From positions 1 to 39,659 of IMG/VR virus record IMGVR_UViG_3300035664_000034: a stretch of 39,659 nt of DNA. One strand, 5' to 3'. This document shows, piece by piece, positions 1-39,659 of this stretch. A program made the translations under genes and the position numbers. The first letter of the stretch is position 1, and the number at the start of each line of letters is the position of its first letter. This stretch comes from a virus. Below the pieces are notes generated by a model, which did not search any database, had not been told where the DNA came from, and saw nothing but the letters and a program-made list of their open reading frames with translations.

Positions 1-3000
1 AAGCCGTCTTGCCACAGAGCTTTCGCAGGAGCAACCCGATGCAAACAGGGTCATAGAACTCCAGTCTGCCATGCGGGAAGTCATGCCATCGCCCGAATAT
101 ATGGCGGCGATGAATGACGATCTGACCCCGGCCGAAAGCTGGAATGCGTTTGTCAGCAATCCCGTCTCGGTGATGGGCGAACTTCTCACGGAAACGCTCG
201 TTTCTTTTGGCGAGCAGATGATCGACAAGGGACCGGCCAGCCTCATCGTTGGCACGGCGGCCGGAACGGCAGCGGGCGCCCCCGTTGCCGGCATCGGCGC
301 AATCCCCGGCGCAGCGGTCGGGGCACGGGCAGGATTGACCCAAGCCGCATTCTCGGCCAGCCGCGCATTGGAGGCCAGTGATGGCATCCTTCGCTCGCTG
401 GAGGAAGCGGGCGTTCCCATGAACGATCCGCAAGCACTGTCTGCCGCACTGCAAGATCCCGAAAGGATGCAAGTGGCACGCGAGTTCGCCGACAAGAAGG
501 CTATTCCCGTTGCCCTTTTTGATGCCGGAAGCATGTTGCTCGGCGGGCGCTTGCTCGGGCAAAAGCCAGTTAGCGTTATGAAAAAGATCGGCCGTGGCGC
601 CATCGAGACAGCGTTCCAGTCGCTGCTTGGCATGGGAGGCGAGGCCACTGGACAGCTTAACCAAGAGGGCCAGATCACCAGCGGCCGAGCCATCATTGCC
701 GAAGGTGTCGGAGAGATTGCTCCCGGCATGGCAGAGGTCGCTATCGGCACAAGGTTGCAGCAAGCAGAGAGTCGCGGGATGCCGCAACCGGCCGCCCCCG
801 TGGACGTGGAGTTGACGCAACCGGGCATGAACATTCCGGCAACGGCGGCGCCTGTTGAGCCGCCAGCCGCAGAATCTCCCGCCCCAACCTCAACCCCACT
901 AGACCGCAGCGGCAACATCCCCGAGCCGTCGCCCATGCCAGAAGGCGGCGAAGCCAAGCCGCGCACCTTTGAGCAGAAGGCCATGGAGTCGGACGCCATT
1001 ACGCCGGCAGCCAAGGAACAGCTTGGCAGCTTCTATGGCTCTTACACTTTCCCGCAGGCAGTGCAGGCGGCCAAGGATTGGGTGAACACTAACGGGATTG
1101 ACGCCGCGCAGACGCGCATCCGTGAGTTCGTGCAGACGAAAGTTCTCCCCTCGCCCGTGGACATTGCCATCGGCATGGAAGCGGCCGGCAAGCTGGGTGC
1201 GCTCGGTGAACACGACAAGCAGGCAGCGCTTGTCATGGATTTGAGCGAGATCGGAACGTCCGCCGGTCAAGCCATCAGCATTTACCAGTTGCTTCCGCGC
1301 ATGACGCCGGAAGGCATCACCGTCTTTGCACAAAAGCAGATCGGCAAGTATATCGGATCATTGCCCGAAGACAGGCAGAAGCAAATCCTCGCCGACCAAC
1401 AGGCAGTGCAAGGGGTGCGCGGGCAGCTTGGCAACATGCGGACAGACTTTGCCAACAGGGCCATTGGCGAGACTCCCTATGGCGGCGAGACAATCAAGGC
1501 CCGCGTGGGTCGCCGCATTGGCGACAAGACGGCAGCGGAGTCCCTGCTTGTTGGGGCGCGCGACGTGTTGCTCAAGGCCGACAACCGCGACATGGCCAAG
1601 GATTCCGTCTTGGAAATGTTTGTGGGTGCTGGCATCTCCAAAAGCGAGTCACAGTCGCTGGCTAAGAATCTTACGGACGGCTTTTATTCCTCGATGGCTG
1701 CGGGGCGGCGGGAATTGGCGGCCACACTGGCGCCTCAAGCCAGTAACAAGAAGGCTATCAGCATGTTGCAAGAAAGGCTTAAAGCCGGCGACATGACGGA
1801 CTCTGAGTTTGTCTCTCGCGTCTCGCAGTCCAAGAGCATCCCGACGCTAACGCCAGAGGTTGCGGCGAAGCTAAAGGATTACGCCGCGCAATACCAGAAG
1901 GCCACGGACCCCGACATCCAAATGGTGATCGGCGCCAAAATGTATGAGGAAATTGCCAGCCTCGTTCCCAATGACGTTTTTGGAAAGATGCGCGCGACCA
2001 GCTATCTTACCATGTTGTTCGCCCCGAAGACTTGGATTCGGAACATCGGCGGCAACACGGTGCAATGGATCGCCAACGCGGGGCGGGACGCGGCCATTGG
2101 CTATGTGGTGGACCCGCTGACGAGCATTGTTCGCGGCGACAACAAGAGCACATCCTCTGGGCTGGGCGCCCTTTCACGCTTGAAGGGTCTAGCGGCGCCC
2201 GTCTCTGACCTCAAAAAGGGTTATGACTGGAACAAGAAGCAGAACCCGCAGGCCAATGTGCTACAAAACTCGCGGGCGGCACTGAGCCATCTCCGCGTGT
2301 TGTCCAAGCTGACCACGCAGAACAAGTGGGAACTTGTTGATGTGAAGGATGTCGGGCGGCGCATGTTTTCCAGCAAATTCATGCAGATGTTTGAGTCCAC
2401 GCTTTCCGTGGCTCTGGGCGCTCCCGACCGTGCGTTCTACATGTCGCAGTTCAAGGCTTCGCTGGCACAGCAAGAGGCGGCAGCCAAACAGAACGGCGAG
2501 TGGGGCGGACAGATTACGCCCGACATGTATGAGGCTGCCGTGTCCGACGCGATGTATGCCATCTACCAAGACCCCAACCGTGTGAGCAAACTGTTGGGAG
2601 GCATTCGCCGCGAGCTGAACTTGCACAAGGAGTTCGGCGTCGGGACAGCAATGCTTCCCTTTACCCAAGTCCCCGGTTCCATTCTGAAAAAGGGTGTCGT
2701 TGATTGGTCTCCGGTTGGCTTCATCAAGGCCATGGCGGAAGCTGGACGAGCTGGGCTTTTCGGCGCCGAGTTTAATCAAGCCAAGTTCAACAAGGACTTC
2801 ACGCAAGCGGCCATCGGGTCCGCTGGTTTTTACGCTTTGGGGTATTGGCTGGCCGACCTCGGCATCATCACCAGTCTGCAAGAGGATGACAAAGACCTAG
2901 AGGCAATGCGGCGGGCATCGGGGCTTGGCTCATACCGTATGAACGTGACGGCCCTCAAGAGAGCGCTGCTTACGGGCGATTGGCGCAACCGGCAGGAGCC

Positions 3001-3940
3001 GCAAGAGGGCGACACCATTGTTTCCTACGACTGGGTGCAGCCCACCGCAATCACCCTTGCCGCTGGCGCTGACGTTTTCTATGGGGAGAAGGCGGCGGGG
3101 CGCAAGGCTGCGAGGGAAGGCGGCATGTCCAAGGACGCCTCAAAGACTCTCAACGCAATCATGGCGGGAACCAAAACCCTGAGTGAGCAACCGCTGTTGG
3201 GCGGCCTTGGCTCGTTTATGAAGTCTTACAATTACAGCAAGAACAACTACGTCGAGGCGCTTTACGACACGGTTCTCGGCGTCCCGTCTATGTTTGTTCC
3301 GCAGCTTGTGCGGCAGGGCGCCCAATGGCGCGACAACACCATGCGAGAAACAAGGGCGGGCGACAACACGCAGCGGGCCTTTGCGCAGATCGCCACGCAG
3401 ATCCCATTCTTGAGCGAGTCCTTCCCCCCGCGCTTCGACATCATGGGGCAAGCGCAGGAAAGGTATCAGTATGGCGGCAACTCGCTAATGAACATCCTCC
3501 TCAACCCGGCCATGGTGACGCGGGTAAAGAAAGACCCCGTCCTGTCGGAAGCGCAGCGACTGATCGACACGACCGGGGCAGAGAACATTGCTCCGCGCAG
3601 CACGGAAAGAACAGTGGATCTCAATGGCAAGCGCTACGAGCTGACCAACGAGCAGATCAGCGCATACCAGTTCTATGTCGGCAACTATACAATGGCCCGA
3701 TACAACCGATACATGGCCAGCCCTCGGTTCGCGCGACTGCCGGACGCCACGAAGGTTGAGTTGCTGGCCAAGGAATTGACCGACGTGCATGCCGCCACCA
3801 AGTCATTGGTCTTGGGCGGAAGCGCGGAGCGTCTAACCCGTCAACAGCTTTCCCTTCGCCGCCTTCTCCAGCGCAGCGAGCTTGGCCGCACCCCGCCGAC
3901 CGGGATGCCGTTCCAAAGCTACGCAGTGCCACAAAATTAG
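1..3940 (+). CDS. Large ejection (internal virion) protein, 3' part
   Basis: The reading frame is open from base 2 to the TAG at 3938-3940, about 1,312 residues, and has no start inside the window; the ATG at 71 is probably internal. A Gly/Ala-rich hydrophobic stretch (roughly residues 60-100) and a Pro/Ala-rich linker (about 255-300) are followed by a long mostly helical region. Very large proteins of this kind at the end of a podovirus virion operon are usually ejected into the cell with the DNA and help it cross the envelope. The 5' part is probably the ORF that starts at 39501 and runs off the right end. I see no catalytic motif in this part; a transglycosylase domain, if present, would be in the missing piece. 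The assignment rests on size, position and composition. Confidence 0.7.
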   Translation, partial: SRLATELSQEQPDANRVIELQSAMREVMPSPEYMAAMNDDLTPAESWNAFVSNPVSVMGELLTETLVSFGEQMIDKGPASLIVGTAAGTAAGAPVAGIGAIPGAAVGARAGLTQAAFSASRALEASDGILRSLEEAGVPMNDPQALSAALQDPERMQVAREFADKKAIPVALFDAGSMLLGGRLLGQKPVSVMKKIGRGAIETAFQSLLGMGGEATGQLNQEGQITSGRAIIAEGVGEIAPGMAEVAIGTRLQQAESRGMPQPAAPVDVELTQPGMNIPATAAPVEPPAAESPAPTSTPLDRSGNIPEPSPMPEGGEAKPRTFEQKAMESDAITPAAKEQLGSFYGSYTFPQAVQAAKDWVNTNGIDAAQTRIREFVQTKVLPSPVDIAIGMEAAGKLGALGEHDKQAALVMDLSEIGTSAGQAISIYQLLPRMTPEGITVFAQKQIGKYIGSLPEDRQKQILADQQAVQGVRGQLGNMRTDFANRAIGETPYGGETIKARVGRRIGDKTAAESLLVGARDVLLKADNRDMAKDSVLEMFVGAGISKSESQSLAKNLTDGFYSSMAAGRRELAATLAPQASNKKAISMLQERLKAGDMTDSEFVSRVSQSKSIPTLTPEVAAKLKDYAAQYQKATDPDIQMVIGAKMYEEIASLVPNDVFGKMRATSYLTMLFAPKTWIRNIGGNTVQWIANAGRDAAIGYVVDPLTSIVRGDNKSTSSGLGALSRLKGLAAPVSDLKKGYDWNKKQNPQANVLQNSRAALSHLRVLSKLTTQNKWELVDVKDVGRRMFSSKFMQMFESTLSVALGAPDRAFYMSQFKASLAQQEAAAKQNGEWGGQITPDMYEAAVSDAMYAIYQDPNRVSKLLGGIRRELNLHKEFGVGTAMLPFTQVPGSILKKGVVDWSPVGFIKAMAEAGRAGLFGAEFNQAKFNKDFTQAAIGSAGFYALGYWLADLGIITSLQEDDKDLEAMRRASGLGSYRMNVTALKRALLTGDWRNRQEPQEGDTIVSYDWVQPTAITLAAGADVFYGEKAAGRKAAREGGMSKDASKTLNAIMAGTKTLSEQPLLGGLGSFMKSYNYSKNNYVEALYDTVLGVPSMFVPQLVRQGAQWRDNTMRETRAGDNTQRAFAQIATQIPFLSESFPPRFDIMGQAQERYQYGGNSLMNILLNPAMVTRVKKDPVLSEAQRLIDTTGAENIAPRSTERTVDLNGKRYELTNEQISAYQFYVGNYTMARYNRYMASPRFARLPDATKVELLAKELTDVHAATKSLVLGGSAERLTRQQLSLRRLLQRSELGRTPPTGMPFQSYAVPQN

Positions 3941-4004
3941 GGCCGCCCCGGTTTCCCAGAGCGGCCCAGCCCCGCACACGCGGGACTCGTCCTAGTGGTT
4001 AGGA
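3940..4004. terminator. Cluster of hairpins between convergent genes
   Basis: Three inverted repeats fill the gap between the rightward ejection gene and the leftward lipoprotein gene: GGGCCGC/GCGGCCC (3940-3946 with 3961-3967), CCCGC/GCGGG (3971-3975 with 3980-3984) and TCCTA/TAGGA (3990-3994 with 4000-4004). A hairpin cluster in a convergent gap suggests bidirectional termination. None is followed by a clear T-run, so factor-independent termination is not certain. Confidence 0.45.
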
Positions 4005-4022
4005 GACACACTTTGGACAAAT

Positions 4023-4391
4023 TCAGTAGCCATAGTAGCCGTATGCCGGCGGACTGTAAACAGGTGCGCCGCCAAATGTCGAAACCACCGTCGTCCCGCC
4101 AACCCGTCCGGCTGTTGTGACGCCGCTTCCAGACGGAGCTACAATGAAGGCAGGCGGTGGCGCCGGTGCCATGGCTTGATTAAAAACCGTGGGGTCATAG
4201 CCGAAAGACGTTTCTGGTGTCGCCCAATTAACGCCGTCACCAAAGAAGGGCGTTCCCTTCGGAACCCAATCGCCTGCCGGGGTGCGAACGTAGCCCTTGG
4301 CCTGCATCTTTTCCGCCTTTTGTTGTGTTGTTTCGCAGCCCGTGGCGGCCATCACCATGGCGGCAGCGAGTGTTAGGGTTTGCAGTTTCAT
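4023..4391 (-). CDS. Small secreted lipoprotein coupled to integrase
   Basis: 122 residues. The N-terminus (MKLQTLTLAAAMVMAATGC) is a signal peptide with a lipobox A-T-G-C, so the mature protein should start at a lipidated Cys19 and sit in an envelope membrane. The rest holds a short charged helix, a Trp-containing segment, a Pro-rich middle and a Gly/Tyr-rich C-terminus. A longer frame exists upstream, but its signal peptide would be internal, so the start at 4391 is preferred. Its ATG overlaps the integrase TGA (ATGA at 4388-4391), so it is translated from the integrase message. This is typical of a lysogenic-conversion or superinfection-exclusion gene, but that role is inference; no family was recognised. 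Confidence 0.75.
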   Translation of the reverse strand: MKLQTLTLAAAMVMAATGCETTQQKAEKMQAKGYVRTPAGDWVPKGTPFFGDGVNWATPETSFGYDPTVFNQAMAPAPPPAFIVAPSGSGVTTAGRVGGTTVVSTFGGAPVYSPPAYGYYGY

Positions 4392-5563
4392 ATTGTTGGT
4401 TCTTCTTGAAATTTCTCTGGCACGACTACGGCACGTTGCCATGTGGCATACCAGCGTTGCGTTGTTACATAGGACGAGTGCCCCAAAAGATATTGCACTT
4501 GGACGAGTGACCCCGTCGCCTCCAGCCAATCGCTGCCGGCTTGCTTGCGCAGTTCATAGGCGGCGCCCTTGCGGTTCGGGATGTATTGCCGCAGCCATGT
4601 GTTGAAGTTTCGGAGCATGAAGTTGTAGCGAAGGAACTCTGTGCCGAGCGGGATCATGTAGTCTTCGGCAGCCAGCAGATAGTCGGCCATCCATGGCGCC
4701 AAGGTAATGTCGCGCTCGCGGCATCCCCCTGTCTTTAGGGTGAACTCCTCATCGGGGCGCTCGCGGATGCACATGGTCTTGCCTTCGGGGCGGTCCTCAA
4801 TCCACGACTTGCGGGCATAGCTTACCTCCTTGGGCGTCATGCCCATGTAGCGGCAGCAGATGAAGGCGCGGCGGACCTCTGCCATGCCCCGGCTGTCGCG
4901 CTCCATGTCGGCCAGCTTGTCCTTGGGGATGTGCTGGAAGCTGGTCGGGTTGTATTTCTGCTTGGCCTGCTTGCTGGCCGCGCGGAAGGAGGTGATGTCT
5001 GGCAGCTTGAAGTCGATCCAGTCGTTGCTGTCGGCGAAGACGCTCTTGGCACTGGCGAGGGTGCTGCCGGCCGTGTAGGCACTGGTTCCGCAGTTGGTAA
5101 GATATTCGCGCACCAGTTTGTCGTTCAATTCGGTGGAGCGGACGGCCATCACCTTGGCGACTTCGGCGTCCGTCATGGCAATAGCCCTCCCCTTAATCAT
5201 GGGGTGCTCTCGGAAGGGGGCGATGCCCTTGGCTCGGGCGATGACGCGCAACAGGCAACGAATGTTCTCCTCCTTGCTCGGGCAGTCGCTCCGCAAGCGG
5301 TAATGCTCGACGACCTTGCCGATGCTCGGAGACTCGTCGCGGCCATGGGTCAGCTCGGTAAGTCGCTTCATGCCATCTTGCCCAAGGATGTTGAGGTAAG
5401 ACAGCCCCTTGGCCTTGGCCACCTTGGGATCTGCTGTCTTGAGGGAGATGCGGCGCATCTTCTTCTCGTAGGTGTAACGCAGCCAAAGGTATCCCCGGCG
5501 TTGAAAGACTGTGCCTCTTAGCCCATACTTCGGGACTTCTATGCGGAAACTTTTAATGTTCAT
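4388..5563 (-). CDS. int: Tyrosine recombinase (phage integrase)
   Basis: 391 residues from the ATG at 5563, beginning MNIKSFRIEVPKYG. It catalyses site-specific recombination between attP and the host attB. The C-terminal half carries the beta-hairpin Lys (LKTGG, about residue 277), box II Arg (YELRK, about 339), the LLGHSS His (about 362) and the nucleophile in RWY (Tyr about 372). Two usual catalytic positions differ: the box I Arg is Thr in MGMTPKEV (about 243), and the His before x-L-R is Tyr. An N-terminal arm-binding region and core-binding domain precede the catalytic part. A TTGACA promoter lies just upstream and the attP site lies 130 bp upstream. An ATG at 5593 in the same frame is an alternative start, but it would lie inside the predicted promoter. 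Confidence 0.9.
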   Translation of the reverse strand: MNIKSFRIEVPKYGLRGTVFQRRGYLWLRYTYEKKMRRISLKTADPKVAKAKGLSYLNILGQDGMKRLTELTHGRDESPSIGKVVEHYRLRSDCPSKEENIRCLLRVIARAKGIAPFREHPMIKGRAIAMTDAEVAKVMAVRSTELNDKLVREYLTNCGTSAYTAGSTLASAKSVFADSNDWIDFKLPDITSFRAASKQAKQKYNPTSFQHIPKDKLADMERDSRGMAEVRRAFICCRYMGMTPKEVSYARKSWIEDRPEGKTMCIRERPDEEFTLKTGGCRERDITLAPWMADYLLAAEDYMIPLGTEFLRYNFMLRNFNTWLRQYIPNRKGAAYELRKQAGSDWLEATGSLVQVQYLLGHSSYVTTQRWYATWQRAVVVPEKFQEEPTI

Positions 5564-5573
5564 AACGAATCCA

Positions 5574-5602
5574 TTGCTAAACCGTCTGCCCATTGGTGTC
5601 AA
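5574..5602 (-). promoter_or_regulatory. Predicted integrase promoter
   Basis: On the minus strand a perfect TTGACA (5597-5602) is followed after 17 bp by TAGCAA (5574-5579), a weak -10. The integrase ATG follows the -10 by 10 nt, so the transcript would be leaderless or nearly so. The -35 box is part of one of the GGTGTCAA repeats that look like integrase arm sites, which would allow integrase to repress its own gene. Confidence 0.5.
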
Positions 5603-5809
5603 GATTGTGCATATCCGGTGTCAACAGGGCATGGTTCAACGTGGCATCAAACTGGTTCAAAGTAGTTCGTTTCTAGAGTAATCATTAACCTGCTCCCGTA
5701 GCTCAGGGGATAGAGCAGCGGATTTCTAAAGGGCCGTGCGTTTTGTGCGGCTTGCAGAATTACTCTGTAAATGTGCGGTTGTGTGCTGTTGTCACACGGA
5801 TGGTGTCAA
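5595..5809. other. attP: attP: tRNA-Arg(UCU) 5'-half core flanked by arm-type repeats
   Basis: 5692-5729 is a perfect 5' half of a tRNA gene. It has the acceptor strand GCTCCCG, TA, D arm GCTC-AGGGGATA-GAGC, one A, anticodon stem GCGGA and loop TTTCTAA, giving anticodon TCT (Arg). The next bases do not continue the stem, so the identity ends in the anticodon loop. GGTGTCAA occurs at 5595-5602, 5617-5624 and, beyond the core, 5802-5809. Related GGTTCAA or GGCATCAA copies at 5633, 5643 and 5654 are spaced near helical turns. Core plus arms on both sides next to the integrase gene is the layout of a lambda-like attP. That the host attB is a tRNA-Arg(UCU) gene is inference. Confidence 0.75.
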
Positions 5810-5840
5810 GGTGTGTGCTTTCGGTGGATCGGGCGGCCAT
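5760..5840 (-). CDS. Possible 26-residue peptide
   Basis: The ATG at 5838-5840 overlaps the TGA of the preceding gene (TGATG) and opens a 26-residue frame beginning MAARSTESTHLDTIRV and ending at TAA 5760-5762. The only support is coupling to the upstream stop and its use of the ATG inside a GTGATGGCCGCC repeat. It lies inside attP between the core and the P'-side arm repeat, so it could equally be non-coding. No function can be suggested. Confidence 0.25.
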   Translation of the reverse strand: MAARSTESTHLDTIRVTTAHNRTFTE

Positions 5841-6094
5841 CACTCGTTGATGTCTCGCTGCGTGACGATGTCGGTCTTGCCCCCGGCGTCCCGTTGCGCC
5901 CTCCCCACTTGGTCGTTGCCGCCCAAGCCTAGCCCATGCCACGGGTCATCGAGCTTGCGCAACTCGGCCATTAGCACATCGACCTTCCTGCCTGCGGCTC
6001 GGTGCTTGCGGATCTCCTCGACCAGCGCGGCCTTTAGCATCCGGCGCTCCTCGTCGTTGTCGCAGTATTGGGTTTCCATGGTCTCGGCGGCCAT
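5840..6094 (-). CDS. Small helical protein of unknown function
   Basis: 84 residues, beginning MAAETMETQYCDNDEERRM. The first half is charged and predicted helical (residues 10-50); the tail is Gly/Asp-rich. The start ATG is the one inside the repeat at 6086-6097, and an internal ATG (METQYC) at 6079 is an alternative. The stop overlaps the next repeat copy at 5832-5843. It is the last well-supported gene of the leftward block before attP. A long hairpin lies between it and the gene upstream. I do not recognise the family. Confidence 0.6.
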   Translation of the reverse strand: MAAETMETQYCDNDEERRMLKAALVEEIRKHRAAGRKVDVLMAELRKLDDPWHGLGLGGNDQVGRAQRDAGGKTDIVTQRDINE

Positions 6095-6107
6095 CACTTG
6101 CCGGCTG

Positions 6108-6136
6108 AAGGGAGAGGGCGATTTGCCCCCTCCCTT
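6108..6136. terminator. 12-bp hairpin inside the leftward operon
   Basis: The arms 6108-6119 and 6125-6136 pair over 12 positions with one A/C mismatch around a 5-nt loop (AAGGGAGAGGGC against GCCCCCTCCCTT). It lies in the 57-bp gap between two leftward genes. No T-run follows in either direction, so it may be an attenuator, a processing site or a partial terminator. Confidence 0.4.
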
Positions 6137-6151
6137 GTGAGCGGCGTGTGT

Positions 6152-6550
6152 TTAGGCGGGCATCTCGACGGCCATTTCTATTGCGGCCTGCGACATCCGT
6201 ATGGCATCGGCGGCTTGGTGCAACGCTTCAGCCTCAGTCTTGCAGCGACCGGCCCAATGGGTGTCGAGCGAGGGGTAGTCCACCAGCGCATAGGCAAACG
6301 AGCGGCCCCGCTTGAGGGTCCACACGTCCGTATATGGCTCGGTGCATAGTCCTCCGGTCGTCCAGAGGGTCCACATTTTGGCGCCCTTGGGCGGCCGCCA
6401 TTTGGTGAACACAACTTTCTTGCCCTCCCTGTGGACAAGCTCAGTTGACTCCGGTTCCTCGCGCACTGCGATGAATGCGCCCGCAAATCGGGCGGCCTTG
6501 GCGTTGATCCCGCGCTCGGCTAGGTAGTGTTTTGCAGTCATGGCGGCCAT
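6152..6550 (-). CDS. Unknown phage protein
   Basis: 132 residues beginning MAAMTAKHYLAERG. The start ATG (6548-6550) shares its first base with the TGA of the upstream gene (TGATG), which implies coupled translation; a second in-frame ATG at 6541 is also possible. The sequence has a Trp-rich centre (KWRPPKGAKMWTLWTTGG, residues about 52-69) and a helical C-terminus with ADAIRMSQAAIEMAVEMPA. It has no signal peptide or membrane segment, so it is likely cytoplasmic. I do not recognise it. Confidence 0.65.
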   Translation of the reverse strand: MAAMTAKHYLAERGINAKAARFAGAFIAVREEPESTELVHREGKKVVFTKWRPPKGAKMWTLWTTGGLCTEPYTDVWTLKRGRSFAYALVDYPSLDTHWAGRCKTEAEALHQAADAIRMSQAAIEMAVEMPA

Positions 6551-6759
6551 CACTGGACCGGCTCAAAGTCCGCGTAGTCATCAAGAAACGCGGCCACGTT
6601 AGCCAAGGTTGGTTTGCGTTGTTCCTCGGGCAGCTCATGCCAAGAGTCGTGCCGTTCGCACTCCTCAAGCCATGCGCCGAATGATTTTGTTACGCGCCCA
6701 CCGGGGAAGCGCATGCGCGCGCTGAAATGATCCAGCGTGTGCGGTGTATCGTTTTTCAT
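6550..6759 (-). CDS. Small unknown protein, strong RBS cassette
   Basis: 69 residues, beginning MKNDTPHTLDHFSARMRF. The ATG at 6759 is chosen over an upstream start because the shared AAAGGAGACACACA cassette sits exactly before it (6760-6773). The protein is acidic toward the C-terminus (AAFLDDYADFEPVQ) and has a Trp/His-rich centre (ECERHDSWHELPEEQR). Its stop is fused to the next gene by TGATG inside a repeat copy. Likely cytoplasmic. Function unknown. Confidence 0.65.
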   Translation of the reverse strand: MKNDTPHTLDHFSARMRFPGGRVTKSFGAWLEECERHDSWHELPEEQRKPTLANVAAFLDDYADFEPVQ

Positions 6760-6824
6760 TGTGTGTCTCCTTTGTTTCAATAGATGGTGCGGCCATCACC
6801 GGGTCAGCATGTTTGCCGTCCGTT

Positions 6825-6853
6825 CCGGCCTCTGCCCATTGGACAAAGGCCGG
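6825..6853. repeat. 7-bp inverted repeat in a 103-bp gap
   Basis: CCGGCCT (6825-6831) and AGGCCGG (6847-6853) are exact inverted copies around a 15-nt loop. They sit between two leftward genes, just after the stop of the upstream one, and could end or attenuate transcription. The gap also carries one GTGATGGCCGCA repeat copy (6788-6799). Confidence 0.35.
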
Positions 6854-6862
6854 TGTCGGGCG

Positions 6863-7222
6863 TCAAGCGGCGTTGGCTAGTTTCTGTGTCTTAGGCTTGG
6901 CCTTCTTCTGTTTGGCTAGGCGCTTCTCGTCTTGCTTGCGCCAATACTCCTCACGGAGCCGCTTCCTTTCTGCGAGGATTTCGCAGCGCAGGGCGCAGGC
7001 GGTTAGCTCCATGTCTTCGTCGTGGCAGTTCTCAAACTCCTCCCACGCGCCATACGCTCTATTGATTGCCGCATCTAGGTCGGGGCATTCCGGCGCGTCA
7101 TGGCTCGCTTGGTAGTCCTCAATGCGAGCAATGAGCTTTAGCATCTCGCTATGAAGGTCTAATGACGCACGGAAATGCCCATAGAGGCGGCCGTATTGTT
7201 GTTCGATTGTTTGCTTTTTCAT
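6863..7222 (-). CDS. Charged coiled-coil-like protein of unknown function
   Basis: 119 residues starting MKKQTIEQQYGRLYG, preceded by AAGGAGACACCA (7223-7234). The N-terminal half is helical with an acidic, Cys-containing centre (APECPDLDAAIN, ENCHDEDMELTACALRCE). The C-terminal third is strongly basic (KRLREEYWRKQDEKRLAKQKKAKPK), consistent with nucleic-acid contact. No domain was recognised. It is transcribed between the ANARLIATAPELL-family gene and a 69-residue gene. Confidence 0.7.
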   Translation of the reverse strand: MKKQTIEQQYGRLYGHFRASLDLHSEMLKLIARIEDYQASHDAPECPDLDAAINRAYGAWEEFENCHDEDMELTACALRCEILAERKRLREEYWRKQDEKRLAKQKKAKPKTQKLANAA

Positions 7223-7247
7223 TGGTGTCTCCTTCTGTTTGTTTTGG

Positions 7248-7583
7248 TTAGGCGGCCATCACTGGCTCGCCAATAGCTTTTTCGATTGTTGCAGCGAGGG
7301 TGCCATCTATTGAAGCGGCGTTCGCTTCCACCCAATCACAGGCGGCGTCGAGCCGCCGGAATTGAATCAACCCGCATAGCTCATCGAGCCATTCGCGGGC
7401 GTTGCATAGTTCTTCCAGTAGTTCGGGCGCGGTTGCGATCAGTCGCGCGTTTGCTTGGTCTATCTTTCCATCTGGCAAGGCGCAGATGTCGCTTGCGTTA
7501 TCAAGCCGGAAGGCTTTTATGGCTATTAAGTCTGGCTCTTGCTCTATGCGCCAAGGCGCGGGCGTGTGTTTTATTGTGTTCAT
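7248..7583 (-). CDS. Conserved phage protein, ANARLIA-APELL family
   Basis: 111 residues with the hallmark HTPAPW near the N-terminus and ANARLIATAPELLEEL in the middle. This pattern is seen in a widespread family of small phage early-region proteins whose function is not known to me. It starts at 7583 behind the AAAGGAGACACAC cassette (7584-7596). The reading frame ends through a copy of the GTGATGGCCGCC repeat, so the C-terminus reads PVMAA. Likely cytoplasmic. Confidence 0.75.
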   Translation of the reverse strand: MNTIKHTPAPWRIEQEPDLIAIKAFRLDNASDICALPDGKIDQANARLIATAPELLEELCNAREWLDELCGLIQFRRLDAACDWVEANAASIDGTLAATIEKAIGEPVMAA

Positions 7584-7680
7584 GTGTGTCTCCTTTGTAT
7601 GTGTTTGGCGGCCATCATCGGCCGGGATTGCGTTATGCTCTCCGTGCTGGCCCCGGTGTTAGCGGGACCAGATGCGGAAC

Positions 7681-7827
7681 TCATGCGCGCGTTAGCCATT
7701 CTCTGATCCTCGCGGCCATCACTGCCCACCATGGCGGGACGGTTTCGGTGCGTTTGGCGGCCATCACTTGCCAGTATCTTTGCCAGTTGACCATGGGCCG
7801 GTCGTGTGTGTGGTCTCCGGTGGTCAT
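7681..7827 (-). CDS. 48-residue Trp-rich peptide with an internal duplication
   Basis: The ATG at 7827 has AGGAGG seven bases upstream and overlaps the TGA of the gene before it (ATGA, 7824-7827). The protein contains two similar segments, WQVMAAKR and WAVMAARI, each made by an in-frame copy of the GTGATGGCCGCC repeat, and five Trp residues in its last 35 positions. It may be a small amphipathic peptide. No family recognised. Confidence 0.55.
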   Translation of the reverse strand: MTTGDHTHDRPMVNWQRYWQVMAAKRTETVPPWWAVMAARIREWLTRA

Positions 7828-8003
7828 TGGGTGGCCTCCTGTATTGGCAGCATGAGTTGAGGCTCTGCCGCTTGGGTCCGTGCTATTTGGACAAGGTGCG
7901 CGTGTCTGATTAGGACGGCGGATAGATCCAAGGCGGCCCGGATGTCGTAGTCGCTGCGCTCGTTGAAGTGTGCGGCGGTTTGGTGGATTTCGGCGGCGGT
8001 CAT
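7824..8003 (-). CDS. Small helical protein of unknown function
   Basis: 59 residues starting MTAAEIHQTAAHFNERS. The start at 8003 is chosen because its ATG overlaps the upstream TGA (ATGA, 8000-8003), and its own TGA overlaps the next ATG. It is therefore the middle member of a three-gene translationally coupled set. An in-frame ATG six codons upstream is possible. Mostly helical, no Cys, no membrane segment. Function unknown. Confidence 0.6.
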   Translation of the reverse strand: MTAAEIHQTAAHFNERSDYDIRAALDLSAVLIRHAHLVQIARTQAAEPQLMLPIQEATQ

Positions 8004-8578
8004 ATTGCCCCCGCTTTCCATCCGTCCTGTGCGCGTTCATAGACTTCGGGCGCCATTGATACGCTTTCGTCTATCTCCTCCGGTGTCATGGATTGCAGGA
8101 CATAGGCGGCCACAAGCGCGGAAAGCTGATTGTGGTCCCATTCCTCAACCGGCTTTTGCCAGCACTCGCCGTCCGGCTCGCTATCGTAGAACGATATGAA
8201 CCCGTCCCCGCTCTTGAACCATTCGCGCAACACCTTGGCAAAGTGTTCCGTGTGTCGCGCTGGCTCGATCCGGTGAACCTCCGACAATGGAACCAGCGCG
8301 AAAGCGCGGTCTGTCGTGAAGTTGTATTCTTTGGGGCTGTTCAATTCCTCAAAGCGCAACCGGATTCCGGTTGTCTTGGCGAATTGCTCAACCCATGCCG
8401 CCGTCATTTGCCCCATGGCTTCTTGCGCGTCATAGCCGTCCATCATTTCGGCGGTGTCTTTGCCGGCCGCCTCTGCTTCTTGCTCTATCTCGCTATCCAT
8501 CCAGTGATCTAGGATTGAGTTATAGAAGCCGGGGAACCATGGCAGGCTTACGCTTTTTTCGGTGTCTTGTGTTCTCAT
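8000..8578 (-). CDS. Acidic phage protein, unknown function
   Basis: 192 residues starting MRTQDTEKSVSLPWFPGFYNS, with CGGAGGCGCACACA before the ATG (8579-8592). The WFPGFYNSILDHW opening is followed by a run rich in Asp/Glu (SEIEQEAEAAGKDTAEMMDG), and the whole protein is acidic. Acidic early phage proteins include DNA mimics that block restriction or transcription, but nothing here proves that role. The stop is fused to the next start. I recognise a recurrent phage-protein look, not a function. Confidence 0.7.
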   Translation of the reverse strand: MRTQDTEKSVSLPWFPGFYNSILDHWMDSEIEQEAEAAGKDTAEMMDGYDAQEAMGQMTAAWVEQFAKTTGIRLRFEELNSPKEYNFTTDRAFALVPLSEVHRIEPARHTEHFAKVLREWFKSGDGFISFYDSEPDGECWQKPVEEWDHNQLSALVAAYVLQSMTPEEIDESVSMAPEVYERAQDGWKAGAI

Positions 8579-8592
8579 TGTGTGCGCCTCCG

Positions 8593-9021
8593 TTATGCGT
8601 GCGCGCGTGTCAGCGCGTAATCTTTCACGCCTAGAGCGTCAGCAATGGCGCACAAGGCTTCCTCAATGGCATTGCTGCCCACTCCGTCAATCGGGAACGC
8701 TAGGCGGATACCCGCGTTGCTGATCGCCTCTTGCGCTGCCGCGCTTGGCCGGTGATAGCCATAACCGCCCGCGCTGCCGCTTGCGTGTGCGTGTGTGCCG
8801 TCATGGTTGATCCACAAGCACGCGTAATTCATTTTGCCTGTTCCGTATAACCTCAACTCAACCGGAACGTGCGCGCGGCGGTCTGGCCGCTTGCTGTCCG
8901 TGTCCATGGTTATGACCTGCAAGACCTCAAGAAAGCATTTGCCCTCTTTGCGGTGGCTTGTGGTGAATTTGCAATGATAGTCCGCCGTTATTGTGGCGGA
9001 TTGCTTTTTATCCGTTGTCAT
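8593..9021 (-). CDS. Conserved hypothetical phage protein (GGYGYH motif)
   Basis: 142 residues starting MTTDKKQSATIT behind CACAAGGAGACACACACA (9022-9039). The centre carries ASGSAGGYGYHRPSAAAQEA and the C-terminus has GVGSNAIEEALCAIADALG. This pattern recurs in uncharacterised proteins of many tailed phages and prophages. It looks like a soluble alpha/beta protein. No catalytic residues can be named. Confidence 0.75.
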   Translation of the reverse strand: MTTDKKQSATITADYHCKFTTSHRKEGKCFLEVLQVITMDTDSKRPDRRAHVPVELRLYGTGKMNYACLWINHDGTHAHASGSAGGYGYHRPSAAAQEAISNAGIRLAFPIDGVGSNAIEEALCAIADALGVKDYALTRAHA

Positions 9022-9066
9022 TGTGTGTGTCTCCTTGTGTGTTTTTGTTAATGGTGGCCGGTTGGC

Positions 9067-9101
9067 ACACCGTTCCGCACCCGGCGAACCGGGAACGGTG
9101 T
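9067..9101. repeat. 10-bp perfect hairpin between leftward genes
   Basis: ACACCGTTCC (9067-9076) and GGAACGGTGT (9092-9101) pair perfectly around a 15-nt loop. It lies immediately downstream of the stop of the acidic gene at 9109-9624. Without a following T-run in the direction of transcription it is better called an attenuator or processing hairpin than a proven terminator. Confidence 0.4.
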
Positions 9102-9108
9102 CGGTGGG

Positions 9109-9624
9109 TCAGGCAATTTCGCCGTCTTCGGTGAACTCGTATTCGTTCACCGTAATCATTTCGTCCGCTACCTCGTCCGATAGCTGGTATTCCTCCTCTT
9201 TGCGGAGGGTTGAGAGGTATTCTTCCAGCAATGCCCGCAAGAACTCGCGGTCAATGTCCTCGCGCTCGTTTTCAAGCGCATAGGTGGCCAGCTCGCCGTC
9301 CTCGTCTTTCTCGGCGGTCGCCATGAACTCGGCCAGCGTCTTCTTGTAGGCGTTGGCCTCTGCCCAAGTTCCGCAGCGGTCGCCGTGTTCCGCAAGAATC
9401 TTGTCCGCCGTTTCTTCCGGTGTGCCGATAAAGTCGCCTTCAATCTCACAGCTTCGGCCGGTGTCAAAGCTGGTGATCTTCAAGCCGACTTGCAGCGCAT
9501 CTTCAAAGGTGCAACTCCACCAGTCATAATGTAGCGCGCCCTGCCTCCACCAATCCCGCGCGCGGTCTTTGGCTTTGTCGGATAACTCGTCAAATGTGTA
9601 GATGTTGATTGTCTCGGTTCGCAT
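9109..9624 (-). CDS. Highly acidic conserved phage protein
   Basis: 171 residues starting MRTETINIYTFDELSDKAKDR. The opening IYTFDELSDKAKDRARDWW, followed by an acidic C-terminus ending in NEYEFTEDGEIA, matches a common uncharacterised family in phage early regions, often listed as unknown or antitoxin-like. Net charge is strongly negative, mainly in residues 105-171. The start follows CACAAAGAGACACAC (9625-9639). DNA mimicry against host defences is possible but not shown. Confidence 0.75.
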   Translation of the reverse strand: MRTETINIYTFDELSDKAKDRARDWWRQGALHYDWWSCTFEDALQVGLKITSFDTGRSCEIEGDFIGTPEETADKILAEHGDRCGTWAEANAYKKTLAEFMATAEKDEDGELATYALENEREDIDREFLRALLEEYLSTLRKEEEYQLSDEVADEMITVNEYEFTEDGEIA

Positions 9625-9662
9625 GTGTGTCTCTTTGTGTGTGTTTGTTTGTGTTTGTGTGC

Positions 9663-9743
9663 TTACAGTGCCAAGAGCAGGAAGCCCATGGCGAAGATGA
9701 GAAGGACGGCGAGAATTTCGCCGAGGGTTTCGAGGTGGTTCAT
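9663..9743 (-). CDS. 26-residue single-span membrane peptide
   Basis: The reading frame begins MNHLETLGEILAVLLIFA and ends at TAA 9663-9665. Residues 9-26 are almost wholly hydrophobic, so it should be a single-pass inner-membrane peptide. GGAGG sits nine bases before the ATG, within the last codons of the upstream gene, so the two are coupled. Function unknown; small membrane peptides in this position can be toxins, exclusion factors or regulators. Confidence 0.55.
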   Translation of the reverse strand: MNHLETLGEILAVLLIFAMGFLLLAL

Positions 9744-9744
9744 G

Positions 9745-9957
9745 TTAGGCGGCCTCCGTCTCTGCGATTGTGTTGGCTAGTGCGCTCAAGTAGTTTGCGG
9801 AATCGCCAAACCAGACTTGCCAACTATTCCACGGGATCTGATCGAGATTGACCCCCGCCATGATTGCGCGGTGGCGTAGCTCGCCCTCCCGTTTGTCGAA
9901 ATAGGCAATGCGCTGCGCGGCAGAATCCCCGCGCCCGTTCGTGTGTGTGTCTCTCAT
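9745..9957 (-). CDS. First gene of the leftward block, unknown
   Basis: 70 residues from ATG 9957, beginning MRDTHTNGRGDSAAQRIAYF. A GTG at 9987 could extend it by ten residues. The protein has a helical centre and a Trp-containing C-terminal half (IPWNSWQVWFGDSANYLSAL). It has no good Shine-Dalgarno; the first coding bases contain a GAGACACACAC copy of the cassette that elsewhere precedes starts. Promoter not identified with confidence. Function unknown. Confidence 0.5.
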   Translation of the reverse strand: MRDTHTNGRGDSAAQRIAYFDKREGELRHRAIMAGVNLDQIPWNSWQVWFGDSANYLSALANTIAETEAA

Positions 9958-10053
9958 AACGTGTGAAGAATCGTGCGGTTTGCACACAAGCGCAAGAAAA
10001 AAAGAGCGTAGTGGGTCAACTTTTTTCGTTTTACTCTGTAAAATTAACGAAGA

Positions 10054-10069
10054 TTAAACGGTCGTTTAA
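10054..10069. promoter_or_regulatory. Palindrome TTAAACG-GT-CGTTTAA
   Basis: Seven-base arms (10054-10060 and 10063-10069) separated by two bases form a perfect dyad. It overlaps the end of the ribbon-helix-helix gene (TAA at 10066-10068) and lies about 100 bp upstream of the first gene of the leftward block. It could be an operator for the neighbouring regulator or a short terminator. Confidence 0.4.
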
Positions 10070-10377
10070 GCCTTTCTCGGATACGCCACAGCTTTCCGGC
10101 CCGTTGACAAATGGCCGGTGCTCGGTTGCTCTACCGCCTCACGGACACGGCCGGACATGGCTCTCGCTTGGGCGAGAATCGCGTCCCGTTCTAGGCTACT
10201 CAGTAACCGATTCCCCGCCGCCGCGTAAAGCGCAAGGTAGATTGCTACCGCCTCCCTGATCGCGTCCGACATGCCTATGCCCTCAGATTGGCACAGCCGA
10301 TCAACGGCCGCGCGCATGTCCTCCGTTACTCTTGTATTCACGGCGATGTCATTCGCCTGCTTTGTCTGCTTTTTCAT
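10066..10377 (-). CDS. Ribbon-helix-helix (CopG/Arc-like) regulator
   Basis: 103 residues from ATG 10377, beginning MKKQTKQANDIAVNTRV. The segment VNTRVTEDMRAAVDRL, followed by GIGMSDAIREAVAIYL (about residues 13-46), fits the RHH fold: a beta strand for DNA contact and two helices for dimerisation. A basic, flexible tail follows. It faces the rightward helix-turn-helix gene across a 122-bp gap that contains the rightward promoter, so it is a good candidate for the lysogeny repressor in the absence of a CI-like protein. Earlier in-frame start candidates lack a ribosome-binding site. Confidence 0.75.
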   Translation of the reverse strand: MKKQTKQANDIAVNTRVTEDMRAAVDRLCQSEGIGMSDAIREAVAIYLALYAAAGNRLLSSLERDAILAQARAMSGRVREAVEQPSTGHLSTGRKAVAYPRKA

Positions 10378-10461
10378 AACGAGCAAACAAGAGCACACAC
10401 ACCGGACCCGCGCAAAGGAAATCGGCCTAGGTGTTCACCCCATATTGCCCAAGATTGACTG

Positions 10462-10490
10462 TTGACAAGTTGCACACATTCGCACAAGAT
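10462..10490 (+). promoter_or_regulatory. Predicted early rightward promoter
   Basis: A perfect TTGACA (10462-10467), a 17-bp spacer and CAAGAT (10485-10490). The spacer contains TTGCACACATTCG, shared with the promoters at 14374 and 23157. The GTG start of the next gene is nine bases past the -10, implying a very short or absent leader. It lies between the divergent regulator genes. Confidence 0.6.
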
Positions 10491-10499
10491 CGCCGCATC

Positions 10500-10703
10500 G
10501 TGATTGAATACCTTCGCCCCAAGGAAGTTTGCGAACGTCTAGGCATTGGCCGGACTACGTTCGTCAGGTGGGTCAACGCTGGCAAGATTCGCGTTTCCCG
10601 CCCTACGTTGCGCACTACCTACGTCAGCACGGCCGAGCTTGCGCGCTTCTACAACGCGAACGCGCAACCGATCCCCGGTGCGAACAACCGACAAGCCGCC
10701 TAG
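10500..10703 (+). CDS. AlpA/Xis-like helix-turn-helix protein
   Basis: 67 residues from the GTG at 10500, reading VIEYLRPKEVCERLGIG. YLRPKEVCERLGIGRTTF and WVNAGKIRV form a winged helix-turn-helix of the MerR/AlpA/excisionase type, used by phages as excisionase or Cro-like regulator. An ATG at 10431 in the same frame would place the start upstream of the promoter, so the GTG is preferred. It is the first rightward gene and its TAG abuts the next ATG (TAGATG). Either Xis or an antirepressor-like role fits. Confidence 0.7.
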   Translation: MIEYLRPKEVCERLGIGRTTFVRWVNAGKIRVSRPTLRTTYVSTAELARFYNANAQPIPGANNRQAA

Positions 10704-11483
10704 ATGCCTAAGACCGCCACAGGAAGACCGCGCAAGGTTGCCAAGGCGACAACGCCCAAGGCCAGCGAGCAACCGGCCGCCGTCCCCTCGCCTTCCGCCC
10801 CGCCTGTTGTCCGCGTCAATAATGGCTCCACCGGCCTTAATCTCCCCGAGGAGAAGCAGGAAGCAATCGCCCGCATGCATGCGGCCGGTGTTCCCGTTAC
10901 ACGGATCGCGGCAGAGGTTGGCGTCTCCTACCATTCCGTTGCCGGCCTGATCCGTAACCGGCCGGACCTGCTTGAAGCTGCCCGAGACATTACCTCTAAG
11001 AATTGGCGAACCCTCGCCGCCCTCGGGACCGCGCAGCTGGTGGACCGGCTGCCCGAGATGAAAGACCAAGCACTGAGCGTCCTTGCCGCTATCGCCACCG
11101 AGAAAGCGGAGCTTTTGTCGGGCGGTGCAACGTCTCGCGTTGAGATAGTGTCCGCGCCTAGTGCGGACGAATGGGGCGAAGTTGTTGAGGGTGTCATCAT
11201 TGAATCTTCCCCGGCAATGGGTAACACCGGCCAGACGCGCGCCACAAAAGCACACAAGCGCACACATTCGCCCACCCTAGAGGGTGCAAGCGGTGAACAA
11301 CCGTGTGTTTCCGAGTGTTCCGTCTCTGTAGATGCTGCCGGTGTGTCAGTTTTTGAGCCGGTAGAGGATCGCTTTTTGCCGCCGCCTCCCCCCACCGACA
11401 CCGGGGAGGGGGGGATTCGTCGTTCTACAAGACCATCATACCCAGATTCAACCGACGACGAAAAATTTTTCACTAAAAGCTAA
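10704..11483 (+). CDS. Helix-turn-helix DNA-binding protein, role unknown
   Basis: 259 residues. An Ala/Pro/Lys-rich N-terminal tail (1-45) precedes a resolvase-like helix-turn-helix (PVTRIAAEVGVSYHSVAGLIRNRPDL, about 65-90). A helical segment follows, then a long disordered Pro/Ser/Asp-rich C-terminus from about 190. It sits directly after the small HTH gene and probably shares its transcript. It may be an early regulator or a DNA-binding accessory replication factor. The DNA around 11250-11270 carries two GCACACA motifs like those in the promoters. Confidence 0.65.
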   Translation: MPKTATGRPRKVAKATTPKASEQPAAVPSPSAPPVVRVNNGSTGLNLPEEKQEAIARMHAAGVPVTRIAAEVGVSYHSVAGLIRNRPDLLEAARDITSKNWRTLAALGTAQLVDRLPEMKDQALSVLAAIATEKAELLSGGATSRVEIVSAPSADEWGEVVEGVIIESSPAMGNTGQTRATKAHKRTHSPTLEGASGEQPCVSECSVSVDAAGVSVFEPVEDRFLPPPPPTDTGEGGIRRSTRPSYPDSTDDEKFFTKS

Positions 11484-11522
11484 CCCCCACACCCATAAAC
11501 CCACCCGAATCCACCTGAATCC

Positions 11523-11963
11523 ATGAGCCAAGACCTATTAGCCAAGCTACGCCGCCTCGGCCGAAAGCTAGAACCTGCCAAGACTGTATCAGAATCTACT
11601 AACGAACAGCCCCCAGAGACCCCCGTAATTGCGCCAGAAGGCCCCTCAGAGGCATCGGATGTATTAACTGAGCACACGACCGCACCGGAAGTGAGCAAGT
11701 TCGATACGGTGGCCGGCTTTAAGAAGTTTGAGGAGTATTCGGCATCAGTGGCGGTGAAGGAGGCGGGGCGCGGCAAGAACGAGAACGCCAACCGCATGTG
11801 GATCAAGGTGGAGGACTACGCTGGCGACTGCCTCTGTGAAGTGCGCAATCGGCATAAGTGGCGTCCGCATGAGCGGCTTACGGTGATTTTCAGTGGGACG
11901 ATGGTTGGCCCGTGGCCGGTGTTCGCCCACAAGTTTGGGCCGAGGGATGCAAGGAGGAGCTAA
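11523..11963 (+). CDS. Unknown early protein
   Basis: 146 residues, starting MSQDLLAKLRRLGRKLEP. The first 60 residues are low-complexity (Pro/Glu/Thr-rich) and the second half is compact with a Trp/Cys-containing core (NRMWIKVEDYAGDCLCEVRNRHKWRP). The 39-bp leader is almost G-free and lacks a Shine-Dalgarno. It ends three bases before the initiator gene start and its last codons contain that gene's AGGAGG. No family recognised. Confidence 0.6.
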   Translation: MSQDLLAKLRRLGRKLEPAKTVSESTNEQPPETPVIAPEGPSEASDVLTEHTTAPEVSKFDTVAGFKKFEEYSASVAVKEAGRGKNENANRMWIKVEDYAGDCLCEVRNRHKWRPHERLTVIFSGTMVGPWPVFAHKFGPRDARRS

Positions 11964-11965
11964 CC

Positions 11966-12706
11966 ATGAGCGCCAAAGCAACCAACTGGGTGTGGGAGGA
12001 GAGCCAATCGACAGGGTCGGCGAGGCTGGTGCTGCTGGCCTTGGCGGATTGGGCCAATGAGAAGGGGATCTGTTTTGGCTCCTATCGGGGGTTGGCCAAG
12101 AAGACGCGTCTCAGTGTGGCGACGGTGACGCGGTCTTTGCGGGAGTTGGAGGCGGCTGGTGAGGTGAAGCAGCTTGAGCCGGGGGGCTTTGGAACGGCTG
12201 ATCCCCGCAAGCCTGCAAGTGATTGGCTTCTCCCAAAGGTGGCATGTGCTCAATCTGAGCATGTGCTCAATTTGAGCACATCATGTGCTCAATCTGAGCA
12301 CTCAACAATACTAAACAATATCTATCCTTCTTCTTCTAAGGCAGAAAAGAAAAAGACAAACGCAATACCATTCTCAAACCAATCCCTTAACCCACCCCCA
12401 ACGGAACTACGGGAAGTCAAAAGTGCCGCCCCGCGAGAAAGCGTTCTCGGAAAGGGCATGTCTGACGATGACTGGTTGGATCACCTTGCCGCCCTCCCCC
12501 AATACCGTGGGGTGAACGTCCGCGCGAAGTTCGAACATTTGCTGGCGTGGTGTTCGAACAAGGGGGAGACGGCCACCCGCCAGCGCTTGAAGGTCTGGCT
12601 GGACAAGGACGCCAAGCAGCAGCGCATGGCGCCCCCTGCCCCGAAGATTGTGAAGATCGTGCGGGATGACTTTTCGGAACTCATGCAGGAGCTGGCCACA
12701 GCATGA
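11966..12706 (+). CDS. Replication initiator, lambda O-like organisation
   Basis: 246 residues from ATG 11966 with GGAGG eight bases upstream. The N-terminal domain (about 1-85) is a winged helix-turn-helix of the phage replication-initiator type, with NWVWEESQSTGSARLVLLA and TRLSVATVTRSLRELEAAGE. The middle is hydrophilic linker and encodes the iteron repeats. The C-terminal domain (about 165-246) is helical and could contact the helicase. As in lambda O, initiator-binding repeats lie inside the gene, and a DnaB-type helicase gene lies 1.8 kb downstream. Confidence 0.8.
   Translation: MSAKATNWVWEESQSTGSARLVLLALADWANEKGICFGSYRGLAKKTRLSVATVTRSLRELEAAGEVKQLEPGGFGTADPRKPASDWLLPKVACAQSEHVLNLSTSCAQSEHSTILNNIYPSSSKAEKKKTNAIPFSNQSLNPPPTELREVKSAAPRESVLGKGMSDDDWLDHLAALPQYRGVNVRAKFEHLLAWCSNKGETATRQRLKVWLDKDAKQQRMAPPAPKIVKIVRDDFSELMQELATA
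12244..12365. other. ori: Putative replication origin: three iterons plus AT-rich tract
   Basis: Three copies of ATGTGCTCAATCTGAGCA start at 12244, 12261 and 12283. Each is itself a dyad (TGCTCA/TGAGCA). Immediately downstream, about 12303-12362, is an A/T- and A/G-rich tract (for example AACAATACTAAACAATATC) that contrasts with the GC-rich surroundings. Iterons next to an easily melted stretch inside the initiator gene is the design of ori-lambda. Confidence 0.75.
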
Positions 12707-13230
12707 GCAAGCCAATCTTATTTGCGCTTCAAGACGGCGAGCACTCGTCGGTCTCGGAATGCGGTGCCCCCGATTTTGCGCTTAGTCGCTCTGACGTTGG
12801 CGACATTGGAGAGCTTGCCTTTGAGATTGAGGCGCAAAAGCGCGGATGGCTCGTTGCGTCTTGTCGCGGAAAATGCCGAGACATTGACGCAATAGTTAAG
12901 CGCCCGAACCTGCTCCGTCCGGTTTCCGTCCAAGTCAAAACGGGGTGCCTAGATAGAAAAGCTGGCGGATACAAGATTACCAACGGAACGAACGGCAAAC
13001 TTTATTCTGCTCAGGCATACGACGTGTTGGCGGCGTATCTACCTGATCGTGACCAGTGGCTGTTCTACACAAGGGCCGAACTGGGCAATCGGATGAAGAC
13101 GAGCTATCTGCCGTCCGATCTTAGGGTAATCTCCCGAAAATCTTTCTACGGCGCCCATGGTGGCACCACGCCAGACCGCGACCCCGACAACTGGGAACTG
13201 CTCGATGAAGTCGCGCAGTCATTCAAATGA
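12703..13230 (+). CDS. PD-(D/E)XK nuclease-like protein
   Basis: 175 residues; the ATG overlaps the initiator stop (ATGA). The core shows GDIGELAFE (Glu37), DIDAIV (Asp60/Asp62) and VSVQVKTG (Gln77-Val-Lys79), matching the sequential acidic and Lys positions of the PD-(D/E)XK fold, as in homing or restriction-like endonucleases of the PDDEXK_2 type. It could process DNA in replication or recombination. Divalent-metal nuclease activity is expected from the family, not shown. Confidence 0.7.
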   Translation: MSKPILFALQDGEHSSVSECGAPDFALSRSDVGDIGELAFEIEAQKRGWLVASCRGKCRDIDAIVKRPNLLRPVSVQVKTGCLDRKAGGYKITNGTNGKLYSAQAYDVLAAYLPDRDQWLFYTRAELGNRMKTSYLPSDLRVISRKSFYGAHGGTTPDRDPDNWELLDEVAQSFK

Positions 13231-13436
13231 GCCGCGCCATTTGCAACATGTTCAAGGGGTGCAGCGGCAAGAAGGTCTTCTTACACCGCGAGGACGCCGA
13301 GCACGGCACCGGCATGCGCGTCTATCACTGCCCCTTTTGCGGCGGATGGCATCGCACCACCCCGGCGTGGATGCGGCACCGTGCGCTGCGCAAACAAAAA
13401 CGCCGAATCCAGCGGCGAATCTGGACAGACACATGA
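13227..13436 (+). CDS. Small zinc-binding phage protein
   Basis: 69 residues; start overlaps the upstream TGA. The sequence CNMFKGC near the N-terminus and YHCPFCGGWH in the middle supply Cys and His residues spaced for one zinc site, followed by a very basic C-terminus (HRALRKQKRRIQRRIW). Small zinc-ribbon proteins with a YxCPxCGGWH core are common in phages; their function is generally unknown. Nucleic-acid binding is likely. Confidence 0.7.
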   Translation: MSRAICNMFKGCSGKKVFLHREDAEHGTGMRVYHCPFCGGWHRTTPAWMRHRALRKQKRRIQRRIWTDT

Positions 13437-13642
13437 AAACAGAACCCACCCACACCGTAGGCCATGTCGGCTTCGGCACGAACTTCGGCGCCTACAACGA
13501 GATTGCGCTGGAAGACCGTGTCCGTGAGCTGATTCGCAGCAACAACCGGCTCATCCGCCTTGTCGGGCGATGCGTGAAGCCGAACAACGAGATCGCATCC
13601 GAGGCGCATGATGCCGTCGAGGAAGCGATGGCCATGCGATGA
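13433..13642 (+). CDS. Small unknown protein
   Basis: 69 residues starting MKTEPTHTVGHVGFGTN; the ATG is fused to the upstream TGA (ATGA, 13433-13436) and the stop to the next ATG. The second half is helical (EDRVRELIRSNNRLIRLVGR). A longer frame begins further upstream, but tight overlap coupling favours this start. Function unknown. Confidence 0.65.
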   Translation: MKTEPTHTVGHVGFGTNFGAYNEIALEDRVRELIRSNNRLIRLVGRCVKPNNEIASEAHDAVEEAMAMR

Positions 13643-13896
13643 GCCTTCCCGCTGAACAGGCCCGCGCCTTGGCCGCCGCTCGCAACTTCATTGTGCGCAT
13701 TTGCAGCCGCGAGACGAAGCGCATCCCCACGGCGGTGCGCCAAGAGGCCCGCCGCTGCTTGAAGCACTTCCCGATGTCCTACGATTTGCCCGGTATCGTG
13801 AATGACGGGTGGGCCATAAAGCACATGGAGGAAATCGAGGAGCAATACCGCAAGCAATTCTGGGGAGAGTGCGGCGTGAAACGGGAGGACGCATGA
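13639..13896 (+). CDS. BPSL0761-like small protein
   Basis: 85 residues. The pattern RALAAARNFIVRIC, followed by IPTAVRQEARRCLKHFP, resembles the BPSL0761 family of small phage and bacterial proteins, whose members share a helix, an Arg-rich loop and an (R/K)HYP-like end of the second helix. The role is unknown. Both ends overlap neighbouring genes by four bases, so it is translated as part of the coupled block. Confidence 0.65.
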   Translation: MSLPAEQARALAAARNFIVRICSRETKRIPTAVRQEARRCLKHFPMSYDLPGIVNDGWAIKHMEEIEEQYRKQFWGECGVKREDA

Positions 13897-14147
13897 GCGC
13901 CGGCAAGGGCGACACCCCGCGCCCCGTGGCAGGCCAGACCTACCGGGACAACTACGACGCCATCTTCCGCAAGGCGCCCCCCTACCCTTGGTGGATCTGC
14001 CGCCCCTGCGGTTTTGCCTACGGCCGCTTCCCCTGCCAAGACCGTGTCAGCACCTACCACACTGACACCTGCGGCATCTGCGGCGAAGCGACCGCATGCA
14101 CTGAACCCCGCGACTTTGGCCATCTCCGCGAGTGGCCCGTCAAATGA
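13893..14147 (+). CDS. Phage zinc-ribbon protein (GDTPRPV...EPRDFG)
   Basis: 84 residues starting MSAGKGDTPRPVAGQTYRDNYD. The GDxPRPV opening and the CRPCG and CGICG pair, followed by EPRDFGHL, mark a widespread family of small phage proteins with a two-CxxC zinc ribbon. No biochemical function is established to my knowledge. The start overlaps the upstream stop (ATGA at 13893-13896). Confidence 0.7.
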   Translation: MSAGKGDTPRPVAGQTYRDNYDAIFRKAPPYPWWICRPCGFAYGRFPCQDRVSTYHTDTCGICGEATACTEPRDFGHLREWPVK

Positions 14148-14377
14148 TCTCGCCCCAACAATTCAGCGAGTTCTTCGACAAGGGCGCCAAGCGCATGAAC
14201 CGCGAGGTCCTGCACTACCGCATCGAAGCGGCCGAACCGCACTGGCCCTCGGACGCCGACTTGAAAGCCGTGGGCGAAGCGTGTGACCGCTGGTTGGCGC
14301 AGCGCAAACTCCTACGCGGCGCGTGGAAAAACCACGACTTTTTGTTCCCCAAAAATTCCCCGAAAAAAGACTGTTGA
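14144..14377 (+). CDS. Small unknown protein
   Basis: 77 residues starting MISPQQFSEFFDKGAKRMN; the ATG is fused to the upstream TGA. The chain is hydrophilic with a Trp-rich centre and a basic C-terminus. Its own TGA (14375-14377) lies inside the -35 hexamer of the next promoter. It is the last gene of the first early transcript segment. Function unknown. Confidence 0.6.
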   Translation: MISPQQFSEFFDKGAKRMNREVLHYRIEAAEPHWPSDADLKAVGEACDRWLAQRKLLRGAWKNHDFLFPKNSPKKDC

Positions 14378-14402
14378 CAGTCCGCACACATTCATCTACA
14401 AA
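14374..14402 (+). promoter_or_regulatory. Predicted replication-operon promoter
   Basis: TTGACA (14374-14379), 17-bp spacer, TACAAA (14397-14402). The block GACTGTTGACA and the spacer motif CGCACACATTC are shared with the promoter at 10462. The next start codon (14414) is 11 bases past the -10, so any leader is very short. Confidence 0.65.
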
Positions 14403-14413
14403 TGCCCACAGTT

Positions 14414-14512
14414 ATGAATCCCACCGAGTTTACCGTGTTCGTTATTCTCCTCGCGGCGCTGGCGCTTGTCGCCCTCGTCGCGTGCGATGACGACCAATGG
14501 CCCCACGTCTAA
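14414..14512 (+). CDS. 32-residue membrane peptide or lipopeptide
   Basis: The frame MNPTEFTVFVILLAALALVALVAC continues with DDDQWPHV. Residues 8-23 form one hydrophobic span, and L-V-A-C before three Asp residues fits a lipobox, although the N-terminus lacks the usual positive charge. It is the first gene behind the promoter at 14374 and precedes the helicase by four bases. Function unknown; a membrane tether or exclusion peptide is possible. Confidence 0.5.
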   Translation: MNPTEFTVFVILLAALALVALVACDDDQWPHV

Positions 14513-14516
14513 GCGC

Positions 14517-15920
14517 ATGAAAAAGCAACAAGCCATGCCCCACGATACGGCAGCCGAGCAATGCGTCCTTGGCGGACTCATGTGCTACGGCGAGTTGATC
14601 GACGAGTGGAACGAATTGTCGGCCGAGCATTTCTTCACCCCGGCCAACGCCACGATCCTTGCCGCGATTAAGGCTATCCGCGCAGACGGCGGACAGCCTG
14701 ACCTTATCTCGGTCACGCAGCATCTGTCCTCGCAGGAGAAATTGGAAAACGTCGGAGGCGCCGGAGCCTTGGCCGAAATCTATTCCATGGCCGGCCCCCG
14801 CGACCTGTCTTACTACGTCAACATCCTGCGCGAGCATGTCGCCCGCCGCCGCATGGTTGAGGCCGGTGTGCGTATGGCCGCTGCTGGCCGCGACATTGCG
14901 CAGAACGTCAGCGAAGTGGTAGCCGAAGCTGGCGAAAGAATTTTGTCGATCAGCTTGGACGGCCCGAGTCAGGGCAGCGTGCATGTCGGCACCGTCGTGG
15001 ACGAGGCCGCAGCGGAGATCGAGGCGGCGATTGCCAACAAGGGCAAGCCGCGCGGGTTGGCCACGGGCTTCCGCGATCTCGACGTGCTGACGGGCGGCTT
15101 GCGTGAGGGCCAGTTGGTGGTGGTCGGCGGTCGCCCCGGCATGGGCAAGAGTGCGCTGCTCATCAATATGTGCGACCGCATGGCCGCAGCCGGAACCCCT
15201 GTGCTGCTGTTCTCCCTAGAGATGCCCAAGAAAAGCATCGCCAACCGCATCGTCATGGCCAGAGCGAGGGCCAACAGCGCCCGAGTGCGTCTTGGCGCCA
15301 TCAGCCAAGTCGAAGCAAAGAGCCTCGGCAACCACTTCTTCAAGCTCGGGGATCAGCCCCTCTACATCGACGAAGCGCGGGGCGCCAGCATCATGGACAT
15401 CCGTGGCCGTGCGCGCCGGGACATCCGCCGCCACGGCATCAAGGCCATCTTCGTGGACTACGCGCAGCTTCTGGAAGCCAAGGGCTACAACACCAGCTAC
15501 GAGCGGGTCAGCGCCGTCAGTCGCGGCCTCAAAGCTATGGCGCTGGAGTTGGGTGTGCCGGTCATTGCCGCCGCCCAAGTGGGGCGCAAGGCCGATGAGC
15601 GCACGGACACCCGCCCCAAGATGAGCGACTTGAAAGACTCGGGATCTTTGGAACAGGACGCCGACATTATCGTCCTTCTGCATCGTGAGGGCTACTACGA
15701 GGCCGGCAGTGGCGCCGACTCCACGGACAACCAAGACGCAGAGATGATCGTCGCCAAGCACCGCGAGGGGCAGACCCGCAGCTTCCCCATGGTTTGGTCG
15801 CCGAGCTGCACCCGCTTTGACCACGCCAACATCAGCCGCATGACCGACGAGGCCCCGCAGCCTTACGGCGAACAGCCCAACCTGCACGAAATCAACGCCC
15901 TTCTCAACGCCCATGAATAG
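14517..15920 (+). CDS. dnaB: Replicative DNA helicase, DnaB family
   Basis: 467 residues. It unwinds the replication fork as a hexamer. An N-terminal DnaB-type domain (AAEQCVLGGLM, residues about 13-110) is followed by the RecA-like motor with Walker A GGRPGMGKSA (about 204-213), Walker B IFVDYAQLL (about 311-319), and downstream motifs QDADIIVLLHRE and HREGQTRSF. Length is normal for the family. The start at 14517 follows the small peptide stop by four bases; an ATG at 14487 is possible. With the iteron-bearing initiator it forms a lambda O/P-like strategy, but with its own helicase. Confidence 0.93.
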   Translation: MKKQQAMPHDTAAEQCVLGGLMCYGELIDEWNELSAEHFFTPANATILAAIKAIRADGGQPDLISVTQHLSSQEKLENVGGAGALAEIYSMAGPRDLSYYVNILREHVARRRMVEAGVRMAAAGRDIAQNVSEVVAEAGERILSISLDGPSQGSVHVGTVVDEAAAEIEAAIANKGKPRGLATGFRDLDVLTGGLREGQLVVVGGRPGMGKSALLINMCDRMAAAGTPVLLFSLEMPKKSIANRIVMARARANSARVRLGAISQVEAKSLGNHFFKLGDQPLYIDEARGASIMDIRGRARRDIRRHGIKAIFVDYAQLLEAKGYNTSYERVSAVSRGLKAMALELGVPVIAAAQVGRKADERTDTRPKMSDLKDSGSLEQDADIIVLLHREGYYEAGSGADSTDNQDAEMIVAKHREGQTRSFPMVWSPSCTRFDHANISRMTDEAPQPYGEQPNLHEINALLNAHE

Positions 15921-16242
15921 CCGCCAAAAAGGAAAACGCGGGGAACTGGAAGCCGCCAAGTTCCTCACCGCCGAGGGATTCCCGTCCCGCCGCAGTCAGC
16001 AGTATTGCGGCGACACCAAAGGCGACAGCAGCGATGTCCTCTGCGAGTGCCTGCCCAAGTTGCACTTTGAGGTTAAGCGCACCGAGCGCGGCAACCCCTA
16101 CGACTGGATCGCCCAAGCCAAGCGCGATGCCGGCGAGAAGCTGCCCGTGGTCATGCACCGCCGCAACGACAGTGAGTGGTTGGCCATCCTGCCGGCCGAG
16201 ACCTTCCTCGTCATTCTCCGCAACTCCAATTTCGTCGAGTAG
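15913..16242 (+). CDS. Hjc-like Holliday junction resolvase/nuclease
   Basis: 109 residues. KGKRGELEAAKFL gives the conserved basic patch and Glu11, SSDVLCE gives Asp41, and HFEVKR gives Glu53 and Lys55, the PD-(D/E)XK order seen in archaeal-type Hjc resolvases and small phage VRR-like nucleases. It probably resolves branched DNA before packaging. The ATG overlaps the helicase end by eight bases, so they are co-translated. Confidence 0.75.
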   Translation: MNSRQKGKRGELEAAKFLTAEGFPSRRSQQYCGDTKGDSSDVLCECLPKLHFEVKRTERGNPYDWIAQAKRDAGEKLPVVMHRRNDSEWLAILPAETFLVILRNSNFVE

Positions 16243-16280
16243 TAAAACACAACAACACACAAACAAACACACAAAACACA

Positions 16281-16790
16281 ATGGCTACATTAACAGCACC
16301 TAAAAAATCAGCGACCGCCAACCTTGGCGAGCCGCCACCCAAAGGCATCCACCTCGCCGTCTGTCTCGACGTGGTGGACACCTACAACGACCGGGTCCTC
16401 AAGTATGGCGCCACCTATGGCTCCACCAACGACGAGGACTATGAACTCAAGAACCGCGAGCGCTTCATCTTTGGCGTGAAGTGCAAAGACGGCTCTCTCC
16501 GCAAGATTGCCACACGGGCATTCACGATCAGCCTGCATGAGAAAGCGGCCCTGCGCCAATTCATCACAAGCTGGCTTGGCGAATCGCCCAAGGACGGCTT
16601 CGACACCTCGACCCTCAAGGGCAAGGGCGCACAGCTCACGCTCGTTGAGGATCAGCGCGGCGACAAGACCTACATCAACATCGGCACGATCTCCGAGGTC
16701 ATGGACGAGTTGAAAGGCAAAGTCCCGAGCGTCGAAGACTTCGGCACCGATGCCGCCAACGACAACAGCGGAGCGGAGATCCCGTTTTGA
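16281..16790 (+). CDS. ssb: Single-stranded DNA-binding-like protein
   Basis: 169 residues from ATG 16281. The body is beta-rich and the extreme C-terminus, AANDNSGAEIPF, is the acidic tip ending in I-P-F used by SSB proteins to recruit partners. It lies in the replication block between a resolvase and a RecB-like nuclease. The leader (16243-16280) is purely A/C-rich and has no Shine-Dalgarno. The OB-fold assignment is inferred from tail, size and context. Confidence 0.7.
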   Translation: MATLTAPKKSATANLGEPPPKGIHLAVCLDVVDTYNDRVLKYGATYGSTNDEDYELKNRERFIFGVKCKDGSLRKIATRAFTISLHEKAALRQFITSWLGESPKDGFDTSTLKGKGAQLTLVEDQRGDKTYINIGTISEVMDELKGKVPSVEDFGTDAANDNSGAEIPF

Positions 16791-16792
16791 TT

Positions 16793-16975
16793 ATGGCCGC
16801 GAAAAACACCGAACTGGCCCGCGAAGGCTATCGTTGCTTCGCCGGTCCCTACACCGCTTCTGAGGAGTGGATGATGGTCAACGTCTTGGCTGACGCCAAG
16901 GCAGCGAACAAAGAAACCCGCATCGCCGATACGCCCTTCGGCGCATGGATTTGGCAACGGAGTAAGCGTCCGTAG
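16793..16975 (+). CDS. Small unknown protein
   Basis: 60 residues starting MAAKNTELAREGYRCF. Start ATG 16793 follows the SSB-like stop by two bases; a TTG six bases upstream overlaps that stop. The sequence contains GPYTASEEWMMVNVLADAKAAN and ends basic. It looks soluble. No family recognised. Confidence 0.6.
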   Translation: MAAKNTELAREGYRCFAGPYTASEEWMMVNVLADAKAANKETRIADTPFGAWIWQRSKRP

Positions 16976-16983
16976 TGGCAACA

Positions 16984-17013
16984 GCGGGGGTCGGCTGCAA
17001 CACCGGCCCCCGC
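16984..17013. terminator. 11-bp GC-rich hairpin
   Basis: GCGGGGGTCGG (16984-16994) pairs with CCGGCCCCCGC (17003-17013), 11 bp with one G-T wobble and an 8-nt loop. It lies in the 54-bp gap before the RecB-like nuclease gene. No T-run follows, so it may trim or attenuate the transcript. Confidence 0.45.
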
Positions 17014-17029
17014 ATCACATCACAAAGTT

Positions 17030-17860
17030 ATGGCAATTTTATCTGAATCTAAATCCGTAGACGGCGGCCACTGGTATAAGCCAGACGGCACCCCCTGCCA
17101 CCAGCTTCCCAAGAAAGACGGCAGCGGACTCAAAGACACCACCTTGGCCGACGCCAAGAAGCTCATGCTTCTGCCGTCTGTCACCGGCTACACCGGCATC
17201 CTCGACAAGCCCGCCCTCCTCAACTGGAAGGCCACGCAAGTCGCCATCGCCGCCTTCAACACCCCGCCCAAGGGCGACGAGACCATTGAGTATTTCTGCG
17301 AGCGAGTCATTGGCGCCAGCAAGGCCCCGGTAGCAGCCGCCGCCGATCTCGGCAGCAAAGTGCATGACGCACTGGAAAAGCTCCTCATGGAAGGCCCGAG
17401 CGCGGTGCCCGAAGACATGTGGGCCTATGTCGCCCCCGTCATGGAGTGGAAGAAGAACAACAAGATCACCTACGACGAGATTGAGACAACACTCGTTAAT
17501 CTGGAATACGGCTACGCCGGCCGCTGCGACGTGCTCGCGCGTGACGCCAACGGCACCCGCATGGTCATCGACTACAAGACCCGCAAGACCAAGCCCAAGC
17601 AGAAGGTCGGTCCATACGACACGCAAGGCATGCAGCTCGCCGCCTATGCCGTGGCCAAGTGGGGCGAAGACGAACTGCACACCATCCACGGCTACAACGT
17701 CTACATCAGCACCACGGAAGTCGGCCGCGTCGAACCTTACAAGCACGACAGCCTTGTCCCACATTGGGAAGCCTTCAAGGCCGCCTGCATCTTGTGGAGG
17801 CACGTCAAAGGCTACGACCCGAGGCAGCCGGCGTTCAGCACATTGAAGGAGGCGGCGTGA
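17030..17860 (+). CDS. RecB/Cas4-like PD-(D/E)XK exonuclease
   Basis: 276 residues. The C-terminal half has GYAGRCDVLA (Asp about 167), VIDYKTRK (Asp and Lys about 182-184) and the Gln-Tyr motif TQGMQLAAYA (about 199-208), the signature of RecB-family nucleases. HDALEKLL (about 110) supplies the preceding His. It likely resects DNA ends for phage recombination and acts with the SSB-like protein upstream, replacing a lambda Exo. No separate annealing protein was recognised. Confidence 0.85.
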   Translation: MAILSESKSVDGGHWYKPDGTPCHQLPKKDGSGLKDTTLADAKKLMLLPSVTGYTGILDKPALLNWKATQVAIAAFNTPPKGDETIEYFCERVIGASKAPVAAAADLGSKVHDALEKLLMEGPSAVPEDMWAYVAPVMEWKKNNKITYDEIETTLVNLEYGYAGRCDVLARDANGTRMVIDYKTRKTKPKQKVGPYDTQGMQLAAYAVAKWGEDELHTIHGYNVYISTTEVGRVEPYKHDSLVPHWEAFKAACILWRHVKGYDPRQPAFSTLKEAA

Positions 17861-17862
17861 GT

Positions 17863-18063
17863 TTATCCCAGCACCAGATGGCACACCGTTGTTATGGCGT
17901 CCAACTCGCGCTTGCCGGCACGGCAAAACTTGCGCGTTTCTTCGTAGTCAAAGTTTGCGTTGGCTTCGTCAACCATCCCAGCCAATGCTTCAAATTCCAG
18001 TTTGGTAAGGCGCAGGACGTAGCCGCGCCGTGTGCGTTTAATAGAGGATTTTGTCTTCATCAT
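17863..18063 (-). CDS. Small leftward gene in the rightward block
   Basis: 66 residues starting MMKTKSSIKRTRRGYVLRLT. The protein has a basic N-terminus, then an amphipathic helical part (LTKLEFEALAGMVDEANANFDYEETRKF). The stop faces the nuclease stop across two bases, a tight convergent arrangement. No Shine-Dalgarno is seen; a CCAAAGT/ACTTTGG hairpin lies upstream at 18085-18107. The credible protein composition supports it over the overlapping rightward frame. Perhaps an insertion of a moron type. Function unknown. Confidence 0.55.
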   Translation of the reverse strand: MMKTKSSIKRTRRGYVLRLTKLEFEALAGMVDEANANFDYEETRKFCRAGKRELDAITTVCHLVLG

Positions 18064-18134
18064 AAGGAAGTAGCCAGCGAGTCGCCAAAGTTCAACAGTT
18101 ACTTTGGAAAAATTATTCAACAGGGGGCGGCGGT

Positions 18135-18272
18135 ATGACAAATCCAGATGCCGAAGCCAAGGAGACTGCCCGCGAAGAACGTGAGGCAAGCAGCTACGAG
18201 GACATCCAAGAATCCTGCCGCGACAAAGAAGCCGCCGACCGCATCGGCGGGCACTTCTGGACAAACATCTAA
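18135..18272 (+). CDS. 45-residue acidic peptide
   Basis: The frame begins MTNPDAEAKETAREEREASS and ends HFWTNI. It is highly charged and helical, preceded by a G-rich GGGGGCGG tract that could pair with 16S rRNA. It ends four bases before the HExxH gene. Function unknown. Confidence 0.45.
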   Translation: MTNPDAEAKETAREEREASSYEDIQESCRDKEAADRIGGHFWTNI

Positions 18273-18276
18273 AGAC

Positions 18277-18636
18277 ATGAAAAAGCCCCGCCGCGCTATC
18301 GTCAGCGAACCTCTCTACGGGACCAGCATAGAAGTCTATGCCAACTACCCGCAGAAGGTCGCGCTGCGCCGCTGCGCCAAGGTGATGGAAATGGACGCCG
18401 ATGACCCGGCGAACGCCCCCGATGACACGGCGGCTGGCTGGTGCATGAGTCACGGCGGCTGGGCTTTGATCTGGATTGAGTCTTATCCCGAGGATCAGTC
18501 CTCGCTGCCGCACGAACTCTGGCACGCCATCCACGGCTTCACCCGCCACATCGAGTCAGGCGACGAGGAGACCGGCGCCTATCTTGTTGGACACTATGAC
18601 CCGCGCATCCGCGCCAAACTAAATAAAAAACCATGA
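18277..18636 (+). CDS. Small HExxH zinc metalloprotease-like protein
   Basis: 119 residues. HELWH (79-83) gives the two zinc His and the catalytic Glu, and Glu97 or Glu98 in SGDEETGAYLVGH is placed to be the third ligand, as in gluzincins. The chain is far shorter than secreted proteases and has no signal peptide, so it resembles the minimal HExxH proteins encoded by many phages, which have no known substrate. It sits in a run of short coupled genes (the stop overlaps the next ATG). Confidence 0.7.
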   Translation: MKKPRRAIVSEPLYGTSIEVYANYPQKVALRRCAKVMEMDADDPANAPDDTAAGWCMSHGGWALIWIESYPEDQSSLPHELWHAIHGFTRHIESGDEETGAYLVGHYDPRIRAKLNKKP

Positions 18637-18890
18637 GCATCAAATACCGAGGAGAAACATTCTCCGGATACAACAAACCCAAACGCACCCCGGACGGCCC
18701 CAAGAAGTTTGCCGTGCTGGCCAAGTCAGGAGACCAGACCAAGTTGGTCCGCTTCGGCGACCCCAACATGTCGATCAAGAAGGATCAGCCGGCCCGCAAG
18801 GCCAGCTACTGCGCCCGCAGCGGCGGTATCAAGGGCACGGGCGACAAGCTCTCGGCCAACTACTGGAGCCGCAAGGCATGGAGCTGCTAA
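18633..18890 (+). CDS. DUF6321-like small basic protein
   Basis: 85 residues. YNKPKRTPDGPKKFAVLAK, FGDPNMSIKKDQPARKASY and ANYWSRKAWSC match a recurrent small phage protein (DUF6321-like, seen in cyanophages and related viruses). It is very basic, suggesting contact with nucleic acid or a virion role. The ATG overlaps the preceding TGA. The next gene (MKKGLYANINARK) is its usual neighbour. Confidence 0.7.
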   Translation: MSIKYRGETFSGYNKPKRTPDGPKKFAVLAKSGDQTKLVRFGDPNMSIKKDQPARKASYCARSGGIKGTGDKLSANYWSRKAWSC

Positions 18891-19025
18891 ATGAAAAAAG
18901 GACTCTACGCCAATATCAACGCCCGCAAGGCCGCTGGCACCAGCCGGCCCAAGAGCAAGTCAACCGTCAGCCCGAAGGTCTACTCCGACATGAAGGCCAA
19001 GCGCGGAGGGTTCAAGGCGAAGTGA
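18891..19025 (+). CDS. Small basic phage protein, KKGLYANI family
   Basis: 44 residues, MKKGLYANINARKAAG to the C-terminal GGFKAK. The KGLYANINxK opening is shared by short basic proteins common in aquatic phages next to DUF6321-like genes. Function unknown. It begins directly after the preceding stop and its own stop overlaps the GTG of the next gene (GTGA). Confidence 0.6.
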   Translation: MKKGLYANINARKAAGTSRPKSKSTVSPKVYSDMKAKRGGFKAK

Positions 19026-19177
19026 CCTTCACGCCCCTTCTCATCACCACCATCTGCTACCTGCTCACCGCAGTGGGCTTTTACCGCGAGGGCAACGCGG
19101 GTCTCGCCGTGGCCTTTGCTGGCTATGCGTTTGCCAACTTTGGCTTCCTTTACATCACCGTGAATGGCCAGCCCTGA
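19022..19177 (+). CDS. Two-span small membrane protein
   Basis: 51 residues from a GTG that overlaps the upstream TGA. Two hydrophobic segments, about 5-19 and 27-46 (LAVAFAGYAFANFGFLYI), are separated by FYREGNAG. Small two-span proteins in this setting are common in cyanophage-like genomes. It could be holin-like, but the true lysis cassette is at 31400-32528. Function unknown. Confidence 0.6.
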   Translation: MTFTPLLITTICYLLTAVGFYREGNAGLAVAFAGYAFANFGFLYITVNGQP

Positions 19178-19181
19178 CATT

Positions 19182-19334
19182 ATGGAGAAGTATCGAATTA
19201 TGACACCGGAGATTGAGGCGATAGACCAAGAGATCATGCGCCTCAAATCACTGCGCGCCAGCATGGTCGCCAAAGCAGCCAAGCGCAAGGCCGACGCCTT
19301 GTGCGAGGAGATGAGGAAGCGTAAGGGCAAATGA
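19182..19334 (+). CDS. Short coiled-coil peptide
   Basis: 50 residues from ATG 19182, or 44 from ATG 19200, which has GGAG at a suitable distance. The chain IEAIDQEIMRLKSLRASMVAK is heptad-like and the C-terminus is basic. It ends in ATGA overlap with the next gene. Function unknown. Confidence 0.5.
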   Translation: MEKYRIMTPEIEAIDQEIMRLKSLRASMVAKAAKRKADALCEEMRKRKGK

Positions 19335-19450
19335 ACTTTTTAGCAGCAGTCAAAGGTATTGCGCCGGCAGGAGGCATTCGCCCCGCTAGTCACATAACCG
19401 CCAGCTTCGTAAGCGCAACAAAAGCGAAGCCTGCTGCCCATATTTTATGA
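19331..19450 (+). CDS. 39-residue peptide, unknown
   Basis: The frame MNFLAAVKGIAPAGGIRPAS ends KPAAHIL. It overlaps both neighbours through ATGA (19331-19334 and 19447-19450), good evidence for a translated, coupled gene despite its size. The composition is Ala/Pro/Ile-rich and weakly hydrophobic. Function unknown. Confidence 0.5.
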   Translation: MNFLAAVKGIAPAGGIRPASHITASFVSATKAKPAAHIL

Positions 19451-19659
19451 TCGCCTTCTTCCCCGACCGCGAGCGCGTCTACGTCAAAGGCAAGGACGCC
19501 CCCTGCCGCACGCTCGTCTACTGCAAAAACGGCGGCGGCGAGAACGACTACGTCACCGTCATCCGCGAAGACAACGGCGAATGGCTCACCGTGCGCATCG
19601 ACCAGATCGTCAGTGCGCCGAATCCGACTTTGGATATTGAAGGCTCTTTAGACGCCTAA
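19447..19659 (+). CDS. Small beta-rich protein, unknown
   Basis: 70 residues starting MIAFFPDRERVYVKGKDAP. Alternating hydrophobic residues (RVYVKG, RTLVYCKN, YVTVIRED, WLTVRIDQIV) suggest a small beta barrel or SH3-like fold. The start is coupled to the upstream stop. It is the last gene before a G-poor spacer with two GCACACA motifs (19663-19684). Function unknown. Confidence 0.6.
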   Translation: MIAFFPDRERVYVKGKDAPCRTLVYCKNGGGENDYVTVIREDNGEWLTVRIDQIVSAPNPTLDIEGSLDA

Positions 19660-19684
19660 ACAGCACACAACCGCACACACCCGC

Positions 19685-20155
19685 ATGAAATCCGACCAGC
19701 AATTCCTCGGCGACTTAAGCGCCAGCCGGAAGGCGGTCAACGATTTTGCTGACCTTTTGCGTCAGACCGGCATGCAAGTCTGGCTACCGCCGCAGCGCAC
19801 CCGCCCCGATGCGACTGTGCGCGAGCAATACGCCGACAGCGGGGACTTGATGGTGCAAGGCCGCGTCGAGCACAAGGTCCGCACCAACCTGCATTTCACC
19901 AGCCGCGAGGATTATCCGTATCCCACCGTCATCGTGGACGAGGCTTACAAGGTAGATGCCAAAGCCGACACGCCGGTCTTGGCCTATGTTATCGAAAACG
20001 CCACCCGCACCGTGGCCGCCGTCGTCTATGGCTGGACCCGCAAGCACTGGCAGGTCGAAGAAGTCTACGACCCCAAGCAAGGCCGCCGCTGCCGCAACTA
20101 TACGGTTCCGAAGCAGCATGTGCGGTTCTGCGAACCAGCGGAGGCATTCGCATGA
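19685..20155 (+). CDS. PD-(D/E)XK-like nuclease, unknown role
   Basis: 156 residues. GDLMV (Asp54) followed by RVEHKVR (Glu62-x-Lys64) fits the PD-(D/E)XK active site, and the helix before it (NDFADLLRQTG) is typical of the fold. It lies just upstream of the terminase genes, where a small terminase would be expected, but has no helix-turn-helix. It might trim or nick DNA during packaging or degrade host DNA. The leader is CA-rich with no Shine-Dalgarno. Confidence 0.6.
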   Translation: MKSDQQFLGDLSASRKAVNDFADLLRQTGMQVWLPPQRTRPDATVREQYADSGDLMVQGRVEHKVRTNLHFTSREDYPYPTVIVDEAYKVDAKADTPVLAYVIENATRTVAAVVYGWTRKHWQVEEVYDPKQGRRCRNYTVPKQHVRFCEPAEAFA

Positions 20156-20168
20156 CTTTGCGCAAAGG

Positions 20169-20294
20169 ATGAAAAGACGATCAACAACAAAGGGCCGGGG
20201 TTACTTGTTCTCCGGTCAGGGTTGCGCCAATCGTCCGGAAACCCAATGCGCGGTGGCGGCACTGGGGGGTGCTGCCACCACTTCTTTACGATGA
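20169..20294 (+). CDS. Possible 41-residue ORF before terminase
   Basis: The frame MKRRSTTKGRGYLFSGQG ends GAATTSLR at a TGA that overlaps the terminase ATG (ATGA, 20291-20294). Overlap coupling is the main support. Against it, the region forms a strong hairpin and the residues look unconstrained. It is too short to be a normal small terminase subunit. It may only be a leader that brings ribosomes to the terminase start. Confidence 0.3.
   Translation: MKRRSTTKGRGYLFSGQGCANRPETQCAVAALGGAATTSLR
20252..20279. promoter_or_regulatory. 11-bp hairpin just before the terminase gene
   Basis: GGTGGCGGCAC (20252-20262) pairs with GTGCTGCCACC (20269-20279) with one G-T wobble around TGGGGG. It ends 11 bases before the terminase ATG, too close for a simple terminator. 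It could control terminase translation or mark a packaging site. Confidence 0.45.
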
Positions 20295-21940
20295 GCGACA
20301 AGAAATCCACTCCCCGCTCCCGCTTTACGCCGACACCGCATCCGGTGATGAAGCTGCCGCCCAAGGACGTGCTCTTGGCTATCGGGCCAGAGAAGGGCTG
20401 GGATCTGCTGCTCAAGCGGGAAGAACTAATCCTCAAGGAAAAGGTGGATCCTTACCGCTACGGCTACCGCCCACCGATTTGGAACAAGGCCAGTCAGCTA
20501 CTGGAGGACAACCGCGAGATCCTTGTCATGGGGGGCAACAGATCCGGCAAAACGGAGTGGGCCGCGCGCGAGGTGATCCACCGCCTTTACCACAAAAAGC
20601 AATCTGTTGCGTGGTGCTTCCAGACGACGGCGCCCAACTCGATTGAGATGCAACAACCCCGCGTCTTCAAATATCTGCCGGCCGACTGGCGGCAGGCGCG
20701 CAAGGGCACGGTCACGAATATCACTTACTCGGTCAAGGGTGGCTTTACCGAAAACAAGTTCGTCGCACCGAATGGCAGCCAGTGCATCTTCCGCAATTAC
20801 GCACAGGACATCAGCACCATCGAAGGCGGCGAGATTGACATAGCATGGTGCGACGAGTTGGTGCCGCTGGATTTCTTGGAGACATTGCGCTTCCGTCTAC
20901 TCGACAGGAACGGCGTGCTCATCGTCACGTTCACCCCCATCGAAGGCTATTCGCCCACGGTAAAAGACTACCTCACCGGCGCCCGCAACGTGGAGGAATG
21001 CGATGCGGAGTTGTTGCCCAAGTTTGAAGACAACAAGGGCGAGAAGGTTATCGTCGGCTACGAGAAAGTGCCCATCGTCCAGACCGGACGCAAGGGCCGG
21101 CCGATCATTTACTTCCAGACCAAGAACAATCCGTGGGCCGGATGGGAGCGCATGCAGCAGGAGCTACGCAACGAGACGCGGGAGAAGATTCTTTGCCGCG
21201 CCTATGGCGTCCCGACCCGCTCCATCAACAACCGCTTCCCGCTATTCAACGACAAGGTTCACGTCATCAAGCATGAGTGGATTCCCAAGGAAGGCACCCG
21301 CTACCAATTCATAGACCCCTGCTCCGCGCGCAACTGGGCCATGATCTGGGCGCTGTTCGATAGCGCCAACCGCTGTTTCATCTACCGCGAGTGGCCCTGC
21401 CCCAACGAGTATGTCGAAGGCGTGGGCTACCCCGGCATGTGGGCCGAGCCGGATGGCAAGAAGGCAGACGGGCGCCAAGGCCCCGCGCAGAAAGACTTTG
21501 GTTTCGGGCTGGAGCGATACATCGAAGAAATCCGCAACGTCGAGAACGGCGAGCGCATCTTTGAGAGATGGATGGATTCGCGCTACGGCAACGCCCAGAC
21601 GCTGGCCAAGGAGCGGCCGACCACGCTGATCGAGGAGATGAGCGACCTCGGCATGGACTTCTCAGCCGCCCCCGGCGACACGATTGATGAAGGTGTCGGG
21701 CTTATCAACGACTGGCTGCACTACAACACACAGAAGCCGCTTGATGCACTGAACCAGCCCAAGCTCTACATCAGCGAGCGGTGCCAGAACCTGATCTGGT
21801 GCATGAAAGAATGGACTGGCGCTGACGGAAACAAAGGCAGCAGCAAGGACTTCCCTGACCTCGTCCGCATGCTTGTTCTTTCCGGCTGCAACAACGTCGA
21901 GGGCGACATCCTGCGCCCGCGTGGAGGCGGGAGTTACTAA
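20291..21940 (+). CDS. terL: Terminase large subunit
   Basis: 549 residues. The packaging motor: Walker A MGGNRSGKTEW (about 80-90), Walker B IDIAWCDE (about 182-189), and a C-terminal RNase H-like nuclease with Asp in FIDPCS (about 341), Asp in WMDSRYGN (about 428) and Asp in KDFPDLVRM (about 523). ATP hydrolysis drives DNA into the prohead and the nuclease cuts concatemers. The start MSDKKSTPRSRF is preferred over an upstream ATG (20222) because that extension would encode the hairpin. The small subunit was not identified. Confidence 0.95.
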   Translation: MSDKKSTPRSRFTPTPHPVMKLPPKDVLLAIGPEKGWDLLLKREELILKEKVDPYRYGYRPPIWNKASQLLEDNREILVMGGNRSGKTEWAAREVIHRLYHKKQSVAWCFQTTAPNSIEMQQPRVFKYLPADWRQARKGTVTNITYSVKGGFTENKFVAPNGSQCIFRNYAQDISTIEGGEIDIAWCDELVPLDFLETLRFRLLDRNGVLIVTFTPIEGYSPTVKDYLTGARNVEECDAELLPKFEDNKGEKVIVGYEKVPIVQTGRKGRPIIYFQTKNNPWAGWERMQQELRNETREKILCRAYGVPTRSINNRFPLFNDKVHVIKHEWIPKEGTRYQFIDPCSARNWAMIWALFDSANRCFIYREWPCPNEYVEGVGYPGMWAEPDGKKADGRQGPAQKDFGFGLERYIEEIRNVENGERIFERWMDSRYGNAQTLAKERPTTLIEEMSDLGMDFSAAPGDTIDEGVGLINDWLHYNTQKPLDALNQPKLYISERCQNLIWCMKEWTGADGNKGSSKDFPDLVRMLVLSGCNNVEGDILRPRGGGSY

Positions 21941-22146
21941 TGGCGCCAAGCGGCACAGTTCCCCCACCCCCGCGCGTGCGCCCGTGGCGAGGCCGCAGCA
22001 AGGAGCCGCCGCGCTGCGGTGTGTGTTCCAAGCAGCTTCGTATTGACGACATCCACGGAGTTGACGAACAGCTCGGCCCCATCTGCCGCGAGTGCGGCCC
22101 GCACGTCATCGTGGCGAACAGGGCCATGTATCCCTTCTGGATATAA
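21940..22146 (+). CDS. Zinc-ribbon protein after terminase
   Basis: 68 residues. CGVCSKQL and CRECGPH supply a two-CxxC zinc ribbon; the N-terminus is Pro/Arg-rich. The ATG overlaps the terminase TAA (TAATG). Position suggests a virion or packaging role, but nothing specific can be named. Confidence 0.6.
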   Translation: MAPSGTVPPPPRVRPWRGRSKEPPRCGVCSKQLRIDDIHGVDEQLGPICRECGPHVIVANRAMYPFWI

Positions 22147-22150
22147 GGCG

Positions 22151-22208
22151 TCACAAATGACGAGTTACCCCACTTTCACCCGCACAAAACATCACAAATG
22201 ACGAGTTA
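22151..22208 (+). repeat. 17-bp direct repeat TCACAAATGACGAGTTA
   Basis: Exact copies at 22151-22167 and 22192-22208, 41 bp apart, in the non-coding gap after the zinc-ribbon gene. Each contains ATGACGAGT; the first opens a 14-codon frame whose TGA overlaps the ATG in the second copy, which stops after three codons. They lie 65 bp before the tRNA-like element. Confidence 0.7.
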
Positions 22209-22272
22209 AGCAAGTCAATCGACTGCATTTTCCATTCACGAATAGCGAACACAAACACATCACAACACTCAT

Positions 22273-22370
22273 GGCGGTGCGGCGTGGACGGACACGCGGC
22301 CAGACAGTGGAGCGTCACAAAATAACACAAGAATATGTGACAAAGCGGGTGTCGAGTCCCGCCACCGCCG
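22273..22370 (+). ncRNA. Degenerate tRNA or tRNA-like structure
   Basis: A 7-bp acceptor stem GGCGGTG/CACCGCC (22273-22279 with 22363-22369) directly abuts a T-arm-like hairpin GCGGG/CCCGC (22345-22349 with 22358-22362), whose loop TGTCGAGT differs from a normal T loop by one inserted G. After a 2-nt linker comes a D-arm-like hairpin GCGTG/CACGC (22282-22297), resembling the D arm of tRNA-Leu. The anticodon region lacks a convincing 5-bp stem. A long variable-like hairpin GTCACA/TGTGAC (22314-22341) follows. No encoded CCA. Either a decayed class II tRNA or a tRNA mimic. Confidence 0.4.
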
Positions 22371-22379
22371 CCCTAACTT

Positions 22380-22670
22380 ATGTTCACCAAAACCAAAACC
22401 ATCCCCATCGACCGCTACCCAGCTTTTGAAGACGAAACTTTCGACCACAAAGCTGCTTTAGCCTTCACCCGCGACCAAGCCCCGCCCTGCTGGCAAGCCG
22501 TCATGGTCGCCCTGCAAGACCGCATCGCGGACGGCGTGGCCTTGGCCAGCAACATGGCCACCGCCAAAGACCCCGGCCTCCTCGCCCACGCCAACGGCCA
22601 GCTCAATGCGCTGGTGGAATTGTGGGACTACTTGGAAGCCACCAGAGCCGAAGCGGCGAAGGTCCGGTAG
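22380..22670 (+). CDS. Small helical protein, unknown
   Basis: 96 residues starting MFTKTKTIPIDRYPAFEDE. The C-terminal two thirds are helical and end with a L-N-A-L-V-E-L-W-D-Y-L-E motif. It is the last gene before the hairpin terminator and the regulatory island, so it ends the terminase transcript. Position between terminase and scaffold would suit a packaging or prohead factor, but no family was recognised. Confidence 0.65.
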   Translation: MFTKTKTIPIDRYPAFEDETFDHKAALAFTRDQAPPCWQAVMVALQDRIADGVALASNMATAKDPGLLAHANGQLNALVELWDYLEATRAEAAKVR

Positions 22671-22706
22671 GGGCGGCTGGCCCTAGCCGCCCGCTGCTTA
22701 CTTTTT
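22671..22706 (+). terminator. Rho-independent-like terminator
   Basis: GGGCGGCT (22671-22678) and AGCCGCCC (22685-22692) form a perfect 8-bp stem with a 6-nt loop beginning one base after the stop of the preceding gene. It is followed by GCTGCTTACTTTTT. The T-run is eight bases away from the stem, so strength is uncertain. Confidence 0.6.
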
Positions 22707-23156
22707 GCGCAACAGTCCAAGCGTGACTTGGTTCCCAGCCGCCAAAGTAAACATCCCGCGACACTAACCCAGTTAGTGTAAAGCCATGTTCCCGCTCGCA
22801 CCCCTTCGGGTATAATCCGGCCGATTTCCCGGTATTTATCCCCGATCGGGAACCCTGTTATAGAAACAACCCCTTCTTTGTAACGCTGCAAGAAAGAAAA
22901 GCAGGGTTGTTGTGAGAGAAATGATCGTTATTCGAGGTTCTGTAAGAAAAACGATTCACTTTCCTGACACAAAAAGTAGGCACTATTCGTGTCAGCCGCC
23001 CCTGTCGCCGCTCGCCTGTATCAAAGTGCAATCACTTGTGCACAAGTGTATGCGATTCTATCCAAGTGTCGCCCCGAGACATAAGCGAAGTATCGCATAA
23101 CGATACTTTCCCCCCTCTGGCTCCTAGCTCCCAGCTCCCCGCTCCACGCTCATGTA
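22707..23156. promoter_or_regulatory. Non-coding regulatory island
   Basis: No convincing gene. It contains a perfect 8-bp hairpin ACACTAAC/GTTAGTGT (22761-22779), a 7-bp inverted repeat CTGACAC/GTGTCAG (22964-22995), a perfect 16-bp palindrome CACTTGTGCACAAGTG (23033-23048), an 8-bp hairpin AAGTATCG/CGATACTT (23088-23108) and a GCTCC-rich tandem tract (about 23118-23150). Probably operators and RNA structures that gate the structural operon. Confidence 0.6.
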
Positions 23157-23185
23157 TTGACACCGCACACATTGTGTGCTATGTG
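23157..23185 (+). promoter_or_regulatory. Structural-operon promoter with palindromic operator
   Basis: TTGACA (23157-23162), 17-bp spacer, TATGTG (23180-23185). The spacer is filled by the perfect palindrome GCACACA-T-TGTGTGC (23165-23179), which must be an operator if a dimeric protein binds it. The leader before the scaffold ATG is about 85 nt. Confidence 0.7.
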
Positions 23186-23275
23186 TGAGGATAGAGAGGC
23201 GTATCGCGCTTCACTCCGGTTCTAACGTCCCGGTTCCCCCCAGACGTTTGGCGCACCTCTTAGGGGTTTTATCCT

Positions 23276-24328
23276 ATGGCGACAGACAATGTGGCCGCGA
23301 CAGCGGCGGGAGCGGACGATGTAGTTTCTATGGCACTAGCCGAGCTGGGCGTTAAGCGTCAGCCCGAGGAAGCCAAAGACGAGTCCGCTGACAAGACGAT
23401 CTCTGACAACACGGACACAACAGAGGAGCCAGAGGAGAAATCTGAGGATTCCGCTGAAGAAGTAGACACCGAGGAGGAGCCGGCGACTGAAGCCGATTCT
23501 GCCGAAGAACCCGAGGACAGCGAGGACGCCGCCGCAGAAGAACCTGCTGGCGAGGAGGTTACGAAGGACAAGGTTCAACGCAGGATTGATAAGCTCGTCG
23601 CCAAGCAGCGCGAGTCTGAAGAAAAGGCCCAAGCTGCCAGCGCCGAACTGGAGCAACTACGCACCGCCAAGGCGGACCTAGAAGCCCAGCTCAACCAGAC
23701 CTCCCGCCCCGTTCTCACCCCATCCGCCGACAACCCGTTGGCCGATGTGGACAGTGACGAGGCCCTTCAACAGCGCATCCAGAATGCCCAAGCGGTTCGC
23801 CGGTGGGCACTTCAGAATACGGATGGCACCACGATCAAGCAGCCCGATGGCTCTGAGAAGTTCATCGAGGCAGCGGAGGTTAAGGACTACTTAGTCAAAG
23901 CTGACGACATCCTGACCATCCACGTTCCTGCTCGTAAAGAGTGGTTGGCCCAGCGTGAGCCGGCGGTGCAAGCCGCCAAGAGCATGTTCCCCGATATATT
24001 CAAGGAGGGCAGCGCGCTCAACCAAGCCTACAAGGCCACGATCAAGCAGGCCCCCGATCTCCTCAAGATCCCCCAGCATGAATACTGGATCGGCCTCGCC
24101 CTCTACGGCGAGCAAGCCCTCATGGCCAAGCAGCAGACCGAAGCTGCCAAAGACAAGGCCAAGAAAACTGTGTCCGCGAAGAAAGAGAAAACCGTCACAC
24201 CCGTCCAGCCCGTTAGCGCGCCCCGCTCTGCCACAAAAGGCAGCTCTACGGCTGCGAAAAATCGGTTCTTCAAATCAAGCGGGTCCATGTCGGACATCGA
24301 GGACTTGGTGGGGGAACTGATCGGATAA
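23276..24328 (+). CDS. Scaffolding protein
   Basis: 350 residues. The N-terminus is extremely acidic (about 31-93, long Glu/Asp/Ser/Thr runs), then a Lys/Glu/Ala coiled coil (about 95-140), a folded helical middle and a Lys/Ser/Ala-rich basic C-terminus. This charge layout and its place immediately before the capsid gene are characteristic of phage scaffolds, which shape the prohead through a basic C-terminal contact with the capsid protein. It is the first gene behind the palindromic promoter. Confidence 0.85.
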   Translation: MATDNVAATAAGADDVVSMALAELGVKRQPEEAKDESADKTISDNTDTTEEPEEKSEDSAEEVDTEEEPATEADSAEEPEDSEDAAAEEPAGEEVTKDKVQRRIDKLVAKQRESEEKAQAASAELEQLRTAKADLEAQLNQTSRPVLTPSADNPLADVDSDEALQQRIQNAQAVRRWALQNTDGTTIKQPDGSEKFIEAAEVKDYLVKADDILTIHVPARKEWLAQREPAVQAAKSMFPDIFKEGSALNQAYKATIKQAPDLLKIPQHEYWIGLALYGEQALMAKQQTEAAKDKAKKTVSAKKEKTVTPVQPVSAPRSATKGSSTAAKNRFFKSSGSMSDIEDLVGELIG

Positions 24329-24356
24329 ACCCAATCAATTAGAAAACTCACACAAT

Positions 24357-25364
24357 ATGTCACAAGGACTTGTTCATCCGGCCACCGGACTGCGCGAAGA
24401 CTTGGCTGACGTGATCTCGGTCATCGACCAGAAAAACACGCCCGTCACTTCCCGCATCAAAGCCGGCTCGGATCTCACCAATGGCTCTGTCTTCTCTTGG
24501 CAGGCCGACAGCTATAACGACCCGTCGTTCGACGGCGTCCTCACCAATGCGGATGTCACCACGTTTGACGATCCCGCCAAAAACCGCGTCCTCCTTTCCG
24601 GCCGCGCCCAGAAGTTCCGCCGTTCCATCAAAGTCGATGACTTTGCCCAGAACGTCGATAACATCGCTGGCGTTGGCAAGAAGAAGGAGATGGCTCGCGG
24701 CGTTTCCCGCGCCCTCATCGAACTGAAGCGCGACATGGAAAGTGCCTTCTGCTCCGACAACGACAGTCAGGAACAGAGCGGCACCAGCCCCTACAAAACT
24801 CGCGGTCTCGGCAAATGGATCGCGGCTTCTGGTGGTCAATCCGACCTCCCGGTTCCGGCCTCCTTTGCCACACCGTCCGCTTCGATCAACACGACGGGCA
24901 CCTCCTCTCTCACCGAGAGCGATGTCGCCGCCGTTCTTCAGAGCGTCTACGAGCAGACCGGCACCATCGACACGATGGATCTCGTCACTGGCCCGAACCT
25001 CAAGAAGCGCTTCAGCGAGTTCACCCGCTACTCCAGCGGCAGCAACACCGCTCTGAGCACTCGTCAATACACCGCTTCGCTCAATGACCGCACGGTCATC
25101 AGCACGGTGGACACCTACATCGGCGACTTCGGCACGATCAATTTGGTGCCGACCTTGTTCAATGCGAAGGACGCAGCCGCTGCCGTTCAGTCGGCCCGTG
25201 GCTACCTTCTCAACATGGACATGTTGGAGTCCCGGTATGGCCGCCGCCCCCGCTTCCAAGAATTGGAAGACCAAGGTGGCGGACCGCGTGGATTGGTTGA
25301 CGCCATTGCCGCGTTGGTGTGCTGGAACCCGAAGGGCCTCGGCAAGTTCGCCGCGACTTCCTAG
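24357..25364 (+). CDS. Major capsid protein, SU10/DUF5309-like
   Basis: 335 residues. The opening GLREDLADVISVIDQKNTPVTSRI and the later KVDDFAQNV, KKEMARGVSRALIELKRDMESAF and DMDMLESRYGRRPRFQEL segments fit the SU10-type (DUF5309) HK97-fold capsid family of short-tailed phages. It forms the icosahedral shell. No protease gene was seen and no maturation cleavage is obvious. The leader CTCACACAAT has no Shine-Dalgarno. Confidence 0.88.
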   Translation: MSQGLVHPATGLREDLADVISVIDQKNTPVTSRIKAGSDLTNGSVFSWQADSYNDPSFDGVLTNADVTTFDDPAKNRVLLSGRAQKFRRSIKVDDFAQNVDNIAGVGKKKEMARGVSRALIELKRDMESAFCSDNDSQEQSGTSPYKTRGLGKWIAASGGQSDLPVPASFATPSASINTTGTSSLTESDVAAVLQSVYEQTGTIDTMDLVTGPNLKKRFSEFTRYSSGSNTALSTRQYTASLNDRTVISTVDTYIGDFGTINLVPTLFNAKDAAAAVQSARGYLLNMDMLESRYGRRPRFQELEDQGGGPRGLVDAIAALVCWNPKGLGKFAATS

Positions 25365-25396
25365 TAGCAACTTCAATTAAGGAATAATCGAAAACT

Positions 25397-25858
25397 ATGA
25401 AAGTCTACGAACTGCCCGCAGAAACCAAAGCCGCCTTCGGCTACACCCACAAAGTCATCCTCACCCATGAGGATCTGACTGACGCCGATGACGCTCAGAC
25501 CATCAACCTCATCCCTGTGGTTGCTGGCACGGCCGTCAAATCCGCCGCCACCCGCCTCGTCAGCGTGTTCGACAGCTCGGACGCCGCGACTATCACCACC
25601 ACAGTGGAGATCGGTCACAACGACACCACGGCTGACCCGAACGCGTTCATCACCTCGCAAGAGCTGAACCCGAGCGGCACCGAAGTGTTCTACAAGGTCA
25701 ACCCGTCCACCACGCCCCACGCCTTCTTGGAAGGCACGGTGGCCTCGCCCAAGTATATCCAAGCGGCTTTTGCCTGCACTTCGGGCGACAGCTTGGCCGA
25801 TCACAACACCGGCGAACTTGAGGTCTTCCTTGAGATCGTTGACGTGAACGCGCTCTAA
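25397..25858 (+). CDS. Capsid-associated protein, probable decoration
   Basis: 153 residues starting MKVYELPAETKAAFG. Mostly beta strands and Ser/Thr/Ala-rich turns, no Cys pairs of note, following the capsid gene by 32 bp. A gene of this size and composition right after the capsid is often a head decoration or head-fibre protein. That is inference from position. Confidence 0.55.
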   Translation: MKVYELPAETKAAFGYTHKVILTHEDLTDADDAQTINLIPVVAGTAVKSAATRLVSVFDSSDAATITTTVEIGHNDTTADPNAFITSQELNPSGTEVFYKVNPSTTPHAFLEGTVASPKYIQAAFACTSGDSLADHNTGELEVFLEIVDVNAL

Positions 25859-25907
25859 GCGTCTTAACACACTGTCGTCCGCTGCAAGGCGGACGGCAGC
25901 AGTTAGG

Positions 25908-26240
25908 ATGTCAGACAATCTATGGTCAGAACTTGTCCTCGATCTCGGGGATGAGATGGCCGACGCGGTCAAGCAAGAGCTGATTGCCGGTTGGAACGCC
26001 GATGCCGTTCTTGCCGCCACTCGGCAACGCCAGATCGCCGAAGCCAGTGCGCGCATAGAGCAATGCGCCATCGAAGGCATCGGCCAGAAGGACATGAGCA
26101 TAGACGCTGACGCTTATTGGTCTTGGGAAGCAGCGGAGCCGGGATGCTGGAAGGACAAAGCCTTCCGCGACTGGTTCAAGAAAAAGAACCCCGAGACTGT
26201 TGTGCCCTACACGCCCCGCAAAACCACTGTCCTCATCTAA
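25908..26240 (+). CDS. Unknown virion-operon protein
   Basis: 110 residues starting MSDNLWSELVLDLGDEMADA. The first 60 residues are helical and acidic; the end is basic (FKKKNPETVVPYTPRKTTVLI). Its TAA overlaps the portal ATG (TAATG), so the two are coupled. It may assist portal or prohead assembly. No family recognised. Confidence 0.65.
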   Translation: MSDNLWSELVLDLGDEMADAVKQELIAGWNADAVLAATRQRQIAEASARIEQCAIEGIGQKDMSIDADAYWSWEAAEPGCWKDKAFRDWFKKKNPETVVPYTPRKTTVLI

Positions 26241-28348
26241 TGATTAAAGCACCCAAGCCAGAGGACATCACGGCGATGCTCTACGAGATCGACCAAGCGG
26301 ACGCCGATGGCAGCCAATATGTTCAGCGCAAACTGCGCAACTGGAACACGCGATTCTGCATCTGGCCGGGGCAAAGCGAGGATGGCCGCAAATGGTCTGG
26401 CGCCCAAGGCAAGCAGCCGTGGCCATGGTCAGGGGCATCCGATGTTCGCGTTCGGCTTGCGGACAATATCATTTCGGACAACACGGCCCTCCTCTGTAAC
26501 GCCTTCTTCAAGTCGCGCGTGCAAGTCCAGCCGGTGGAGTCCATGGATACGGACAAACGAGCCGCCGCCGAAGCCGTGATGAAATGGCTCATGTTCCAGC
26601 ACTGTCTGGATGACCTTCGCCGCGAAGTAAAACTCGCCGCCCAATTCCGCGAGACCTACGGGCTGGCGGTTATGGCCGTGGACTGGGTGCAGAACACCCG
26701 CACCGAGATCAAGTCTTTCAGCATCGAAGACGCGCAAATGATGTTGGAGCAGTCGCAAGACCCCAACCTCGCCGCCCTTCTGGAAGTGGTCATGGACCCG
26801 CTGCAAGAGGAGACCGCCGCCGAACTCTTGGGGCAGATCATCCCTGAGTTGGGCAAGGTGTCCAAAGTCCGCGAGTTCCGCGACAAGGGCCTTGTCCAGT
26901 GGGAGGAGCCTTATGTCTTTGAAAGCAAGCCGGTGTGGACCGCGCTTGAAGCATGGGAGGATGTCATCTTCCCCATTCAGACCTTCAGCCTTCAGCGCGC
27001 CGCGTTCGTTGCCCGCAGAGAATTGCTCACTGAAGTGGAGTTGCGCGAGCGCGGCGCAGTCGAGGGCTGGGACGAGGAATGGATCGAAGCCGCCTCGCAG
27101 CACAAGGGCCAGCTCAAACGCATCTCGCTCAACATCCACCGCACCGATCAGTTCCTCTACGAGCAACTCCGTGACATGTGCGAAATCTGGCATGTCTACC
27201 GCAAGGAGAACGACCCCAAGACCAACGCCATCCGCGTTACCCGCTCCGTGGTTAGCTACCATGTCACTGACAAGGTCGCCGTGCATGAGCTGCTGCCCTA
27301 CGCGCACGGCCAATATCCTTTCATTGAACTCCCCCGCGAGCGCGCCACCCGCCCTCTGCTAGAGAGCCGTGGCATCCCTGAGTTGGTGCAGACCGCGCAG
27401 GAAGAAATCAAGATCCAGCGCGACTTCCGCTCCGACCGCGCCAGCATCAGCATCCTCCCGCCCGTCAAGGTGCCGGCCAACCGGGGCAAGTTTGATCTCG
27501 TCCTCGGCCCCGGCATGCAAATCCCCGAGCGCCGCCCCGGCGAGATCGAGTGGATGAATCCCCCTCGCCCCGACATGGGCAGCATCGAGGTGGAAGCCGC
27601 CACCCGTGCTGACGTGGACAATTACTTTGGGCGCATCAGCGATGCCGTCCCGCAGCAGCGCTACATGCTCCACACGCAGGAGCTAATCGACTCTTGGCTC
27701 ATCGATATGAAGCTCTGCATCGCGCAGACCATGGCGCTGGCGCAACAGTATATGACTCCCGAGGAGGTCGCGCGCATCACCGGCAATGCACAGTTGGCAT
27801 TCAACGCATCGCCCCAAGACATCCGGGGCCGCTTCGACATTACCGCTGAGTTTGACGCGCGCCTCCTCGACAACGAAGCCCTCGGCGCAAAGCTCGACTA
27901 CTTGGCCAAAGTGCTTGTCCCGCTCGACAGCTTTGGCGTCATCGACCGTGCCGGCTTGGTCAAATACATGTTCCAAGCCGTAGACCCGAATCTCGCTGGC
28001 CTCTTGGTCCAAGACATCGGCGCCGCCACCGCCGCCGAGCAAGAAGACGAACAAACAGCCTTCGCAAAAATCGCCGCAGGCACCGAACCCCCGCTCAAAG
28101 AAGGCGGACAAAACGCGCAAGTCCGCCTGCAAACCTTGCAGCAAATCATCCAGAGCAACCCCGCCGTCCAGCAGCGGTATCAGTCCGACGAAATCTTCCG
28201 CAGCATGATCGACGCCCGCGCACAAGCCTTCCAATTCCAGCTCCAGCAGCAGCAAAACGCCGTAATCGGCCGCACCGGCGCCCAGCCCGCGCTGCAAAAG
28301 ATGGCCCAAGACCAGCAACTCGGCATGTCCGCATCTCCCGTCTCTTAG
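26240..28348 (+). CDS. Portal protein, podovirus type
   Basis: 702 residues, the size of P22- and SU10-like portals. Features are WPWSGASDVRVRLADNIISDNTALL near residue 65, a long helical stem region with repeated acidic helices, a segment ERATRPLLESRGIPELVQTAQEEIKIQRDFRSD (about 370-400), and a Gln-rich C-terminal barrel-like helix (QFQLQQQQNAVIGR). It forms the dodecameric DNA channel at one capsid vertex and binds the terminase and adaptor. The start at 26240 is coupled to the upstream stop; a longer frame upstream overlaps the previous gene and was rejected. Confidence 0.9.
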   Translation: MIKAPKPEDITAMLYEIDQADADGSQYVQRKLRNWNTRFCIWPGQSEDGRKWSGAQGKQPWPWSGASDVRVRLADNIISDNTALLCNAFFKSRVQVQPVESMDTDKRAAAEAVMKWLMFQHCLDDLRREVKLAAQFRETYGLAVMAVDWVQNTRTEIKSFSIEDAQMMLEQSQDPNLAALLEVVMDPLQEETAAELLGQIIPELGKVSKVREFRDKGLVQWEEPYVFESKPVWTALEAWEDVIFPIQTFSLQRAAFVARRELLTEVELRERGAVEGWDEEWIEAASQHKGQLKRISLNIHRTDQFLYEQLRDMCEIWHVYRKENDPKTNAIRVTRSVVSYHVTDKVAVHELLPYAHGQYPFIELPRERATRPLLESRGIPELVQTAQEEIKIQRDFRSDRASISILPPVKVPANRGKFDLVLGPGMQIPERRPGEIEWMNPPRPDMGSIEVEAATRADVDNYFGRISDAVPQQRYMLHTQELIDSWLIDMKLCIAQTMALAQQYMTPEEVARITGNAQLAFNASPQDIRGRFDITAEFDARLLDNEALGAKLDYLAKVLVPLDSFGVIDRAGLVKYMFQAVDPNLAGLLVQDIGAATAAEQEDEQTAFAKIAAGTEPPLKEGGQNAQVRLQTLQQIIQSNPAVQQRYQSDEIFRSMIDARAQAFQFQLQQQQNAVIGRTGAQPALQKMAQDQQLGMSASPVS

Positions 28349-28383
28349 TCTCTTAGTCTTTTAGTCTCTTCGTCTCTCTTCCC

Positions 28384-28593
28384 ATGCACCCGAACGTCTC
28401 CGTCAGAAACATCGCCGGTCTAAACATCCCCCAGCATAACGCCGTCGAGCTGAATTACGTCTCCACGACAAACAATCTCTCCACGGTGGTCTACAAAGAA
28501 GGCAGCCAGACAGTCGCCACGCTCACCTTCACCTATGTCGGCGGCACGCCGTCCAGCGATGACGCAAAGATCGCCACCGTCACCCGCTCTTAA
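28384..28593 (+). CDS. Small beta-rich virion-operon protein
   Basis: 69 residues starting MHPNVSVRNIAGLNIPQHN. Beta strands ELNYVSTTNNLSTVVYKE and VATLTFTYVGG dominate. It lies between portal and fibre genes behind a tandem pyrimidine-rich leader and has no Shine-Dalgarno. It could be a fibre attachment or trimerisation piece. Function unknown. Confidence 0.55.
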   Translation: MHPNVSVRNIAGLNIPQHNAVELNYVSTTNNLSTVVYKEGSQTVATLTFTYVGGTPSSDDAKIATVTRS

Positions 28594-28614
28594 ATCTCCA
28601 ATTTCTAATCTCAA

Positions 28615-30027
28615 ATGCCTTGGACGTTTAACCCCTTCAGCGGCACGTTCGATCAAAAAGGATCGGGCGGCGGCGGCGGTGCGTCCTACATCGACGGCGA
28701 GGTGCAGAACTTCAGCGCATTGCCCACCGCCAACCCGCCAGCCGTAGACAGCGCCTACCTCGTCCGCGAACCCGAAGGCACTTGGCTCATCAACCGCAAG
28801 CCCGCGGGCATCTACATTCGCGTTGCCACCACCGGAACACGCGCAACTGACTGGACCTACGCTGGCATCCTCCCCGATGTCTTCAACGACGCCAACTTCC
28901 TCCTCTACGACAACGGCGACAGCTCCAAAAATCTAGCCTTCCAACTTAGCGGCATCACCACCGGCACCACCCGCACGCTGACCGTGCCCGACGCCTCCGG
29001 AACCATCGCCCGCACCGAAGACTTCGCCGCCCCGCCCGCCATCGGCAACACCACGCCCGCCGCAGGCACATTCACGACCCTTTCCGCCGCGCCAACATCT
29101 GGCTCCGCGCTCACCTTAACAGGCGGCACGGTCACGGCATCAGCTCCGCTCATAGATGCAACGCAGACTTGGAACAATGCGGCGGTGGCTTTTGCTGGGT
29201 TGCGTATCAACATTACAAACACGGCCTCGCTGGCAAATGATTCCTCGTATGCCGAGTTTCAGACAGGAGGAGTCATGAGGTATTTGTTCGCGCAAAGCGG
29301 CAGGCTGTCCGTCAACGGGGCAAGCGGAGGAGAGCCTAACTTTCGCGCAAAAATCACGACTGACACGGTATATAGATTCCAAGTCGGACTGGCATCGAAC
29401 AACGAAGCGCAGATAGAAATGGGAGCGGGCGGCGGAAGTGCCCGCGACACGTTCTTAAACCGTGACGCCGCAGGCGTTTTCGCCCAGCGCAACGCCGCCA
29501 ACCCCCAGACCTTTAACATATACAATACCCATAGTTCGAGCACGAACCACGAACGCGGCTTCCTCAAGTGGAGCAGCAACGTGTTTCAGATCGGCACGGA
29601 GAAGGGATCGGGCGGCGGGACGGCGAGGGCGTTGGAGCTTCAGACGGATGGGGCAACTCGTTTTACCATTGCCACAAACGGAGCAATCACTTGCTCAAGC
29701 TCTCTGTCTGTAACCAGCCAAATAGTATTTCAAGGCAATGCCAACATTGCGGGTAATATCGGCGGCGGAATTATTCGGCTGAACAATCATCTCTCAACAG
29801 GCTTTGACCGACTTCAATTCGGAGGTGGCACGACAAGTTTCCCCGCGCTGAAGCGCGACAGCACCGTCTTGCAGGCGCGCCTTGCCAACGACTCCGGCTT
29901 CTGCCCGCTCCAAGGCCAACTCCGCATTCACCAGAATGCCGTCTCCGAGACGATCACAGCGACCCACACGCTGACCCTCTTTGACGCCGCTGGCACGGCT
30001 TACAAGGTGCCATGCGTTGCCGCCTAA
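28615..30027 (+). CDS. Tail fibre protein
   Basis: 470 residues. A Gly-rich flexible region near the N-terminus (GSGGGGGAS) is followed by LTVPDASGTIART, ATQTWNNAAVAFAGLRINITNTAS, and a C-terminus LQFGGGTTSFPALKRDSTVLQARLAND ending LFDAAGTAYKVPCVAA. These segments recur in fibres of environmental phages and indicate a trimeric beta-structured shaft. It probably binds the host surface. The stretch 29130-29800 is less GC-rich than its surroundings, which fits exchange of the receptor-binding part. Confidence 0.8.
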   Translation: MPWTFNPFSGTFDQKGSGGGGGASYIDGEVQNFSALPTANPPAVDSAYLVREPEGTWLINRKPAGIYIRVATTGTRATDWTYAGILPDVFNDANFLLYDNGDSSKNLAFQLSGITTGTTRTLTVPDASGTIARTEDFAAPPAIGNTTPAAGTFTTLSAAPTSGSALTLTGGTVTASAPLIDATQTWNNAAVAFAGLRINITNTASLANDSSYAEFQTGGVMRYLFAQSGRLSVNGASGGEPNFRAKITTDTVYRFQVGLASNNEAQIEMGAGGGSARDTFLNRDAAGVFAQRNAANPQTFNIYNTHSSSTNHERGFLKWSSNVFQIGTEKGSGGGTARALELQTDGATRFTIATNGAITCSSSLSVTSQIVFQGNANIAGNIGGGIIRLNNHLSTGFDRLQFGGGTTSFPALKRDSTVLQARLANDSGFCPLQGQLRIHQNAVSETITATHTLTLFDAAGTAYKVPCVAA

Positions 30028-30031
30028 TCTT

Positions 30032-30340
30032 ATGCTAACCAACCCTAATCCCATCACTACGGAACCCGTAGCCGCCAAGGTCTACGACCGCCTCCACGTC
30101 TACAGTCTGTCCGCCATCCAGCCGACCGCTGATTCCGGCAGCATCACCGTCGAGCTTCTTCCCTGCACCCAAAGCGGCGAACTCGCTAACGGCAGTCTCG
30201 TCCAAAAGATGACCGCGCCGTTGACGCCCGAAATCATGGCAGCGGTTCCCGAACTCGCCGCCGCGTTCGCCGCAGTCCTCGCCGCGATTCCCGCGACCCA
30301 AGCCTACTTGGCCAGCCAGCAGGAGCAGCCCAATGAATAA
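30032..30340 (+). CDS. Unknown protein after fibre gene
   Basis: 102 residues starting MLTNPNPITTEPVAAKVYDR. The first half is beta (KVYDRLHVYSLSAIQP, SITVELLPCT); the second half is an Ala-rich helix (AAVPELAAAFAAVLAAIPATQAYL). It overlaps the next gene by eight bases. Possibly a fibre chaperone or small structural protein; not recognised. Confidence 0.6.
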   Translation: MLTNPNPITTEPVAAKVYDRLHVYSLSAIQPTADSGSITVELLPCTQSGELANGSLVQKMTAPLTPEIMAAVPELAAAFAAVLAAIPATQAYLASQQEQPNE

Positions 30341-30494
30341 GACCGTCACGCTTACCGAAGCAGAGGCCAAGGTCGTCATGCAATGTCTCGACCTCGCCGT
30401 CAAAACCGGCGGGCTGAATGCCGCCGCGCAGATCCTGCCGCTGGCAACAAGCATCGAGAAGCAACTCACGGAGGAAGCACCCGCTGCTGAATAA
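30333..30494 (+). CDS. 53-residue helical protein
   Basis: The frame MNKTVTLTEAEAKVVMQCLD ends EEAPAAE. It is helical with VMQCLDLAVKTGGLNAAAQILPLA, a pattern common in tiny phage structural-region proteins. It overlaps both neighbours (eight bases upstream, TAATG downstream). Function unknown. Confidence 0.6.
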   Translation: MNKTVTLTEAEAKVVMQCLDLAVKTGGLNAAAQILPLATSIEKQLTEEAPAAE

Positions 30495-31111
30495 TGAGGA
30501 CTGTCACCTTACAGTCTATCCTCCTCCGCGCATGGCAGCGTGTCGGCAACGACGCCAGCACCATTGCAAACGTGCCGTCCGGCGCGCAGACTATGCTGGT
30601 TGCCGCCGCCAACGACGCCATTGAGCAATGCTGGACCTGGGCGGATTGGCCGGAGCTGTGCCGCGTGGAAAGCCGCACGGTGCAGGGCGATGAGACCAAT
30701 GGCTACTATATTGATTACGCCCAGGTCGGCCAGACGCCCATGGGCGAAGTGTTTAGTGTCCTCCGCGACAACCCGAATACTCATGTCGCCCCGAGGGAAA
30801 TCGGCTTCACCCTCCTCGGCGGCGCCATCCGCTTCCCGCAGAGCACCGATTTGCCGACGACGGTTTACGTCCGCTACCGGTTGCGGCCCGACACTTACAC
30901 GGCGAGCAATCTCTCCGCGACCGTTCCGGCGGTGCTGGCCAAGGCGGTCGGATACATGCTGACGGCCTCGCTGCAGGAGGAAGACGGACAGCTCGATAAG
31001 AGCACGCTCATGGAGCAGAAGGCGGAGTCCGAGCTGATCAGCGAGCGGGACAAATACGTTTTTCAACAGGGGCAGACGCAAAGGTGGTCGGCCCGAGTCA
31101 ACCAATACTAA
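30494..31111 (+). CDS. Head-tail adaptor (T7 gp11/P22 gp4-like)
   Basis: 205 residues. The helical opening SILLRAWQRVGND, later AAANDAIEQCWTWADWPEL, and the C-terminal helix bundle are the usual look of podovirus adaptor or tail-tubular A proteins, which form a ring under the portal. The gene is coupled to the upstream stop. The nozzle partner is encoded at 32528. Assigned by pattern and position, so the precise class is uncertain. Confidence 0.7.
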   Translation: MRTVTLQSILLRAWQRVGNDASTIANVPSGAQTMLVAAANDAIEQCWTWADWPELCRVESRTVQGDETNGYYIDYAQVGQTPMGEVFSVLRDNPNTHVAPREIGFTLLGGAIRFPQSTDLPTTVYVRYRLRPDTYTASNLSATVPAVLAKAVGYMLTASLQEEDGQLDKSTLMEQKAESELISERDKYVFQQGQTQRWSARVNQY

Positions 31112-31127
31112 TCAACTACTAAAACCT

Positions 31128-31385
31128 ATGGGATTCCCTAACGCACGCATTACGAACCGCACGTCCGGCAGCCAATTCATCGGCGACACCAACACCGTCA
31201 CCGCTGACATCGTTTCCATCGACGTGATGACCGACACCAAGTTCCACACGCTGACCGGCAACCTCACCGGCGCCGCGAACGCCACCGAGGCCAGCGCCGC
31301 GCTCATCAAGGCGGGCACGACCCTCGACGGCTTCTTCAGTGCCATCAAGCTGCACAGCGGCACGGTCATCGCCTACCGCAAATAG
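31128..31385 (+). CDS. Small virion-operon protein, unknown
   Basis: 85 residues starting MGFPNARITNRTSGSQFIG. Thr/Ala/Gly-rich beta protein with no Cys. It lies between the adaptor and the first holin-like gene behind an A-rich leader. It may be a small tail or head component. Function unknown. Confidence 0.55.
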   Translation: MGFPNARITNRTSGSQFIGDTNTVTADIVSIDVMTDTKFHTLTGNLTGAANATEASAALIKAGTTLDGFFSAIKLHSGTVIAYRK

Positions 31386-31399
31386 TGAGGAGCCGGACG

Positions 31400-31609
31400 A
31401 TGAGCCTGTCGTATTTTCATCACAACATGAGCACCACCGAGAAGGGTGTGCTTGGAACGGTTACTAGCATCGGCTCAAGCGTCTTCTCAATGCTCCCTCA
31501 CCTAGAAACAACCCTGCGAGTCGCCGGTCTTTGTGTCGGCCTCGCGGTCGGCATCGTCACCCTAATTTCGGTCCTTCACGACCTGAGAAAGAAACAGAAG
31601 CAAAAATAA
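31400..31609 (+). CDS. Holin-like membrane protein 1
   Basis: 69 residues from ATG 31400 with GAGGAG seven bases upstream. A hydrophobic span at about 41-60 (AGLCVGLAVGIVTLISVL), a weaker one before it, and a basic C-terminus HDLRKKQKQK are typical of small holins or holin regulators. It opens the lysis cassette. A later ATG (MSTTEKG, 31427) could give a shorter form, as in dual-start holin systems. Confidence 0.65.
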   Translation: MSLSYFHHNMSTTEKGVLGTVTSIGSSVFSMLPHLETTLRVAGLCVGLAVGIVTLISVLHDLRKKQKQK

Positions 31610-31610
31610 T

Positions 31611-31784
31611 ATGAGAAACTGGAAAACAACCCTGCTCGGAATCCTCACCATCATCGCATCGCTCTCGACCGCAGGCCGCGAATTTCTGGCCAACGGCCAA
31701 GTGCCGGACATCGGCCTCGTCGCCGCCAGCCTGCTCGCCGGATGGGGCTTGCTGATGGCGAAAGACCACAACGCCCGCCTCTGA
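31611..31784 (+). CDS. Holin-like membrane protein 2
   Basis: 57 residues, MRNWKTTLLGILTIIASLS to GLLMAKDHNARL. Two spans are separated by REFLANGQVPD, and the final LLMAKDHN motif is a recurring end of a family of small phage holin-like proteins. It starts one base after the previous stop. It likely forms or tunes the inner-membrane lesion that releases the amidase. Confidence 0.65.
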   Translation: MRNWKTTLLGILTIIASLSTAGREFLANGQVPDIGLVAASLLAGWGLLMAKDHNARL

Positions 31785-31788
31785 CTCC

Positions 31789-31941
31789 ATGCCCGCCCGC
31801 GTCACAAAACTCATTGCAGTTGCGATCCTCGCCGTGAGCTGGGCTGTCGCTGCGGCTGGCTGCGTGACGGTCGGCTATGACTTCTTGAAGCAGCAGGCCA
31901 CCGTCACCGTCAACCCACCGCCTAAAGGCCACGCGAAGTAA
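31789..31941 (+). CDS. Rz1-like lysis lipoprotein
   Basis: 50 residues. Signal peptide MPARVTKLIAVAILAVSWA with lipobox A-A-G-C (Cys25), then a 25-residue mature part with NPPPKGHAK. A short Pro-containing lipoprotein within a lysis cassette suggests an outer-membrane spanin. No separate inner-membrane spanin (Rz) was found overlapping it. Confidence 0.6.
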   Translation: MPARVTKLIAVAILAVSWAVAAAGCVTVGYDFLKQQATVTVNPPPKGHAK

Positions 31942-31943
31942 CC

Positions 31944-32528
31944 ATGTGGAAGTGGATCAAGAATCTGTTTGGCAAGAAGTCCGCGACTGGCCCAGCGCCA
32001 GCCTCGCCGAGCTTGCCATCCGTATCCACAACAACCTCCACACCCGCAGTCAGCAAAGCCTACGACGAACGCCGTCTCAACACCCCGAACAAAAGCGGCA
32101 GACCCATCACCCCGACCATGATCGTCCTGCACCACACCAGCGGTAGCTACAACGGCTCCGTCTCTTGGTGCATGAACCCCGCCAGCAAAGTGAGCTATCA
32201 CGTCATCATCGCCAGAAACGGCAACCGCACCGTCCTCGCCGACGACACGGCCCGCTGCTGGCATGCAGGTCTGTCGAGCTGGCAGGGCGTTCCAGACTGC
32301 AACAGCTATTCCCTCGGCGTGGCATGGGACGGCGACACCTACGAAGACCCGCTCGGTGAAGCGGCGATGGACAGCGCCATCCAATACATCGTGCCCCGCA
32401 TGAAGCGCTGGCACATCCCGATGAGCCGCATCGTGACCCACCAGCAAATCGCCCCCAATCGCAAGAACGACATCAGCCCCGCCGACGCGGCGCGGTTCAA
32501 AAGCAGGCTGAAGGCAGCACTTAACTAA
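31944..32528 (+). CDS. Endolysin: N-acetylmuramoyl-L-alanine amidase
   Basis: 194 residues. Amidase_2 fold: IVLHHTSG (zinc His63 or His64), SYHVIIARNG (His86), RCWHAG (His107) and VTHQQIAPNRKNDI (His166, Lys174, Asp176). It cleaves the bond between MurNAc and the L-Ala of the peptide stem. A Lys-rich N-terminal helix (MWKWIKNLFGKK) and a Ser/Pro/Thr linker precede the catalytic domain; the helix might aid membrane passage. No signal peptide, so release depends on the holins upstream. Confidence 0.9.
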   Translation: MWKWIKNLFGKKSATGPAPASPSLPSVSTTTSTPAVSKAYDERRLNTPNKSGRPITPTMIVLHHTSGSYNGSVSWCMNPASKVSYHVIIARNGNRTVLADDTARCWHAGLSSWQGVPDCNSYSLGVAWDGDTYEDPLGEAAMDSAIQYIVPRMKRWHIPMSRIVTHQQIAPNRKNDISPADAARFKSRLKAALN

Positions 32529-34867
32529 TGGCATTAGAAAGTCCAGTCCAACGCGACGGCGACAACGGCTTCATCGGCTTCGCCAGCCGTTTGAACCCGC
32601 TAACCCTTCCCGCGGGCATGCTGCAAGACAGCGTCAACATGCGTTTGGACAGGGGCGTTGCCCAAACCCGCAAGGGTGCCAAACGTCTCGCCGATGACGT
32701 GGACACGTCCGCCGTGGCCCCGCTTACGGTTCCGTTCACACTAGGAACCGACCAGACTGTCGGCGCAGGCAACATGACCCGCGTATCGCAGACGGTAACA
32801 GTCACACTGACCGGCCATGGCCTCACCACCGCGGACGTCATCAACGTGCGCGGTGCCGATCAAAGCGAATACAACGGTGACTTTACGATCACAGTGACCG
32901 ACGCCGACACCTTCACCTTCGATGTGGTCGGCAGCCCCGCGACACCTGCCACTGGCACGATCATCGTCAATGATGGGCCGGTGGTGCAGAGCAGCTATGG
33001 CAGCGGCATCTATGCAACCGGAGTCTACAGCTCGCCGAGCATCGACAACGGCCGCGAATACATTGTGCTGGCCGGAGGCGCCAAGGCGTATTTTTGGCGC
33101 GACGGCTCCAAGCCTTTTGCCAAGAACTATCCGACCAGCGCCGACGAGCTGATTGAGGACAGCGACGAGGTCAGCGTCCTGCAAGCCTTCGACCGGCTTT
33201 ACATTCTGCGCAAGGCGCCGCGCTTCGGCTTGGAGAAGGACATTAGCTCGATCACCAGCGTCTCGACCACGGCGACCGTTACTTGTATTGGGCACGGATT
33301 CCAGAGCGGACAATCGGTGCGGATTAGCGGCGCCGAGCCGTCCGGCTACAACGGCACCTATGCCGTCACTTTCGTTAATGCCAACACCTTCACCTACACG
33401 CTGGCTGCCAGCATTGCGACCGCCGCGACCGGCGACATGACGGCCGAGGGCGCTACGGCTTACGGCCCCAAAAACATCACATCCGGCGGCATTACCGTCA
33501 GCTCGACAACGGCGACCATCAACTGCACGGCCCACGGCATTCCGGTCGGCGCCACCGTCCGCTTGGAAGGAAGCACCACCGCGGCCTTCGACGGCGTAGA
33601 ATACGAGGTCGCCACCTCGTCCACCGATTCCTTGACCGTGACCGTGCCCAACGGGACAGCGACCGACGCCACCATCACCGGCCGGACGGTCACGCGGGTC
33701 AAGCCGCCGATGTATTACGACGGCGGCAGCGGCGATTTTGTGCGGGCCGCCCGCGGAATCCCGCCGGAGGGCGTGACCTATCGGCGAATGCAGAGCGTTG
33801 GCTGGGGCGCCTACATCAATAACCGGTTGTGGCTACCGGACGGCAAGGACTCGGTGATGATTAGCGACGTTCTTGATCCCGATTTGTTCGATCCATTTTT
33901 CAACAGCTTCCGCGCCAATGAAGGATCGGCCGACTACATCGTTGGCATCCATCCGTGGGTTGACGGGCAGGCGCTGGTCTTCATGCGCAACTCGATCTGG
34001 CTGGCTACGCTCAACGAATTTAGTTCCACAAATGGCGAGGACTTTGAGGTGGATGGTCCGGTGAGCCGACTGCAACTCCTCACCGATGAGGTTGGTTGCG
34101 TGGCGCGGCGATCCATTGCAACAGCCGGTCAATACGTCTACTTTCTGAGCGACAGCGGAGTCTACCGGCTTGATGCGCGTTTGGATCTCAAACTGCGCGG
34201 CGACACACGCCCGCTTTCGGACAGCATCAGTGACCAGTTCGACGGCATCAGCGGCGAAGCGGCCAGCCGTGCGGTCGGCAAATGGTTCAACAATCGCTAC
34301 TGGCTTTCGGTGCCCAGCGGTTCGATTGATGATCCGTATAACCTGTTTGTTTACTCGGCGCTCAACGAGCAGTGGGAAACGCGAGATGTCTACAGCTTCC
34401 CAATCGAAGACCTGCTAATTGCTCTCTACAATCGGGAGCGCCGCCTGTTTGCTTCCAGCCGCAACGGGCGACTGTTCCTGCTCGATGAGCTGGAGGCAGG
34501 AGATCAAGGCGAAGCCGGATCAGCGCTAACGCCGGTATCCGCCAGTATGCGCACGCGTAGGTATTCAATGAACACCCTGCGCAGCAAGCGCTTTGTCCGC
34601 GCTGTCGCAGACGCCCTCTTGCCGCACCAAGCGTCGATGCGCTTGATCGCCAGCACAATAAACCCTGACGGCGTGATGACAATTTTGACGCAGGAAAACA
34701 ACAGCGGAGACGACGAGGACTACACGCTGAAGGGACCGATCCGCCTCAAGGCAAACTATCTGGACATCATTGCAGAAAGCATCAATGGGCGTCCGAGCCT
34801 TCGGGCAATGAGCGTGGAGGTTGCGCTACAAGAACCGCAGGGAACCGCCGCAGTCACAAGGAGCTAA
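32528..34867 (+). CDS. Tail nozzle (tubular B-like) with three repeated beta domains
   Basis: 779 residues. The N-terminal GFASRLNPLTLPAGMLQDSVNMRLDRGVAQTRKG and the later WTDGQALVFMRNSIWLATL-like and VYFLSDSGVYRL blades fit the propeller-type nozzle proteins of podoviruses (T7 gp12/P22 gp10-like). Three homologous inserts at about 84-134, 243-292 and 322-373 share THATI-like strands, a central H-G and TFT or SLT ends (TGHGLTTADVINVRGA, IGHGFQSGQSVRISGA, TAHGIPVGATVRLEGS). The ATG overlaps the endolysin TAA. Confidence 0.8.
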   Translation: MALESPVQRDGDNGFIGFASRLNPLTLPAGMLQDSVNMRLDRGVAQTRKGAKRLADDVDTSAVAPLTVPFTLGTDQTVGAGNMTRVSQTVTVTLTGHGLTTADVINVRGADQSEYNGDFTITVTDADTFTFDVVGSPATPATGTIIVNDGPVVQSSYGSGIYATGVYSSPSIDNGREYIVLAGGAKAYFWRDGSKPFAKNYPTSADELIEDSDEVSVLQAFDRLYILRKAPRFGLEKDISSITSVSTTATVTCIGHGFQSGQSVRISGAEPSGYNGTYAVTFVNANTFTYTLAASIATAATGDMTAEGATAYGPKNITSGGITVSSTTATINCTAHGIPVGATVRLEGSTTAAFDGVEYEVATSSTDSLTVTVPNGTATDATITGRTVTRVKPPMYYDGGSGDFVRAARGIPPEGVTYRRMQSVGWGAYINNRLWLPDGKDSVMISDVLDPDLFDPFFNSFRANEGSADYIVGIHPWVDGQALVFMRNSIWLATLNEFSSTNGEDFEVDGPVSRLQLLTDEVGCVARRSIATAGQYVYFLSDSGVYRLDARLDLKLRGDTRPLSDSISDQFDGISGEAASRAVGKWFNNRYWLSVPSGSIDDPYNLFVYSALNEQWETRDVYSFPIEDLLIALYNRERRLFASSRNGRLFLLDELEAGDQGEAGSALTPVSASMRTRRYSMNTLRSKRFVRAVADALLPHQASMRLIASTINPDGVMTILTQENNSGDDEDYTLKGPIRLKANYLDIIAESINGRPSLRAMSVEVALQEPQGTAAVTRS

Positions 34868-34871
34868 AATT

Positions 34872-35423
34872 ATGGCAACATTACAAAAAGGAAAAACATT
34901 CGCATCGGGGGAAGTCGTCACGCCAAGCAAGCTGCATGAGCTGGTGGACAATGCGACTGTCACCGGAATCGTCAACGCGGACATCGACGCCTCGGCAGCC
35001 ATTGCGGCGAGCAAGCTGGCCAGCACGTTGGATCTAAGCGGTAAGACGCTGACCATGCCGGCGGCGCTCTCACTGAGCTATCCCACGCTGGCCGGTCCGC
35101 GAGGCGCCATCGTCAATCTCGGCGCCGTCAGCGGCACCCAGACCTTCAACCTGCAAAGCGGCAACATCTTTCAAGTCAAACCCAACGGCGCCATCACCGT
35201 GTCGCCGAGCAACGTCCCCGCCAGCGGCACCTTTATCGGCATGCTGGTCCGGCATGAAGGCGACGGCACGGCGCGGACCTACACTTGGCCGGCGACAACA
35301 AAGTGGGCTTTCGGCGAGGCGCCGACGATGACCAGCACGAACGCCAAGTTCGATCTGGTGAGCCTGTTTACCTACGACGGCGGGACGACTTGGTTTGGGC
35401 AAATCGTGGGGCAGAACTACTAA
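34872..35423 (+). CDS. Tail appendage protein
   Basis: 183 residues starting MATLQKGKTFASGEVVTPSKLHEL. The segment VTPSKLHELVDNATV, followed by ADIDASAAIAASKLA and the C-terminus FGQIVGQNY, recurs in short fibre-tip or appendage proteins. The rest is beta strands. It is coupled to the beta-propeller gene through TAATG. Probably receptor contact or fibre attachment. Confidence 0.65.
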   Translation: MATLQKGKTFASGEVVTPSKLHELVDNATVTGIVNADIDASAAIAASKLASTLDLSGKTLTMPAALSLSYPTLAGPRGAIVNLGAVSGTQTFNLQSGNIFQVKPNGAITVSPSNVPASGTFIGMLVRHEGDGTARTYTWPATTKWAFGEAPTMTSTNAKFDLVSLFTYDGGTTWFGQIVGQNY

Positions 35424-36433
35424 TGATCGAAACGCTGACAGGATCGGGAGCTGGGCCGATTGCGGGTTACATCGCTTTGGGACGCACTACGTCGCGCTAC
35501 ATCAACGTCTACGGCTACCGGAAAAACTTCCTAGTTCCAGCGCTTCTCGGTTCGCAACCGACAGACGCCAGCCTTCCTGTCTATGCGGTATCATGGGGTC
35601 CGTCGGCCAACGTGCTTGCAGTGGCAACAGATGACTCTGCCGGCATCAAAGTATTTACCAGATCAGCCTCAACGCTTACGGCGGCAAGCGTTCCGTCGAA
35701 CATAGACGCGCGATTCGGTGACTGCGCAATCAGCGGAAACGGAGACTACATAGCCGCCTCCGCAAGCGGCGGCAGCAACACAGGTAGAATTTGGCACAAT
35801 GCGTCAGGAACGCTTACCAACCTGACATCAGTAGGCAGCTTTACAAGTGGAACCGGCGCGTGCGCTATAAGCAGCACCGGCGAGTATGCAGCGTTTTTGG
35901 CCCAAACCAGCCCGACGTTTTTAAGGATCAAAAAAAGAAGCGGAAGCGGGAACAGTGCTACGTTTGCCGATATTTCGCTGGCCAGCCAGCCTTCAAGCGG
36001 AACCGGATCGGTGGGAAGTGGCGGCCTTTCGTTTTCTCCAGACGATCAATACTTGGCGGTATCTCCAAACACTCAGGCCAATCAAGCCATCTACAAGTTT
36101 AACAGCGGGACAAGCCTTTATGAAAAATTGGCCAGCCCCTTTTCGGGATCACTTCCCGATGCGGCGGTTGCGGGATGCAGTTTTAGTGCTCAAGGCGACT
36201 TCTTGGCCATAGCGACAAACTCCAAAACATTCTTCTACGAGAGAAGCAGCGACACCTTCACGGCGGTGGCCAATGTGACCGGAGGGTATCGCGGCAATTT
36301 TCACCCCAGCGGCAATTGGTATATCACCGGATCTGGACAGATTTACAAAAAGAACTCGGCGTCAAGCTGGACGGCCGTTGGAACGGCCATCAACACGTCG
36401 GCGCAAGCGGCGGCGTTTTCGCCATACGTCTAA
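35423..36433 (+). CDS. WD40-like beta-propeller appendage
   Basis: 336 residues with about six blades of the form VYAVSWGPSANVLAVATDD, FGDCAISGNGDYIAAS, LSFSPDDQYLAVSP, CSFSAQGDFLAIAT and FHPSGNWYITGS, each ending with an aromatic strand. WD40-like propellers are uncommon in tailed phages; here it lies with appendage genes and likely forms a tail-tip or receptor-binding module. The base composition is noticeably less GC-rich than the flanks, suggesting recent acquisition. The start overlaps the upstream stop. Confidence 0.7.
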   Translation: MIETLTGSGAGPIAGYIALGRTTSRYINVYGYRKNFLVPALLGSQPTDASLPVYAVSWGPSANVLAVATDDSAGIKVFTRSASTLTAASVPSNIDARFGDCAISGNGDYIAASASGGSNTGRIWHNASGTLTNLTSVGSFTSGTGACAISSTGEYAAFLAQTSPTFLRIKKRSGSGNSATFADISLASQPSSGTGSVGSGGLSFSPDDQYLAVSPNTQANQAIYKFNSGTSLYEKLASPFSGSLPDAAVAGCSFSAQGDFLAIATNSKTFFYERSSDTFTAVANVTGGYRGNFHPSGNWYITGSGQIYKKNSASSWTAVGTAINTSAQAAAFSPYV

Positions 36434-36771
36434 TGACCCCATGTCAACTCGCACAACAATGGTGGAAACAATACAACACGCAGGACTTCGGAGATGTTCT
36501 GGCCGCGCATCTATTGGGCGGCTATGTGGTATCAACTCCGAAACATTTTATCATGTTTCACGACATGCACTGGGACGGCAGGGAGGCGCGCGCTGATATG
36601 GAGCCGAATGGCTACTTTGTCACGATGGCTGCGAGCGGCGCGGAGAATGCCGTGGCGGCGCTGATGCGTCTGTGTCCCGCAAAGCGCGACTATGTCGCGT
36701 GGGTGCGGCGCGGCGGATCTGACATCAAGGTCTACAACTGGGACAAACTCACAAGAAAGGTAGGGATATAA
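36433..36771 (+). CDS. Conserved podovirus protein, unknown
   Basis: 112 residues starting MTPCQLAQQWWKQYN. The sequence LLGGYVVSTPKHFIMF, YFVTMAASGAENAVAALM and YVAWVRRGGSDIKVYNWDKL resembles a small protein that often lies near ejection-protein genes and may have a GNAT-like fold. No acetyl-CoA motif is obvious. The start is coupled to the propeller stop (TAATG). Confidence 0.65.
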   Translation: MTPCQLAQQWWKQYNTQDFGDVLAAHLLGGYVVSTPKHFIMFHDMHWDGREARADMEPNGYFVTMAASGAENAVAALMRLCPAKRDYVAWVRRGGSDIKVYNWDKLTRKVGI

Positions 36772-36773
36772 TT

Positions 36774-38471
36774 ATGGGAGGAATGATGGGCGGAAGCGGA
36801 GCGCAGGCTCCAACTTACAATTCGGCAGGCACCTTGCAGCAAGGTGCGGATCAAATCACCAACACGATTAGCGGCATCCGTCAGATTACGCCAGTGCTGG
36901 GTAACATGCAGCGCAGTGAGGCTGGCAAGGATTTAGGCTTTAACCTCAACACGATGACGCAGCCGGGGGCTGTCATCTATGCGGGAGACTTTAACAAAGC
37001 AACCAAGGGCGCCACGGCCGCGCAAAAGCAGCTCGACGGTCTTGGCAAGTGGAAGACTCGCGTAAACCCAAAGACCGGCGCCACGCAATACTACAATCCA
37101 TCGGCGCAGAAATGGGTCAGCGAGGATCGCTACAACCAGCTCAAGACGTCGGCAACGACCAAGCTCGGCGAGTTCAATACGCAGATTGCCGAGATCAAAG
37201 ACCGCCCGATCAATGAACTAAAGTCAGCCTTCCCAGAACAGTTCGCGGCGCGTGACGGTCTACTCTCGTCCATGAAGGGCGCCATTGCGCCAACCTCCGA
37301 ATACGCCCGCGCCCAAGATGCGTTTGGACGCGGCATCACAGCGCAGACGGCAGACGCCACGCGCCTCGGAGCAGTGGCCGACATCACAGCAGCGCAAGCA
37401 GCCAGAGTGGCGGACATTCAAGGCGCGCAAGCGGCCAGAGTTGCGGACATTCAAGGAGCGCGTGCCGCCCGCGTAGGCGACATCTCAGCTCAGATGGTCG
37501 GCTCCGGCCAGCTCGGCGGGTCACTGATGAACGAGGCGATGCGCCGCATGGAGTTGCAGGGACGGCTTTCCGCGCAGGATTCGCGCGATGTCACGCAGGC
37601 AACCCGACAAGGTATGGCTGCTCGCGGCATGGCGATGGGCAATGCGGCCATCGGCGCCGAGCTGCTTAACCGCGACCGCTACACGCGGCAACGTGCCTTC
37701 CAAGACATGGGCTTCGCGCAAGGCATCCAAGAGCAGGACTTGCAGCGTCAACAACTCAACTTTAACCGCGCCCTTGAAGCATCGCGGGCGAACCAATCTG
37801 TCGCAGCGCAGATGTCCCTTGCGGATCTCGATGCCGAGATGCGTGCCCGCATGTCTAACCAGCAGACGGCAACCAACCTGTCTCTTGCGGAGCTGGACGC
37901 CGAAATGCGCGCACGCCAGTCTAATCAGCAGACGGCAACCAACCTGTCTCTGGCAGACTTGGACGCCGAAACGCGCGCTCGCACCGCCAACCAAAACACA
38001 GCGTCGAATATGTCGATTGCCCAAGGCAATCTTACGCAGGGCGACAACCAGTTCAACGCGCAGCAGATTGATAGCAACAACCGCTACAATATGGGCCTCA
38101 TCGGCACATCGGCGCAGATGGCAGACGCTGAAAGGTTGCGCCAACTCGGTCTTCAGCAGGACTCTTACAACTTCGGACTGCAAACCGATCCGCGCATGAT
38201 GATCGCCAGACTTGGCACACCGCTGTCCAACATGACATCGCTCGGAGCGCAACTGGCGCAGACTAACTTGCAGCCGGTTTATTCGGGTGGGCAGTTTAGT
38301 TCTGGTGGAGGCATAGGGACAGCGATGGGTGCTGGCGGAGCGCTGCTTGGCGCTGGCGTTGGCGCCCTATTGGCCGCTCCTACTGGCGGCATGAGTGTCC
38401 CCATGGGCGTGGCGCTAGGAAGCTCGCTTGGCGGTTCCACCGGAAGCCTCGCCGGGTCGTTCTTTAGATAA
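36774..38471 (+). CDS. Ejection protein with tandem peptide repeats
   Basis: 565 residues. Long helical Gln/Ala/Asn-rich protein with two repeat arrays: three copies of AARVADIQGAQ (about 205-236) and three copies of a 22-residue unit SLADLDAEMRARMSNQQTAT (about 348-412). The C-terminus is Gly/Ala-rich and hydrophobic (GAGGALLGAGVGALLAAPTGG), like a membrane-inserting segment. Such proteins are ejected to build the trans-envelope channel. It starts three bases after the previous stop. Confidence 0.75.
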   Translation: MGGMMGGSGAQAPTYNSAGTLQQGADQITNTISGIRQITPVLGNMQRSEAGKDLGFNLNTMTQPGAVIYAGDFNKATKGATAAQKQLDGLGKWKTRVNPKTGATQYYNPSAQKWVSEDRYNQLKTSATTKLGEFNTQIAEIKDRPINELKSAFPEQFAARDGLLSSMKGAIAPTSEYARAQDAFGRGITAQTADATRLGAVADITAAQAARVADIQGAQAARVADIQGARAARVGDISAQMVGSGQLGGSLMNEAMRRMELQGRLSAQDSRDVTQATRQGMAARGMAMGNAAIGAELLNRDRYTRQRAFQDMGFAQGIQEQDLQRQQLNFNRALEASRANQSVAAQMSLADLDAEMRARMSNQQTATNLSLAELDAEMRARQSNQQTATNLSLADLDAETRARTANQNTASNMSIAQGNLTQGDNQFNAQQIDSNNRYNMGLIGTSAQMADAERLRQLGLQQDSYNFGLQTDPRMMIARLGTPLSNMTSLGAQLAQTNLQPVYSGGQFSSGGGIGTAMGAGGALLGAGVGALLAAPTGGMSVPMGVALGSSLGGSTGSLAGSFFR

Positions 38472-38492
38472 CAACAGAAAGAAAAACATAAT

Positions 38493-38885
38493 ATGACACC
38501 AGCACAGTTTTGGCAGCTAGAACAGCAGAACCAGCAGAACCTGCAAAGGCAGGGGCAGCAGAATACCAACAACATGGTCTCTGCGATTTCGCAGTTTGCG
38601 GAGATGTATCAAGGCATGGAAGACAAGAATGCCGCATTAAAGGGAATGGATACCGCAATGGGCGCTATGGCCGACATCGGTGCTTTGCCTAAAGGGTTCT
38701 TAAATAAATACAACCAACTAGACGACCAGACCCGCCCGTTCATCTACCAAGCCTTGGTTCAGCCGATGTTCCAGTCCTTCCAAAAGAAGCAGGGATACAA
38801 GGATTATGCGGAGGTAATGGGCGGATTGTATGGTGGCGGCGGCGGCGGAGCACCCGGCGCTGGCTCCGACTTCTTTGATTTCTAA
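38493..38885 (+). CDS. Small ejection protein
   Basis: 130 residues starting MTPAQFWQLEQQNQQNLQR. Gln/Asn-rich helix at the N-terminus, a helical centre, and a Gly-rich tail GGLYGGGGGGAPGAGSDFFDF. Companion to the larger ejection proteins on both sides. The leader is A-rich. The exact role is unknown. Confidence 0.65.
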   Translation: MTPAQFWQLEQQNQQNLQRQGQQNTNNMVSAISQFAEMYQGMEDKNAALKGMDTAMGAMADIGALPKGFLNKYNQLDDQTRPFIYQALVQPMFQSFQKKQGYKDYAEVMGGLYGGGGGGAPGAGSDFFDF

Positions 38886-38887
38886 AA

Positions 38888-39499
38888 ATGGACGCGCTAA
38901 CCAACACCAATGCGCCGATGATGTATGATCTTCGGCGGTTCGCCAACGAAGTCATGGGAGTGCGCGGCGTGCGGATGCGCACCGACTCGCCTGAGTTCAA
39001 GTTCATTGCCGACCAAGCCAAGAAGTTTAACGACATGCGGATGCAGGCCTTGTCTGCTAGTCCGCAATCCGAGCCTAAGTTCATGTCCATCACCAATCCC
39101 GAGGGGCGCGTGATCGACGTCCTTATCAAGCCTAACGGTGAACCGATGGTCATTGAACCGAAGACGCTGAACACTCAGCAGGGCATGTTCACGATGGCAA
39201 ACGCGACAAACGCCGCACCTATCATTGATCCGCGCACCGGGCAGCAGGTGAAGGGATATGCCGCAGGAATTGACCTCGGCGAAGACGCCGCACCGCTTGG
39301 CACCTACACGCCGGGACAGGCGGCTCCGCAGCAAACGCCCGCGCCATCCCCCGCACCATCTGCTGCTCCCGCGCCGTCACCGCAAGCCCCGCAGCAGGCT
39401 CAGTTTGTTCGCGTTGTGTCACCAGACGGCAAGACGGGCATCATTCCGTCCAACCAAGTTGACCAAGCAGTAAAACAAGGATTCCAGTTGGCGCCTTAA
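38888..39499 (+). CDS. Virion protein with Pro/Ala-rich linker
   Basis: 203 residues. The N-terminal 120 residues are compact (MYDLRRFANEVMGVRGVRM, then a beta part). A low-complexity Pro/Ala/Gln linker (about 145-180) leads to a small C-terminal module FVRVVSPDGKTGIIPSNQVDQAVKQG. This last segment looks like a short SH3-like or tail-domain repeat. It follows the small ejection gene and ends one base before the large ejection gene. Confidence 0.65.
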   Translation: MDALTNTNAPMMYDLRRFANEVMGVRGVRMRTDSPEFKFIADQAKKFNDMRMQALSASPQSEPKFMSITNPEGRVIDVLIKPNGEPMVIEPKTLNTQQGMFTMANATNAAPIIDPRTGQQVKGYAAGIDLGEDAAPLGTYTPGQAAPQQTPAPSPAPSAAPAPSPQAPQQAQFVRVVSPDGKTGIIPSNQVDQAVKQGFQLAP

Positions 39500-39500
39500 C

Positions 39501-39659
39501 ATGGTTGTCGATTTCATCCCAGACGACACCGCAGCCACCGGATCTCCCGATCCATTGGACGCGACCCCGATTGATTTCGTCCCAGACGACGACTTCGGTG
39601 TGGGGTTTGTCGCGGATGCGCCCGATGTTGAGCGTGACAACGTAGTCATTAGCACGCTG
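39501..39659 (+). CDS. Large ejection protein, 5' part
   Basis: 53 codons open to the window end. It begins MVVDFIPDDTAATGSPDPLD and repeats the motif (V/I)DF(I/V)PDD at residues 3-9 and 25-31, a tandem acidic opening found in very large podovirus ejection and transglycosylase proteins. The missing remainder is probably the reading frame at 1-3940. The two frames differ by one base at a direct join, so bases are missing or trimmed at the junction. Confidence 0.65.
   Translation, partial: MVVDFIPDDTAATGSPDPLDATPIDFVPDDDFGVGFVADAPDVERDNVVISTL

Follow-up and report, generated by a model that had tools for sequence, protein, structure and literature searches.

An attachment site carrying the 5′ half of a tRNA-Arg(UCU) gene in a phage very probably infecting Chthoniobacterales-like Verrucomicrobiota

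What becomes of a host tRNA gene when an integrating phage carries its 5′ half, and from where would the rebuilt tRNA be transcribed? These questions are raised by a 39,659 bp virus record from IMG/VR (IMGVR_UViG_3300035664_000034; the window, by which we mean the whole stretch of DNA analysed), in which a sequence-only reading had described positions 5692–5729 (+ strand) as the 5′ half of a tRNA whose match ends at the anticodon loop. The sequence is as described: these 38 nt are identical to nt 1–38 of the tRNA-Arg(tct) genes called by ARAGORN in two host genomes (L003 and L004), and the identity stops immediately after TTTCTAA, where AGGGCC in the window stands opposite TCCGTT in the host. 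Upon scanning 257 Gb of sequence (genome_contigs) for the 38-mer, we found the same first 38 bases in these two genomes only, both of them Chthoniobacterales (Verrucomicrobiota) and in both cases within tRNA-Arg(UCU); as these were the only two places, chance can be excluded. No complete tRNA gene was found in the window, the attP region returned no match in Rfam, and neither this region nor the integrase matched anything in an annotated phage collection. As the two ends of the window lie ∼38 bp apart in a relative (L018), the window represents a phage genome that is circularly permuted and almost complete; the region 5595–5809 is thus an uninterrupted, internal attP and not a prophage end. 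We consider it very probable that this attP belongs to a temperate phage whose hosts are Chthoniobacterales-like Verrucomicrobiota, with 5692–5729 as the common core, and that the phage integrase recombines it with the host tRNA-Arg(UCU) and rebuilds the tRNA behind phage DNA.

Next to the core lies int (4388–5563, − strand), encoding a tyrosine recombinase of the integrase family that was identified by a PHROG integrase match (1.2e-11) and by alignment, with Pfam Phage_integrase (0.0019) falling below the cut-off. The int ORF ends by 5602 at most and the core starts at 5692, placing the core outside the gene. The exact 38-mer is present in 13 other viral contigs, whilst a scan in which the variable stem bases were left free identified 18 other viral contigs with a host-matching 38 nt half. 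Wherever int was read in the half-carrying contigs it specified a related tyrosine integrase, and in the related phages examined the gene always flanks the core on the side seen in the window, with transcription heading away from the core. These phages fall into three groups, with integrase identities to that of the window of 91–97 % (group A), 62 % (group B) and about 40 % (group C). The tRNA half is common to all three, but their flanking arms differ, those of group C being unlike the arms of the other groups. Close relatives of the integrase were absent from the GTDB genomes of the order (197 and 213 searched), where the best match had 32 % identity.

The R, K, H and Y motifs are conserved in the integrase alignment, with the exception of a Thr at the Arg-I position (residue 245 of the 394 aa translation P0001). 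This substitution was seen in 10 integrases of groups A and B, which read MGMTPKE, in contrast to the LGLRPSE with canonical Arg-I of group C and more distant relatives; in groups A and B, Tyr additionally replaces the box-II His (YELRKQ). A Thr at Arg-I would normally cast doubt on integrase activity, yet a group A relative (L005) is found integrated. An AlphaFold model of the integrase had a mean pLDDT of 51, which is too low for use. A link to rare codons was set aside, int containing an unremarkable one AGA and one AGG in 392 codons.

The integrated relative, IMGVR_UViG_2737471655_000001 (L005), has an integrase 97 % identical to that of the window and is a prophage ending at the same tRNA, as the sequence-only reading had proposed to look for. 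Here, the group A left arm is followed by the 38-mer and then by TCCGTTGGTCGGAAGTTCGAATCTTCCCGGGAGCG, giving a complete tRNA-Arg(tct); the predicted position of the complete tRNA downstream of phage DNA was thereby met directly, at one junction. The gene that comes next, which reads as a putative Kef-type antiporter gene, also follows the intact tRNA in a host locus (L048; tblastx segments of 83–93 % identity). Moreover, nine genomes of the order have conserved host DNA ahead of the intact tRNA; in L005, phage DNA stands there instead. From this junction it follows that the phage supplies the 5′ half and that phage DNA precedes the rebuilt tRNA. The segment AGGGCCGTGC (5730–5739, + strand), invariant in unintegrated group A sites and replaced in L005 by the host 3′ half, is the presumed right-hand core flank of attP, whilst the anticodon loop TTTCTAA (5723–5729, + strand), at the right-hand limit of host identity, is the presumed 7 bp strand-exchange overlap, as placed from the anticodon subsite of known integrases. 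L005 is the sole integrated copy known, and regeneration of a complete tRNA was seen in this relative only. The opposite junction, comprising the host promoter, the 5′ fragment and the phage right arm, could not be located in the searched collections, the L005 contig stopping short of that end, and a search by right-arm sequence returned unintegrated sites only. We propose that the tyrosine integrase would act on attP and the tRNA-Arg(UCU) gene of the host, with strand exchange presumably across the loop of the anticodon, such that the phage 5′ half and the host 3′ half would form a complete chimeric gene with phage DNA upstream, the joint observed in L005, whilst the host promoter would remain attached to the displaced 5′ fragment, at the opposite junction.

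The phage halves occur as three alleles, which differ at acceptor position 3 and at anticodon-stem positions 28–29, and each of these matches an existing host tRNA allele whose 3′ half pairs with it. The G3 allele spans groups A, B and C (L020, L023, L060 and L062). As position 3 is ∼30 bp away from the presumed overlap, and as base 1 of the tRNA is already part of the identity, this allele matching would most likely reflect selection for a chimeric tRNA that works, with homologous exchange in lysogens as the alternative. Of 13 genomes of the order, 12 each had a single TCT-type tRNA match, and the targeted tRNA-Arg(UCU) is therefore probably the sole tRNA reading AGA in the host.

With regard to transcription, a sigma-70-like promoter was found upstream of the intact tRNA in six of eight host loci (L003, L004, L044, L045, L048 and L050), consisting of TCGACA or TAGACA, 17–18 nt and a TAATCT-like hexamer, and ending 11–14 nt before the tRNA; its score was matched by at most 1.7 % of shuffles in these six. 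None was seen upstream of the tRNA in the other two (L042 and L047). Integration should move this promoter to the other junction and, because int and the ORF beyond it are on the − strand and directed away from the tRNA, a transcription start would be expected between int and the tRNA. The promoter earlier suggested there, TTCAAA with TAATCA, did not hold up: the letters are present, but the best hit in the window, which includes TTCAAA, was equalled by 28 % of shuffles, and the pair was rejected as being at chance level. Similarly, none of the 14 phage left arms tested had a promoter hit that beats chance, the best being equalled by at least 12 % of shuffles. The best candidate, in preference to TTCAAA/TAATCA, would be TAGAGTAA (5674–5681), held within TTTCTAGAGTAAT (5670–5682, + strand), as a −10 element of the rebuilt tRNA. 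It does not vary within group A, despite left-arm identities that go down to 59 %, and its TAGAGT ends 12 nt before the tRNA, a spacing much like that of the host promoter; it has no clear −35 element. As such, we infer that transcription of the rebuilt, apparently only tRNA-Arg(UCU) may start within the ∼120 bp that separate it from int, where TAGAGTAA perhaps acts as the −10. An inverted partner of this left-arm motif, TTTACAGAGTAAT (5759–5771, − strand), is invariant in unintegrated group A sites and was also found in group B. A more far-reaching scheme, which we regard as doubtful, is that TAGAGTAA and its inverted partner form a phage-controlled promoter for the only tRNA-Arg(UCU) of the host, so that AGA decoding would join the phage regulatory circuit, with the host tRNA promoter diverted antisense into the leftward genes of the prophage.

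The core is flanked by repeats that the sequence-only reading had taken for arm repeats, and this stood for the three exact copies of GGTGTCAA (5595–5602, 5617–5624 and 5802–5809, all + strand). The window contains five copies, with 1.04 expected, a number reached in 0 of 100 shuffles. In relatives the three exact copies recur, with some end-base changes, at −95/−96, −73 and +112/113 from the tRNA start: the position of the first is kept in group A, GTGTCA of the second is at −73 in all of group A and was found again in group B left arms, and TGGTGTCAA at the third, in the right arm, is invariant in unintegrated group A sites. A role for these repeats as integrase arm sites would fit with such conservation. 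The weaker copies at 5633, 5643 and 5654, in contrast, belong to a ∼10–11 bp repetition of the TGGTTCAA type that falls out of register in L013 and L059, and were not upheld.

The lack of a left-arm promoter above chance allows for other accounts of the rebuilt tRNA. It might be expressed by read-through from deeper in the prophage and not from the left arm, in which a convincing promoter is missing, and a promoter-like site does exist within int (5501–5529, + strand; 0.3 expected in shuffles). Against this, int and the ORF beyond it are on the − strand, facing away from the tRNA, and any read-through transcript would thus cross int antisense; we judge this to be unlikely. Less likely again is that the 38 bp provide recombination homology only, the rebuilt tRNA being silent in the lysogen and another arginine tRNA being relied on. 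The same left arms would be compatible with silence, but not readily so the identity from the first tRNA base, the tracking of host alleles at position 3 some 30 bp from the presumed overlap, or the single TCT-type match in 12 of the 13 genomes.

It could further be argued, the window being devoid of a complete tRNA gene, that the 38 bp are a decaying remnant of an old prophage junction, or else a tRNA-fragment gene, and not a working attP core. This we hold to be extremely improbable: the site matches the host exactly, has int as its neighbour and lies inside a circularly permuted genome, 18 other contigs carry the same half, and in an integrated relative the joint falls precisely at the 5692–5729 core.

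An attP that provides the 5′ half of its target is the less common arrangement. Most tRNA-targeting elements were said by the sequence-only reading to carry the 3′ part, and the Islander collection bears this out, with 3,760 islands having 3′ fragments and 159 having 5′ fragments (159/3,919; PMC4383910). The latter share with our phage a tyrosine integrase, a tRNA target, a 5′ part that comes from the element and the anticodon subsite; a displaced 5′ fragment is likewise expected at the other side, although here that fragment was not found in the collections searched. Unlike the Islander set, we are dealing with one phage group in Verrucomicrobiota that has three arm architectures on one tRNA. 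The common 3′-half integrators, with cores of 30–45 bp in mycobacteriophages (PMC10865867), are alike in having a tyrosine integrase, a similar core length ending at the anticodon loop and a tRNA rebuilt at one junction, but it is the 3′ half that they bring, and the host promoter is not displaced, whilst the reverse applies to the window phage. The archaeal pTN3-like integrases also use the 5′ half as core and part the rebuilt tRNA from its original promoter, an arrangement seldom encountered in bacteria according to a review (PMC5495485, PMC8371274). In pTN3, however, attP lies within int, and integration disrupts this gene, the promoter of which drives the tRNA (PMC5495485, PMC8371274), whereas here attP is separate from int, which remains intact and is directed away from it. 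Finally, in the tRNA-dependent lysogeny of mycobacteriophages such as Fionnbharth, a ∼10 bp core is accompanied by a complete phage tRNA gene (PMC10865867); the function of the disrupted tRNA depends on phage DNA in these lysogens as well, but our phage has a 38 bp core and a window without a complete tRNA gene, and the tRNA is rebuilt (L005). The attP is thus of the rare 5′ type, a kind already described, to which it adds a case supported at one junction.

It is uncommon for integration to sever an apparently single-copy tRNA from its own promoter (about 4 % of the tRNA islands mapped by Islander). With three arm architectures and tRNA alleles that match, the related phages repeatedly target one tRNA, and as a result they offer a natural test for what sustains the function of a tRNA supplied by a prophage. 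The same phage group would also allow a test of whether the host range of phages is restricted by tRNA alleles.

A number of other repeats were observed in the window and its relatives. The motif TTTAYAGAGTAAW occurs three times (5670–5682, + strand; 5759–5771 and 10030–10042, − strand), with 0.28 expected at up to two mismatches, and its copies are retained at corresponding places in group A; the third adjoins a palindrome, TTAAACGACCGTTTAA, near the end of a 110 aa ORF (10066–10398). The motif is possibly an operator or a phage promoter element. Additionally, GCGGCCATCAC is present eight times between 4345 and 7767 (0.05 expected), in most cases where a small leftward gene begins, and on the − strand it reads GTGATGGCCGC, a repeated gene-start sequence. 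At several group C sites (L011 7791–7870 and others), TCTTTGCTCTACCCC to the right of the anticodon loop mirrors GGGGATAGAGCAGCGGA to the left, forming a dyad centred on the loop. In L011, the right flank is similar to the tRNA half in reverse complement, to a degree reached by 8 of 5,000 shuffles, whilst the palindrome was not significant in L014 and groups A and B have no such symmetry; it was not relied on. Lastly, a 19 bp stretch of the attP right arm (5772–5790) is repeated exactly at 19659–19677 (− strand), before an ORF at 19685.
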